Position numbers and translations under genes: made by a program
The notes under the pieces: generated by a model
Databases searched by the model: none
The model's input: the letters and a program-made list of their open reading frames with translations, nothing else
What the model was told of the DNA's origin: nothing
Origin: an uncultured Asticcacaulis sp.
GTDB taxonomy: Bacteria > Pseudomonadota > Alphaproteobacteria > Caulobacterales > Caulobacteraceae
Length of the DNA stretch: 47,063 nucleotides
Assembly (NCBI GenBank): GCA_936940865.1
Contig: CAKZJB010000193.1
Coordinates: 1-47,063, forward strand
Direction of reading: 5' to 3'
Shown here: one piece after another, positions 1 to 47,063 of the stretch
How the letters are laid out: each line of letters starts with the position of its first letter
Position numbering within the stretch: the first letter of the stretch is position 1

Positions 1-514
1 GGAGCCAGGGCGAGGGGATCCCATGGCTTGGCCCCGTATCACCGTGCTCTGCGATGCGACCCGGATCGAGCACGAAAGCGAATCGGATCAACGCATTAGA
101 AGTCGATTTCTTCGCCGGCACCCTAAAGCGAAGCTCTATGCTTCATTTCGGGACTTCGCATTCTTTCGACTTGTACCAAAATCTGCCAGTCTGAACGGCG
201 GCTTCGGACGTGCATACATTATTTCTGGTGATGACTTGGTCATTGCTTCCGCGCTCAATGCAGAGATTGGCGCGCGGGAGTTGTACTTAATCGATGAACT
301 TGAAAAGCGTGGTTGTAACGTTGCCGATGCGCTCGCCTCGCACTATTTTCAAGAAAAAACAGATAATTGGTATATTAGCGGCGTCGATGCGGAAGGTATC
401 GATATCGCGCGGAAGGAGAAGCTCCATCGCCTGGAGCTAGTAAGTCTTGCCTCCGATCTTAGCGGTTTGATTGCAGAGTATTCGAATGTTCTAAATTGGT
501 TACCAAAAAATTAA
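1..514 (+). CDS. HugZ-like pyridoxamine 5'-phosphate oxidase family protein, 3' part
   Basis: The reading frame is open to the left edge, so the ATG at 23 is probably internal. The codons before it (GAG CCA GGG CGA GGG GAT CCC) run into a pattern like the family's GDPLAGPRVT segment. Then come RSRFLRRHPKAKLYASFRDFAFFRL and GGFGRAY, which match the split-barrel FMN-binding or haem-utilisation (HugZ-like) family. The tail has WYISGVDAEGIDI, like the C-terminal DUF2470 domain. The His-containing motif usual in DUF2470 (HMNADH) is not visible; the segment reads LYLIDELEKRGC. Known members bind flavin or haem in the cytoplasm; substrate unknown here. Base composition is clearly more AT-rich than the housekeeping genes to the right. 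The family call is from remembered motif patterns. Confidence 0.6.
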   Translation, partial: EPGRGDPMAWPRITVLCDATRIEHESESDQRIRSRFLRRHPKAKLYASFRDFAFFRLVPKSASLNGGFGRAYIISGDDLVIASALNAEIGARELYLIDELEKRGCNVADALASHYFQEKTDNWYISGVDAEGIDIARKEKLHRLELVSLASDLSGLIAEYSNVLNWLPKN

Positions 515-621
515 CAGTGTACAAACGAAAATCCTGATTTATATGATTTCGCGTTCCATTTCAGACCGCTGGCGATTTTGACTGAGCGGCCATTCAATAA
601 ACAAAGCGAAAGTACCTTGTC

Positions 622-939
622 ATGAAAATGAGAAAGCTTTCAGAACATTCTGCATCCGCTGCCGCATTGCTTTCGGCCATGGCGAACCCCAAGAGGCTGC
701 TCATTTTGTGCAACCTGGTCAACGGTGAAGTACCGGTGGGCGTGCTCGCGACGCAGGTTGGACTGAGCCAGTCAGCGCTGTCGCAGCACCTGTCCAAGCT
801 TCGCGCGCAGAAACTGGTGAAGACGCGGCGTGACGCCCAGACGATCTACTACTCCAGCAATGCCAGCCAGGTCCTGACAATTCTCGATGCACTCGAGACC
901 ATCTATGGTGTAACGACGGAGAACAAGTCGGCCGCCTGA
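622..939 (+). CDS. ArsR/SmtB-type winged-helix transcriptional regulator
   Basis: A 105-residue protein with the ArsR pattern: an N-terminal helix (ASAAALLSAMANPKRLLILCNLV), the recognition helix-turn-helix LSQSALSQHLSKLRAQKLV around residues 49-67, and a wing with RRDAQTIYYS. Such proteins are dimeric repressors that usually release DNA on binding metal or other small ligands. The ELCVCDL metal-binding motif of arsenic and cadmium sensors is absent (the segment is NGEVPVGVLA), so the signal is probably not a thiol-bound metal; some relatives respond to redox or sulfur species. The 107-bp region upstream is AT-rich and may carry its operator. The next gene is on the opposite strand, so no operon partner is evident. 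Confidence 0.85.
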   Translation: MKMRKLSEHSASAAALLSAMANPKRLLILCNLVNGEVPVGVLATQVGLSQSALSQHLSKLRAQKLVKTRRDAQTIYYSSNASQVLTILDALETIYGVTTENKSAA

Positions 940-1010
940 CATAGGAGCCGGGGAGTGTTGCCGGCTTGGGCCCAGCCCACTCACGGCGCTCCCGGATAGC
1001 ACCTCGCGCA

Positions 1011-1532
1011 TCAGACGTGAGGCTCATCCATCGCGCCCTTCCTCTTGGCCATCAGACGCTCGAGGATGCCGAGCATCAGGGCCGACAGCACGAAGGCGAG
1101 ATGTATACCGGTCATGACGACCAGCTGGATGGTCTCGTATTTGTCGGAGTTCAGGAAGACCTGCAGCAGGTGGATCGAGGAGATCGCCACGATCGACGAG
1201 GCGACCTTGATCTTGAGGCTCCCGGCGTCGAGTTTGCCGAGGAAGGAGACCTCGCCGTCATGCTCGTCGAAGCGGCTCACGAAGTTCTCGTAGCCTGAAA
1301 TCATCACCATCACCACGAGGCTGGCGACCAGGGCGGCATCGATCAGGCCGAGCATGGCGAGGATCATGTCCGCTTCGCCGAGCGTTGTCACGGCGCCGGC
1401 AACCTTGATGAACTTGCCGATGAACGATGCGGCATAGACGAGCAGCGCCGCGGCGAGGCCGAGATAGAATACAACGAGGATCCAGCGCGCAGCCAGGATG
1501 ATGCGTTCGACGAAAAGTTCGAGTGATTTCAT
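1011..1532 (-). CDS. YqhA/UPF0114-type four-helix inner-membrane protein
   Basis: A 173-residue integral membrane protein. I place the start at the ATG at 1532 ([12 protein letters not shown]), preceded by AGGGGAC; the in-frame extension to 1658 adds 42 residues that look non-coding. Four hydrophobic spans are visible, near residues 12-38, 52-78, 106-125 and 132-155, with the conserved [11 protein letters not shown] and [23 protein letters not shown] segments typical of UPF0114. The function of the family is not established. It lies convergent to the ArsR gene in the anomalous left block. Confidence 0.8.
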
Positions 1533-1736
1533 GCGCGTGCCGTCCCCTGGTCCCCAGTGAGCCAATACGACGGACTGGGGCCGACTGCAACAATTCAGCA
1601 CTCCGCCGACGGATATCGGCAGGTGTTGCAACTGCGCACTTGCGGCGGATTCCAGCAATCCCTAATTCTCTTTCCAGATGCAAATCGGTCAGTGCGGGCG
1701 CTCGTGACGACAGAATGGACGACTTTGCCGGGGAGA

Positions 1737-2345
1737 ATGCTCTCAGCGCTCGCTGCCGCGTCGATGCTGCTCGTCCTGCCTTTCGGTGACATGTCCTGGG
1801 GCGCGGAGACCAGGGCGGTCAAGGAGAAGGTCAATCCGCTCGCCGGCTGCTGGCCGATCCTCCTGCAGATTCCGGTTTTCTTCGCGCTCTACAAGGTCAT
1901 CTATATCACCATCGAAATGCGCCATGCGCCCTTCTACGGCTGGATCAAGGACCTGTCGGCGCCCGATCCGCTTACCATCATGAACCTGTTCGGCCTGATC
2001 CCCTACGACCCCAGCGCCGTGCCGTTCATCGGCGGCTTCCTGGGCGGCCCCCTGCATATCGGTCCGGTGGCCATCCTGTACGGCCTCAGCATGTGGGCCA
2101 GCCAGAACTTCACCCCGATGACCGGCATCGACCCGATGCAGAAGCGCATGATGGCCTTCATGCCGCTGGCCATGATCTTCTTCTTCTCGCAGCTGGCCAT
2201 CGGCCTGATGATCTACTACTTCTGGTCCAACCTGCTGACCATCCTGCAGCAGTATTCCATCATGCGCCGCATGAAGGTCGACAACCCGATCGACGATCTT
2301 CTGGCGAAGATCAGCGGCAAGACCGAAAAGAAGACGGCCGCGTGA
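1737..2345 (+). pseudogene. yidC: 5'-truncated, chimeric yidC (membrane insertase C-terminal remnant)
   Basis: From about 1821 the frame reads [20 protein letters not shown] and on through [35 protein letters not shown] and [14 protein letters not shown]. This is the C-terminal part of the Oxa1/YidC insertase core. A normal proteobacterial YidC is about 550-600 residues. Missing here are the first transmembrane helix, the whole periplasmic beta domain, and the first core helix with the conserved Arg of the hydrophilic groove (R366 in E. coli). In their place is a signal-peptide-like start ([24 protein letters not shown]) from ATG 1737; the frame stays open back to 1557. As YidC is essential, an intact copy should exist elsewhere, or the junction is an assembly artefact. 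The 3' end overlaps the engB start (GTGA), the native order. Confidence 0.85.
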
Positions 2346-3001
2346 CGCCTGAATCGCCCGACTCTCCCGACGCCATCGATCCCGAAACCCTGGAACGGGC
2401 GCGCGTGCTGTTCGCGCGCCCGGCCAGTTTCGTCATGGGCGCGGCCAAGATCGCGCAACTGCCGGACACCAGCCTGCCCGAAGTGACCTTCGCCGGCCGC
2501 TCGAATGTCGGCAAGTCGAGCCTGATCAACGCCCTGGTGGGACAAAAGCACCTGGCGCGCGCCTCGAACGAGCCCGGCCGCACGCGCGAGGTCAACTTCT
2601 TCCTGGTCGACGATGCCCTGCACCTGGTCGACCTGCCGGGCTACGGCTGGGCCAAGGCGTCGAAGACCGAGGTCAAGAAGTTCCAGAATCTCGGCCGCGA
2701 CTACCTGCGCGGCCGCCCGAACCTGCACCGCGCCTATCTTTTGATCGACGCGCGCCACGGCGTGAAGACGGTCGATGCCGAGCCGATGGACGCACTCGAC
2801 TCCGCCGCCGTCAGCTACCAGATCGTGCTGACCAAGGCCGACAAGATCAAGCCGGCCGAACTGGAAAAGGTCAAGGCCGCTACCGTCGAAGCCATCCGGA
2901 AGCGTCCGGCGGCCCACCCGGTCGTGCTGGCGACCTCGTCGGAAACGGGCCTCGGCATTCCGGAACTGCGCGCGGAAATCCTCCGGGTCTGCGGATTGTA
3001 A
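2342..3001 (+). CDS. engB: Ribosome biogenesis GTPase EngB (YihA/YsxC)
   Basis: A 219-residue TRAFAC GTPase needed for late 50S subunit assembly. The G1 P-loop GRSNVGKS is at residues 52-59, followed by GRTREVNFF (switch I), DLPGYGWA (G3), TKADK (G4) and ATSSETG (G5-like). The likely start is the GTG at 2342, which overlaps the yidC stop codon (GTGA) and implies translational coupling. The open frame upstream is read through yidC and is not coding. Length and motif order match the family, and the yidC-engB-argB order is common in alphaproteobacteria, which makes the truncated yidC in front of it all the more striking. Confidence 0.95.
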
Positions 3002-3005
3002 GGCG

Positions 3006-3581
3006 ATGGGTCTCGAAGCCGAAAGCGACATCGAGACCCAAGGCGCTCACTACCGCGTCAAGGCGTTGCTGGAAAGCCGGGAGCTGATCCTGCGCGGCGA
3101 ATTCCGCCGCACATTCAAATTCACCGACATGACAAACGTCGCGGTCTCCGGCGACGCCCTGCATTTCCGCCATGGCGGCGACGACCATACCCTGCGTCTG
3201 CCGCAAGGCCGCGCCGAAACCTGGGCGCGGAAGATGACCACGCCGCCGCCGTCCCTGGCCTCCAAGCTCGGGATTTCGCCTGAGAAGCCAGCCTTCGTCA
3301 TCGGCGACGTCACGGATGAAGCGTTGCTGACCGCGCTGGACGGAAATAGTACGGGGGAGGCCGCACATGCCGCCTGCGTCGTCATGGTCGCCGAAACGCC
3401 CGCCGCACTGCCCGATCCCGGACATCTGCCGTCCCTGCCGATATGGATCGTCTACCCCAGGGGGGTTAAATCGGCCCTGCCCGAATCGATCGTGCGGACG
3501 CATATGCGGGCCGCCGGATGGGTCGATACCAAGACCTCGGCGGTGTCGGACCGCCTTACGGCCCTCCGATTCCACAAATGA
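3006..3581 (+). CDS. Conserved hypothetical protein, two-part
   Basis: A 191-residue soluble protein starting 4 bp after the engB stop, so probably in the same transcript. The N-terminal half (ALLESRELILRGEFRRTFKF, then DMTNVAVSGDALHFRHG) looks like a beta-rich module. The second half begins LASKLGISPEKPAFVIGDVTDEAL and contains LPIWIVYPRGVKSALPESIVRTHMRAAGWVDTK, a layout seen in DUF3052-like proteins with a small nucleotide-fold domain. No catalytic residues, signal peptide or membrane span can be recognised. Function unknown; the DUF3052-like comparison is an inference from memory. Confidence 0.75.
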   Translation: MGLEAESDIETQGAHYRVKALLESRELILRGEFRRTFKFTDMTNVAVSGDALHFRHGGDDHTLRLPQGRAETWARKMTTPPPSLASKLGISPEKPAFVIGDVTDEALLTALDGNSTGEAAHAACVVMVAETPAALPDPGHLPSLPIWIVYPRGVKSALPESIVRTHMRAAGWVDTKTSAVSDRLTALRFHK

Positions 3582-3674
3582 TATCGTTGCCATATACAAA
3601 AGCGAACGAATACATGTGGATTTCGTGTCACAAGTACGACATCATGTTTGTCCGGGGAAGCGGGCAGAACAGGT

Positions 3675-4937
3675 ATGACGATCAGGCATAAGGATTCGGC
3701 GCAGTTCCGGCGCAGCAAGAGCGTCGTTCACGCCGAGGAACGGGAAGCGCCGAGCTTTTCCGGCACCAACATCGTCGTAGCCGGCGACCATAACCGCCGC
3801 ATAACGCTCCAGGCCATCCGCGCCAACGGCCCTGTGCGCCGCTCGGAACTGGCCAGGCTGACCGGCCTGACGCCGCCCGCCGTCTTCCGCATCACCAACA
3901 CCATGCTGGACGAAGGCCTGCTCCAGGTCGCCGGCCGCGTCGTGCCGCCGCGCGGAAAGCCCGCCAACAACCTGGTCATCAATCCTGACGGCGCCTTTGC
4001 GCTGGGACTCAATATCGACCGCGACCACCTGACCATGGTGGCGCTCGATTTCGCCGGCCGGACCCGCGCCCGGGTCAGCCGCGAGATCAGCTTTGCCGAT
4101 CCGTTCCAGACCGAGCAGTTCATCGAAGGCGCCGTGGCGGAAATCCTCAAGCCCGGCGTCATCGACAGCACGCGCCTGATCGGCGTCGGCATCGCCATGC
4201 CCGACGAACTGGGCAATATTTCGCTGGAGGGCCAGCCCCCCCTCTATCACGAATGGAATCACACGCGCATCGAGGAGGTCGTCGCGCGCCATCTCGACGC
4301 GCCGGTCTTCGTGGAAAACGACGCGGCGGCGGCGGCGATCGGCGAGTTGCATTTCGGCCATGGCCTCAAGGCCAACTCCTTCTTTTATGTACTGATCAGC
4401 GCGGGCCTGGGCGGCGGCCTGGTCATCAACGGACAGTATTTCCGCGGCGCCCATGGACGTTCCGGCGAAATCGGCTTTTTGCCGCGCTTCCATCCGTTCC
4501 GTTCGCGGTATAACGAGCCCGGCAAGACGCTGGGCAGCGCCATCCTGCTCAACAGCCTGTATCAGCAACTTGGCGACGCCGGCATCCATGTCGATGCCCC
4601 CGCCGGCCTCGAAGACCTGGGCGAGGCCGGGCAGGCCTGCGTCGACGCCTGGCTCGACCAGACCGCGGAATATCTCTATCCGCCGCTGCTGACGCTGATG
4701 TGCGGCATCGACCCCGACGCCGTCTTCATCGGCGGCCGACTGCCCGAAAGGCTGGTCGACCGCCTGTGCGACCGCGTCAACATGAAGCTGTCGATGAACA
4801 TGGACTTCACCTGGGAGCGACCGCCGGTCGTGCGCGCCGCCATGGCGGGCGACGCGGCAGCCATCGGCGCGGCGATTTTGCCGTTCAAGGACCGCTTCCT
4901 GCCGGCCGATACCCGGGTAAGTCTGGTGGCTGGATAG
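3675..4937 (+). CDS. ROK-family transcriptional regulator (NagC/XylR type)
   Basis: A 420-residue protein with an N-terminal winged helix (RRITLQAIRANGPVRRSELARLTGLTPPAVFRITNTMLDEGLL) followed by a ROK/actin-like ATPase-fold domain. The start is taken at ATG 3675; an upstream TTG at 3648 is possible. The segment VFVENDAAAAAIGEL keeps the catalytic-Asp neighbourhood of ROK sugar kinases. The phosphate-binding DxGGT motif is replaced by GLNIDRDHL, and the zinc motif CxCGxxGCxE is absent (GAHGRSGEIGFLPRFH). It is therefore most likely a sugar-responsive repressor, not a kinase. No sugar operon is adjacent; argB follows 63 bp downstream. Confidence 0.88.
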   Translation: MTIRHKDSAQFRRSKSVVHAEEREAPSFSGTNIVVAGDHNRRITLQAIRANGPVRRSELARLTGLTPPAVFRITNTMLDEGLLQVAGRVVPPRGKPANNLVINPDGAFALGLNIDRDHLTMVALDFAGRTRARVSREISFADPFQTEQFIEGAVAEILKPGVIDSTRLIGVGIAMPDELGNISLEGQPPLYHEWNHTRIEEVVARHLDAPVFVENDAAAAAIGELHFGHGLKANSFFYVLISAGLGGGLVINGQYFRGAHGRSGEIGFLPRFHPFRSRYNEPGKTLGSAILLNSLYQQLGDAGIHVDAPAGLEDLGEAGQACVDAWLDQTAEYLYPPLLTLMCGIDPDAVFIGGRLPERLVDRLCDRVNMKLSMNMDFTWERPPVVRAAMAGDAAAIGAAILPFKDRFLPADTRVSLVAG

Positions 4938-5000
4938 GCTTTTACCGTTTCGTCGCGAAAAGGACATGACAGCGCCGCGTGCGTGCGCTATGGCGCGCGC

Positions 5001-5933
5001 ATGACCGATACGCCCTACACGCCTGAAGAAGAAAAAGGCTGGGCCACCGCCAAGACGCTGGCGGAAGCCCTGCCCTATATCCAGATCTACGACCGCGAAA
5101 TCGTCGTCATCAAGTACGGCGGCCACGCCATGGGCGAAGAAGCGACGGCCAAGCTGTTCGCCTCGGATATCGTGCTGCTCAAGCTTCTGGGCATCCACCC
5201 GGTCGTGGTCCATGGCGGCGGCCCGCAGATATCGGCCATGCTGGGCCGTGCGGGCGTCAAGTCGACCTTCATCGACGGCCTGCGCGTCACCGACGACGCC
5301 ACCATGGAAATCGCCGAAATGGTGCTGTCGGGCGCGGTCAACAAGGAAATCGCCAACTGGATCACGCGCGCGGGCGCCGAAGCCGATGTGCGCGGCGTCG
5401 GCCTGTCGGGCAAGGACGCCGGCCTGATCACGGTCGAAAAGGCCACGCGCACCAAGAAGGATCCGGATTCGATGATCGAACAGGTCATCGACCTCGGCTA
5501 TGTCGGGGAACCCAAGCGCGTCGACGACAAGCTGATCCGCACCCTGATCGGCGATCCGAACCACGACTATGTGCCGGTGATCGCACCGATCGGCGTCGCC
5601 GAGGACGGCCTGACCTATAACATCAATGCCGACACGGTCGCGGGTGCTGTCGCGGGCAAGCTCGACGCCAAGCGCATGCTGCTGCTGACCGACGTGGTCG
5701 GCGTGCTGGACGAGAACAAGGAGCTGATCCGTCAGCTGACGATCTCGGAGGCCAGGGGACTGATCGAATCGGGCGTCGCCTCGGGCGGCATGATCCCCAA
5801 GCTTGAGACCGCCATCGCCGCCGTCGAAGCGGGCGTCGAGGCCGTGGTCATTCTCGACGGCCGCCGCCCGCATGCCATGCTGGTCGAGCTGTTCACGGAA
5901 CACGGCGCGGGCACGCTCATCAAGGCCGACTAA
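5001..5933 (+). CDS. argB: Acetylglutamate kinase
   Basis: A 310-residue amino-acid kinase that phosphorylates N-acetyl-L-glutamate, the second step of arginine synthesis. Visible motifs are the nucleotide-binding [11 protein letters not shown] near residue 34, [11 protein letters not shown], the substrate-binding [15 protein letters not shown] and [10 protein letters not shown], and the C-terminal [21 protein letters not shown]. An N-terminal extension of about 30 residues before the first beta strand is typical of arginine-sensitive enzymes that assemble as hexamers. ATG 5001 is chosen; a GTG at 4983 is in frame. The stop codon sits in the loop of a strong intrinsic terminator. Confidence 0.96.
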
Positions 5934-5958
5934 GGTCGGCCTTTCTTCGCTTTTTTTG
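5922..5958 (+). terminator. Rho-independent terminator of argB
   Basis: A 9-bp perfect stem (AAGGCCGAC at 5922-5930 with GTCGGCCTT at 5935-5943) whose loop contains the argB stop codon, followed by a T-rich run ending in seven T residues. Confidence 0.85.
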
Positions 5959-5975
5959 CCGCTCAAGCGCCGCGG

Positions 5976-5998
5976 GGCTCCTCGCATCAGCTCGGGCG
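5976..5998 (+). repeat. Short intergenic repeat, GGCTCCTCGCA...GCTCGGGCG type
   Basis: A 23-bp sequence (GGCTCCTCGCA, then TCA, then GCTCGGGCG) that recurs inverted at 41517-41539 with the same two halves and a different centre, and in weaker form at 22304-22326. All three copies are intergenic. Confidence 0.5.
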
Positions 5999-6073
5999 CG
6001 CAGTCGCGCTTGCCAGAGCATGGCTGATGTCGCCATGCTCCGGAGATTCGTGCCAGCCCTGAGCTTTTTTTAC

Positions 6074-6718
6074 ATGCGCCCAGACCTCGCCCACGTAACC
6101 ACCTGGCTGTTCGACCTCGATCACACCCTCTATCCGTTCGAGGCCAATGTCATGTCGCTGGTCGAAAAGCGCATGTCCGCCTTCGTGGCGCGCGAGACCG
6201 GCCTGCCGCCGGAAGAGGCCTTCCAGCTGCAGAAGCGCTATCTCAACGAACACGGCACGACGCTGGCGGGCTTGATGAAGCATCACAATGTCGAGCCGCG
6301 CCGCTTCCTCGACGAGGTCCACGACGTACCGCTCGACGACCTGCACGCCGATCATGAGCTCAATGCCCTGATCACGGCGCTTCCCGGCCGCAAGATCGTC
6401 TTCACCAACGGTGACGAAAAGCACGCCGTGCGCCTGCTGAACAAACTCGAAATGGACAGCCTGTTCGACGGCCTGTTCCATCTCGAGCATGCCAACTATG
6501 TGCCCAAGCCCAATCTCGTCACCTTCGAGCTGATGATGGCGGCGCACCTGGTCAGTCCCCGCGACACCGCCTTTTTCGAGGACAGCCCGCGCAACCTGAA
6601 ACCCGCCCACGGCCTGGGCATGACGACGGTTCTGGTCGGGCCGCATGCCGCCGGCAATCTCGACGGTTTCGTCGACCACCGCAGCCCGTCGCTGAAGGCG
6701 TTCCTGCAGTCCATTTGA
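6074..6718 (+). CDS. HAD-family pyrimidine 5'-nucleotidase-like phosphatase
   Basis: A 214-residue haloacid-dehalogenase-fold phosphatase. Motif I is WLFDLDHTLYP near residue 11 (the first Asp is the nucleophile), motif II is IVFTNGD, motif III is the Lys in YVPKPN, and motif IV is FFEDSPRNL. This arrangement and length are those of bacterial pyrimidine 5'-nucleotidases (Sdt1/YjjG-like), which dephosphorylate UMP/CMP-type substrates. I chose ATG 6074 because the 18 residues encoded upstream are poorly conserved in style and lie on a repeat. The gene commonly follows argB in alphaproteobacteria. The exact substrate cannot be read from the sequence. Confidence 0.88.
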   Translation: MRPDLAHVTTWLFDLDHTLYPFEANVMSLVEKRMSAFVARETGLPPEEAFQLQKRYLNEHGTTLAGLMKHHNVEPRRFLDEVHDVPLDDLHADHELNALITALPGRKIVFTNGDEKHAVRLLNKLEMDSLFDGLFHLEHANYVPKPNLVTFELMMAAHLVSPRDTAFFEDSPRNLKPAHGLGMTTVLVGPHAAGNLDGFVDHRSPSLKAFLQSI

Positions 6719-6810
6719 ATCGATCACGTTAACGTCAACGTAAATCCGCTTGACTCCGCCAAAATATTGAACGACGTTCATTTGAACATTGTTCACACAT
6801 GGAGGATGAG

Positions 6811-7188
6811 ATGGACAAGGCACTATTCATAGCCTCAGTGGGGATGCTGGCCCTCTTTGCCCCGGCAGCGTATGCGCAAAATGCGATCGACAACGAAGCC
6901 GCCGCCACGGGCGACATGTTCGTCGCCACGGGGCGCTTTGCCGAGGCCAGCGGCAGGCTGGTCGTGGGCGCGGTCGCCCTGCCCTTCATCGTCGTCGGCA
7001 AGGCGGCCGAAGCTGTCGGCTCCGGCGTCAGCGGGACGGGCGAAGCCGTGCTGAACGATGCCAATGGCCCGCTGGTCATCGGCGGCGACCGCTGGAACGA
7101 CCGTGACGGCCGCCGCGACGACGGCGGCACGGTGGCGGCCAGCGATGACCGTGACCGCACCTGGCATCCCGACCGGCACGATTGGTGA
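6811..7188 (+). CDS. Small secreted protein with hydrophobic core and acidic/basic tail
   Basis: A 125-residue protein. The start at ATG 6811 is set by GGAGG at 6801-6805; an ATG at 6799 lies too close to that ribosome site. The N-terminus is a clear Sec signal (MDKALFIASVGMLALFAPAAYA, cleaved before QN). The mature part has a Gly/Ala/Val-rich hydrophobic stretch (GRLVVGAVALPFIVVGKAAEAVGSGVSGTGEAV), then a hydrophilic tail rich in Asp, Arg and His (DRWNDRDGRRDD, WHPDRHDW). No family recognised. It is probably periplasmic or outer-membrane associated. The 92 bp upstream are AT-rich and include the small palindrome GAACGACGTTC. Confidence 0.7.
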   Translation: MDKALFIASVGMLALFAPAAYAQNAIDNEAAATGDMFVATGRFAEASGRLVVGAVALPFIVVGKAAEAVGSGVSGTGEAVLNDANGPLVIGGDRWNDRDGRRDDGGTVAASDDRDRTWHPDRHDW

Positions 7189-7192
7189 ACTC

Positions 7193-7263
7193 CGAAGTTC
7201 GCATGGCGAACTTCGATAAGCGCAAATGCGCGCCGCCGCTTATGTGGCGAGCCATGCGGCGTC
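7193..7263 (+). repeat. Double-hairpin intergenic repeat, diverged copy
   Basis: A perfect 10-bp stem (CGAAGTTCGC / GCGAACTTCG, loop ATG) is followed by a second stem (ATAAGCG / CGCTTAT) and the tail GAGCCATGCGG. The order hairpin, hairpin, GCCATGCGG tail is the same as in the 85-bp repeats at 8702-8786 and 9994-10078, although the stem sequences differ. Confidence 0.45.
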
Positions 7264-7338
7264 TGAGCTGCGAAAACCACTTGATTAGACGGAACATGGT
7301 CCTTAAGTGCGAGGCGATTAACCGCCAGAGGAACTGCC

Positions 7339-8187
7339 ATGTCCGACCTTGCCGCCTTCCGGGATGATATCGAAGCCGCGTGGGAGGTCCGCGATACGCT
7401 GAGCCCGACCTATCAGGGTCCGGCGCGCCAGGCGGTGCAGGAGGTCCTGGACCTGCTCGATTGCGGCCGTTTCCGCGTCGCCGACAAGGTCGACGGCACC
7501 TGGGTGACGCACGAGTGGCTGAAGAAGGCCGTGCTGTTGTCCTTCCGCCTCAATGGCAACCAATTGATGCATGCGGGCCAGGGCCTGTTCGAGCACGCGC
7601 CGCTTGGGCCGTTCTGGGACAAGGTGCCGAACAAGTTCGCGCGCTGGAATGCGGGCGACTTCACCAAGGCCGGCTTCCGCGCCGTGCCGGGCTCGATCGT
7701 GCGCCACGGCGCCTATATCGCCAAGAACGTCGTGCTGATGCCGTCCTTCGTCAATATCGGCGCCTATGTCGATGAGGGCTCGATGGTCGACGCCTGGGCG
7801 ACGGTCGGTTCGTGCGCCCAGATCGGCAAGAACGTGCACCTTTCGGGCGGTGCCGGTATCGGCGGCGTGCTGGAGCCGTTGCAGGCCTCGCCGACGATCA
7901 TCGAGGACGACTGCTTCATCGGCGCGCGCGCCGAGGTGGCCGAGGGTGTGATCGTCGAGCAGGGTTCGGTCCTGTCGATGGGCGTTTACCTGTCGGCCTC
8001 GACCAAGATCGTCGACCGCGCGACGGGTGAGGTCTTCATGGGCCGCGTGCCGAGCTATTCGGTCGTCGTGCCGGGGTCGCTGCCCGATCCGAAGGGCGGG
8101 CCGTCGCTCTATTGCGCGGTCATCGTCAAGCGCGTCGATGCGAAGACGCGCGCCAAGACCGGCATCAACGAACTGCTCCGGGATTAA
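7339..8187 (+). CDS. dapD: 2,3,4,5-tetrahydropyridine-2,6-dicarboxylate N-succinyltransferase
   Basis: A 282-residue trimeric acyltransferase of the lysine/meso-diaminopimelate pathway that transfers succinyl from succinyl-CoA to tetrahydrodipicolinate. The N-terminal helical domain ([36 protein letters not shown]) is followed by the left-handed beta-helix with hexapeptide repeats ([20 protein letters not shown]). Downstream are [22 protein letters not shown] and [26 protein letters not shown], and the end is [16 protein letters not shown] lies 5-10 bp before the ATG. The DinB-like gene follows after 5 bp. Confidence 0.97.
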
Positions 8188-8192
8188 GGGAC

Positions 8193-8681
8193 ATGGACGC
8201 AGCGACTTTAGAAGCGTTGGCTGCGTTTCCCGATCGTCTGGAAGCGCATTACGCCGCCATTCCGGACGGGTTTCAGCTGTGGACGCCGCCGTCCTGGGAG
8301 ACGTGTCCCAGCGAACATTATTCGGCGCTTGAGCAACTGTGCCATGTCCGCGATATCGAGACCGACGGCTATCATGTGCGGTTCGTTCGGGTGCTGCGTG
8401 AGGACCATCCCTATTTGCCGGGCGTCGATGGTGACCGGCTGAGGGTCGAGCGCGCCTATGCCGAGGCCTTCGCGCCGGATGTGCTCAAGGCGTTCCGCTT
8501 TGCGCGGGAAGAAACGCTCGAGCTGCTGGGCACTGTGTCGCCGGAGCAGATGGAACGGACGGCGGAGTTCGAGGATTACGGCCGGGTGACGTTCCGGGCG
8601 CTGATCCATTATCTGTGCAGCCATGACCAGCAGCATCTGGCGGGGTTGCAATGGCTGACCGCGAAGGCGCTCTCCAATTAA
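8193..8681 (+). CDS. DinB-fold (DfsB/YfiT-like) protein
   Basis: A 162-residue protein of the DinB four-helix-bundle superfamily. The putative metal-binding histidines are in LEQLCHVRDIE near residue 50 and in CSHDQQHLAGLQWL near the C-terminus, the spacing expected for this fold. The ATG at 8193 is preceded by AAGGGA and lies 5 bp after dapD, so the two are probably co-transcribed. Members are often metal-dependent thiol transferases or of unknown role; nothing here identifies a substrate. Confidence 0.8.
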   Translation: MDAATLEALAAFPDRLEAHYAAIPDGFQLWTPPSWETCPSEHYSALEQLCHVRDIETDGYHVRFVRVLREDHPYLPGVDGDRLRVERAYAEAFAPDVLKAFRFAREETLELLGTVSPEQMERTAEFEDYGRVTFRALIHYLCSHDQQHLAGLQWLTAKALSN

Positions 8682-8701
8682 CGGGGTTTGGGGGTGAGGC
8701 T

Positions 8702-8786
8702 CGCCGGTTTGCTGAAGGCAAACCGGATGAAATCGAGACCAAATGTCTCGATTTCCGGGCCGAACGCCCGGAGCCATGCGGAGGGC
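8702..8786 (+). repeat. 85-bp structured intergenic repeat, left inverted copy
   Basis: Contains a 9-bp stem (CCGGTTTGC/GCAAACCGG), an 11-bp stem (GAAATCGAGAC/GTCTCGATTTC, loop CAAAT) and a third stem (CCGGGC/GCCCGG), then GAGCCATGCGGAGGG. The reverse complement of 9994-10078 matches it end to end with only about ten differences, mostly in loops. Confidence 0.85.
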
Positions 8787-8898
8787 CGGTGGTGGCGCCT
8801 CCGAACTCTCAAGAAGCACCGAAAAAGAATCCGTCAATATTTAGTTGCAATGCCGACAAAGTTCTAGCTTCAATTGCCCGATTTGGGGAGGCTTCGAA

Positions 8899-9885
8899 TT
8901 GAACAAACCACCTAGCAAGGCACCGCGGAGGAACGGCAGTCAAAAAACAGCGGGGACGGCGCAGCCGAATAGTCTTTCACAAGCCGGCCTCTCTCCCAAA
9001 AAGAAACTCGGTAACGGTAAAAAGCTAAAACTAAGAAATTATATCAACGGATTAAAACGTATCAAAACGGCCGAGTGGATCATGATTGGATTCACAGCAG
9101 TTACTGCGGCGGCTTCATGGGCTGGAGTATGGGTAGCGCACAACCAGTGGAAATCCATGAATGCTCAATTGCAAGAAATGAAAAGCGGCAGCGCTGATAC
9201 TCACAATTTGGCAGTCGCAGCGCAAAATCAAGCTATCGCAATGGACAGGCTCAAAGTCGCCGGGCAGAATCAAGCCGTAGCCGCCTCCCGACAAGCTGAC
9301 GCAACCTTAGCTCTCGCCAATGGCGCTGCCGCCCAGTTGAAAGCGATCACTGCCACTGCTGACGCGGCGAAACAACAAGCAGCGGCGGCCATATTATCAA
9401 GTAAATCAACGGATCGACTAGCGCAATCTGGAGCAAAACAAGTTGAAGCACTTTTCGAAAGCGATAGGCCTTGGGTCGCCATTAGCTTGCCCAATGCCGA
9501 TCCTCCAGTCGTAGGTCAAGATTGGGTGATATCGGCACCGTTTGGTAACGTGGGAAAAAGCGCGGGTTTCGATGTCAGCTGGAATTTTAAAGCCCAAGTC
9601 GTGAATGCCGACGGTCCTTTCGAAGTTTTGAGTCCATGCAGTGAACCATGCTCCCACATTTTTCTTTTGCCAGGCGAAATGCAAAGATTGCCGTACACTA
9701 AACCTGCGGCAGAAATGGATCAAAAATTTATAGATGATCTCCAAAACAAAAAGAAATTTATGATAATACAGACATACGTAGAGTATAAAAGTTCAGATGG
9801 CAGAAAAATGACCTCACAAGGATGCTATTGGTATGCTCCGAAATTAGGATTTACAAGCTGCCGCATTGGAAATAAAGCACAATAA
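8899..9885 (+). CDS. Unknown single-span membrane protein, low-GC, bracketed by inverted repeats
   Basis: A 328-residue protein. I take the TTG at 8899 as start because GGGGAG at 8885-8890 is spaced 8 bp before it; the open frame extends to 8845. A basic, low-complexity N-terminus is followed by one membrane span (EWIMIGFTAVTAAASWAGVWVAH, near residues 53-75). Next is an Ala/Gln/Asn-rich coiled-coil-like stretch with imperfect repeats (AVAAQNQAIAMDRLKVAGQNQAVAASRQADATLALA). The C-terminal domain (ESDRPWVAISLPNADPPVVG, NVGKSAGFDVSWNF, CSEPCSHIFLLPGE) resembles a small beta-sandwich. The base composition is much more AT-rich than the neighbouring genes, which suggests recent acquisition. No function is claimed. 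Confidence 0.72.
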   Translation: MNKPPSKAPRRNGSQKTAGTAQPNSLSQAGLSPKKKLGNGKKLKLRNYINGLKRIKTAEWIMIGFTAVTAAASWAGVWVAHNQWKSMNAQLQEMKSGSADTHNLAVAAQNQAIAMDRLKVAGQNQAVAASRQADATLALANGAAAQLKAITATADAAKQQAAAAILSSKSTDRLAQSGAKQVEALFESDRPWVAISLPNADPPVVGQDWVISAPFGNVGKSAGFDVSWNFKAQVVNADGPFEVLSPCSEPCSHIFLLPGEMQRLPYTKPAAEMDQKFIDDLQNKKKFMIIQTYVEYKSSDGRKMTSQGCYWYAPKLGFTSCRIGNKAQ

Positions 9886-9993
9886 TTATCTGAAAAATCC
9901 GATTTCATTGCGAATAAATAGATACTTCTCCGCCTCCAGGACAAGGCTTTTTATTGAATAAAAAAGGCGTGGGGTCATGGACCCCACACCCCT

Positions 9994-10078
9994 GCCCTCC
10001 GCATGGCTTCGGGCGTTCGTCGCGGAAATCGAGACATTCAGTCTCGATTTCATCCGGTTTGCCCGAGGCAAACCGGCG
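9994..10078 (-). repeat. 85-bp structured intergenic repeat, right inverted copy
   Basis: Read on the minus strand it gives CCGGTTTGCC-tcg-GGCAAACCGG, then GAAATCGAGAC-tgaat-GTCTCGATTTC, then GAAGCCATGCGGAGGG, matching 8702-8786 in inverted orientation. It lies just beyond the 3' end of clpB, between clpB and the low-GC gene. Confidence 0.85.
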
Positions 10079-10082
10079 CTCC

Positions 10083-12659
<2,577 letters not shown>

Positions 12660-12745
12660 AGAACGGTGTCTCCCCGTGACGGCGGAATTCCGAACCCTTT
12701 CGCGGCCCTTTCAGGAAGCGGCCGCATCGGCATCCGGTATGGCGG

Positions 12746-12773
12746 ATATGGTGTGGCATTTCGGATACACAAG
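12746..12773 (-). promoter_or_regulatory. Candidate RpoH (sigma-32) promoter of clpB
   Basis: On the minus strand CTTGTG (12773-12768) and CCATAT (12751-12746) are separated by 16 bp, close to the alphaproteobacterial heat-shock pattern (CTTG ... CCCATAT-like). Transcription would begin near 12739, giving a leader of about 80 nt. Confidence 0.45.
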
Positions 12774-12867
12774 AGGGTTGCGCCGCCTTTTCGCCGCTTT
12801 TTATCTCAGCTTCCGCGGCACAGCAAAAGAACTGGCGCGGGTGCGACAATCTGCTTATAACGGCGCC

Positions 12868-13137
12868 ATGCCCGACAAGATCTTCTATCCGGCTGCCGCC
12901 GTCGTCGCCATCCTGTTGATCGCCTTCAGCCTCGTATGGCCGCAGGGCCAGGGCACGATTTCGCCGCCGCCTTTCGGCCATCGCATCGAGTTGCCCGACT
13001 ATTTCCGCATGGTGCGCGAACGTGCTGCCCGCCAGGCGCACGAAGCGCAGCGCAAGGCCGACGACGCCAGGCGTCAGGCCGCCGCGCAGTCGTCGGCCTC
13101 GGCCTCCAGCGCGTCGATGGCCGACATCAACCGTTGA
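12868..13137 (+). CDS. Small single-span membrane protein
   Basis: An 89-residue protein starting at ATG 12868 (MPDKIFYPAAAVVAILLIAFSLVWPQG). It has one N-terminal hydrophobic span, then PPPFGHRIELPDYFRMVRERAARQAHEAQRKADDARRQAA, a short amphipathic charged helix, and a Ser/Ala-rich tail. The topology could be an uncleaved signal anchor with the charged part outside. Its stop codon overlaps the TTG start of the epimerase gene, so it is the first cistron of a compact operon divergent from clpB. Function unknown. Confidence 0.7.
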   Translation: MPDKIFYPAAAVVAILLIAFSLVWPQGQGTISPPPFGHRIELPDYFRMVRERAARQAHEAQRKADDARRQAAAQSSASASSASMADINR

Positions 13138-13973
13138 CGGATACCGTCCTGATCTTCGGCTATGGCTTTATCGGCAAGGCCTTTGCCGATCTGGCGCGCG
13201 CTGCCGGCCATACGATCATCGCGACCGCCCGCGATCGTGAAAAGCGCGAGACCCTTGAAGCCGAAGGTCTGACGACCGCCGATCCCGGTAATCCGCAAGC
13301 CCTCGCCCAGGCCGTCGCAAACGCTTCGGCCCTTCTGATCACGCCCGCGCCCGGCGACGACGGCTGTCCGGCCTTCGCCGCGCTCGAACCTTATCTGGCG
13401 AAAACGTCCGGCAAATGGCTCGGCTACCTGTCGACGACCGGCGTCTATGGCGACCGCGACGGCGGCTGGGTGTGGGAAGACAGCGCGCTTCTGCCTTCGT
13501 CGACCGAGGGCCGCCGCCGCGTCCTGGCAGAAAGCCAGTGGCGAGGCCTGTCCCGACACAGGGTCAGCACCTTCCGCCTGCCGGGGCTTTACGGCCCTGG
13601 TCGCAACGTCATCGAGCGTCTGCGGGACGGGACGGCGCGGCGCATCCATAAGCCAGGCCATGTCTTTTCCCGGTTGCACCACGACGATTGCGCCACGGCG
13701 CTGCTGGCCGCGATGGAACGGCGAACGGCCGACAGCTTCAACCTGTGCGACGACCGCCCGGCGCCCGCCGACCAGGTATTGATCCACGCGGCAAACCTGA
13801 TCGGTGTAGCCCCGCCGCCCGAAATCGCCTGGGACGACCCGTCTTTAAGTCCCGCCACGCGGCGCTTCTATGCCGACAACAAGCGGGTTTCCAACGCCCG
13901 CGCCAAGGCCGTGCTGGGCTGGCGCCCGCGCTACCCGACCTACGTCGAGGGGCTGGCGGCCCTTCTGTCATGA
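13134..13973 (+). CDS. NAD(P)-dependent epimerase/SDR-like protein (YeeZ type)
   Basis: A 279-residue extended-SDR-like Rossmann protein. TTG 13134 is the likely start, overlapping the preceding stop by 3 bp. The dinucleotide-binding motif is reduced to LIFGYGFIGKAFADLARAAGH (GxGxxG-like) at residues 5-25. LGYLSTTGVYGDRDGGWVWE contains the Thr/Tyr region of NAD-dependent epimerases, and FRLPGLYGPGRNVIERL and HDDCATALLAAM are typical of the family. Together these match bacterial YeeZ-like proteins, whose substrate is not firmly established. The stop overlaps the ATG of the next gene (ATGA). Confidence 0.85.
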   Translation: MTDTVLIFGYGFIGKAFADLARAAGHTIIATARDREKRETLEAEGLTTADPGNPQALAQAVANASALLITPAPGDDGCPAFAALEPYLAKTSGKWLGYLSTTGVYGDRDGGWVWEDSALLPSSTEGRRRVLAESQWRGLSRHRVSTFRLPGLYGPGRNVIERLRDGTARRIHKPGHVFSRLHHDDCATALLAAMERRTADSFNLCDDRPAPADQVLIHAANLIGVAPPPEIAWDDPSLSPATRRFYADNKRVSNARAKAVLGWRPRYPTYVEGLAALLS

Positions 13974-14479
13974 AACTCGCGGCGCTTAATGGCAGCCTGC
14001 GTAAAGGCTCGATCAATGCCGCCCTGATCGAAGCCATCCGGCGGATGGAGATTTTCGAGGTCGAAACGGTCAGCACCGTCCTGCCGCCGTTTACGCCCGA
14101 TCTGGCCGACGACGCGCCGCCGTACGTGCTGGCGTTTCGTGAGCGCCTCAATACGGCGGACGCCATTCTGATCGCCACGCCGGAATACGCCATGGGCATT
14201 CCGGGCATGCTGAAGAACGCCATCGACTGGACGGTCGGCAGTTGCGAATTCGCGCACAAGCCGACCGCGCTGATCACCTGCACGTCGAGCGGCGAGATCG
14301 CCCACCCGGCCCTGCTGGAAGTCTTGCGCGTCCTCGAAGCGCGCGTGACGGAAGATACGGCGCTGCTGCTCAATCACAACCGCGCCAAGGTCCGCCCCGA
14401 CGCCACCTTCGTCACGCCCGAGGCCGAGGCCAGCGTCCGTGACGTGATCGAGGCGTTGCGTCAGCTTTGCACCACCTGA
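13970..14479 (+). CDS. NADPH-dependent FMN reductase family protein
   Basis: A 169-residue flavodoxin-like reductase. LNGSLRKGSINAALIEAI at the N-terminus is the FMN phosphate-binding loop, and ATPEYAMGIPGMLKNAIDWT is the conserved flavin-contact motif (PEYNxSIPGxLKNAIDW in relatives). Such enzymes reduce FMN, quinones or other small electrophiles using NAD(P)H. It overlaps the upstream epimerase by 4 bp (ATGA). Its physiological acceptor is unknown; linkage to the epimerase suggests co-regulation only. Confidence 0.9.
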   Translation: MKLAALNGSLRKGSINAALIEAIRRMEIFEVETVSTVLPPFTPDLADDAPPYVLAFRERLNTADAILIATPEYAMGIPGMLKNAIDWTVGSCEFAHKPTALITCTSSGEIAHPALLEVLRVLEARVTEDTALLLNHNRAKVRPDATFVTPEAEASVRDVIEALRQLCTT

Positions 14480-14495
14480 TCCCGACGACAGCCTG

Positions 14496-14619
14496 CATTC
14501 CCCCTTTCCACCGTAAACGGGGAAGGAATAAATAAAACAATATCAAATAATTCCCTCCCTGCGAAGCGGGGACGGTGGCTCCCCGAAGCCTTGGCGCAGG
14601 GGAGACGGAAAGGGCAATG
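14496..14619. repeat. Nested palindromic intergenic repeat, copy 1
   Basis: Outer ends CATTCCCCCTTTCC and GGAAAGGGCAATG are inverted copies. Inside them ACCGTAAACGGGGAAGGAAT faces a diverged inverted partner (ATTCCCTCCCTGC, then GGGGACGGT). The core ACGGGGAAGGAA is shared with the copy at 34206-34350. It abuts the 3' end of the hydrolase gene. Confidence 0.7.
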
Positions 14620-14621
14620 CG

Positions 14622-15503
14622 TCAGTGACGTTCGGGCTCGGATCGACGTTGAGCTATCAGGTCATCAACCGCCGAACCTTCGCCTTGGTCGTGATCGTGA
14701 GCGTATCGTTGCAAATCTTCCAAAGCTGACGCAGCAACGCCATCTCGCAATTCCGCCACCGTCGCCACCAGCAAATCCAGGTCCTGCGGCCGCGACAGGC
14801 GGTGGTCGCCGTCCTTGATCAGGTCCATGCGCGCATCCTGAGACGTCAGCGCCTCCATCAGCCGCACGCCGTGCCGCCACGGCACGACGTCGTCCTTCAT
14901 GCCGTGGAGAATCCGCACCGGGCCTTCGAAGGCGATCGGCGCGCCCAGTACCGTATGCCTGGCCGCATCGTCGAAAAAGGCCTGCGACATCGGCACGTCG
15001 CGGTCGTAGCCGGGCATCATGTAGACGCCCGAAACCTGCAACTGCCGCCGGTCTTCGGGCGACAGGCCGGGCAACATCAGCGCCGTAACGAAATCGGCCG
15101 CAGGGGCCAGGAAACCTGCCGCCGCGACCTTGCCGGGCCGGGCCTGGATCAGCAGCGACAGCATATGCGCGCCCATGCTGGAGCCGAAGGCCACGACCGG
15201 CCCGTCGGTCAGGCCGTCCACCACCGCCAGTACATTGTCGCGCCAGCGCCCGACGCTGGCCTGTCCGAAATCTCCCCCCGTCTCGCCATGCGCGAAATAG
15301 TCGAAGCACAGAAGGTCCCAGCCGCGGGCCTGCGCTTCCTCCGAAAGGCGCATGACCTTCGATCCCGTCATGTCCGAAAGGAAGCCGCCGAGCCACAGGA
15401 CGGTCGGCCCGGTCCCGCGCACCCACCGGTAAGCGATCCGGTCTCCGTTCGGCGCGTTGAGATAGTCGGCAGGCTCTTGATTTACCGGCGGTATCGTGGT
15501 CAT
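14622..15503 (-). CDS. Alpha/beta hydrolase (ABHD10-like thioesterase/esterase)
   Basis: A 293-residue hydrolase. The fold's strands and catalytic triad are visible: the oxyanion region VLWLGGFLSDMTGSK, the nucleophile elbow AFGSSMGAHM near residue 106, the acid in HGMKDDVVPW, and the His in IKDGDHRLSRPQDLD. CFDYFAHGETGGDF is typical of the ABHD10/palmitoyl-thioesterase-like branch. Cytoplasmic, no signal peptide. Substrate unknown. An alpha/beta hydrolase near infC recurs in alphaproteobacteria. The C-terminal 40 or so residues are poorly conserved and end in an intergenic repeat. Confidence 0.88.
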   Translation of the reverse strand: MTTIPPVNQEPADYLNAPNGDRIAYRWVRGTGPTVLWLGGFLSDMTGSKVMRLSEEAQARGWDLLCFDYFAHGETGGDFGQASVGRWRDNVLAVVDGLTDGPVVAFGSSMGAHMLSLLIQARPGKVAAAGFLAPAADFVTALMLPGLSPEDRRQLQVSGVYMMPGYDRDVPMSQAFFDDAARHTVLGAPIAFEGPVRILHGMKDDVVPWRHGVRLMEALTSQDARMDLIKDGDHRLSRPQDLDLLVATVAELRDGVAASALEDLQRYAHDHDQGEGSAVDDLIAQRRSEPERH

Positions 15504-15548
15504 TCGAAGGTCCCCTGGCGCGTTGGCGCTTCCCCTCTACATGGCCTC

Positions 15549-16730
15549 ATGCCCGACAGCAAACCCTTCACCGCCTGTGTCATGCAGATCGTGCCGGAGC
15601 TCGAAACCGGCGGCGTCGAGCAGACGACGGTCGATGTCGCCGAGGCCGTGGTGCGGGCCGGCGGCCGCTCGATCGTGGTGTCGAAAGGCGGGCGGCTGGA
15701 AGGCCGGCTGCTCAAGGGCGGCTCGACCGTCATAAAGCTGCCGGTGCACAGCAAGAACCCCTTCGTGCAGTGGAAGAATGTCAAGGCGCTGAAGGACCTG
15801 ATCCGCAAGGAAGGCGTCGATATCGTCCACGTCCGCTCACGCGCACCGGCCATGGCGGCCTTCGCGGCGGCGAAGGCGTGCGGCGTGCGCTCGGTCTCGA
15901 CCTATGCCGGCATCTATAACGCCAAATCGCCGCTGAAGCGCTGGTACAACAGCCAGATGACAAAGGGCGACATGGTCATCGCCAATTCGGAGTTCACGCG
16001 CGACCATATCCTGAAGACCTACGACATCCTGCCCGAGCACGTCATCGCCATCCCGCGCGGCATCGACCTGAAGCGCTTCGATCCCGAAGCCTTCGACGTC
16101 AACCGCATCATGACGCTGGAAGAAAAGTGGGGCATCACGCCCGACGACCGCATCCGCTTCCTTTTGGCGGCGCGCCTGACGCGCTGGAAGGGCCAGGCGT
16201 TGATCATCCTGGCGGCGGCCAAGCTGCGCGCCCAAGGCATCGACAATTTCCTGGTGCTGATGGCCGGCGACGACCAGGGCCGCAGCGAATACACCCAGTC
16301 GCTGCTCAAGGCGATCGACGAGAATAACCTGAACGACCACGTAAAGCTGGTCGGACACTGCGCCGACATGCCTTCGGCCTATGCCATGAGCCACTACGCC
16401 CTGGCGCCGTCGATCGAGCCCGAAGCCTTCGGCCGCACCGCCGTCGAGCCCCAGGCCATGCACCGTCCGCCGCTCGCCTCGGCCCACGGCGCGACGGTGG
16501 AAACCGTCATCCCAGGAGAAACCGGCTGGCTGGTGAAGCCGGGCGACGTCGACGCCTGGGCGGACGCGATGAAGACAGCGACAGAGCTGGCGGAAGAGAC
16601 GCGTTTCGCCATGGGCGAAGCCGGCCGCGCCCGTGTAAAAGCGCACTTTTCGCTCGACGTCATGTGCGATCGTACCCTTGATGTTTACAGGGCGCTTCTT
16701 ATCTTGGCTTCGGGCCGCTTCAAGGCGTGA
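15549..16730 (+). CDS. GT4-family glycosyltransferase
   Basis: A 393-residue GT-B-fold enzyme that transfers a sugar from a nucleotide-sugar donor. MQIVPELETGGVEQTTVDVAEAVV opens the acceptor domain. The donor-site motif EPEAFGRTAVE (E-x7-E) is near residue 295, with LTRWKGQALIILAAAKL and GETGWLVKPGD before and after it. The start is ATG 15549; the open frame extends 700 bp further upstream but overlaps the opposite hydrolase gene. It is divergent from that gene with only 45 bp between them. Likely role is lipopolysaccharide or exopolysaccharide synthesis; no cluster adjoins it. Confidence 0.9.
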   Translation: MPDSKPFTACVMQIVPELETGGVEQTTVDVAEAVVRAGGRSIVVSKGGRLEGRLLKGGSTVIKLPVHSKNPFVQWKNVKALKDLIRKEGVDIVHVRSRAPAMAAFAAAKACGVRSVSTYAGIYNAKSPLKRWYNSQMTKGDMVIANSEFTRDHILKTYDILPEHVIAIPRGIDLKRFDPEAFDVNRIMTLEEKWGITPDDRIRFLLAARLTRWKGQALIILAAAKLRAQGIDNFLVLMAGDDQGRSEYTQSLLKAIDENNLNDHVKLVGHCADMPSAYAMSHYALAPSIEPEAFGRTAVEPQAMHRPPLASAHGATVETVIPGETGWLVKPGDVDAWADAMKTATELAEETRFAMGEAGRARVKAHFSLDVMCDRTLDVYRALLILASGRFKA

Positions 16731-16791
16731 TTGCGCCGCGTTCCGAGTATCCGCTTTCCCTAAATTTTAACCGATATCGGGTTATTAAGGA

Positions 16792-16820
16792 TTGATCCGA
16801 AGCCCCGGCGCGGTCATAAT
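16792..16820 (+). promoter_or_regulatory. Sigma-70-type promoter of infC
   Basis: TTGATC (16792-16797) and CATAAT (16815-16820) are separated by exactly 17 bp. Transcription would start near 16827 and give a leader of about 50 nt before the AUU start. Confidence 0.6.
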
Positions 16821-16877
16821 CCCGCCGCGTCGCAAAACGACCCGATTATCGTATCAACAGCCCCAGGAGAACGACCT

Positions 16878-17411
16878 ATTCGTCGCCCGATCCAAGCCCC
16901 GCCTCCCAAAGACGGCCCCCGCATCAACCAGGAAATCAAAGTTCCTCGCGTATTGTTGATTGACCAGAACGGCGAGAAGCAAGGCATAATGCCGACCTCC
17001 GCCGCGCTTGAAGCCGCAGAAGAAGCTGGCCTGGACCTCGTCGAGGTCTCTCCTACGGCAGATCCACCTGTCTGCAAGATCCTCGACTACGGCAAGTTCC
17101 GCTTCCAGGAGCAGAAGAAGAAGGCCGAGGCGCGCAAGAAGCAGAAGGTCGTCGAAATCAAGGAAATCAAGCTTCGCCCGAATATCGACAAGCACGATTA
17201 CGAGGTGAAGACCAAGGCCATGCACCGCTTCTTCGAAGAGGGCGACAAGGTCAAGGTGACGCTCCGTTTCCGCGGCCGTGAAATGGCCCACCCCGAACTC
17301 GGCATGAAGCTGCTGCAGCAGGTCAAGGCCGACTTCGAGCCGACCACCCGGGTCGAATACGAACCCAAGATGGAAGGCAAGCAGATGATCATGATTTTGG
17401 CGCCGAAATAA
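16878..17411 (+). CDS. infC: Translation initiation factor IF-3, AUU start
   Basis: A 177-residue IF-3, which binds the 30S subunit and discriminates against non-canonical start codons. The frame from 16878 reads [21 protein letters not shown] and continues into [18 protein letters not shown]; this N-terminus is required for the family and is lost if the first ATG/TTG (16953) is used. The start codon is ATT, with AGGAG at 16865-16869. AUU starts are known for infC and underlie its autorepression. The linker [25 protein letters not shown] and C-domain follow. It is separated from rpmI-rplT here by about 12 kb. Confidence 0.95.
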
Positions 17412-17434
17412 GCGCCGATCACATCGAACCCATG

Positions 17435-17466
17435 AAGGCGGTCCTATGGCCGCCTTTATTGTTTTT
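17435..17466 (+). terminator. Rho-independent terminator of infC
   Basis: Stem AAGGCGGTC / GGCCGCCTT (one G-T pair) with loop CTAT, followed by TATTGTTTTT. Confidence 0.85.
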
Positions 17467-17515
17467 GTGCACGCCGTGTCACACTGTGATATCAAGCGAG
17501 TCATGGACGGTGCCC

Positions 17516-18217
17516 ATGGATGGTGAACGACATCTCCTTATCGTCGACGACGACGACCAGCTTCGCGACCAGATTTCGCGGTACCTCAATGATAACGGTT
17601 ACATCGTCCATATGGCCGCCAATGCCGTGGCCATGGATGCAGCCCTTTCCCGCCACCCTATCGACCTGGTCGTGCTCGACGTCTCCATGCCGGGCGAGAA
17701 CGGTCTGTCGGTCTGCCGCCGCCTCAACATGTCGGGCGGCCCCGCCGTCATCATGGCCAGCGCCGCCGGCGAGGAAACCGACCGCGTCGTCGGCCTCGAA
17801 CTGGGCGCCGACGATTACCTGCCCAAGCCCTTCAGCCCGCGCGAGCTTCTGGCCCGCGTCCGCGCCGTCCTGCGCCGCCGCGACGATATCGGCGGAGGCC
17901 TGCGCCGCGGCCAGGTCTACCGTTTCGCCGAGTTCAGCTTCGATCCGGCGCGCCGCCAGTTGCGCAGCCCGTCGGGCGCCATGATCCTGGTCACGGCCGG
18001 CGAGGCGGCCCTGCTCTCGGCCCTGCTGGCGCAACCACGCATGCCGCTGACGCGCGAAGACCTGAACACGGTCGACGCGCCGGGATCGTCCGGGCGCGGC
18101 GTCGATATCGCCGTCAGCCGCCTGCGCAAGAAGCTGGAAGCTCACGGCGGCGGCGACATCCTGCGCACCCAGCGCGGCCAGGGCTATCTGCTCGATTGCG
18201 TGGTCACGCGAGCATGA
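17516..18217 (+). CDS. OmpR/PhoB-family response regulator
   Basis: A 233-residue two-component regulator. The receiver domain has the acidic pocket LIVDDDDQ, the phospho-acceptor Asp55 in VVLDVSMPGENG, the Ser of MASAAGEE and the Lys of YLPKPFSPREL. A winged-helix DNA-binding domain follows (FDPARRQLRSPSGAMILVTAGEAALLSALL, then DIAVSRLRKKLEAHGG and RTQRGQGYLL). ATG 17516 is chosen because the upstream part lies in the infC terminator. The 3' end overlaps the histidine kinase start by 4 bp (ATGA), so the pair is co-translated. Confidence 0.95.
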   Translation: MDGERHLLIVDDDDQLRDQISRYLNDNGYIVHMAANAVAMDAALSRHPIDLVVLDVSMPGENGLSVCRRLNMSGGPAVIMASAAGEETDRVVGLELGADDYLPKPFSPRELLARVRAVLRRRDDIGGGLRRGQVYRFAEFSFDPARRQLRSPSGAMILVTAGEAALLSALLAQPRMPLTREDLNTVDAPGSSGRGVDIAVSRLRKKLEAHGGGDILRTQRGQGYLLDCVVTRA

Positions 18218-19701
18218 TCAGGATTCGCCTCCCGCAGTGGCCATTGACCGTCCAGATCCTGGTCCTGACCCTGGTGGCCATCCTGGTGGCGCAACTGGTG
18301 ACGGTGCTGGCCGTGCGTATCGCCCCCGTCGGCCAGCCGCCGCACTATACGATGGCCGAGGTCGCGGCCGCCTTTGACGGGTCGTCCGCCGCCAACCACA
18401 AACGCAAGCTGACCGTCCGCCACAGGCACGCCCTGCCCGGCGAACTGCGAACGGCCAACGAAGCCGGTCTGGCCGCCATGCTGGCCGATGCCACGAAGCG
18501 GCCGGCCGCCGACATCCGCATCGTCCGGCGCGGCGTGCCCGACATGGTCGTCGCCACGTCGGCAGCCGCTACCCGGCCACCGGATCCACGCCACGGTACG
18601 CCCCTGGGGGGCCGGCCTGCCCCCCCGCCCGGTGACCGGGCAGGGCCGCCGCCGGATTTCGGGCGGCCTCCGGATGGACCACCCGACGGAGCACCGCCGG
18701 GACCACCGCCCGGTCAGGACTTCGGCAATGGTCCTCCGCAAGGCGCGGGCCCGGCTTCGCCCGGCGATATCAGTGAATTCATCGCCGCGCGCCATGAAAA
18801 GGACGGCAGCTGGACCGTGGTGGAACCTTCGCCCGAATGGGAATGGCTGCGCCGCGCGGTGTTGTGGATCGTCGGCGGCATCGCCGTCATGGGGCCGCCC
18901 GCCTGGTGGCTGGCGCGGCGCATCACCCGTCCCATCCGCACCTTCGCCGTCGCCGCCGACCGCCTCGGCCGCGATCCCAAGGCGCCGCCCATGCCGCTCG
19001 ACGGGCCGGCCGAGATCGGCGTCGCGGCCGGCGCCTTCAACCGCATGCAGGCGCGTATCCAGAAATATGTGTCGGACCGTATATCCATGGTCGGCGCCAT
19101 TTCGCACGACCTGCGCACGCCCTTGACGCGCATTCGTTTCAAGGTCGAAAACCTGCCGGACACGACACGCGCCGCCATCCTGAGCGACGTCGGCCAGATG
19201 GAAGCCATGATCGCCGACGTGCTGGCCTTTATCCGCGATTCCGACATGGCGGGCGCGCGGGAAAAGCTCGACCTTGCCTCACTGGTCGCCTGTGCGGTGG
19301 ACGACCGCGCCGCCATGGGCGGGGCCGTGACGCTCAGCGAGGACGAAACCAGCCCTGTCGTCGAAGCCGAACCGGTCGCCGTCCGCCGCCTGATCGACAA
19401 CCTGATCGACAACGCGCTGAAATACGGCAATGCGGCGCGCGTCTCGGTGACCGTGCGCGGCGACGAGGCCGTGGTGGCGGTCGCCGACGATGGCCCAGGC
19501 CTGCCCGAAACCGAGCTGGAACGCGTCTTCCTGCCCTTCTATCGCTTTACCGAAGACCACGGCGACACCATTACGGGCACCGGTCTCGGCCTGGCCGTCT
19601 GCCGGGCCACGGCCCGCGCCCATGGCGGCGACGTCCGCCTTTACGCCGCCGAACAGGGCCTGGTCGCCGAACTGACCCTGCCCGTGGCGCATGCGCATTA
19701 A
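18214..19701 (+). CDS. Sensor histidine kinase with proline-rich periplasmic domain
   Basis: A 495-residue kinase, partner of the overlapping response regulator. TM1 is residues 10-33; a periplasmic domain of about 175 residues includes a Pro/Gly/Asp-rich, low-complexity segment (roughly residues 117-190). TM2 is near 210-230 and a HAMP linker follows. The dimerisation helix has AISHDLRTPLTRIRF with the phospho-accepting His298. The ATPase domain has NLIDNALKYG (N box), VADDGPGLPE (G1) and TGTGLGLAVC (G2). The organisation is that of EnvZ/PfeS-type kinases. The sensed signal is unknown; proline-rich periplasmic sensors are often linked to envelope or metal stress, but nothing here proves it. 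Confidence 0.93.
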   Translation: MIRIRLPQWPLTVQILVLTLVAILVAQLVTVLAVRIAPVGQPPHYTMAEVAAAFDGSSAANHKRKLTVRHRHALPGELRTANEAGLAAMLADATKRPAADIRIVRRGVPDMVVATSAAATRPPDPRHGTPLGGRPAPPPGDRAGPPPDFGRPPDGPPDGAPPGPPPGQDFGNGPPQGAGPASPGDISEFIAARHEKDGSWTVVEPSPEWEWLRRAVLWIVGGIAVMGPPAWWLARRITRPIRTFAVAADRLGRDPKAPPMPLDGPAEIGVAAGAFNRMQARIQKYVSDRISMVGAISHDLRTPLTRIRFKVENLPDTTRAAILSDVGQMEAMIADVLAFIRDSDMAGAREKLDLASLVACAVDDRAAMGGAVTLSEDETSPVVEAEPVAVRRLIDNLIDNALKYGNAARVSVTVRGDEAVVAVADDGPGLPETELERVFLPFYRFTEDHGDTITGTGLGLAVCRATARAHGGDVRLYAAEQGLVAELTLPVAHAH

Positions 19702-19755
19702 AGGTCTATCTTTAAAGACTATTTCAAGCGCGACAAATTTGTTTCGATCCGAAAC

Positions 19756-19780
19756 AGAGGCCTGAAAACCTCTCATTTTT
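19756..19780 (+). terminator. Weak candidate terminator after the kinase gene
   Basis: A 5-bp stem (AGAGG / CCTCT) with an 8-nt loop, followed by CATTTTT. The short stem makes this uncertain. Confidence 0.35.
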
Positions 19781-19836
19781 ACGCCCACATCGCCCTGTAT
19801 CCAGATCTCCGTCAGCCACCAGCCCGGGAGATCTGT

Positions 19837-20826
19837 ATGGACATCAACCCTAAGCCTTCACCCCTGGAACGCGTCAGGCGCATGTTCGCCGACCCGCGTG
19901 TCACGGTTTCGGAAAAGCCCACCGAACCCTATCACAAGGACGAGGGCAGCCTCGAAGACCTGATCGCCTCGGTCACCAGCCGCCGCCGCGCCCTCGGCAT
20001 GTTCGGCGCCTCGGCCCTGACGACCGGTCTGCTGGCGGCGTGCGGTGGCGGCGGGTCGTCCGGCAGCGCCAGCGCCAGCGTTTCATCCTCGTCGTCTTCG
20101 AGCAGCTCATCGTCGTCGTCGAGTTCATCGAGCAGTTCGTCTTCATCTTCATCGTCGTCGTCCTCGTCCAGCGGTGCGGGCACCTGCACCACCGCTCCGA
20201 ACGCCACCAACGGGCCCTACCCCGCCGACGGCACGACCTCGGTAAACGTCCTGTCGGTCAGCGGCATCGCGCGCTCGGACATCCGCACCAGCGTCGGCTC
20301 GGCCAGCGGCACGGCCAACGGCGTCCAGCTGACCCTGACCATCACCCTGGTTGACACCAGCCTGGGCTGCACGCCCCTGTCCGGCTACGCCATCTACATC
20401 TGGCACTGCACGGCCAACGGCAACTATTCGCTCTATTCGTCGGGCTATACGACGGAGAACTATCTGCGCGGCGTGCAGGTCACCGATTCCAACGGCCAGG
20501 TCACCTTCACCACCATCTTCCCCGGCTGCTACACCGGCCGGATGCCGCACATCCACGTCGAGGTCTATCCCAGCCTGGCCAGCGCAACCACCTATGCCAA
20601 CGCCGTCAAGACCACCCAGTTCGCCTTCGACCGCACGGTCTGTTCGACGCTGTACAGCAATTCCAGCGCCTACAGCGCCAGCGTCTCGCCGCTGGCCGGC
20701 ATCACCTTCTCGAGCGACAACGTTTTCAACACCTATTCGTCCGCCCAGCTGGCGGCGGAAACCGTGGCGATCAGCGGCAGTTACAGCTCAAGCTATACCG
20801 GTACGGTCACCCTCGCTCTTCCATAA
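19837..20826 (+). CDS. Exported intradiol-dioxygenase-like lipoprotein with poly-Ser linker
   Basis: A 329-residue protein. Residues 1-50 are an unusually long N-region before a twin-arginine-like signal (SRRRALGMFGASALTTGLLAAC) ending in a lipobox Cys. Then comes CGGGGSSGSASASV and 30 consecutive serines (residues 83-112). The catalytic-type domain carries NGPYPADG, YIWHCTANGNYSLY and RMPHIHVEVYP, matching the Tyr, Tyr, His, His non-haem Fe(III) ligand layout of intradiol ring-cleavage dioxygenases. Predicted location is the periplasm or outer membrane, tethered by lipid. Secreted relatives exist, but the aromatic substrate is unknown. GGGAGA precedes the start. Confidence 0.82.
   Translation: MDINPKPSPLERVRRMFADPRVTVSEKPTEPYHKDEGSLEDLIASVTSRRRALGMFGASALTTGLLAACGGGGSSGSASASVSSSSSSSSSSSSSSSSSSSSSSSSSSSSSSGAGTCTTAPNATNGPYPADGTTSVNVLSVSGIARSDIRTSVGSASGTANGVQLTLTITLVDTSLGCTPLSGYAIYIWHCTANGNYSLYSSGYTTENYLRGVQVTDSNGQVTFTTIFPGCYTGRMPHIHVEVYPSLASATTYANAVKTTQFAFDRTVCSTLYSNSSAYSASVSPLAGITFSSDNVFNTYSSAQLAAETVAISGSYSSSYTGTVTLALP
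20083..20172 (+). repeat. Serine-codon tract (30 Ser)
   Basis: Ninety bases of TCA, TCC, TCG, TCT, AGC and AGT codons mixed together. Codon variety argues that the tract is selected as protein and is not a simple DNA microsatellite. Confidence 0.9.
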
Positions 20827-20871
20827 CCGGCCAGCCCGACGATACGATCCGGGGTCGTCAGGCAAAAGCAG

Positions 20872-20904
20872 CCCCTCCGCTTCCCGGCGGAGGGGTTTTC
20901 TTTT
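20872..20904 (+). terminator. Rho-independent terminator after the dioxygenase-like gene
   Basis: Stem CCCCTCCGC / GCGGAGGGG (9 bp), loop TTCCCG, then TTTTCTTTT. Confidence 0.9.
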
Positions 20905-20929
20905 CCACGAAGCAGCGTACCATACCCAT

Positions 20930-21283
20930 ATGTCGCAATTCGTTCTTTTCGACCCGGCGAACCTGCCCGATCCGGAATACGGCGCGCCCGATCCGGCGAA
21001 TGTCATCGAGGGCGATCCTCGCTTTACCGTGTGGACCCTGGAGGACCGCGGCGACGGCAGGACCTTTGCCGGCTACTGGGCGTCGACGGCCGGCGCCTGG
21101 AAGGTGTCCTACGAGGAATGGGAATACTGCACCCTGGTCGAGGGCCGCGTGATCATCAGCGAGGACGGCGGCGATTTCTGGGACCTGACGCCCGGCCGGC
21201 ACTTTATCTTCCGTCCCGGCTTCAAAGGCAGCTGGCACGTGATCGAGCCGGTCATCAAGACCTTCGTCGTCATACTGCCGTAG
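20930..21283 (+). CDS. Cupin-domain protein (DUF861/cupin_3)
   Basis: A 117-residue single-domain cupin. The conserved run VWTLEDRGDGRTFAGYWASTAGAWKVSYEEWEYCTLVEGRVIISEDGG, then LTPGRHFIFRPGFKGSWHVIEPVIK, is the DUF861 pattern (related to (S)-ureidoglycine aminohydrolase and EutQ domains). The usual metal-binding His/Glu set is incomplete here, so a binding role is as likely as catalysis. No SD is obvious. Its end overlaps the convergent DMT gene by 14 bp. Confidence 0.85.
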   Translation: MSQFVLFDPANLPDPEYGAPDPANVIEGDPRFTVWTLEDRGDGRTFAGYWASTAGAWKVSYEEWEYCTLVEGRVIISEDGGDFWDLTPGRHFIFRPGFKGSWHVIEPVIKTFVVILP

Positions 21284-22160
21284 CCTTGCGGCGCATCAGG
21301 ATCATCGGGTTGAAGCCGGTGATCAACGCCGTGCCGACCAGCACGACCAGCCCGCCGGCGAGGGTGCGGACCGTCACCGGTTCGTTCAGCACCAGGTGGC
21401 CCCACAGCACGCCGAACACCGGAATCAGGAAGCCGACGCTCAGGGCCGGCGCGGCGCCGATCTCTTCTATCAGCTTGAAATACAGGCTGTAGGCCACGCC
21501 GCTGCACAGGATGCCGAGCGCCAGGACCGCCACGACGGCCATGATCGTGGGTGCGGCCACCGGCGGGAAGAAGGGCGCGGCCGGCGCCATCCACAGGACG
21601 GCCGCCCACAGGCTGCCATGGGCATTGGCAAACGGTTCGACGCTTCTGGCCTGCTTGGCATAGACCGAGGCGATGCCGTAGCACAGGCCCGCGGCCAGCC
21701 CCGCGACGATGGCGATAATCGTGGTCGCGCTCATCGCCGTGCCGTCGATGCCGACCAGGATGGCGACGCCGGCTATGCCGAGTAAAAGCCCCGCCGCCGA
21801 TTTCAGCGTGAACGGCGTCCTGAGCCACAAGGCCGACACCAAGGCGCCCCAGATCGGCGTCGTGGCGTTGAGAATCGACAGCAGCGACGCCGGCAGGGTT
21901 TCGGCGGCGAAGGCAAAAAGCGTAAACGGCAGGGCGGTATTGAGCAGGCCCAGGATAAGCAGGTGCTTCCAGTGCGCGCGAACGTCCAGCCCCTTCTTCT
22001 GGATGACGGCCAGGACCAGCAGGAACAGCGCGCCCAGAAGCACGCGCAGGGTGATCAGCACCACCGGCCCCAGGACCGGCGCAGCAATGCGCATGAACAG
22101 GAAAGAACTGCCCCAGATGGCAGCGAGCGCGATCAGCTTGACGAGACTGGACAGGGACAT
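21270..22160 (-). CDS. DMT-superfamily (EamA) transporter
   Basis: A 296-residue inner-membrane protein with ten hydrophobic spans in two EamA repeats (first: LIALAAIWGSSFLFMRIA through AAGLLLGIAGVAILVG; second: TIIAIVAGLAAGLCYGIASVYAKQ through LAGGLVVLVGTALITG). The motifs WGSSF and FKLIEEIGAAPALSVGFLIPVFGVLWG are characteristic. Such proteins typically export amino acids or metabolites; substrate unknown. ATG 22160 is preferred over 22202 because TGGAG lies 7 bp upstream. Confidence 0.9.
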   Translation of the reverse strand: MSLSSLVKLIALAAIWGSSFLFMRIAAPVLGPVVLITLRVLLGALFLLVLAVIQKKGLDVRAHWKHLLILGLLNTALPFTLFAFAAETLPASLLSILNATTPIWGALVSALWLRTPFTLKSAAGLLLGIAGVAILVGIDGTAMSATTIIAIVAGLAAGLCYGIASVYAKQARSVEPFANAHGSLWAAVLWMAPAAPFFPPVAAPTIMAVVAVLALGILCSGVAYSLYFKLIEEIGAAPALSVGFLIPVFGVLWGHLVLNEPVTVRTLAGGLVVLVGTALITGFNPMILMRRKATAV

Positions 22161-22303
22161 GGTCGACTCCACAGCGCGGAAACTGGTCGCATATGACACC
22201 ACTCAGACGCGACGTCGCTCCGTTTCTTGCGCTTTGTCAGCCTGCTTACGAAGACTGGCGACCCGTTTGCGTCAGGAATAGTTTCTGCTCAGAGCGGTCG
22301 CGA

Positions 22304-22326
22304 GACTCGTCGCATCAGCTCTGGCA
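22304..22326 (+). repeat. Short intergenic repeat, diverged copy of the 5976 element
   Basis: Shares the 12-mer TCGCATCAGCTC with 5976-5998, and flanking positions are similar. It sits in the 445-bp gap 22161-22605, which also holds palindromic repeat copy 2 and otherwise shows no gene. Confidence 0.35.
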
Positions 22327-22357
22327 CAATCGAATGTGAGTGATTGAAGCGTCTTCG

Positions 22358-22545
22358 CCCTCCCCATTTACGGGGAGGGGGGGACCGCCGAGCGCGGTGG
22401 GCGGGGCTCTTTAATCCAGGAGCAACAGGCCCTCAAATTTGCAATGTCGGGACAAAATTCCAACGCATGCTATGCCTTGCCGAATTTAGAAAGCGCCCCG
22501 CCCACCATGCTTCGCATGGTCCCCCCTCCCCATAAATGGGGAGGG
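22358..22545. repeat. Nested palindromic intergenic repeat, copy 2
   Basis: Two arms of about 55 bp (22358-22412 and 22490-22545) are inverted copies. Both contain CCCTCCCCATTTA, GGGGAGGGGGG, a GACC-GGT mini-hairpin and GGTGGGCGGGGC. About 77 bp of unrelated sequence lie between the arms. Confidence 0.85.
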
Positions 22546-22605
22546 CCAAACCCCTCTATCTTTTCGAAAAACGCGCAGGCTGCTGTATCTAAACGTCGCC
22601 GGCGC

Positions 22606-25452
22606 TTACTGCGTCTCGGGCTTTGCCCGCGCGCGCAGCACGGCGTCCGGCTTGAGATAGGTCTCGGCCAGCGTCTGCAGCGTCACCGGCGTTACCGCGG
22701 CGAAGCGTTTGTACTGGCCGACGCGCAAGGCCCAGCGCTGCGGATTGCCGTAAAGCCCCGGCAGGGTCGCCTGCCAGTCCTCATTGGTCTTCATCTTGTC
22801 GTCGAGATACTGCATCAGCGGGTTGCGGGCGCGGTCGAGCTCGGCCTCGGTCACCGGCGCGGTCCTGAGACCATCGGCCACCTTCATGACCGTCGTGAAA
22901 AAGGTGTCGTCCGCGTCGGGCTTCACGGTCGAGCTGACCGTGAGGTAGCCGTAGTTGCGGAACGCTTCGGACCCGAACGGATCGACCGTCACCGAATAGG
23001 TCTGGCCCTGCTTTTCGCGCAGGTCGTCGCTCAGGCGGTTCTCGAAGACCTTGGCCAGGACCTGCAGTCCGATCGTGGTATCGGGGCTCGACAGGGCGTC
23101 GGTCGTCGGGAAGACGGCGACCGAAATCCCCTGGTCGGCGCGGCCTTCATGCGCGAAGGTGCGGGGTGTATGGTCGACCGGCAGCCGGATGGTGTCGGCG
23201 CCCGGCGCCGGCACGTAGGTGTCCGGCACCGGCGGCAGGGTCGCGAAGGTGCGCTCGACCTGTTTCAGCGCCTCCCCCTCGGAGACATCGCCGGCAATGG
23301 TGATTTCGACGGGCACATGCGTCATGGTGCGGCGATAGATGGATTTGAAAACGTCCGGATCGGACGCCTTGGCCTGGGCCTCGCTGGGCAGGCGATAGCG
23401 CGGGTCGTCCGACGACAGTTCGTCGGCCAGGCCGAGATTGAGCGTGAAATCGGGCGACGAGCGGATCTGGCCGTAAAGATAGCCCAGCGAATCCTTGAAG
23501 GTGGCGAAACTGTCGCTGCGGAAGCCGGGGTCGCTGGTATAGGCCATGAGCAGTTGCATTTCAGCGGCGAAGCTGTCGCCCGTCGTCGTGCCCGACAGCG
23601 AGGCGTGGTCCTCGTCGATGTCGTAATCGACCTCGACCGTCTTGTCGTGCAGCGCCTTGTCGATATCGGCCTTGCTAAGCTTACCCAGCCCTCCGTCGAC
23701 GATGTCGTAGAGATGAAGCTGCATCAGGGAGAGGTTTTCGGACGGCGAGAACAGCTCATAGCCGCCGCCGAACCGGACGCTGACCGTGATCTGGTTGCGC
23801 ACCAGGGTGTTCTGCTTGATGTTGAGCTTGACGCCGTTCGGGAAGTCGTAGCGGACATAGCCCAGCACCGGCACGGGCGTGCGTTTCGACGGTTTTACCG
23901 CCGCGCCGAAGTCCGTATAGGGCCATGCGACATCGTCATTGGCGGCCCAGGCCTCGGCCGGCTTGCCGTCGGCCGCCGCGTAGACGGTCTTGAGCTGGTC
24001 GCCGTCGAAGCTTTTCGCATCCTCGCCCGTGCGCATCAAAAGCGGTCCGTCGCCGGCGAACAGGGTCTTTGCGGCCTGCGCCGCCGCGGCAACCGTGACC
24101 GCCGGCCGCGTCTGGGTCCACAGGCCGGCGATGGCGTCGGGCGCCATCGACACGCCGTTGTCGTCGATATCGCCCAGGAAGTCGTCGGCCAGGGTCGAGC
24201 TGTCCTCGGTGGCCGTCGTCTTGAGCATGTTGGCGATGCCGACATCCTTTTCGGCGACATAGCGCGCCACCTCTTCGGCCGTGACGCCGTTTTGCCGCAC
24301 CTGGCCGACGGTCTTCAGCGCCAGGGCGAAGGCGGCGGCCTGCTGGCCAGGCTTGGGCGTCACCCACAGCTTGGTGGTGTTGCCTTCCAGCCGGTCGTTA
24401 TCGTAGTCGACGCTCGCCGACAGGAAGGGCGCGTCCGGCGCTTCGGCGAGTTCCGCCAGGCGGTTGGTGGTGATATCGGCAACCATGGTCTTCAGGAAGC
24501 CGCGCGTCCGGGCGGCTGCGCCATCGGGGGCATCGATATAGGGCCGCATCCAGGTGGCGCCGACACCCTCATAGAGATTCTTTTCGGTGTAGACCGCTGC
24601 CTTGACGCCGCTGTCGGCGCGCGTCCCGTAGTCGACACGCGGCACGGGCCCGGCCTTTTTGGGCGCCCAGTCGCCGAACACGTCGCGGATGCGTTTTTCC
24701 ATCTTCGCCGGATCGAAGTCGCCGACCACGATCAGCGTCGCCAGTTCCGGCCGGTACCAGGTGTCGTAATAGTCGACGATGGCCTGGCGCGGCGCCGTGC
24801 GGATGGTATCGAGCAAGCCGATAGGGTTGCGCCGGGCATAGAGCGAATCCGGATAGGCGGTTTCGATCCAGGCCTGCTGCACGCGGGCGTCGGCGGACGC
24901 GCGCATGCGTTCCTCGCCCATGATGACGCCGCGCTCCTTTTCGATGGCGTCGGCTGCGAAGGTCAGGTTGCCGGCGATCTCACGGAATATATAAAGCGCG
25001 CTGTCGGTCGCCGCCTGGCCGTTGCCCGGCAGGTTCAGCACATAGTCGGTCGTCTCGTAATCGGTGAAGGCGTTGACGTCGTTGCCGAAATTGAAGCCCT
25101 GCTGTTCCAGGAATTTCTCGAGCTCGCCCTCATGCAGGTTCTTCGAACCGCGAAAGGCCATGTGCTCGACGAAGTGCGCCAGGCCGCGCTGGTTGTCGGC
25201 CTCCTCCATGGACCCCGCCGCGATCTGGAAGCGCATGGCGGTACCGCGCGCCTTGGTCGGGTTGCGGTAAAGGATATAGCGCATGCCGTTGTCCAGCCGG
25301 CCGAAGCGCAGGCGGGAATCGGGCTTGAGATCGCTGCCGGTCTGCGGCCAGCTGCTGCCGGAGATCGCTGCCGGAAGGCTGGGCGCGGCAACGGCCGGCG
25401 CGGCCAGGACCAGGGTTATCGCGGCCGAGGCCGCCAGAAGGGTACGCAACAC
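22606..25452 (-). CDS. M16-family zinc metalloprotease, exported
   Basis: About 948 residues: a two-lobed pitrilysin/insulinase-family peptidase. From the GTG at 25452 the N-terminus is a good Sec signal (LRTLLAASAAITLVLAAPAVAAP) with AGGGGAC about 10 bp upstream; the frame stays open to 25551, so a longer start is possible. The active site HFVEH (inverted HxxEH zinc motif, in RGLAHFVEHMAFRG) is followed by the third ligand region (EKERGVIMGEERMR). A second, catalytically silent M16 half lies at about residues 500-900 (NGVKLNIKQN, LREKQGQTYSV). Likely a periplasmic protease for peptides or membrane-associated proteins. Confidence 0.92.
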   Translation of the reverse strand: MLRTLLAASAAITLVLAAPAVAAPSLPAAISGSSWPQTGSDLKPDSRLRFGRLDNGMRYILYRNPTKARGTAMRFQIAAGSMEEADNQRGLAHFVEHMAFRGSKNLHEGELEKFLEQQGFNFGNDVNAFTDYETTDYVLNLPGNGQAATDSALYIFREIAGNLTFAADAIEKERGVIMGEERMRASADARVQQAWIETAYPDSLYARRNPIGLLDTIRTAPRQAIVDYYDTWYRPELATLIVVGDFDPAKMEKRIRDVFGDWAPKKAGPVPRVDYGTRADSGVKAAVYTEKNLYEGVGATWMRPYIDAPDGAAARTRGFLKTMVADITTNRLAELAEAPDAPFLSASVDYDNDRLEGNTTKLWVTPKPGQQAAAFALALKTVGQVRQNGVTAEEVARYVAEKDVGIANMLKTTATEDSSTLADDFLGDIDDNGVSMAPDAIAGLWTQTRPAVTVAAAAQAAKTLFAGDGPLLMRTGEDAKSFDGDQLKTVYAAADGKPAEAWAANDDVAWPYTDFGAAVKPSKRTPVPVLGYVRYDFPNGVKLNIKQNTLVRNQITVSVRFGGGYELFSPSENLSLMQLHLYDIVDGGLGKLSKADIDKALHDKTVEVDYDIDEDHASLSGTTTGDSFAAEMQLLMAYTSDPGFRSDSFATFKDSLGYLYGQIRSSPDFTLNLGLADELSSDDPRYRLPSEAQAKASDPDVFKSIYRRTMTHVPVEITIAGDVSEGEALKQVERTFATLPPVPDTYVPAPGADTIRLPVDHTPRTFAHEGRADQGISVAVFPTTDALSSPDTTIGLQVLAKVFENRLSDDLREKQGQTYSVTVDPFGSEAFRNYGYLTVSSTVKPDADDTFFTTVMKVADGLRTAPVTEAELDRARNPLMQYLDDKMKTNEDWQATLPGLYGNPQRWALRVGQYKRFAAVTPVTLQTLAETYLKPDAVLRARAKPETQ

Positions 25453-25674
25453 TTTAAAACCGTCCCCTAAAAAGAACCAGCGAACCCTAACCAACAATTG
25501 GTTAACGGCAAGCCTATGTCTCCCCCGAAAGGAACGGTCAAACCGTTTCACGTTTCCGGCACGTTTTCGGGATCGCCCCCGGCCATCATGATCGACTTTT
25601 TACGTTTTTGCCACCGTTGCGACACCTTCGGCGCCCAAGCCTTGCTTTCCGGGGCGGCGGCAGGGAGACGAGCG

Positions 25675-26226
25675 ATGAGACACCCGTGGCTTCTGCTTTC
25701 GGTCGGCCTGATGTCGCTGCCGGGATGCGCGCCCGCCGCGACGCCGGGCTTTACCGTCGCCGCCCCCGACTCCGCGGATGGACGGTTCACGCCGGCGCAA
25801 TATTCCGACGGACACGGCTGCACCGGTCACAATACGTCGCCGACCATCGCCTGGCAGGGCGCGCCGGCGGCGGCCAAGGGCTTCGCCGTCACCATTTTCG
25901 ATCGCGACGCCAATAACGGCAAGGGGTTCTGGCACTGGCTGGCCATCGGCGTACCGGCAACGGCCAAGGGGCTGGAAAGCGGCGCCAGCGGGTCGCCCGC
26001 CCTGACGGCCATGGGCGTTTCCGAAACCGCCAACGATTTCGGCGGACGCGGCTATGGCGGCCCATGTCCGCCCCCCGGCCAGGATCACCATTATGTGATT
26101 ACCGTATACGCGCTCGACGCCGCAGCGCTGCAATTGCCGTCGGCCACATCGCCGGCCGAAGCGGTCGCCGCCATCCGGTCCCACGCCATCGCCCGGGCCG
26201 AAACGACGCTCCAGGCCGCGCGGTAA
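25675..26226 (+). CDS. YbhB/YbcL-type PEBP lipoprotein
   Basis: A 183-residue phosphatidylethanolamine-binding-protein-like (Raf-kinase-inhibitor-like) protein. ATG 25675 follows GGGAGA. The N-terminus MRHPWLLLSVGLMSLPGC is a lipoprotein signal with a Cys at position 18. Family motifs are TSPTIAWQGAPAAAKGFAVTIFDRDA (the DxD-type ligand pocket), FWHWLAIGVP and YGGPCPPPGQDHHYVITVYALD. Bacterial members are of uncertain function; this one should sit in the envelope. Confidence 0.92.
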   Translation: MRHPWLLLSVGLMSLPGCAPAATPGFTVAAPDSADGRFTPAQYSDGHGCTGHNTSPTIAWQGAPAAAKGFAVTIFDRDANNGKGFWHWLAIGVPATAKGLESGASGSPALTAMGVSETANDFGGRGYGGPCPPPGQDHHYVITVYALDAAALQLPSATSPAEAVAAIRSHAIARAETTLQAAR

Positions 26227-26300
26227 GCGGGGTGATTGCATAACGCAGTTGCGATAAAGAAAGTGTCGCAATCGTCACGGGATGGGCTATAAAACCGCGC

Positions 26301-27671
26301 ATGTCAGATATGCCATCCGTCTCCGTGCCGGCCGATCCGGTCGATGACGACCCTGTGGCCGTCACAGCGGCGGCGTCCCAGCCCCTGCGGCCCCAGCCAG
26401 CACCGGAAGCCGAAGAAGAGCGCAACGAGCGCACCTTTTTCCGTGCCCGCCTGCTGAGAAAGATTCGGCATTTCGTCGGCGACAACGGCCCGTTGGCCGT
26501 CATGTTCTCGGTCGTCTTCGTCAACCTGGTCGGCTTCGGCATCGTCGTGCCGCTGATGCCGTTTTTCGCCCAGTCGCTCAGCGCCGCCCCGTTCGCATCG
26601 ACCGAGCCATGGATGGTGACCTTGATGTTCGCCACATACAGCCTGGGGCAGTTCTTCGCCGAACCCTTCTGCGGACGGCTCTCGGACCGGATCGGCCGCA
26701 AACCGATCCTTTTGATCACCACCGCGCTCAGCATGGCCTTCTATGTCTGCCTGGCGCTGACCCAAAACATCTGGCTGGCCATCGTGCTGCGGTTTTTCAG
26801 CGGCCTGGCGTCCGGTAACATTTCGACCATCCAGGGCTATGTCTCGGACGTATCGAAGACGGAACAGCGCACGGCGCGCCTGGGCCTGATCGGCGCGGCC
26901 TTTTCGCTGGGCTTCGTCGTCGGTCCTGTCATCGGCGGCCTTCTCAGCAACGAAGCCGCGGCGGCGCGGCCGTTCGAGCTGCCGCTCTTCGTCGCCGCCG
27001 CCATGTCGGCGACCGCGGCCGTGGGCGTCCTGCTGTTCGTCAAGGAAAGCCGTCAGCGCACGGCGACGGCCCAGGTCCAGCCCAATTTGATCAAGACGGC
27101 GATCGAAGGCTTTCGCACGCCGGCCATCCGCAACGTCATCATCGCGTCGCTCGGCTACATGGCGGCGTTCGCCGGGCTTGAGGCGACCTTCGCCATGTGG
27201 ACGCGGGTGCGTTACAACTGGCACGCCGTCAATGTCGGCACGATCTTCCTGTTCATCGGCGCCACCGCCGCAGTGATGCAGACCGTCATCATGCGCCCGC
27301 TGGTGCGGCGCTGGGGCGAAGCCAAGGTGCTGGCGGCGGGGCTGTTCTTCTTCGGGCTCAGCTTCGTCCTGCAGAGCCTGAATCATATGTCCTGGCTGAT
27401 CACGCCGATCGTCATGATGGGCACCATGGGCCAGGCGGTCATCTTCGTGTCGATCTGCGCCATCATCTCGCACGCCACCCCGCCCGACCGCCAGGGCGCC
27501 ATGCTGGGGCTCAACATGTCGACCGGCGCGGTGGCGCGCGTCACCGGCCCTGTGGTCGCGGGTTTCCTGTTCAGCGCGGTGGGGCCGGAAGCCCCCCTGT
27601 GGATGGGCGCGCTTCTGACCATGCCAGCGGCGCTGCTGGCGTTGAAAGTGGGCCGGTTGCAGAAGCGGTAG
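26301..27671 (+). CDS. MFS efflux transporter (TetA-like, 12 spans)
   Basis: A 456-residue major-facilitator protein. A hydrophilic N-terminal extension of about 65 residues precedes the first span (NGPLAVMFSVVFVNLVGFGIVVPLMPFFAQSL). Motif A is GRLSDRIGRKPILLIT, and motif C-like GAAFSLGFVVGPVIGGLL marks it as a drug:H+ antiporter-1/tetracycline-type exporter. A second motif A is diverged. Substrate cannot be inferred. The long negative-then-basic extension (EAEEERNERTFFRARLLRKIRHF) is longer than usual. No SD is evident at 26301; an in-frame ATG at 26310 is possible. Confidence 0.9.
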   Translation: MSDMPSVSVPADPVDDDPVAVTAAASQPLRPQPAPEAEEERNERTFFRARLLRKIRHFVGDNGPLAVMFSVVFVNLVGFGIVVPLMPFFAQSLSAAPFASTEPWMVTLMFATYSLGQFFAEPFCGRLSDRIGRKPILLITTALSMAFYVCLALTQNIWLAIVLRFFSGLASGNISTIQGYVSDVSKTEQRTARLGLIGAAFSLGFVVGPVIGGLLSNEAAAARPFELPLFVAAAMSATAAVGVLLFVKESRQRTATAQVQPNLIKTAIEGFRTPAIRNVIIASLGYMAAFAGLEATFAMWTRVRYNWHAVNVGTIFLFIGATAAVMQTVIMRPLVRRWGEAKVLAAGLFFFGLSFVLQSLNHMSWLITPIVMMGTMGQAVIFVSICAIISHATPPDRQGAMLGLNMSTGAVARVTGPVVAGFLFSAVGPEAPLWMGALLTMPAALLALKVGRLQKR

Positions 27672-27734
27672 GGCCTTCCCCATACCCGGCGAAGGCAGTA
27701 AGGAAATCCTCCCATCTCCAGCCCCGGACACGCA

Positions 27735-28412
27735 ATGGATTCGTTTCAAACCCTGTGGCAACGGTTTCACCCGGATGCCGTGCCCGTCGGCCACACGCTG
27801 GAAAACAACGGCACCTGGAACCTGACGCGGTTCCATCTTTTGCCCAACGGCCGAGACGGCTGGGTCAGCCGCGTCGAATATCGCGGGCTGATTTCGCGCT
27901 TCAATCATCTGGCCACCGAAATCCTCGATGCCGGCGCGCCCGTCTGGCTGATCCTGCCGGAACGCTCCGCCCCCGACTGGGCGCCGCCCGAGGCCGTCGA
28001 TCCGGCCGCCAAAAAACGCATCCACCGCCTGAAGAACCGCTTCGGCCTGACGCCGCGCTGGGACTATTACAGCGCCGACGACAAGGCCATCTATACGATC
28101 AGCGCGGGAGAGATCACCTGGCCGGAAGGCGGCATCGCGCGGCTCTTCGTCGACATCCACAATGAGCGCCTGTCGGATATCGTGCTGATGAACGCCGATA
28201 CCGGCGCGGTCGTCGCACCCTATGGCGCCGGCGTCTATGTGTCCCAGCCGACACCGGAAGCGCTGATGGCGCTGATCTCGAACTATTACGGCTGGCTGCC
28301 GCAGGACGGCAAGGGCGTGCTGCGCTTCAATCCGGCGCAGATGAAAAAGTCGAGCTTTCAGATGTCGAAGTCCTGCGCCGCCGCGATTCAGCGCGCCCTG
28401 GGCACGGGATAA
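27735..28412 (+). CDS. Conserved hypothetical protein (DUF3885-like)
   Basis: A 225-residue soluble protein with no signal peptide. Features are WNLTRFHLLPNGRDGW, RFNHLATEILDAGAPVWLILPE and a C-terminal half (RLFVDIHNERLSDIVLMNADTGAVVAPYGAGVYVSQPT) that resembles the DUF3885 pattern, inferred from memory only. Function unknown. Its 3' end overlaps the convergent esterase gene by 25 bp. Confidence 0.7.
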   Translation: MDSFQTLWQRFHPDAVPVGHTLENNGTWNLTRFHLLPNGRDGWVSRVEYRGLISRFNHLATEILDAGAPVWLILPERSAPDWAPPEAVDPAAKKRIHRLKNRFGLTPRWDYYSADDKAIYTISAGEITWPEGGIARLFVDIHNERLSDIVLMNADTGAVVAPYGAGVYVSQPTPEALMALISNYYGWLPQDGKGVLRFNPAQMKKSSFQMSKSCAAAIQRALGTG

Positions 28413-29161
28413 ACCAGGTCCAGCAACCTTTTCCGGTGGCTGAGGAACCAGCTGTAGAGTTCCGGATCGGCATAGGCCTTCGACCAGGAATCGTGGCCTG
28501 TGTCGGGATAAACGGTGAAACGCACATCGACGCCGCACGCCCTGGCGTCGTCGACCAGCTTCTGGTCCCTGGCCAGCGGCACCGTGTGGTCGTTCTGGCC
28601 GTGGAAGACCCAGACCGGCACGGCCTTCAGCCGGCAGGGCTCGTTGACGTCGCTATAGGCCGCGACCGGCGCGATGGCGGCGAAGCGGCGCGGATGGCGC
28701 ATGGCGAAATCCCACGTCCCCTGTCCGCCGCGCGACAGCCCGGTCAGGTAGATCCGCCGCCGGTCGACGGTAAAGCCCTGGACCGAGAGCGTCTTTTCCG
28801 CCGCCGTCAGCCATTCGTTGAGCGCTTCGGGGTCCCACTCGCCGTCGCGGTCCATCTGCGGCGCCAGCATCAGGAAGGGAAAGTCGGGGTGTTCATTCGC
28901 GTACTTCCATGGCCCGTTGGCCAGCACGGAATAGGTGTCGCCGCCGGCCTCGCCCGAGCCATGCAGCACGATGATCAGCGGCAGCTTGTCGCCCGGCTTT
29001 GCCGAGGGCGGTATATATTCGATATAGCGCAGGCTGGCGCCGCTTTTCAGCGTTTCGCTGAGCGGCGTCGTCTGCGGCGTATCGTACAGAATCTTCGGAA
29101 TCGACACGCAGCCGCTGAGGGCAACAGCCAGGCATGACAGGGCAAGGAAGCGGCGGAGCAT
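28388..29161 (-). CDS. Lipoprotein esterase/dienelactone-hydrolase-like enzyme
   Basis: A 257-residue alpha/beta hydrolase tethered to the envelope: MLRRFLALSCLAVALSGC is a lipoprotein signal with the lipobox Cys at 18. LIIVLHGSGEAGGD gives the oxyanion loop, YLTGLSRGGQGTWDF the nucleophile Ser (GLSRG), FHGQNDHTVP the Asp, and YPDTGHDSWSKAY the His. This is the phospholipase/carboxylesterase or feruloyl-esterase-like branch; substrate unknown. Confidence 0.9.
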   Translation of the reverse strand: MLRRFLALSCLAVALSGCVSIPKILYDTPQTTPLSETLKSGASLRYIEYIPPSAKPGDKLPLIIVLHGSGEAGGDTYSVLANGPWKYANEHPDFPFLMLAPQMDRDGEWDPEALNEWLTAAEKTLSVQGFTVDRRRIYLTGLSRGGQGTWDFAMRHPRRFAAIAPVAAYSDVNEPCRLKAVPVWVFHGQNDHTVPLARDQKLVDDARACGVDVRFTVYPDTGHDSWSKAYADPELYSWFLSHRKRLLDLVYPVPRAR

Positions 29162-29337
29162 GGTGTAACGTTACGGTGTATCCTGGCTTGGGCCAAGCGC
29201 TTTCGTGCGATTCCGCGCTTGCGTGCCAAAGCCTTTTCCTGTAATGACCCGCCCTTCTCCGACCCGCCGGGCCAAAGGCATGCCTGGGCGGGCCTAAACG
29301 CGTTATAGAGGGCGGCGTTAATCGCGCCGTACAGAAA

Positions 29338-29535
29338 ATGCCCAAGCTGAAGACCAAGTCGGGCGCCAAGAAGCGTTTCCGCGTCACTGCCTCTGGCAAG
29401 GTGAAGGCCGGCGTCGCCGGCAAGCGTCACCGTTTGATCTCGCACAACGCGAAGTACATCCGCACGAACCGCGGCACCGTGGTTCTGTCGGATGCCGACG
29501 CGAAGAAGATCAAATCCTACATGCCGTACGCCTAA
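29338..29535 (+). CDS. rpmI: 50S ribosomal protein L35
   Basis: A 65-residue basic protein with the canonical L35 sequence ([41 protein letters not shown]). It starts at ATG 29338 with only weak ribosome-site complementarity. A TTATAG-like -10 at about 29302 would give a short leader. It is followed after 12 bp by rplT, the usual pair. Confidence 0.97.
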
Positions 29536-29547
29536 GGAGAGCAGCAC

Positions 29548-29907
29548 ATGGCCCGCGTTAAGAGAGGCGTCACCAGCCACGCCAAGCACAAGAAGGTCCT
29601 GAGCCTCGCCAAGGGTTTCTACGGCCGCCGCAAGAACACCATCCGCACCGCGAAGGCGGCCGTCGACAAGGCCGGCCAATACGCCTATCGCGACCGCCGC
29701 AACAAGAAGCGCAATTTCCGCAGCCTGTGGATCCAGCGCATCAACGCGGCCGCCCGTATGGAAGGCTTCACCTATTCGCAGTTCATCCACGGCCTGAACG
29801 TGGCCGGCATCGACATGGACCGCAAGGTTCTGTCCGACGTCGCCATGCACGACGCCGCTGGCTTTAAAGCCATCGCCGACAAGGTGCGGACGGCTCTGGC
29901 TGCGTAA
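29548..29907 (+). CDS. rplT: 50S ribosomal protein L20
   Basis: A 119-residue L20, an early 23S rRNA assembly protein: [52 protein letters not shown] and [27 protein letters not shown] lies 8 bp before the ATG. In other bacteria L20 represses its own operon by binding the leader; no leader mimic is obvious here. The operon ends at the strong terminator just downstream. Confidence 0.98.
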
Positions 29908-29930
29908 TTCCTGACGGAATGCCTTTTCAG

Positions 29931-29966
29931 AAACCCCGCGCCGGTAACGACGCGGGGTTTTTGTTT
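29931..29966 (+). terminator. Rho-independent terminator of rpmI-rplT
   Basis: Perfect 10-bp stem AAACCCCGCG / CGCGGGGTTT with a 10-nt loop, then TTGTTT. Confidence 0.92.
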
Positions 29967-30001
29967 GGGCGAATGCCAGTTTTTCGAAAGACTGTCTTCG
30001 G

Positions 30002-30190
30002 TCCTCCCCGTTTACGGCGAGGGGGCCGGGCGGGCGGGGCCACTCCGCAAGAAGTCAGATCAGCCGCAGCTTCCAGTGTAGTGCAAACCTTTACCTATTA
30101 AGGGGTTTCATGACCTCTCGCATCACACCCTGAAAGAAGCCCCGCCCACCACGCTTTGCGTGGTCCCCCCTCCCCGTAAAACGGGGAGGG
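30002..30190. repeat. Nested palindromic intergenic repeat, copy 3
   Basis: Arms 30002-30041 and 30139-30190 are inverted copies (CCTCCCCGTTTACGG against CCGTAAAACGGGGAGGG; GGGCGGGGC against GCCCCGCCC). The rest of the 405-bp gap 29908-30312 holds the rplT terminator and a small CGATAG/CTATCG hairpin near 30219; no gene is seen. Confidence 0.82.
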
Positions 30191-30312
30191 CCGAAATGCT
30201 CCAGCTCCGATGCCCGACGATAGGCTCAACTATCGGAAGGCTTTGTGATTTACCCTTTATCCGCTCTCACCTTTCGCCTAAACACGGCCATCCCTTTCGA
30301 CAGACGAACACC

Positions 30313-31386
30313 ATGACCGCCTACACAGACCTCCAGGCCGAAATCGAAGCCGAAATCGCCGCCGCCTCCGACCTTGCCGCGCTCGACGCCGTGCGCGTCT
30401 CCGCGCTCGGCAAGACCGGCCGTATCTCGGGCCTCCTGAAGACGCTCGGCTCGCTTCCGCCGGAAGAGCGCAAATCGACCGGCGCGGCCATCAATGCCGT
30501 ACGCGACGCCATCCAGGCCATTCTCGATTCCAAAAAATCGGAACTGGAAGCCGCGCACCTGGCTACCCGCCTCGAATCCGAACGCGTCGATCTTTCCCTG
30601 CCGCCGATGCGCCGGGCCAAGGGCGGCGTTCACCCGACGCTTCAGGTGGTCGACGAAATGGTCGCCATCTTCGCCGACCTGGGCTTCGAAGTCGCCGAAG
30701 GTCCGGATATCGAAGACGACTTCCATAACTTCACTGCGCTCAACTTCCCGGAAAAGCATCCGGCGCGCGAGATGCACGACACCTTCTTCTTCAATCCCGA
30801 TGAGAATGGCGTGCGCAAGCTGCTGCGCACCCACACCTCGCCGGTCCAGATCCGCACCATGATTTCGGGCAAGCCGCCGTTTCGCCTGATCGTGCCGGGG
30901 CGCGTCTATCGCTGCGACTCCGACCAGACGCACACGCCGATGTTCCACCAGATCGAAGGCCTGGTGATCGACAAGGGCGCGCATATGGGCCACCTCAAGT
31001 GGGTGCTGGAAACCTTCATTTCGCGCTTCTTCGAAACGGGCGACGTCGTCACCCAGTTCCGCCCGCACCACTTCCCGTTCACGGAACCGTCGGCCGAACT
31101 GGACGTGCGCTGTTCGTGGGAAAAGGGCGAGTTGAAGGTCGGCCAGGGGGATTCATGGCTTGAGGTTCTGGGTTGCGGCATGGTGCATCCGAACGTCTTG
31201 AAGAATTGCGGGCTCGATCCGGACGAATGGCAGGGCTTCGCCTGGGGCATGGGCGTCGACCGCCTGGCCATGCTGAAATACGGCGTGCCCGACCTGCGCG
31301 ACATGTTCGCCGCCGATACCCGGTGGCTGAACCATTACGGGTTCAGCGCGTTCGCGGCGCCCAACAGCGCAAGCGGTCTGTCTTAA
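30313..31386 (+). CDS. pheS: Phenylalanyl-tRNA synthetase alpha subunit
   Basis: A 357-residue class II aminoacyl-tRNA synthetase subunit of the (alpha-beta)2 enzyme. The N-terminal coiled coil ([24 protein letters not shown]) is followed by the catalytic domain with motif 1 ([21 protein letters not shown]), motif 2 ([10 protein letters not shown] after [11 protein letters not shown]) and motif 3 ([13 protein letters not shown]). ATG 30313 gives the standard N-terminus. pheT follows 52 bp downstream. A peptide leader with Phe runs, as in E. coli pheM, was not seen. Confidence 0.97.
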
Positions 31387-31438
31387 ATTTAAGGCGAGGC
31401 GGCGCGGCCTCCTCGACCTCGATACGAAGAAATCAGAA

Positions 31439-33862
31439 ATGAAATTCTCCCTTTCCTGGCTCAAAGATCACCTCAAGACCGAAGCGACCATTGATCAGGT
31501 CGCCAGCGCCATGACCATGGCCGGCCTTGAAGTCGAAGACATCCACGATGCGTCGAAGGCGCTGGCCCCGTTCAGCGTCGCCAAGGTCGTCTCGGCCGCC
31601 AAGCACCCCAATGCGGACAAGTTGCAGGTTCTGCAGGTCGATACCGTCGACGGCATGAAAGAAATCGTCTGCGGCGCGCCCAATGCCCGCGCCGGCATGA
31701 CGACCATCTATGCCCCCATCGGCGCCTATGTGCCGGGCCTCGGCGTAACGCTCGTCGAAAAGCCGGTGCGCGGCGTCGTGTCGAACGGCATGATGTGTTC
31801 GGCCGCCGAGCTGGAACTGCCCGGCGAATCCGACGGCATCATGGACCTGCCGGACGACCTGGCTGTCGGCACGCCGGCCGCCGCCGTCTTCGGCGCCGAA
31901 CCGGTCATCGATTTCGAAGTGACGCCCAACCGTCCGGACTGGCTGGGCGTGCATGGCATCGCCCGCGACCTGGCCGCCACGGGTCTCGGAACCTTCGAGG
32001 AAAAGCCGATCATGCCGGTCAAGGGCAGCTTTCCCTGCCCGATTTCGATCAAGGTCGACGGCGACGCCTGCCCGATCTTCTCGGGCCGCGTTATCCGCGG
32101 CGTCAAGAACGGCCCGTCGCCCGCATGGCTTCAGGACAAGCTGAAGTCCATCGGGCTCAAGCCGATCAGCGCGCTTGTCGACATCACCAACTACCTGTCG
32201 TTCGACCGCGCCCGCCCGCTGCACGTCTATGACCTCAACAAGCTCAGCGGCGCCACGATCGAAGCGCGTCCGGGCCTGGAAAACCATACCGTGGCCGAAG
32301 GCGAGCCGCATCATTTTGAGCAATTGATCGCGCTCGACGGCAAGACCTATACGCTGACGCCCGACATGTGCGTCATCGCCGACGCGAATGGGGAACGCCC
32401 GATCGGCATCGGCGGCGTCATGGGCGGCGAAAGCACGGGCTGCGACGACGCCACCACCGATGTCTTCCTTGAGTCCGCCTGGTTCGATCCGATCCGCACG
32501 GCGCAGACCGGCCGCGCCACCGGCATCAATTCCGACGCCCAGTACCGCTTCGCGCGCGGCGTCGATCCGGAATTCGTCGTGCCCGGCCTGGAGCTGGCAA
32601 CCCGCCTGATCCTGGACCTGTGCGGCGGCGAAGCCTCCGACATCGTCGTTGCGGGCCAGGCGCCGGCCGGCCGGCCGAACGTCGCTTTCGATCCGGCCTA
32701 TGTGGCGCAGTTGACCGGCCTTTCGGTCTCCAAGGACGAGATCAAGCGCATCCTGCGCGCGCTCGGCTTCACGCTCGACGCCGTCGGCGACCATTACGAT
32801 GTCAAGGTGCCGTCGTGGCGCCGGGACGTGGAAGGCAAGGCCGACCTGGTCGAGGAAGTCGCGCGCATCCATGGCTTCAACGCCATTCCGGCGACGCCGC
32901 TGCCGCCCGTCGCGCCGCGTCCCGGCGGTGTGCTGACGACACAGCAGGCGCGCGCCCGCGCCGGTCGCCGCGCGCTGGCGGCGCTCGGCTACAGCGAAGC
33001 CGTCACATGGTCCTTCATGCGCCAGGAGTGGGCCAGGCTGTTCGGCGGTGGCGACGATCGCCTGCTGCTGGCCAATCCGATCGCCTCGGAACTGAACTGC
33101 ATGCGGCCTTCGCCCCTGCCCAACCTGCTCGAAGCCGCCGGCCGCAACGCCGCGCGGGGCCTGTCGGGCGCTCAGCTCTTCGAAATCGGGCCCATCTATC
33201 TCGGCCTCGAACCGGGCGACCAGAAGCCTGTCATCGCCGCCATCCGCGCGCCCGACAAGACGCGCAACTGGCAGGGCGGCGCGGAAGACGCGCTGTTTGC
33301 GTTGAAGGGCGACCTGATGAGCCTGCTCGACAGCATGGGCGCGCCGGTTGCGTCGCTGCAACTCGTCCAGGGCCAGAACGCCTCGCACTGGCACCCCGGC
33401 CGTTCGGCGCGCCTGCAACTGGGTCCGAAGCAGGTCATCGCCGAGTTCGGCGAACTGCATCCGGCGGTGCTGAAGGCGATGGACCTCGACGGCGCCTATA
33501 TCGGCTTCGAGCTGCGTATCGACAACCTGCCGACGGGCAAGACGAAGACCAGCAAGTCGAAAGGCGCGCTGACGTTGTCGCCCTTCATGCCGCTGTCGCG
33601 CGACTTCGCCTTCCTTGTGCCGGAAGCGACCGCCGCGGGTGATATCCTGCGCGCCGTCAGGGGCGCCGACAAGACGCTCATCAGCGACGCCAATGTCTTC
33701 GACGTCTATCGCGGCCAGGGCGTGCCGGACGGCAGCAAATCGCTGGCGGTCGAGGTGACGCTGCAACCGGTCGACAAGACACTGACCGAGCCGGAAATCG
33801 AGGCCGTGGCGGCGAAGATCGTGGCCGCCGCGCAAAAGGCCGGCGCGACGCTCCGCGGATAA
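31439..33862 (+). CDS. pheT: Phenylalanyl-tRNA synthetase beta subunit
   Basis: An 807-residue beta subunit: [12 protein letters not shown], an OB-fold tRNA-binding domain (residues about 40-150), the B3/B4 editing domain, B5, the catalytic-like core and the C-terminal ferredoxin-like anticodon-binding domain ([24 protein letters not shown]). Length is typical. It forms one transcription unit with pheS. Confidence 0.97.
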
Positions 33863-33865
33863 GTC

Positions 33866-33902
33866 GCTTTGCCGGTCGCCCATTACAGGCGGCCGGCAAA
33901 GC
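33866..33902 (+). terminator. Stem-loop after pheT (terminator without clear U-tract)
   Basis: A 10-bp perfect stem GCTTTGCCGG / CCGGCAAAGC, with inner pairs TCGCC / GGCGG partly continuing it. No T-run follows, so its termination function is uncertain. Confidence 0.4.
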
Positions 33903-33908
33903 TTATGC

Positions 33909-33923
33909 TTAAGCCGCATTTAC
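33909..33923 (+). promoter_or_regulatory. Possible CtrA half-matched box
   Basis: TTAA-GCCGCAT-TTAC at 33909-33923 resembles the CtrA consensus TTAA-N7-TTAA with one mismatch. It sits about 50 bp before the flagellar-rod-like small gene. Confidence 0.3.
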
Positions 33924-33970
33924 CCGTTCTTTAGACACGGCCTTAAGCTTGTGGGCGCATTATCTGCGCC

Positions 33971-34195
33971 ATGATGTCGGCAATGCAAATCGGCGCCTAC
34001 GGCGCCATGGCGGCTTCGAGGCGCTTCGACCAACAGGCGCAGCAGACCGTCCAGGACACGGCGCCCGAGGCCAAGGGCGACCTGGTGAGCGACTTCGTCG
34101 GCCAGATCGACGCCCGCACAGCGTTCGAAGCCAGTATTTCGGTGATCAAGACGGCGGACGAGATGGTCGGCCAGCTGCTGAATATCAAGGCATAA
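33971..34195 (+). CDS. Miniature flagellar rod/hook-tail-like protein
   Basis: A 74-residue protein (or 70 from the ATG at 33983). The C-terminal half DLVSDFVGQIDARTAFEASISVIKTADEMVGQLLNIKA closely follows the conserved C-terminal helix of axial flagellar proteins (FlgC/FlgG style: ...IKTADEML..LLDIKA). The N-terminus (MQIGAYGAMAASRRFDQQAQQ) is reminiscent of their N-terminal helix (SGLxAxxxRLDxxANN). It lacks the whole middle D1/D2 portion. No other flagellar gene is nearby. Such small proteins occur in alphaproteobacteria; role unknown. Confidence 0.65.
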   Translation: MMSAMQIGAYGAMAASRRFDQQAQQTVQDTAPEAKGDLVSDFVGQIDARTAFEASISVIKTADEMVGQLLNIKA

Positions 34196-34205
34196 AACGG
34201 AAGAT

Positions 34206-34350
34206 CCCCTTCCGTCATGACGCTTCGCGCCATGCCACCTTCCCCGTAAACGGGGAAGGAATTAAACAACAGGATTCATTTATATTTTCCTGCCCCGTTT
34301 ACTGGGAAGGTGGCATCAAGGCCGCCTGCGGCCGCAGATGACGGAAGGGG
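34206..34350. repeat. Nested palindromic intergenic repeat, copy 4
   Basis: Outer ends CCCCTTCCGTCAT and ATGACGGAAGGGG (13 bp) are exact inverses; inner ATGCCACCTTCCCCGTAAAC has an inverted partner on the right. It occupies most of the gap between the rod-like gene and trcR. Confidence 0.85.
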
Positions 34351-34376
34351 GGAAGCTTTCGCCTCCCCCTCCTATA

Positions 34377-35087
34377 TTACTCTTCGTCTTCGTCGTCGTT
34401 GCCACGGTTGAAGGTCCCGCCGCCGAACACGTCTTCCGCGGTCAGCTCGGTCTTCTTGCCGAAGGGCTCTTCGTCCTCCTCGTCGAACTCAGGCTGGACG
34501 GTCTGGGCGGGCTTGAGCGACGGATCGTCGAGTGGGATGCCCAGCTTTTCGGCCTGCTTGCGCTTGGCCTCGGCGGCCTTGCGCACGACGGCGTCGAGCT
34601 CGATCTGCGACACCAGGCCCAGCGTCACCGGATCGACCGGCTTGATGTTGGCGGCGTTCCAGTGACTGCGGCTGCGCACCTGCTCGATGGTGGACTTGGT
34701 GGTGCCCAGCAGCTTCGAGATCTGCGCGTCGGTCACTTCCGGATGGTGCTTGACGAACCAAGCGATGGCGTCCGGACGGTCCTGGCGGCGCGACACGGGC
34801 GTGTAGCGCGGGGCCTTCTTGGTCGGCTTCAGCAGCTCGGCGTGGCGCGAGACCAGGGCCTTCATGCGGTAGTTGGAATTGGCCTCGGCCTTGTCCAGTT
34901 CTTCGCGCGTCAGCTGGCCGTTGGCGATGGGGTCGGCGCCGCGGATGTCGCGCGCCACTTCGCCGTCGGCGATGCCTTTGACTTCCAGGAAGTGTAGCCC
35001 GCAGAAATCGGCGATCTGCTCGAAGCTGAGGCTGGTATTGTCGACCAGCCACACGGCGGTGGCCTTGGGCATCAGGATGTCAGCCAT
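34377..35087 (-). CDS. trcR: Cell-cycle transcription regulator TrcR (DUF1013)
   Basis: A 236-residue DUF1013 protein, conserved across alphaproteobacteria. The Caulobacter homologue TrcR associates with RNA polymerase and affects transcription of cell-cycle genes. The N-terminus MADILMPKATAVWLVDNTSLSFEQIADFCGLH, then GIADGEVARDIRGADPIANGQLT, and the helix-turn-helix-like TDAQISKLLGTTKSTIEQVR are diagnostic. The C-terminus is acidic (FDEEDEEPFG, NDDEDEE). AAGGAT lies before the ATG, next to two leader hairpins. The gene lies close to rcdA and DUF1192, a conserved alphaproteobacterial neighbourhood. Confidence 0.9.
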   Translation of the reverse strand: MADILMPKATAVWLVDNTSLSFEQIADFCGLHFLEVKGIADGEVARDIRGADPIANGQLTREELDKAEANSNYRMKALVSRHAELLKPTKKAPRYTPVSRRQDRPDAIAWFVKHHPEVTDAQISKLLGTTKSTIEQVRSRSHWNAANIKPVDPVTLGLVSQIELDAVVRKAAEAKRKQAEKLGIPLDDPSLKPAQTVQPEFDEEDEEPFGKKTELTAEDVFGGGTFNRGNDDEDEE

Positions 35088-35109
35088 GGGTGTTATCCTT
35101 CTGGTCTTG

Positions 35110-35163
35110 GGACGGTTTTCGCCGTCCAGAAATGGCTACGCCCGGCCTTTGCGGCCGGGCGTA
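35110..35163 (-). promoter_or_regulatory. Two tandem stem-loops in the trcR leader
   Basis: An 11-bp perfect stem (TACGCCCGGCC / GGCCGGGCGTA, 35137-35163) and a 6-bp stem (GGACGG/CCGTCC, 35110-35127) lie just upstream of the trcR ribosome site. Neither is followed by a T-run on the minus strand. The first could also mark the end of the upstream gene. Confidence 0.4.
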
Positions 35164-35177
35164 TGGATTACGCCCAC

Positions 35178-35897
35178 CTATAGTGCGATTTGCAAAGGAA
35201 GGGAAGAGGCGGTTTTGCAGCGTGTTCGCGGCTTAAGACAGCAAGAAACCCCACCACCCCGGCTCGCCATGCCCGCCGCGGTCCCCCGCCCCATTTTTCT
35301 GCGAAAAACGGCGAGGTGCACGGCTTTGCGAAGGGGGGCTTGCTTCCCTTGGCCCGTACACAGCCCGCGCCGCGCGGCGGCACCATCGTCATCGCGGCGC
35401 ATGGTCACGCGTAAGGGCAGGCGGCTGCCGTCGGCCGAGCTTTCCAGCGTCATCAGATAGACGCGGTCGTACATGCGGAAACAGTGCTCTTCACGGACAT
35501 ACGACCACATGCGGCCGCGCAGCTCCGGCACATAGTCGGCAAAGGTCTGGGTGCGGATGCCGGAATGCGCCAGGGCGTCGACGACGGCTTCCCGCAGAAC
35601 CGCGCCGTCACCCCGTCCGGCTTCGATACGGCAGCCGCCGTCCTCGATCGCCTCGATCGTCACGCGGCCCAGGCCGTAGATCTTTTCAACCCGCCGCCCC
35701 CCTTCGGTCATGGGCCGGGCGTGGCCGGCGACCAGGGCCGACAGATTGCCGCCTTCGCGCAGATAATGCAGGCACCCCGCTTCGACCGCATAGGCCACAC
35801 CATCGTGCGGCGCCGTCAGCAGGCCGGGCTCCGCCGCATAGGCAGGCGTCGCCAGCACTGCCAGGCCGCTCAGGATGAAAATACCGCGAAAACCCAT
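35178..35897 (-). CDS. Secreted protein of unknown function with repeat-derived C-terminus
   Basis: A 239-residue protein with a Sec signal (MGFRGIFILSGLAVLATPAYA). The mature part has LLTAPHDGVAYAVEAGCLHYL, GGRRVEKIYGLGRVTIEAIEDGGCRIEAGRGDG and SGIRTQTFADYVPELRGRMWSYVREEHCFRMYDRVYLMTLES, a plausible folded domain with three conserved-looking cysteines. No family recognised. From about residue 193 onward (GKQAPLRKAVHLAVFRRK and on) the protein is encoded by an intergenic repeat remnant (35249-35320) and beyond. The native stop was probably lost or replaced by the repeat. Confidence 0.7.
   Translation of the reverse strand: MGFRGIFILSGLAVLATPAYAAEPGLLTAPHDGVAYAVEAGCLHYLREGGNLSALVAGHARPMTEGGRRVEKIYGLGRVTIEAIEDGGCRIEAGRGDGAVLREAVVDALAHSGIRTQTFADYVPELRGRMWSYVREEHCFRMYDRVYLMTLESSADGSRLPLRVTMRRDDDGAAARRGLCTGQGKQAPLRKAVHLAVFRRKMGRGTAAGMASRGGGVSCCLKPRTRCKTASSLPLQIAL
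35249..35320 (-). repeat. Half copy of the nested palindromic repeat inside a CDS 3' end
   Basis: Read on the plus strand, CCCCACCACC, then GCGGTCCCC, and a run of over 20 bases around CCATTTTTCTGCGAAAAACG match the reverse complement of the right half of the 40379-40557 copy. Confidence 0.75.
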
Positions 35898-35962
35898 TCA
35901 AGCCCCCGTTTACGCAAGGTCCGTTTACCACAGGCCGCACAAAGTCGCAACGTGAACGCCGT

Positions 35963-36934
35963 TCATAACTTCAGGACGACTTTTCCCTTGTGCGCTCCGG
36001 AATCCATATAGGCATGCGCCGCCGCCACATCGGCAAAGGCGAAGACGCGGTCGATGACCGGCCGGATGCGCCCGGCCTCGATCAGCGGCCAGACATGGGC
36101 CCTTACCGCCGCCGTCAGCCGCGCCTTTTCGTCGGGCGAGCGCGGCCTGAGCATCGAGCCGGTCAGCACGGCCTGCTTCTGCATGATCCGCCTGAGGTCG
36201 ATTTCGACGGACGATGACCGGCTGGTGCCGACCTGGACCATGCGACCGCGGAAGTTCAGGCACAGCAGGTTCTTCGCCACGAAATCGCCGGCGACGATAT
36301 CGAGCACCACGTCGGCCCCGCCGAAATCCTTGACCGGCGTGACGAAATCGCCGGCGTCGCTGTCGATGACCAGGTCGGCGCCCAGGCTTTTGGCGAAGGC
36401 GCACTTGTCCGCGCCGCGCGCCGTGGCGACGACCTTTGCGCCGATGGCCTTGCCCATCTGGATGGTCATTGAGCCGATGCCGGAATTACCGCCATGGACC
36501 AGAACGGTTTCACCGCTTTTCAGCGCCCCATGCTCCATCAGGTTGGCATAGACGGTCAGCACCGTTTCGGGCAGGCTGCCGGCCTCTTCCAGAGTCAGCC
36601 CCTTCGGCACCGGCAGCAGATGGCGGGCGTCGACCGATACATATTCCGCATAGCCGCCGCCATTGACCAGGGCGCAGACCGTATCGCCCGCCTTCCAGCC
36701 CTCGACGCCCGCCCCCACGCTGTCGATCGTGCCCGAAACTTCGAGGCCCAGGACGGGCGACGCGCCGGGCGGCGGCGGATAGAGACCGCGCCGTTGCAGG
36801 ATATCGGGACGATTGACTCCGGCACAGGCCGTCCGGATCAGGACATGACCCTGTGCCACTTCGGGGCGCGATGCCTCAATCAGGCGCAACTGCTCCGCCG
36901 TCTGACCGTCTCCGTCTATTGACACGACCCGCAT
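35963..36934 (-). CDS. NAD(P)H:quinone oxidoreductase (zinc-independent MDR, PIG3-like)
   Basis: A 323-residue medium-chain reductase without zinc ligands. GHVLIRTACAGVNRPDILQRRGLYPPPPGASPVLGLEVSGTID is the signature of the quinone oxidoreductase/TP53I3 branch. The Rossmann motif lies in VLVHGGNSGIGSMTIQMGKAIGAKVVATA. GGAGG lies 6 bp before ATG 36934, which fixes the start; the open frame to 37150 is a shadow. It reduces quinones or other electrophiles with NADPH. It is divergent from the DUF1192 gene. Confidence 0.93.
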   Translation of the reverse strand: MRVVSIDGDGQTAEQLRLIEASRPEVAQGHVLIRTACAGVNRPDILQRRGLYPPPPGASPVLGLEVSGTIDSVGAGVEGWKAGDTVCALVNGGGYAEYVSVDARHLLPVPKGLTLEEAGSLPETVLTVYANLMEHGALKSGETVLVHGGNSGIGSMTIQMGKAIGAKVVATARGADKCAFAKSLGADLVIDSDAGDFVTPVKDFGGADVVLDIVAGDFVAKNLLCLNFRGRMVQVGTSRSSSVEIDLRRIMQKQAVLTGSMLRPRSPDEKARLTAAVRAHVWPLIEAGRIRPVIDRVFAFADVAAAHAYMDSGAHKGKVVLKL

Positions 36935-37075
36935 GAAGCCTCCGAAGCCGATTCGTTCTTCTTGATTTTCTCCCCCAAGAGGCGTTTCATGGCAATGTGG
37001 AATTAACCGGCTGGAAAGGTCTGCACAGGCATGTGCGCGGCCAGGCCGGGCGGGAAGACGACCAAGGAGGCACTG

Positions 37076-37297
37076 ATGATCGACGACGATCTGCCGCTGT
37101 CCCTGCGTACGGGTCCAAAGGGCGCGGCCGCCCTCAACGGATTGCTGCATGAGGACCTCGATCCCTACAGCGTCGACGATCTGAAGGAACGGATCGACAT
37201 GCTGGAAGCCGAGATTCGCCGCGTGCGGGAGGCGATGGAGAAGAAGAAAAATCGCCTGTCGGAAGCGTCGGCTTTATTCTCTTTTAAGACGAGTTAA
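37076..37297 (+). CDS. DUF1192 family small protein
   Basis: A 73-residue protein starting at ATG 37076 with AAGGAGG 5 bp before it. MIDDDLPLSLRTG, LLHEDLDPYSVDDLKERIDMLEAEIRRVREAMEKKKNRLSEASALF follow: a short acidic segment and a coiled-coil, the DUF1192 layout. It is found in front of rcdA in many alphaproteobacteria, which suggests a shared role; function unknown. Confidence 0.88.
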   Translation: MIDDDLPLSLRTGPKGAAALNGLLHEDLDPYSVDDLKERIDMLEAEIRRVREAMEKKKNRLSEASALFSFKTS

Positions 37298-37338
37298 GCA
37301 TTGAATAACCCTGAACGGCGACACTCGAAGTCAGTTGC

Positions 37339-37354
37339 TGGCACGCGCGTTGCA
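37339..37354 (+). promoter_or_regulatory. Sigma-54 (RpoN) promoter of rcdA
   Basis: TGGCACGCGCGTTGCA matches TGGCACRNNNNTTGCW at every defined base and has the canonical GG-N10-GC spacing. It is intergenic and points to rcdA, whose ATG is about 90 bp past the expected start site near 37365. An activator site was not identified. Confidence 0.75.
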
Positions 37355-37456
37355 GAACCCGGGCAGGTCGCTTCGATACCGACGGCAGCGTCCCGGCAAG
37401 GGGCACGCGGGTAGGAAGAGACCACGCCGACCGATTTTCAGCATAAGGCTTTGAGT

Positions 37457-37972
37457 ATGTCCGAAAGTACCGCCAACTCCATCAACATGCGCGTCCATGT
37501 CGTTCGCGATTTTGCTTCCAGCGACCTGTTCGACCGCACGTTCAAGGAGGGCATGGCCCTGGTCGAGGAAACGGCCGGCTATCTCGACGGCGACGGACGC
37601 CGCGACTCGCGCCTGTTGAGCCGCGAGGACGCCTTGCTCTATGCCGGCGAAAGCATGCGCCTGACGACGCGCCTGATGCAGATCGCGTCGTGGCTGCTGG
37701 TCCAGCGCGCCGTGCGCGAAGGCGACATGGAAGCCTCGGACGCCTGTGACGAAAAGTACCGCCTGTCGCCGCTGGCTTCGGAATCGGCGGATGCCGCCAA
37801 GGTCCTGCCGAACGGCCTGCTGTCCCTGCTCGACCGCTCGAACCGCCTCTATGAGCGCATCTCGCACATGGACAAGCGCATGTTCATCGACGCCGAGCCG
37901 GAACAGGGCGCGATCAACCCGGTGATCAGCCAGCTGCAGCGCCTGCAAAGCGCGTTCGGTCTGGAAGCTTAG
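37457..37972 (+). CDS. rcdA: RcdA, adaptor for CtrA proteolysis (DUF1465)
   Basis: A 171-residue helical protein of the RcdA family. In Caulobacter RcdA dimers link CpdR-primed ClpXP to substrates such as CtrA via PopA, at the cell pole. Visible are SSDLFDRTFKEGMALVEETAGYLDGDGR, LSREDALLYAGESMRLTTRLMQIASWLLVQRAVREGDM and LPNGLLSLLDRSNRLYERISHMDKRMF, all typical. ATG 37457 is preferred over the TTG at 37451. A sigma-54 promoter lies 103-118 bp upstream. With trcR 2.4 kb away it forms a cell-cycle neighbourhood. Confidence 0.93.
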   Translation: MSESTANSINMRVHVVRDFASSDLFDRTFKEGMALVEETAGYLDGDGRRDSRLLSREDALLYAGESMRLTTRLMQIASWLLVQRAVREGDMEASDACDEKYRLSPLASESADAAKVLPNGLLSLLDRSNRLYERISHMDKRMFIDAEPEQGAINPVISQLQRLQSAFGLEA

Positions 37973-37978
37973 AATTCA

Positions 37979-38185
37979 GATCCTTATACTCCCCCGCCGG
38001 AAGGGGGGATAGCGCCTGCGAAAGTATAGCCTTCGCAAGCGATGGGCATTCGCGAAGCGAATGACGGTAGGGGGCGTAGAGGTCACACGCTTAGCACCCG
38101 CGTCTTCTCCGCCCCCACCACCACAGCTCGCCGCTGCGCGGCTTCGTGCGGTTCCCCTCCCCGCCGAGCGGGGAGGTATAAGATA
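37979..38185. repeat. Nested palindromic intergenic repeat, copy 5
   Basis: ATCCTTATACTCCCCCGC at the left and GCGGGGAGGTATAAGAT at the right are near-inverse ends. Inside are the hairpin CATTCGC-GAA-GCGAATG and a CCCCCACCACCACAGCTCG segment shared with copy 6. It fills most of the 326-bp gap 37973-38298, in which no gene is seen. Confidence 0.75.
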
Positions 38186-38298
38186 AAGGCGGCACTGGCG
38201 CTCTCCGGCCCGCTTTAACAAAAATTTCCCAAGCCACTTTGACCTTTCGGGTCTCACGGCATAACTTGCCCGCTCGCGGTTCGCCTCATTGGGTAAAA

Positions 38299-39219
38299 AT
38301 GACTGTCTTTAGTCGCAGGGGATGTCTGGCCTTGGGCCTTGGCGCATTTGGCGCCCTGGCGGCGTGCGGCCGCAAGCCCGAACCCGTCATCACCCAGCCC
38401 GACCCCGACGGCGGCCCGTTCGAGGCCGTCGATCCCAAGAAGGCCCGGCAGGAAGGCACGTTAGACTGGGCCGTCGCCCTGCCCTCGCGCAGTTCCGCCG
38501 ACCGCGACCGCGACAAGTACCGCCATCCGATCGAGCTCCTGACCTTCTTCGAGGTCCAGCCCAACGACACGGTGGTCGATATGTGGCCGGGCGCCGGCTA
38601 CATGACCGAGATCCTGGCGCCGTACCTGACCCACGGCAAGGGCCGCTATGTCGCCGCCCTGTTCGAGACCGGCAGCCTGGCCGACAAGGCCACCGCCTCG
38701 CTGATCGAGACCTACCGCCAGCACTATTCCGGCAACAAGGCGATGTACGGCGCCGTCGAATTCAGCCAATTCGGGCCGTCGAGCCGGGCACTGCTGCCGT
38801 CGGACACCGCCGACGCCGTGCTGATGCTGCTGGTCATCCAGGACTGGATGGCGGCAGGCATCGCCGAAAAGGCCTTCGCCGACGCCTTCCAGGCGCTGAA
38901 GCCCGGCGGCATACTGGGGGTCGAACAGCACCGCGCCGATATCGGCAACGTCCAGGATCCGGCGGCGACCAATGGCTACGTACAGGAGCCTTTCGTCAAA
39001 CAGCTGGCGGCCGAGGCCGGCTTCCAGTTCGTCGCCTCCAGCGAGATCAACGCCAATCCGAAGGATGACAAGGATCATCCATTTGGAGTATGGACATTGC
39101 CGCCGCAGCGCCTTACGGCGCCCAGGGGTCAGCCGCCAAACCCGGAATTCGACGGAACTCTTTACGAATCGATCGGAGAGAGCGACCGTATGGTGCTGAA
39201 GTTCAGGAAGCCACAATGA
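38299..39219 (+). CDS. Lipoprotein with class I methyltransferase-like domain
   Basis: A 306-residue protein. MTVFSRRGCLALGLGAFGALAAC is a twin-Arg-like lipoprotein signal (lipobox LAAC). The mature region has a methyltransferase-like fold: DTVVDMWPGAGYMTEILAPYL (motif I, degenerate GxGxG), YVAALFETG, TADAVLMLLVIQDW and ALKPGGILGVEQHRAD. Similar proteins are annotated as methyltransferases, yet the predicted export leaves S-adenosylmethionine supply unexplained. Function open. Confidence 0.8.
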   Translation: MTVFSRRGCLALGLGAFGALAACGRKPEPVITQPDPDGGPFEAVDPKKARQEGTLDWAVALPSRSSADRDRDKYRHPIELLTFFEVQPNDTVVDMWPGAGYMTEILAPYLTHGKGRYVAALFETGSLADKATASLIETYRQHYSGNKAMYGAVEFSQFGPSSRALLPSDTADAVLMLLVIQDWMAAGIAEKAFADAFQALKPGGILGVEQHRADIGNVQDPAATNGYVQEPFVKQLAAEAGFQFVASSEINANPKDDKDHPFGVWTLPPQRLTAPRGQPPNPEFDGTLYESIGESDRMVLKFRKPQ

Positions 39220-39238
39220 CGTTTGGGGACTATTCAGA

Positions 39239-40363
39239 GTGAGCCGGATTGCCGCGCTGTCGCAAAGCGCCCCCCTGATGTCGATTCCGGAATCGCGTCC
39301 GCCCGAAGGCGGTACTGGCGAATGGTACCGCGGCGCCGGCGGCTTGCGCCTGCGTGTCGGCTTCTGGCCGGCGCGGGGCGCGGCCCGCGGCACGGTCTTC
39401 GTCAGCCCCGGCCGCTCCGAGCCCATCGAAAAATATTATGAGATCGTGCGCGATCTGCTCGACCGCGACTTTGCCGTCGTGGTGCACGACTGGCGCGGCC
39501 AGGGCCTGTCGGCGCGGCTTTTGCCCGACCGCCTGAAATGCCATGCCCGTTCGGCCGAGGAATTCCTCGACGACTATCAGCGTCTGCTGGATACGTTCGA
39601 GGACCGCGCGCCCAAGCCGTGGCTGATGCTGGCCCATTCGATGGGCGCCGCGCTGAACCTGATGACCCTGGTCAAGGGCGAAAGCCGCATCGAAGGCGCG
39701 TTGTTCACCAATCCGATGCTGCGCGTCAAGACGGGCAAGCATTCGCTGTGGGCCGTCAACTTCCAGACCGACTGGCAGGTCAATCACGGCCGCGCCAGCG
39801 ACTACGTCCCCGAACTGTTCGACGACCCGTTCGAGCATACCTTCGAAAACGATGCGCTGACGCACGATGCCCAGCGCTACGAGATCTGGCGCGAGCAGTT
39901 GTTCGCCTGCCCGCACCTGGCGGTCGGCACGCCGACCTGGGGCTGGCTGAGCTTCGCGCTGAAACTGGGCGAGACCCTGCTGCGCGACAAGAACAAGGCG
40001 GCCAAGAAGGTGCGTACGCCGATCGTCCTGATGACGTCGGGAGACGACCGCATCGTCAACAAGCAGTCGGCGAAGCAGTTCTCGCGCAAGCTGGGCAAGG
40101 CGCAATATATCGAGGTCGCCGGCGCCGAGCACGAGTTGCTGATCGAGGCCGAGGAGTATCGCCGCGAGGCTTTCCGCCAGTTCGACGCCCTGGCCGACGA
40201 CGTGGCGCCGCGCCTGGTCGGTTACCAGGGGACAAGCGAGCCGCCCAGGCCGTCGCGTGGCTTGAGCCTGGAAGAGACGGCCGTGGCGTCGGATGATCCT
40301 TCGGTCGACGACGAACACCTGCCGGAGACGCTTCCGGACACGGATGACGAAAAGAGCGTTTAG
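39239..40363 (+). CDS. Alpha/beta hydrolase, lysophospholipase/monoglyceride lipase type
   Basis: A 374-residue hydrolase of the S33/monoacylglycerol lipase branch. Starts with GTG at 39239. GTVFVSPGRSEPIEKYYEIVRDLLDRDFAVVVHDWRGQGLS is the family signature; the nucleophile is in LAHSMGAALN, the acid in MTSGDDRIVN and the His in VAGAEHELL. The C-terminal 50 residues are acidic and repeat-like (SDDPSVDDEHLPETLPDTDDE). Likely substrates are lysophospholipids or monoglycerides. Confidence 0.9.
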   Translation: MSRIAALSQSAPLMSIPESRPPEGGTGEWYRGAGGLRLRVGFWPARGAARGTVFVSPGRSEPIEKYYEIVRDLLDRDFAVVVHDWRGQGLSARLLPDRLKCHARSAEEFLDDYQRLLDTFEDRAPKPWLMLAHSMGAALNLMTLVKGESRIEGALFTNPMLRVKTGKHSLWAVNFQTDWQVNHGRASDYVPELFDDPFEHTFENDALTHDAQRYEIWREQLFACPHLAVGTPTWGWLSFALKLGETLLRDKNKAAKKVRTPIVLMTSGDDRIVNKQSAKQFSRKLGKAQYIEVAGAEHELLIEAEEYRREAFRQFDALADDVAPRLVGYQGTSEPPRPSRGLSLEETAVASDDPSVDDEHLPETLPDTDDEKSV

Positions 40364-40378
40364 ATTTCAAGTAAGATA

Positions 40379-40557
40379 CCCCACCACCACATCTCCTTCG
40401 CTATCGCGGTGCGATAACTGAGTCGTGCGGTCCCCCTCCCCATCGCTTCGCGACGGGGAGGTGCAAGAAGCGCAACTCTTTGCACCTCCCCGTTTTTCGC
40501 AGAAAAATGGGGAGGGGGACCGCACGAGCCGCGAAGCGGTGAGATGTGGTGGTGGGG
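40379..40557. repeat. Nested palindromic intergenic repeat, copy 6 (best preserved)
   Basis: Three concentric perfect inverted pairs: CCCCACCACCACATCTC / GAGATGTGGTGGTGGGG (17 bp, ends), GTGCGGTCCCCCTCCCCAT and its inverse (19 bp), and CGGGGAGGTGCAA / TTGCACCTCCCCG (13 bp, centre). Total 179 bp. No direct target duplication is obvious. It fills the gap between the hydrolase and hisN. Confidence 0.92.
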
Positions 40558-40569
40558 ATTCTTGCTTGC

Positions 40570-41382
40570 TTAAGCTGCCGCCGGGCGCAGGTGCGTCAGG
40601 GCCTGCTCCACAAGTCCGCGCGAACTGCCGGCAATCACCTGCCCGGCCGTGTCCGGCACCGCGTCGCCGCGCCAGTCGGTAACCACGCCGCCGGCGTTTT
40701 CGATCACCGGGATAATGGCTTCGATATCCCAGGGCTTCAGGCCCGTTTCGAGCGCGATATCCATCGTACCCTGGGCCACCATGGCGAAGGCGTAAGCGTC
40801 GCAGCCGTAGCGCGCCAGCTTTACCGCCTTGCGCAGATTGGTATAGGCCTCCGTTTCCGGGCCTTGGAACAGGTCCGGGTCGGTCGTGCCGATAACGGCG
40901 TCGCTCAGATCCGACGTTGCCCGGACCCGCAGCGGCGTCTCGCCGGCCGCCGTAATCAGTCGCGACCCCAGCGGCGAGCCCAGGAACACCTCGCCGAGAT
41001 AGGGCTGGGCGATAAGGCCCAGAACGGGACGGCCGCGATGACGCAGGCCAATCAGGGTCGTCCACAGCGGCAATCCGGAAATGAAAGCGCGCGTGCCGTC
41101 TACAGGATCGAGCACCCAAACGAATTCCGCGCCGGTATTCTCGTCGCCATACTCTTCGCCGATGATGCCATGCTGCGGCAACCGCTCATTGATGATCTTG
41201 CGGATGGCGCGCTCGGCGCCTTTATCGGCCTCGGTCACCGGATCGAAGCGCGACAGGTGAGCCAGCTTGTTGTCCTCCCCCAGCCCGCGGACACGGAAAT
41301 GCGGCAGGGCGGCCTGGGCGGCGGCTTCGGCCATGGCCAGCGCAGCGGCCTCAAGGGCGGCAAGATCGATGGTGTCGGACAT
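40570..41382 (-). CDS. hisN: Histidinol-phosphatase, inositol-monophosphatase-like
   Basis: A 270-residue metal-dependent phosphatase of the IMPase fold, the typical alphaproteobacterial enzyme for the penultimate histidine step. Motifs are DPVTEADKGAERAI, IIGEEYGDE (metal-binding Glu), WVLDPVDGTRAFISG (DPxDGT) and KPWDIEAIIPVIENAGG (WDxA/E). Start taken at ATG 41382 (MSDTIDLAALEAAALA). An in-frame ATG at 41427 would include a terminator-like hairpin. hisN is away from the main his genes here. Confidence 0.9.
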   Translation of the reverse strand: MSDTIDLAALEAAALAMAEAAAQAALPHFRVRGLGEDNKLAHLSRFDPVTEADKGAERAIRKIINERLPQHGIIGEEYGDENTGAEFVWVLDPVDGTRAFISGLPLWTTLIGLRHRGRPVLGLIAQPYLGEVFLGSPLGSRLITAAGETPLRVRATSDLSDAVIGTTDPDLFQGPETEAYTNLRKAVKLARYGCDAYAFAMVAQGTMDIALETGLKPWDIEAIIPVIENAGGVVTDWRGDAVPDTAGQVIAGSSRGLVEQALTHLRPAAA

Positions 41383-41415
41383 AAAAACCCGCATACCGTC
41401 AGACGGCATGCGGGT
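41383..41415 (-). terminator. Terminator-like hairpin abutting the hisN start codon
   Basis: On the minus strand ACCCGCATGCCGT-ctg-ACGGTATGCGGGT (13 bp with one G-T pair) is followed directly by TTTT and then the hisN ATG. A TATATT-like -10 lies near 41430. It could end an upstream transcript or attenuate hisN. Confidence 0.6.
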
Positions 41416-41516
41416 CCAGAGGGGCATGAATATAGTTTTATGAAATCGGGTACGCAGTATGCACTAAAGGACTCTGGCCCGTCCGAAGCCATGAGGCTTT
41501 GGCAAGGGCGACCGCC

Positions 41517-41539
41517 CGCCCGAGCGAGTGCGAGGAGCC
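41517..41539 (-). repeat. Short intergenic repeat, inverted copy of the 5976 element
   Basis: On the minus strand GGCTCCTCGCA and GCTCGGGCG flank CTC; the same two halves flank TCA at 5976-5998. Confidence 0.5.
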
Positions 41540-41573
41540 ATCGGGGCCGCCCGTGCGGCGGCGCTTGAGCTGC

Positions 41574-41600
41574 AAAAAGCCTAAGCGCTTGCGCTTAGGC
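41574..41600 (-). terminator. Rho-independent terminator of the XRE-regulator gene
   Basis: Minus strand GCCTAAGCGC-AA-GCGCTTAGGC then TTTTT. The stem contains the stop codon of the regulator. Confidence 0.88.
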
Positions 41601-41978
41601 GGCCTGTTCCGAGTCACCGTTCAGCGACTTGGCGAGGTCGAGCAGGCGGCGGCGCGGGCGCTCCGACAGGCGGTAATAGGCCTGGATGAGGTCCAGCGTT
41701 TCCTTGCGCGAAAAGACTTCGATGCCTTCGTTGTTGACGGCGGCGACTTCGGTCTTCTCGTCGGTCAGGCCGTCGTAGAAGTAGTTGATCGGGGTTTCCA
41801 GCGCCTTGGCCAGCTGGAACAGGCGGGCGGCCGAGATGCGGTTCGCGCCGCATTCGTACTTCTGGATTTGCTGGAAGCGGATGCCCACGGCCAGCGCCAG
41901 CTGTTGTTGGGTCAGGCCCAGGAGACGACGACGACGACGGAGTCTCTTGCCCAGGTGGAGATCGATATCGGTGGCCAT
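41595..41978 (-). CDS. XRE-family regulator (PraR/PhrR-like)
   Basis: A 127-residue helix-turn-helix protein. IDLHLGKRLRRRRRLLGLTQQQLALAVGIRFQQIQKYECGANRISAARLFQLAKALETPINYFYDGL is the Cro/C1-type domain (residues 5-70) with the alphaproteobacterial signature QIQKYE-GANR. The remainder (EVFSRKETLDLIQAYYRLSERPRRRLLDLAKSL) is a C-terminal helical part seen in PraR/PhrR-type rhizobial regulators. It likely binds as a dimer. It lies upstream of hisN on the same strand but is separated from it by a strong terminator. Confidence 0.88.
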   Translation of the reverse strand: MATDIDLHLGKRLRRRRRLLGLTQQQLALAVGIRFQQIQKYECGANRISAARLFQLAKALETPINYFYDGLTDEKTEVAAVNNEGIEVFSRKETLDLIQAYYRLSERPRRRLLDLAKSLNGDSEQAA

Positions 41979-42147
41979 AATGGAACCCCTAAGTTCTTGT
42001 TTCGGGCGTCCCGTTGTGGGACGGCTCGCCTTGTGGGTTTCAATTGGCGTGCCAAGTGGCGATTTCCGCGCGATAGCCGGTCCGAAACGTGCGCTTTTGG
42101 GCGAGTAGCACCGTTAGGAATGTGTTCCGCATACCGCATAAAACCAT

Positions 42148-42170
42148 ACCTCCCCTGGACAGGGGGAGGT
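42148..42170 (-). terminator. Candidate hairpin terminator downstream of the membrane-protein gene
   Basis: ACCTCCCC / GGGGAGGT (8 bp) with a 7-nt loop; on the minus strand it is followed by ATGGTTTT. The sequence also resembles the core of the palindromic repeats. Confidence 0.45.
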
Positions 42171-42185
42171 TCTGGAGCGAGGAAG

Positions 42186-43616
42186 TCACGCTCGCCGCTT
42201 TTCTTCCTCTCGCAGCAAGCGACGCTTTTCGCGGGTGATGAAGGCGGCCATCTCCATGTAGAGCCGGCTGTCGCGGTACCCCTTCATGGTCCGGGTCGCC
42301 GCCCAGCTGATCAGGTTATAGACCGACTCCGGCGCTTCCTGGCCCTTGATCAGGCCGTGCAGTTTCAGGAAGAGCGCGAAGACCGCGACCGTCACCCCTG
42401 CAAAGGCCACGGGCGTCTGGACATTGATCGCGGCTCCGACATGCCAGCCCAGCGCCACCGTGCCGATGCCCGCAAACAGAACCGGCAGGATCACAACCAG
42501 CGTCGCATGGCGGTACATCAGGAAGAGCGCCTTGAACTTGGCGGCCTGGCGGATGCCGTCATTGCACAACCCCACCAGCTTCATATGCATGCGCAGGTAA
42601 TCCTCAATGCCGTAGATGCGCTGGTCGCACCAGAAGACCAGCTTGACCAGCTTCTGCGTCGAAGTCGCCCAGGGCTTCAGCGTGCCGGCGTCCCAGGCGT
42701 CATCCTTGCCGCGGTCGATTTCCTCGATCATGGCGCGGGCGACATAGAGAATGGTCTCCAGCCGCGACGTCACGGATTTCGCGACGGTCGCCGACGAAGC
42801 GCGTGTCGACCCCACGAAGCGCAGCCGTTGCAGGCCGTGGATGTGTTTCGCCCAGGCATATGCGCCCCAGAAGGCGCCTAAACTTATGATCAGGCAGGTC
42901 CACGGGCTGAACACCGCACTCACGGCGATCTTGCCGAGGTCGAGCCCGGCATAGGCCACCATGCCGGCGAAGATATCGTGAAGCGGTCGCGCGCCCGAGC
43001 TTATGCTTTCCAGCGTCCACCAGGTCCAGGCGGTGAAGATCATCAGGGCCAGACGCATCCACAGCCGCACATTCAAGCGGCGGCGGCGTGTCAGGTTGTC
43101 GTAATTGCTCTGGAAGACGAAGGTCTGGGTGGCGATCAGGTCGCGGATATCCTTGTCGCCCCAGTCCTCGCCGCCCGGAAAGCGATGCTCGATCTTGGCC
43201 AGGCTCAGCTCGACGATCTGCGCCGGCGACATGGCGGTCTCGGCGTCGCCGTTGTCGTTGGCGGGGCCGTGGTCCGGCGCATCCGTCGGATCGGCGGCGT
43301 GGGCCTCCGATTCCGCCACCGGCGTTTCGAACGGGTGCAGGTTGGCCTCATAGAGGAAGCACGGATCGAGCCGCGCGGCCTCGAAGGCCTGCCAGCCCTC
43401 GTCGTCGCGCACCAGCGCCATATAGTCGTCGAGCGACCGGTTGGGCGTGGTCTTGGGCAGGATGTGGAGGAAACCGGACTCTTCGCTGCGGTACAGGTCT
43501 TCGCGGGCGCGTCCGGATTCGTGGAGGCGATTCAGGGTCCAAAGGGTGCCGTCCTGAATCTTTTGCCAATAGTTCCTGAGAACTTCGATGCTGTATATTT
43601 TCACAATCGCCCCCAT
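42186..43616 (-). CDS. Unknown multi-span inner-membrane protein
   Basis: A 476-residue protein. The N-terminal 175 residues are soluble and partly acidic (EAHAADPTDAPDHGPANDNGDAETAMSP). Hydrophobic spans follow near residues 185-205, 218-260 (two) and 365-425 (two): RLALMIFTAWTWWTLESI, AGMVAYAGLDLGKIAVSAVF, SPWTCLIISLGAFWGAYAW, HATLVVILPVLFAGIGTVALGW and VAFAGVTVAVFALFLKLHGL. Between them is a charged helical segment (TSRLETILYVARAMIEEIDRGKDD). No known family. The start could also be the GTG at 43604. The AT-poorer composition fits the native genome. Confidence 0.75.
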   Translation of the reverse strand: MGAIVKIYSIEVLRNYWQKIQDGTLWTLNRLHESGRAREDLYRSEESGFLHILPKTTPNRSLDDYMALVRDDEGWQAFEAARLDPCFLYEANLHPFETPVAESEAHAADPTDAPDHGPANDNGDAETAMSPAQIVELSLAKIEHRFPGGEDWGDKDIRDLIATQTFVFQSNYDNLTRRRRLNVRLWMRLALMIFTAWTWWTLESISSGARPLHDIFAGMVAYAGLDLGKIAVSAVFSPWTCLIISLGAFWGAYAWAKHIHGLQRLRFVGSTRASSATVAKSVTSRLETILYVARAMIEEIDRGKDDAWDAGTLKPWATSTQKLVKLVFWCDQRIYGIEDYLRMHMKLVGLCNDGIRQAAKFKALFLMYRHATLVVILPVLFAGIGTVALGWHVGAAINVQTPVAFAGVTVAVFALFLKLHGLIKGQEAPESVYNLISWAATRTMKGYRDSRLYMEMAAFITREKRRLLREEEKRRA

Positions 43617-43805
43617 GTGCCTAAGGCTCTGGGTGTGGGGTTAACCGGGGGGCTTCGGTCTGGTCTGGGAATGGGTACCGGCGGGGGAATGCCGGTCGGA
43701 GGGCCGTGCAGGGTTCCGGGGGAAGAACCCGAGCCTCTCAAGAGGTAGGAAAAACGTCGTCGTGTGTTCGGCGGGTTTAATATCGGCCTGTTCATGCCGT
43801 TCAGT

Positions 43806-43819
43806 TCACCTCCAGGTGA
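43806..43819. promoter_or_regulatory. 14-bp palindrome TCACCTCCAGGTGA
   Basis: A perfect dyad in the 283-bp gap between the divergently read bfr end and membrane-protein start. It could be an operator for the membrane-protein gene; no other site is visible in the gap, which also holds the hairpin CCTCT-CA-AGAGG. Confidence 0.25.
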
Positions 43820-43899
43820 GGGTTACCGCGCATTAAACCTATACACCCGGAGGCTCATTTCCACCAATCACGATATGTTGCGGTGCAGCGAGAAGAGCT

Positions 43900-44385
43900 T
43901 TACCCCTCGCCTTCGATTTCCTTCATGCCGCTCTGGATGTAGTTGGCCTCGCCCATCAGCTTGATGAGGTTGAGCTGGGTTTCGAGGAAGTCGATATGGT
44001 GTTCGGTGTCTTCCAGGATCCTGCGCAGCAGTTCGCGGCTGACATAGTCCTTGTGGTCGTCGCAGAACTTGACGCCGTCGACCAGCAGGGCGTGGCCGCG
44101 CGTCTCGACACCCAGGTCGGATTCCAGCGTCTCGGCGACCGTCTCGCCGATGCGCAGCTTATGCAGGTCCTGGAGATTGGGCAGGCCGTCGAGGAAGAGG
44201 ATGCGCTTGATGAGCAGGTCGGCGTGCTTCATCTCCTCGATCGACTCTTTGTAGACGATGCGGCCGAGGTGATAGAGCCCCCAGTTTTCCAGCATGCGGG
44301 CGTGCAGGAAGTACTGGTTGACCGCCGTCAGTTCGTTGGTCAGCACCTTGTTCAGAAGTTTGATGATATCGGGCTGGCCCTTCAT
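43900..44385 (-). CDS. bfr: Bacterioferritin
   Basis: A 161-residue haem-containing ferritin forming a 24-mer iron store. MKGQPDIIKLLNKVLTNELTAVNQYFLHARMLENWGL, the ferroxidase Glu/His set (ELTAVNQ, ESIEEMKHAD, VETRG, EDTEHHIDFLETQ) and the haem-ligand Met of EEMKHAD are all present. AAAGGAG lies before the ATG. It follows bfd by 65 bp on the same strand, so the two are likely co-transcribed from the Fur-like operator region. Confidence 0.96.
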   Translation of the reverse strand: MKGQPDIIKLLNKVLTNELTAVNQYFLHARMLENWGLYHLGRIVYKESIEEMKHADLLIKRILFLDGLPNLQDLHKLRIGETVAETLESDLGVETRGHALLVDGVKFCDDHKDYVSRELLRRILEDTEHHIDFLETQLNLIKLMGEANYIQSGMKEIEGEG

Positions 44386-44450
44386 GGCGGTCTCCTTTGG
44401 CGACTCTGATGCAGAGTCTTACCGCGCATGAACGGCAGTGTGAAGCGCGC

Positions 44451-44636
44451 TTACTCGGCCGCCTGTTGAAGAGCCACCTGGGCTTCGTCGATCATTTCGC
44501 GGATTTCGCAGACGCAGCGCGCGCACTGCGGGCGGCACTGAACATGATCGAACACGGCCTTGGCCGTGGACGCACCGCATGCGATCGCCTGACGAACCTG
44601 ACGTTCGCGGATGCCGTTACAATTGCAGACGTACAC
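44451..44636 (-). CDS. bfd: Bacterioferritin-associated ferredoxin
   Basis: A 61-residue [2Fe-2S] protein that reduces bacterioferritin to mobilise iron. Cluster Cys residues are in MYVCNCNGIRERQV (positions 4 and 6) and in CRPQCARCVCEIREMI (the C-x2-C pair), the family pattern. It is in operon order bfd-bfr under a Fur-like palindrome. Confidence 0.93.
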   Translation of the reverse strand: MYVCNCNGIRERQVRQAIACGASTAKAVFDHVQCRPQCARCVCEIREMIDEAQVALQQAAE

Positions 44637-44653
44637 TGGAAACCCGGATGCAA

Positions 44654-44670
44654 ATGAGAATGCATCTCAT
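44654..44670 (-). promoter_or_regulatory. Fur-like inverted repeat upstream of bfd
   Basis: ATGAGA-ATGCA-TCTCAT, a perfect dyad 17 bp before the bfd start codon. It resembles the 7-1-7 Fur box (TGAGAAT near-inverse of CATCTCA). Iron control of bfd is common. Confidence 0.55.
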
Positions 44671-44709
44671 GTAACATCGATTGGGGTCGAATGCAAGTCA
44701 TTCGCAAAT

Positions 44710-45753
44710 TTAGACCTGCCGCTCCCACGGCGCGGCCTCGGGGAAATAGTCCGCCAGGAAGCGCATGATATCTTCGTGCTGATCGTGCAGGCGGTCGTCC
44801 TCTATCGGGCCGACCTCGCCCGCCACGTCGTTGATGCAGAGATAGGCCGGCCTCAACTCCAGATAGTGCCTTGTGCGCCATTTTACGTCGCAGTCGGGGT
44901 CACCGAAGGGAATATAGGCGCCGCCATTGCCAGGCAGGACGTCGATCAGGTCGCCCATGGCCGGATCGTGCGCGTTCAGTTCATAGATTTCGGCCAGGCA
45001 ATGCACATAGACCGGGTGAAGCGGAAAATCGCGTTCGTTGCGAAACCGGTGGCTGCGTGTGCGGCGAATGGGCAGGGGCCATTGCGCCTCGATCCAGTCG
45101 AGGACCACCCGGTCGTAGAGGGTCGGGACGTGCGGGAATCCCCTGCGAAACCGCTTGATGCCGAAGCGCTCGTTCAGCAAGGCGCAGGCGAAGGCCATGC
45201 ATCGCGCCTGGCGGTCGGGGTGGTCGATGTCCGTATTCATCGGGCCTTCGCGGAAACGCGCCTTCAGCCGGCCGGACGCTCCCCAGAAATCGCCTTCCTT
45301 CGCCTGGTTCCCGAACAGGAAATCGTCATTGAGATACAGGAAGAACCGCGATAGTCCGGGAATCCGCGCCAGGCAGGTTTCGATGGCCCAGGAGTTGAAG
45401 CTGGGCAACACGCCGGCATCGGGAAATATCTCTGCGTGGGGCACCATCCGGATACGCGGGTGGTCCATGTCGAGCCAGGGGGGAACCTGGCCGTTGGTCA
45501 CGATGAAAATGCGGCGCGCCCAAGGGAAGAAGGCCTCCACCGACCGCATGGAATAGCGCAGGAGATCCATGTCGCGGAAACGGTTTTCACCGACGGCGAG
45601 CGCGTCGGGGGCCGTCTTGTAGAAGGCGCCGTGGGTCGCGACGGCCTGGGCCATGGCAGCCTGGAACCCATCGGCTGCCCCGTCCACCCAGGTATAGACC
45701 ACATCGATCTGCGCCCGCTCTTCGCGAGTGGCCACCCCGAAACTGTCGAACAC
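44710..45753 (-). CDS. Stealth-family sugar-phosphate transferase
   Basis: A 347-residue protein of the Stealth family (capsule and exopolysaccharide phosphotransferases, related to GlcNAc-1-phosphotransferase). CR1 is VVYTWVDGAADG near residue 19, and CR2 is NRFRDMDLLRYSMRSVEAFFPWARRIFIVTNGQVPPWLD. FFLYLNDDFLF carries the conserved acidic pair, and LYDRVVLDWIE and NDVAGEVGPI are CR3/CR4-like. No capsule cluster adjoins, and no signal peptide is present. Known members transfer sugar-1-phosphate; the acceptor here is unknown. Confidence 0.9.
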   Translation of the reverse strand: MFDSFGVATREERAQIDVVYTWVDGAADGFQAAMAQAVATHGAFYKTAPDALAVGENRFRDMDLLRYSMRSVEAFFPWARRIFIVTNGQVPPWLDMDHPRIRMVPHAEIFPDAGVLPSFNSWAIETCLARIPGLSRFFLYLNDDFLFGNQAKEGDFWGASGRLKARFREGPMNTDIDHPDRQARCMAFACALLNERFGIKRFRRGFPHVPTLYDRVVLDWIEAQWPLPIRRTRSHRFRNERDFPLHPVYVHCLAEIYELNAHDPAMGDLIDVLPGNGGAYIPFGDPDCDVKWRTRHYLELRPAYLCINDVAGEVGPIEDDRLHDQHEDIMRFLADYFPEAAPWERQV

Positions 45754-45847
45754 CCTTACCCCCTGGGATACTCATGGCGCGACCGACTCGCCCCCCTGCC
45801 CGAACGCCTAACACGCCTTCGCTGAACACGACAAATGTCCGTAAACG

Positions 45848-45876
45848 TAAAAAACCCCCGGTAGTGAGCCGGGGGC
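45848..45876 (-). terminator. Rho-independent terminator of the glycine-zipper gene
   Basis: Minus strand CCCCCGG-CTCACTA-CCGGGGG followed by TTTTTT. Confidence 0.88.
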
Positions 45877-45899
45877 TTCCAAGGGGTTTACAGCACGTT

Positions 45900-46595
45900 T
45901 TAGTAGTTGCTGCCGTAGGCGTTGTTGTTGGTCGATTCGTGCCAGCGGCCGTCGCGGTCCTGCCAGCCATAGGTATCGAACTTGCCTTCATGCCAGACGC
46001 CGCGATCGTCACGCCAGCCCCAGGCGGTCGGCGTGCCAGCGTGCCACTGGCCGTGATCGTCGCGCCAGCCGCGGCGGTTGCTGTTGTTGTAGTTATTGTT
46101 GTTATAGGCCTGGTTGCCGTAACCGTTGCCATTGGTATAGCCGTTGTCGCGGTTACCGTAGGCATAACGGTCGCTGGGCGACGTCGAACGGCGATCCGGA
46201 TCGTAATAGACGGTGCTGTAGGCGCCCTGGTCGGGACGCTGTTCGTAATAGACCGTCGAATAGCCTTCCGGCGGCGGCGCCGGCGAATATTGGCCGGTAT
46301 TGTACGAATAATATTCGCCGTTATAGCACTTTACGCTGCTCTTGCCGATCTGGCGGCCGATCAGACCGCCGGCCACCGCGCCACCGACGGCGCCCAGCCC
46401 GCGTTCATGCTTCGAAACCTGGCTGCCGATCGCGGCGCCGGCCAGGGCCCCGACGACCGTACCCGTCGTCTTGGCGTCGTTCTGCTTGACGTAGCAGTAA
46501 CCGTCATAGCGCGTGTCCTGGGCGCTGGCCGCGCCGGCAGCCAGGGTCAGGGCGGCGACAGCCGCGGCAGCCCAGACTTTCGTGTTCTTTACCAT
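45900..46595 (-). CDS. Exported glycine-zipper protein with tandem GW-repeats
   Basis: A 231-residue protein. A Sec signal (MVKNTKVWAAAAVAALTLAAGAASA) is followed by a glycine-zipper membrane segment (TTGTVVGALAGAAIGSQVSKHERGLGAVGGAVAGGLIGRQIG, the 2TM glycine-zipper type). Next is a Tyr/Ser/Asn-rich spacer (YYSYNTGQYSP, NQAYNNNNYNNSN). The C-terminal 50 residues hold three 17-residue repeats (GWRDDHGQWHAG, GWRDDRGVWHEG and GWQDRDGRWHES, starting at 176, 193 and 210). Likely an outer-membrane or periplasmic stress protein; function unknown. Confidence 0.85.
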   Translation of the reverse strand: MVKNTKVWAAAAVAALTLAAGAASAQDTRYDGYCYVKQNDAKTTGTVVGALAGAAIGSQVSKHERGLGAVGGAVAGGLIGRQIGKSSVKCYNGEYYSYNTGQYSPAPPPEGYSTVYYEQRPDQGAYSTVYYDPDRRSTSPSDRYAYGNRDNGYTNGNGYGNQAYNNNNYNNSNRRGWRDDHGQWHAGTPTAWGWRDDRGVWHEGKFDTYGWQDRDGRWHESTNNNAYGSNY

Positions 46596-46741
46596 GGGAT
46601 TTCTCCTTGCCTCTCACCCGGATAGAATGCGCGGAGTTTACGTCCACATCGTGGCACAAGCGATCGCGAACGTCGTTCAGTCCGTAAATTCGGAATAAAC
46701 AGACACTTGACCGCAAGGGACGCTTGCGGCAACCACAATCC

Positions 46742-47063
46742 ATGACGCATGCCTGCCGCCTTTACCTGATCTCCCCGCCCCTTATCGCCGACCTCGCAAG
46801 CTTCGAGGGCACGCTGGAGGACGCCCTGTCGGCGGGCGACGTCGCGGCGCTGCAGATCCGGCTGAAGGACGTTTCGCTCGACGCCATCCGCGAAGCCGTG
46901 AAGGTCTTGATGCCGGTGGCGCACCGCCACGGGGTGGCCGTGCTGATGAACGACCATGTCGAACTGGCGCGCGAACTGCGGATGGACGGCGTCCATGTCG
47001 GCCAGTCGGACATGGCGTATAAGGACGCACGACGGATCTTAGGCCCCGGTGCCATGATCGGCG
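46742..47063 (+). CDS. thiE: Thiamine-phosphate synthase, 5' part
   Basis: The frame starts at ATG 46742 and runs off the right edge, so only about 107 residues are seen. It reads MTHACRLYLISPPL, LEDALSAGDVAALQIRLKD, LMPVAHRHGVAVLMNDHVELARELRMDGVHVGQSD and GPGAMIG, the (beta/alpha)8 barrel start with the pyrophosphate-binding QIRLKD region and the MND metal site of ThiE/TenI. ThiE couples the pyrimidine and thiazole phosphates. Confidence 0.9.
   Translation, partial: MTHACRLYLISPPLIADLASFEGTLEDALSAGDVAALQIRLKDVSLDAIREAVKVLMPVAHRHGVAVLMNDHVELARELRMDGVHVGQSDMAYKDARRILGPGAMIG

Follow-up and report, generated by a model that had tools for sequence, protein, structure and literature searches.

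The half yidC gene near the start of contig C193 is most likely an assembly error from mixed-organism data and no new kind of protein, a reading that is strongly supported though not proven. Both C193 and a second contig of the same assembly, C178, are very probably chimeric, with Asticcacaulis-type, Rhizobiaceae-like and Sphingomonas-like DNA assembled together. Segments of the two contigs differ in their affinities, the native halves of yidC are complementary and lie on separate contigs, and one short string is common to both joints. The window analyzed is the whole of C193 (47,063 bp), one of the 245 contigs in an assembly of 5,073,473 bases with a reported completeness of 99.98 and contamination of 3.12. 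The assembly is apparently Asticcacaulis. Among named relatives of the ArgB of C193, Asticcacaulis come first (90-91%), and two other relatives are closer (97% and 93%).

Table 1. Features at the left end of contig C193, with coordinates in the window
Feature	Coordinates	Strand	Remarks
HugZ/CREG-like gene, 3' part, truncated where the contig begins; foreign block	2..514	+	Pfam CREG_beta-barrel, E 4.4e-7
ArsR-family regulator; foreign block	622..939	+	Pfam HTH_5; 70% identical to Sinorhizobium sp. K101 across 93 residues
YqhA / UPF0114 protein; foreign block	1011..1532	-	Pfam UPF0114; 90% to P0005 of a Rhizobiaceae bacterium MAG
Signal-peptide-like start (35 codons) of an unrelated gene; foreign block	1737..1841	+	identical to residues 1-35 of P0121
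19-base string common to the C193 and C178 yidC joints	1822..1840	+	AGGAGAAGGTCAATCCGCT
yidC stretch apparently of Rhizobiaceae type rather than genus type	1842..1934	+	putative second switch; boundary blurred
Native (Asticcacaulis-type) yidC 3' part	1935..2345	+	80% (protein) and 0.835 (DNA) identical to G003
Native engB	2342..3001	+	86% to G003
Native argB	4983..5933	+	91% to G003; named relatives Asticcacaulis

The truncated yidC frame

In the frame at 1557-2345 the match to the Pfam family 60KD_IMP begins only at position 61 of a profile of 163, and the YidC N-terminal model TIGR03593, which matches the copy on C178, does not match this frame. The frame therefore has neither the periplasmic domain (TIGR03593) nor the complete 60KD_IMP core of a functional YidC insertase, in agreement with the claim of an earlier note on this DNA that yidC is cut and its N-terminal part missing. 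C193 resembles a locus for the YidC membrane insertase (60KD_IMP, TIGR03592/TIGR03593) in having the 3' part of the gene with native engB and argB downstream, the order also found in the relative G003 and correctly described before, but its frame has no yidC start, periplasmic domain or first core part, the native 5' half being on C178. A foreign signal-peptide-like start is joined in frame to the yidC 3' part at 1821-1822. Recognizable YidC had been said to begin abruptly near 1818-1821; the abrupt start holds, but its place is 1821-1822, and the sequence is clearly of genus type only from about 1935.

The foreign left block

Genes of HugZ-like, ArsR and YqhA type, all three confirmed by Pfam matches, fill the left end of C193, and the block is AT-richer, as the earlier note had stated: the GC content is 0.557 in 1-1736 and 0.638 in 2346-47063. 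In tetranucleotide composition, 1-1821 lies at a distance of 0.374 from the rest of the contig, a value surpassed by only two of 86 chunks of the same size taken from that rest, both at about 8.3-8.8 kb. These two, the largest distances in the contig, fall in an AT-rich stretch at 8346-10400 (GC 0.464 at 9001-10000) that contains a 346-aa frame (8845-9885); a search of a plasmid collection with 8800-10000 gave no match.

The named relatives of the left block are mostly Rhizobiaceae. The HugZ-like frame is 44% identical to a frame adjoining the ArsR gene in Sinorhizobium sp. K101, so that the two genes are neighbors there too. The Rhizobiaceae MAG protein is the highest-identity named relative of YqhA among the 120 listed of 7,993 matches, and yqhA is present in 7 of the 31 genomes searched, the own genome included. 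A second YqhA of the assembly (L047, G000:C60:14845-15369) is 69% identical to that of C193 and resembles those of other genus members; it is perhaps the native copy. DNA of 1-1900 matches 124 records of the plasmid collection, 96 of them from Rhizobium, and no record in that collection spans 80% of it (best 25%).

The signal-peptide-like start belongs to an unrelated protein, P0121, of 313 aa, which after residue 35 continues EQPMIF and not as YidC; P0123 (81% identical across the matched part) also continues EQPMIF. Three proteins were listed for the start from 90 candidates: two have no YidC sequence after it, and the remaining one comes from C193 itself. When P0121 was compared as a protein, the motif KEKVNPL, corresponding to the 21 bases at 1821-1841, was found to be encoded by P0121 and yidC alike. 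A search of the assembly for the remainder of the P0121-like gene returned nothing beyond the 35-residue piece. Nineteen plasmid records carry a P0121 relative, all with less than 60% identity; in Rhizobium leguminosarum pSK03 a 47% relative and yqhA are separated by about 85 bp, in an orientation unlike that of C193.

The missing native half on C178

The assembly has one copy each of rnpA and rpmH, for which a search had been proposed, and both are on C178 beside the native yidC 5' half, in the order rpmH, rnpA, yidC, engB. In G003, rnpA, yidC, engB and argB are consecutive. Compared with G003, C178 is 70% identical in RnpA and 60% in the YidC N-part, followed by 47% in the YidC C-part and 57% in EngB, while C193 reaches 80%, 86% and 91% in the YidC C-part, EngB and ArgB. 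The identities are thus split between the contigs in such a way that the native yidC is divided across the two. The other part of C178 is Sphingomonas-like: the three best loci for its EngB (83-88%), among the best 80 of at least 574, are all Sphingomonas, and from the yidC motif through engB its DNA aligns with Sphingomonas sp. Root710 over 1,164 bases at 84% identity.

The YidC C-part, used as a query against the assembly, matched at two places, C193 and C178:13157-13633 (53% identity), and neither of these is a continuous native yidC. The 30 other genomes searched have a single YidC match apiece, and the frames that contain it measure 593-671 aa. The earlier note had offered two explanations, wrong joining of contigs or breakage of a duplicated yidC through a large rearrangement. 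The latter is rejected, since the same query revealed no second native copy in the assembly; the former is favored by the finding of the native 5' half, rnpA and rpmH on C178, a contig that passes into a foreign yidC at the motif of the C193 joint.

The string shared by the two joints

Allowing at most one mismatch, the 17-base core of AGGAGAAGGTCAATCCGCT occurs at two places in the assembly, the C193 and C178 joints. At the yidC motif, G003 and Root710 have exactly 21 bases in common, against 15 and fewer than 14 for G003 and the two other Sphingomonas loci tried. Only G003 and L008 have 21 bases in common with Root710 at the joint; the other pairs tried have 14-17 or fewer, partly elsewhere.

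Inter-genome chimeric contigs are a known class of artefact of mixed and metagenomic assemblies. C193 and C178 resemble them in that segments of differing taxonomic affinity meet at a short identical string in a conserved gene, with the missing native piece found at the C178 joint; C193 differs in that its join is in frame and yields a plausible-looking fusion. Chimeric contigs and misassembly are the subject of published papers. DNA of Asticcacaulis type, Rhizobiaceae-like DNA and Sphingomonas-like DNA would have been assembled in one mix, and the conserved yidC motif (E/K)EKVNPL would have served as the crossover site, where some 19-21 bases common to the genes may have let the assembler switch. 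On C193 the foreign head would end in a gene that has no relation to yidC but encodes KEKVNPL by chance, and on C178 the native yidC would pass into a Sphingomonas-like yidC. We infer that the assembler, rather than the cell, made both joins, and a small k-mer was presumably the cause.

A possible second switch

Between the joint and the native 3' part, a second switch may have occurred (Table 1). Identities were computed over all 18 genus relatives and all 19 foreign loci of the class. Over 1845-1934 the DNA is 0.711-0.811 identical to the genus relatives and 0.822-0.922 to the foreign loci, a contrast that is biased because the foreign loci were picked as the best for this segment, while over 1935-2345 the values are 0.637-0.835 and 0.577-0.674. 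The change in G003, the worst of the 18 genus relatives in the first segment (0.711) and the best in the second (0.835), is free of this bias. Rhizobiaceae records match 1815-1945 at 88-89% (5 of 8 records). The boundary is not clean, since C193 and G003 agree in every base of the block 1863-1880 in a comparison of 12 of 14 loci (all except L188 and L191), which took in 6 of the 19 foreign loci. The three best foreign loci for 1845-1934 have a YqhA only 39-43% identical to that of C193 and so do not name the donor. A three-codon insertion is absent in C193, but this is weak evidence: of the 18 genus relatives, the pattern read the motif in 12, and 6 of these carry the insertion.

Further suspect joins

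The EngB frame of C178 (L003:8637-9371, G000:C178) ends in a 27-residue tail resembling the end of ATP synthase alpha. Six of its 11 weak PDB matches are alpha chains of ATP synthase or hybrid F1 (best E 0.014), and it has no match in Pfam. The tail is followed at the end of C178 by a gene start that we take to be atpG-like, and the two together are probably a second false join. A full copy of atpG is on C28, and a second, partial copy opens C98 (L164:1-600), followed by atpD; this extra copy and the reported contamination of 3.12 also speak for a mixed assembly. The best match of this atpG-atpD region is a Sphingomonas record (81%); Shinella and Sinorhizobium follow at 77-80%. C98 is probably a contaminant contig. 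The start of C98 and the atpG of C28 have no common string of 14 or more bases.

Alternative explanations

One point against a chimera is that both joins, on C193 and C178, preserve the reading frame. This would fit a real event in which foreign DNA recombined into yidC and the hybrid of native and Sphingomonas-like yidC on C178 kept the essential function, and the YidC of C178 is indeed one full-length frame (model NF002353, 720 bits against a cut-off of 365). We regard such an event as very unlikely: it requires that at least two donors exchanged DNA at one motif, with the products on two contigs, and that a foreign engB carries the ATP synthase alpha-like tail. All 30 other genomes have their single yidC match. 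A double exchange in the cell is improbable, and chimeric assembly accounts for the data by ordinary steps. It is harder still to credit a genuine genome in which the essential yidC was split and rebuilt from two foreign donors at one motif, with an orphan 3' part that captured a signal peptide.

The in-frame signal-peptide-like start ahead of the C-terminal helices could also suggest a short YidC-like protein of a new kind, equipped with a signal peptide. This is the least probable of all and is rejected, since the start consists of residues 1-35 of the unrelated P0121 and, among the proteins listed for it, only that of C193 continues as YidC. Chimeric assembly of C193 and C178 is thus the preferred reading. 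The protein predicted from the C193 joint, P0122, has already been entered in a protein collection, and a highly rated assembly (99.98 complete, 3.12 contaminated) can hide in-frame chimeras of essential genes that resemble novel fusions.
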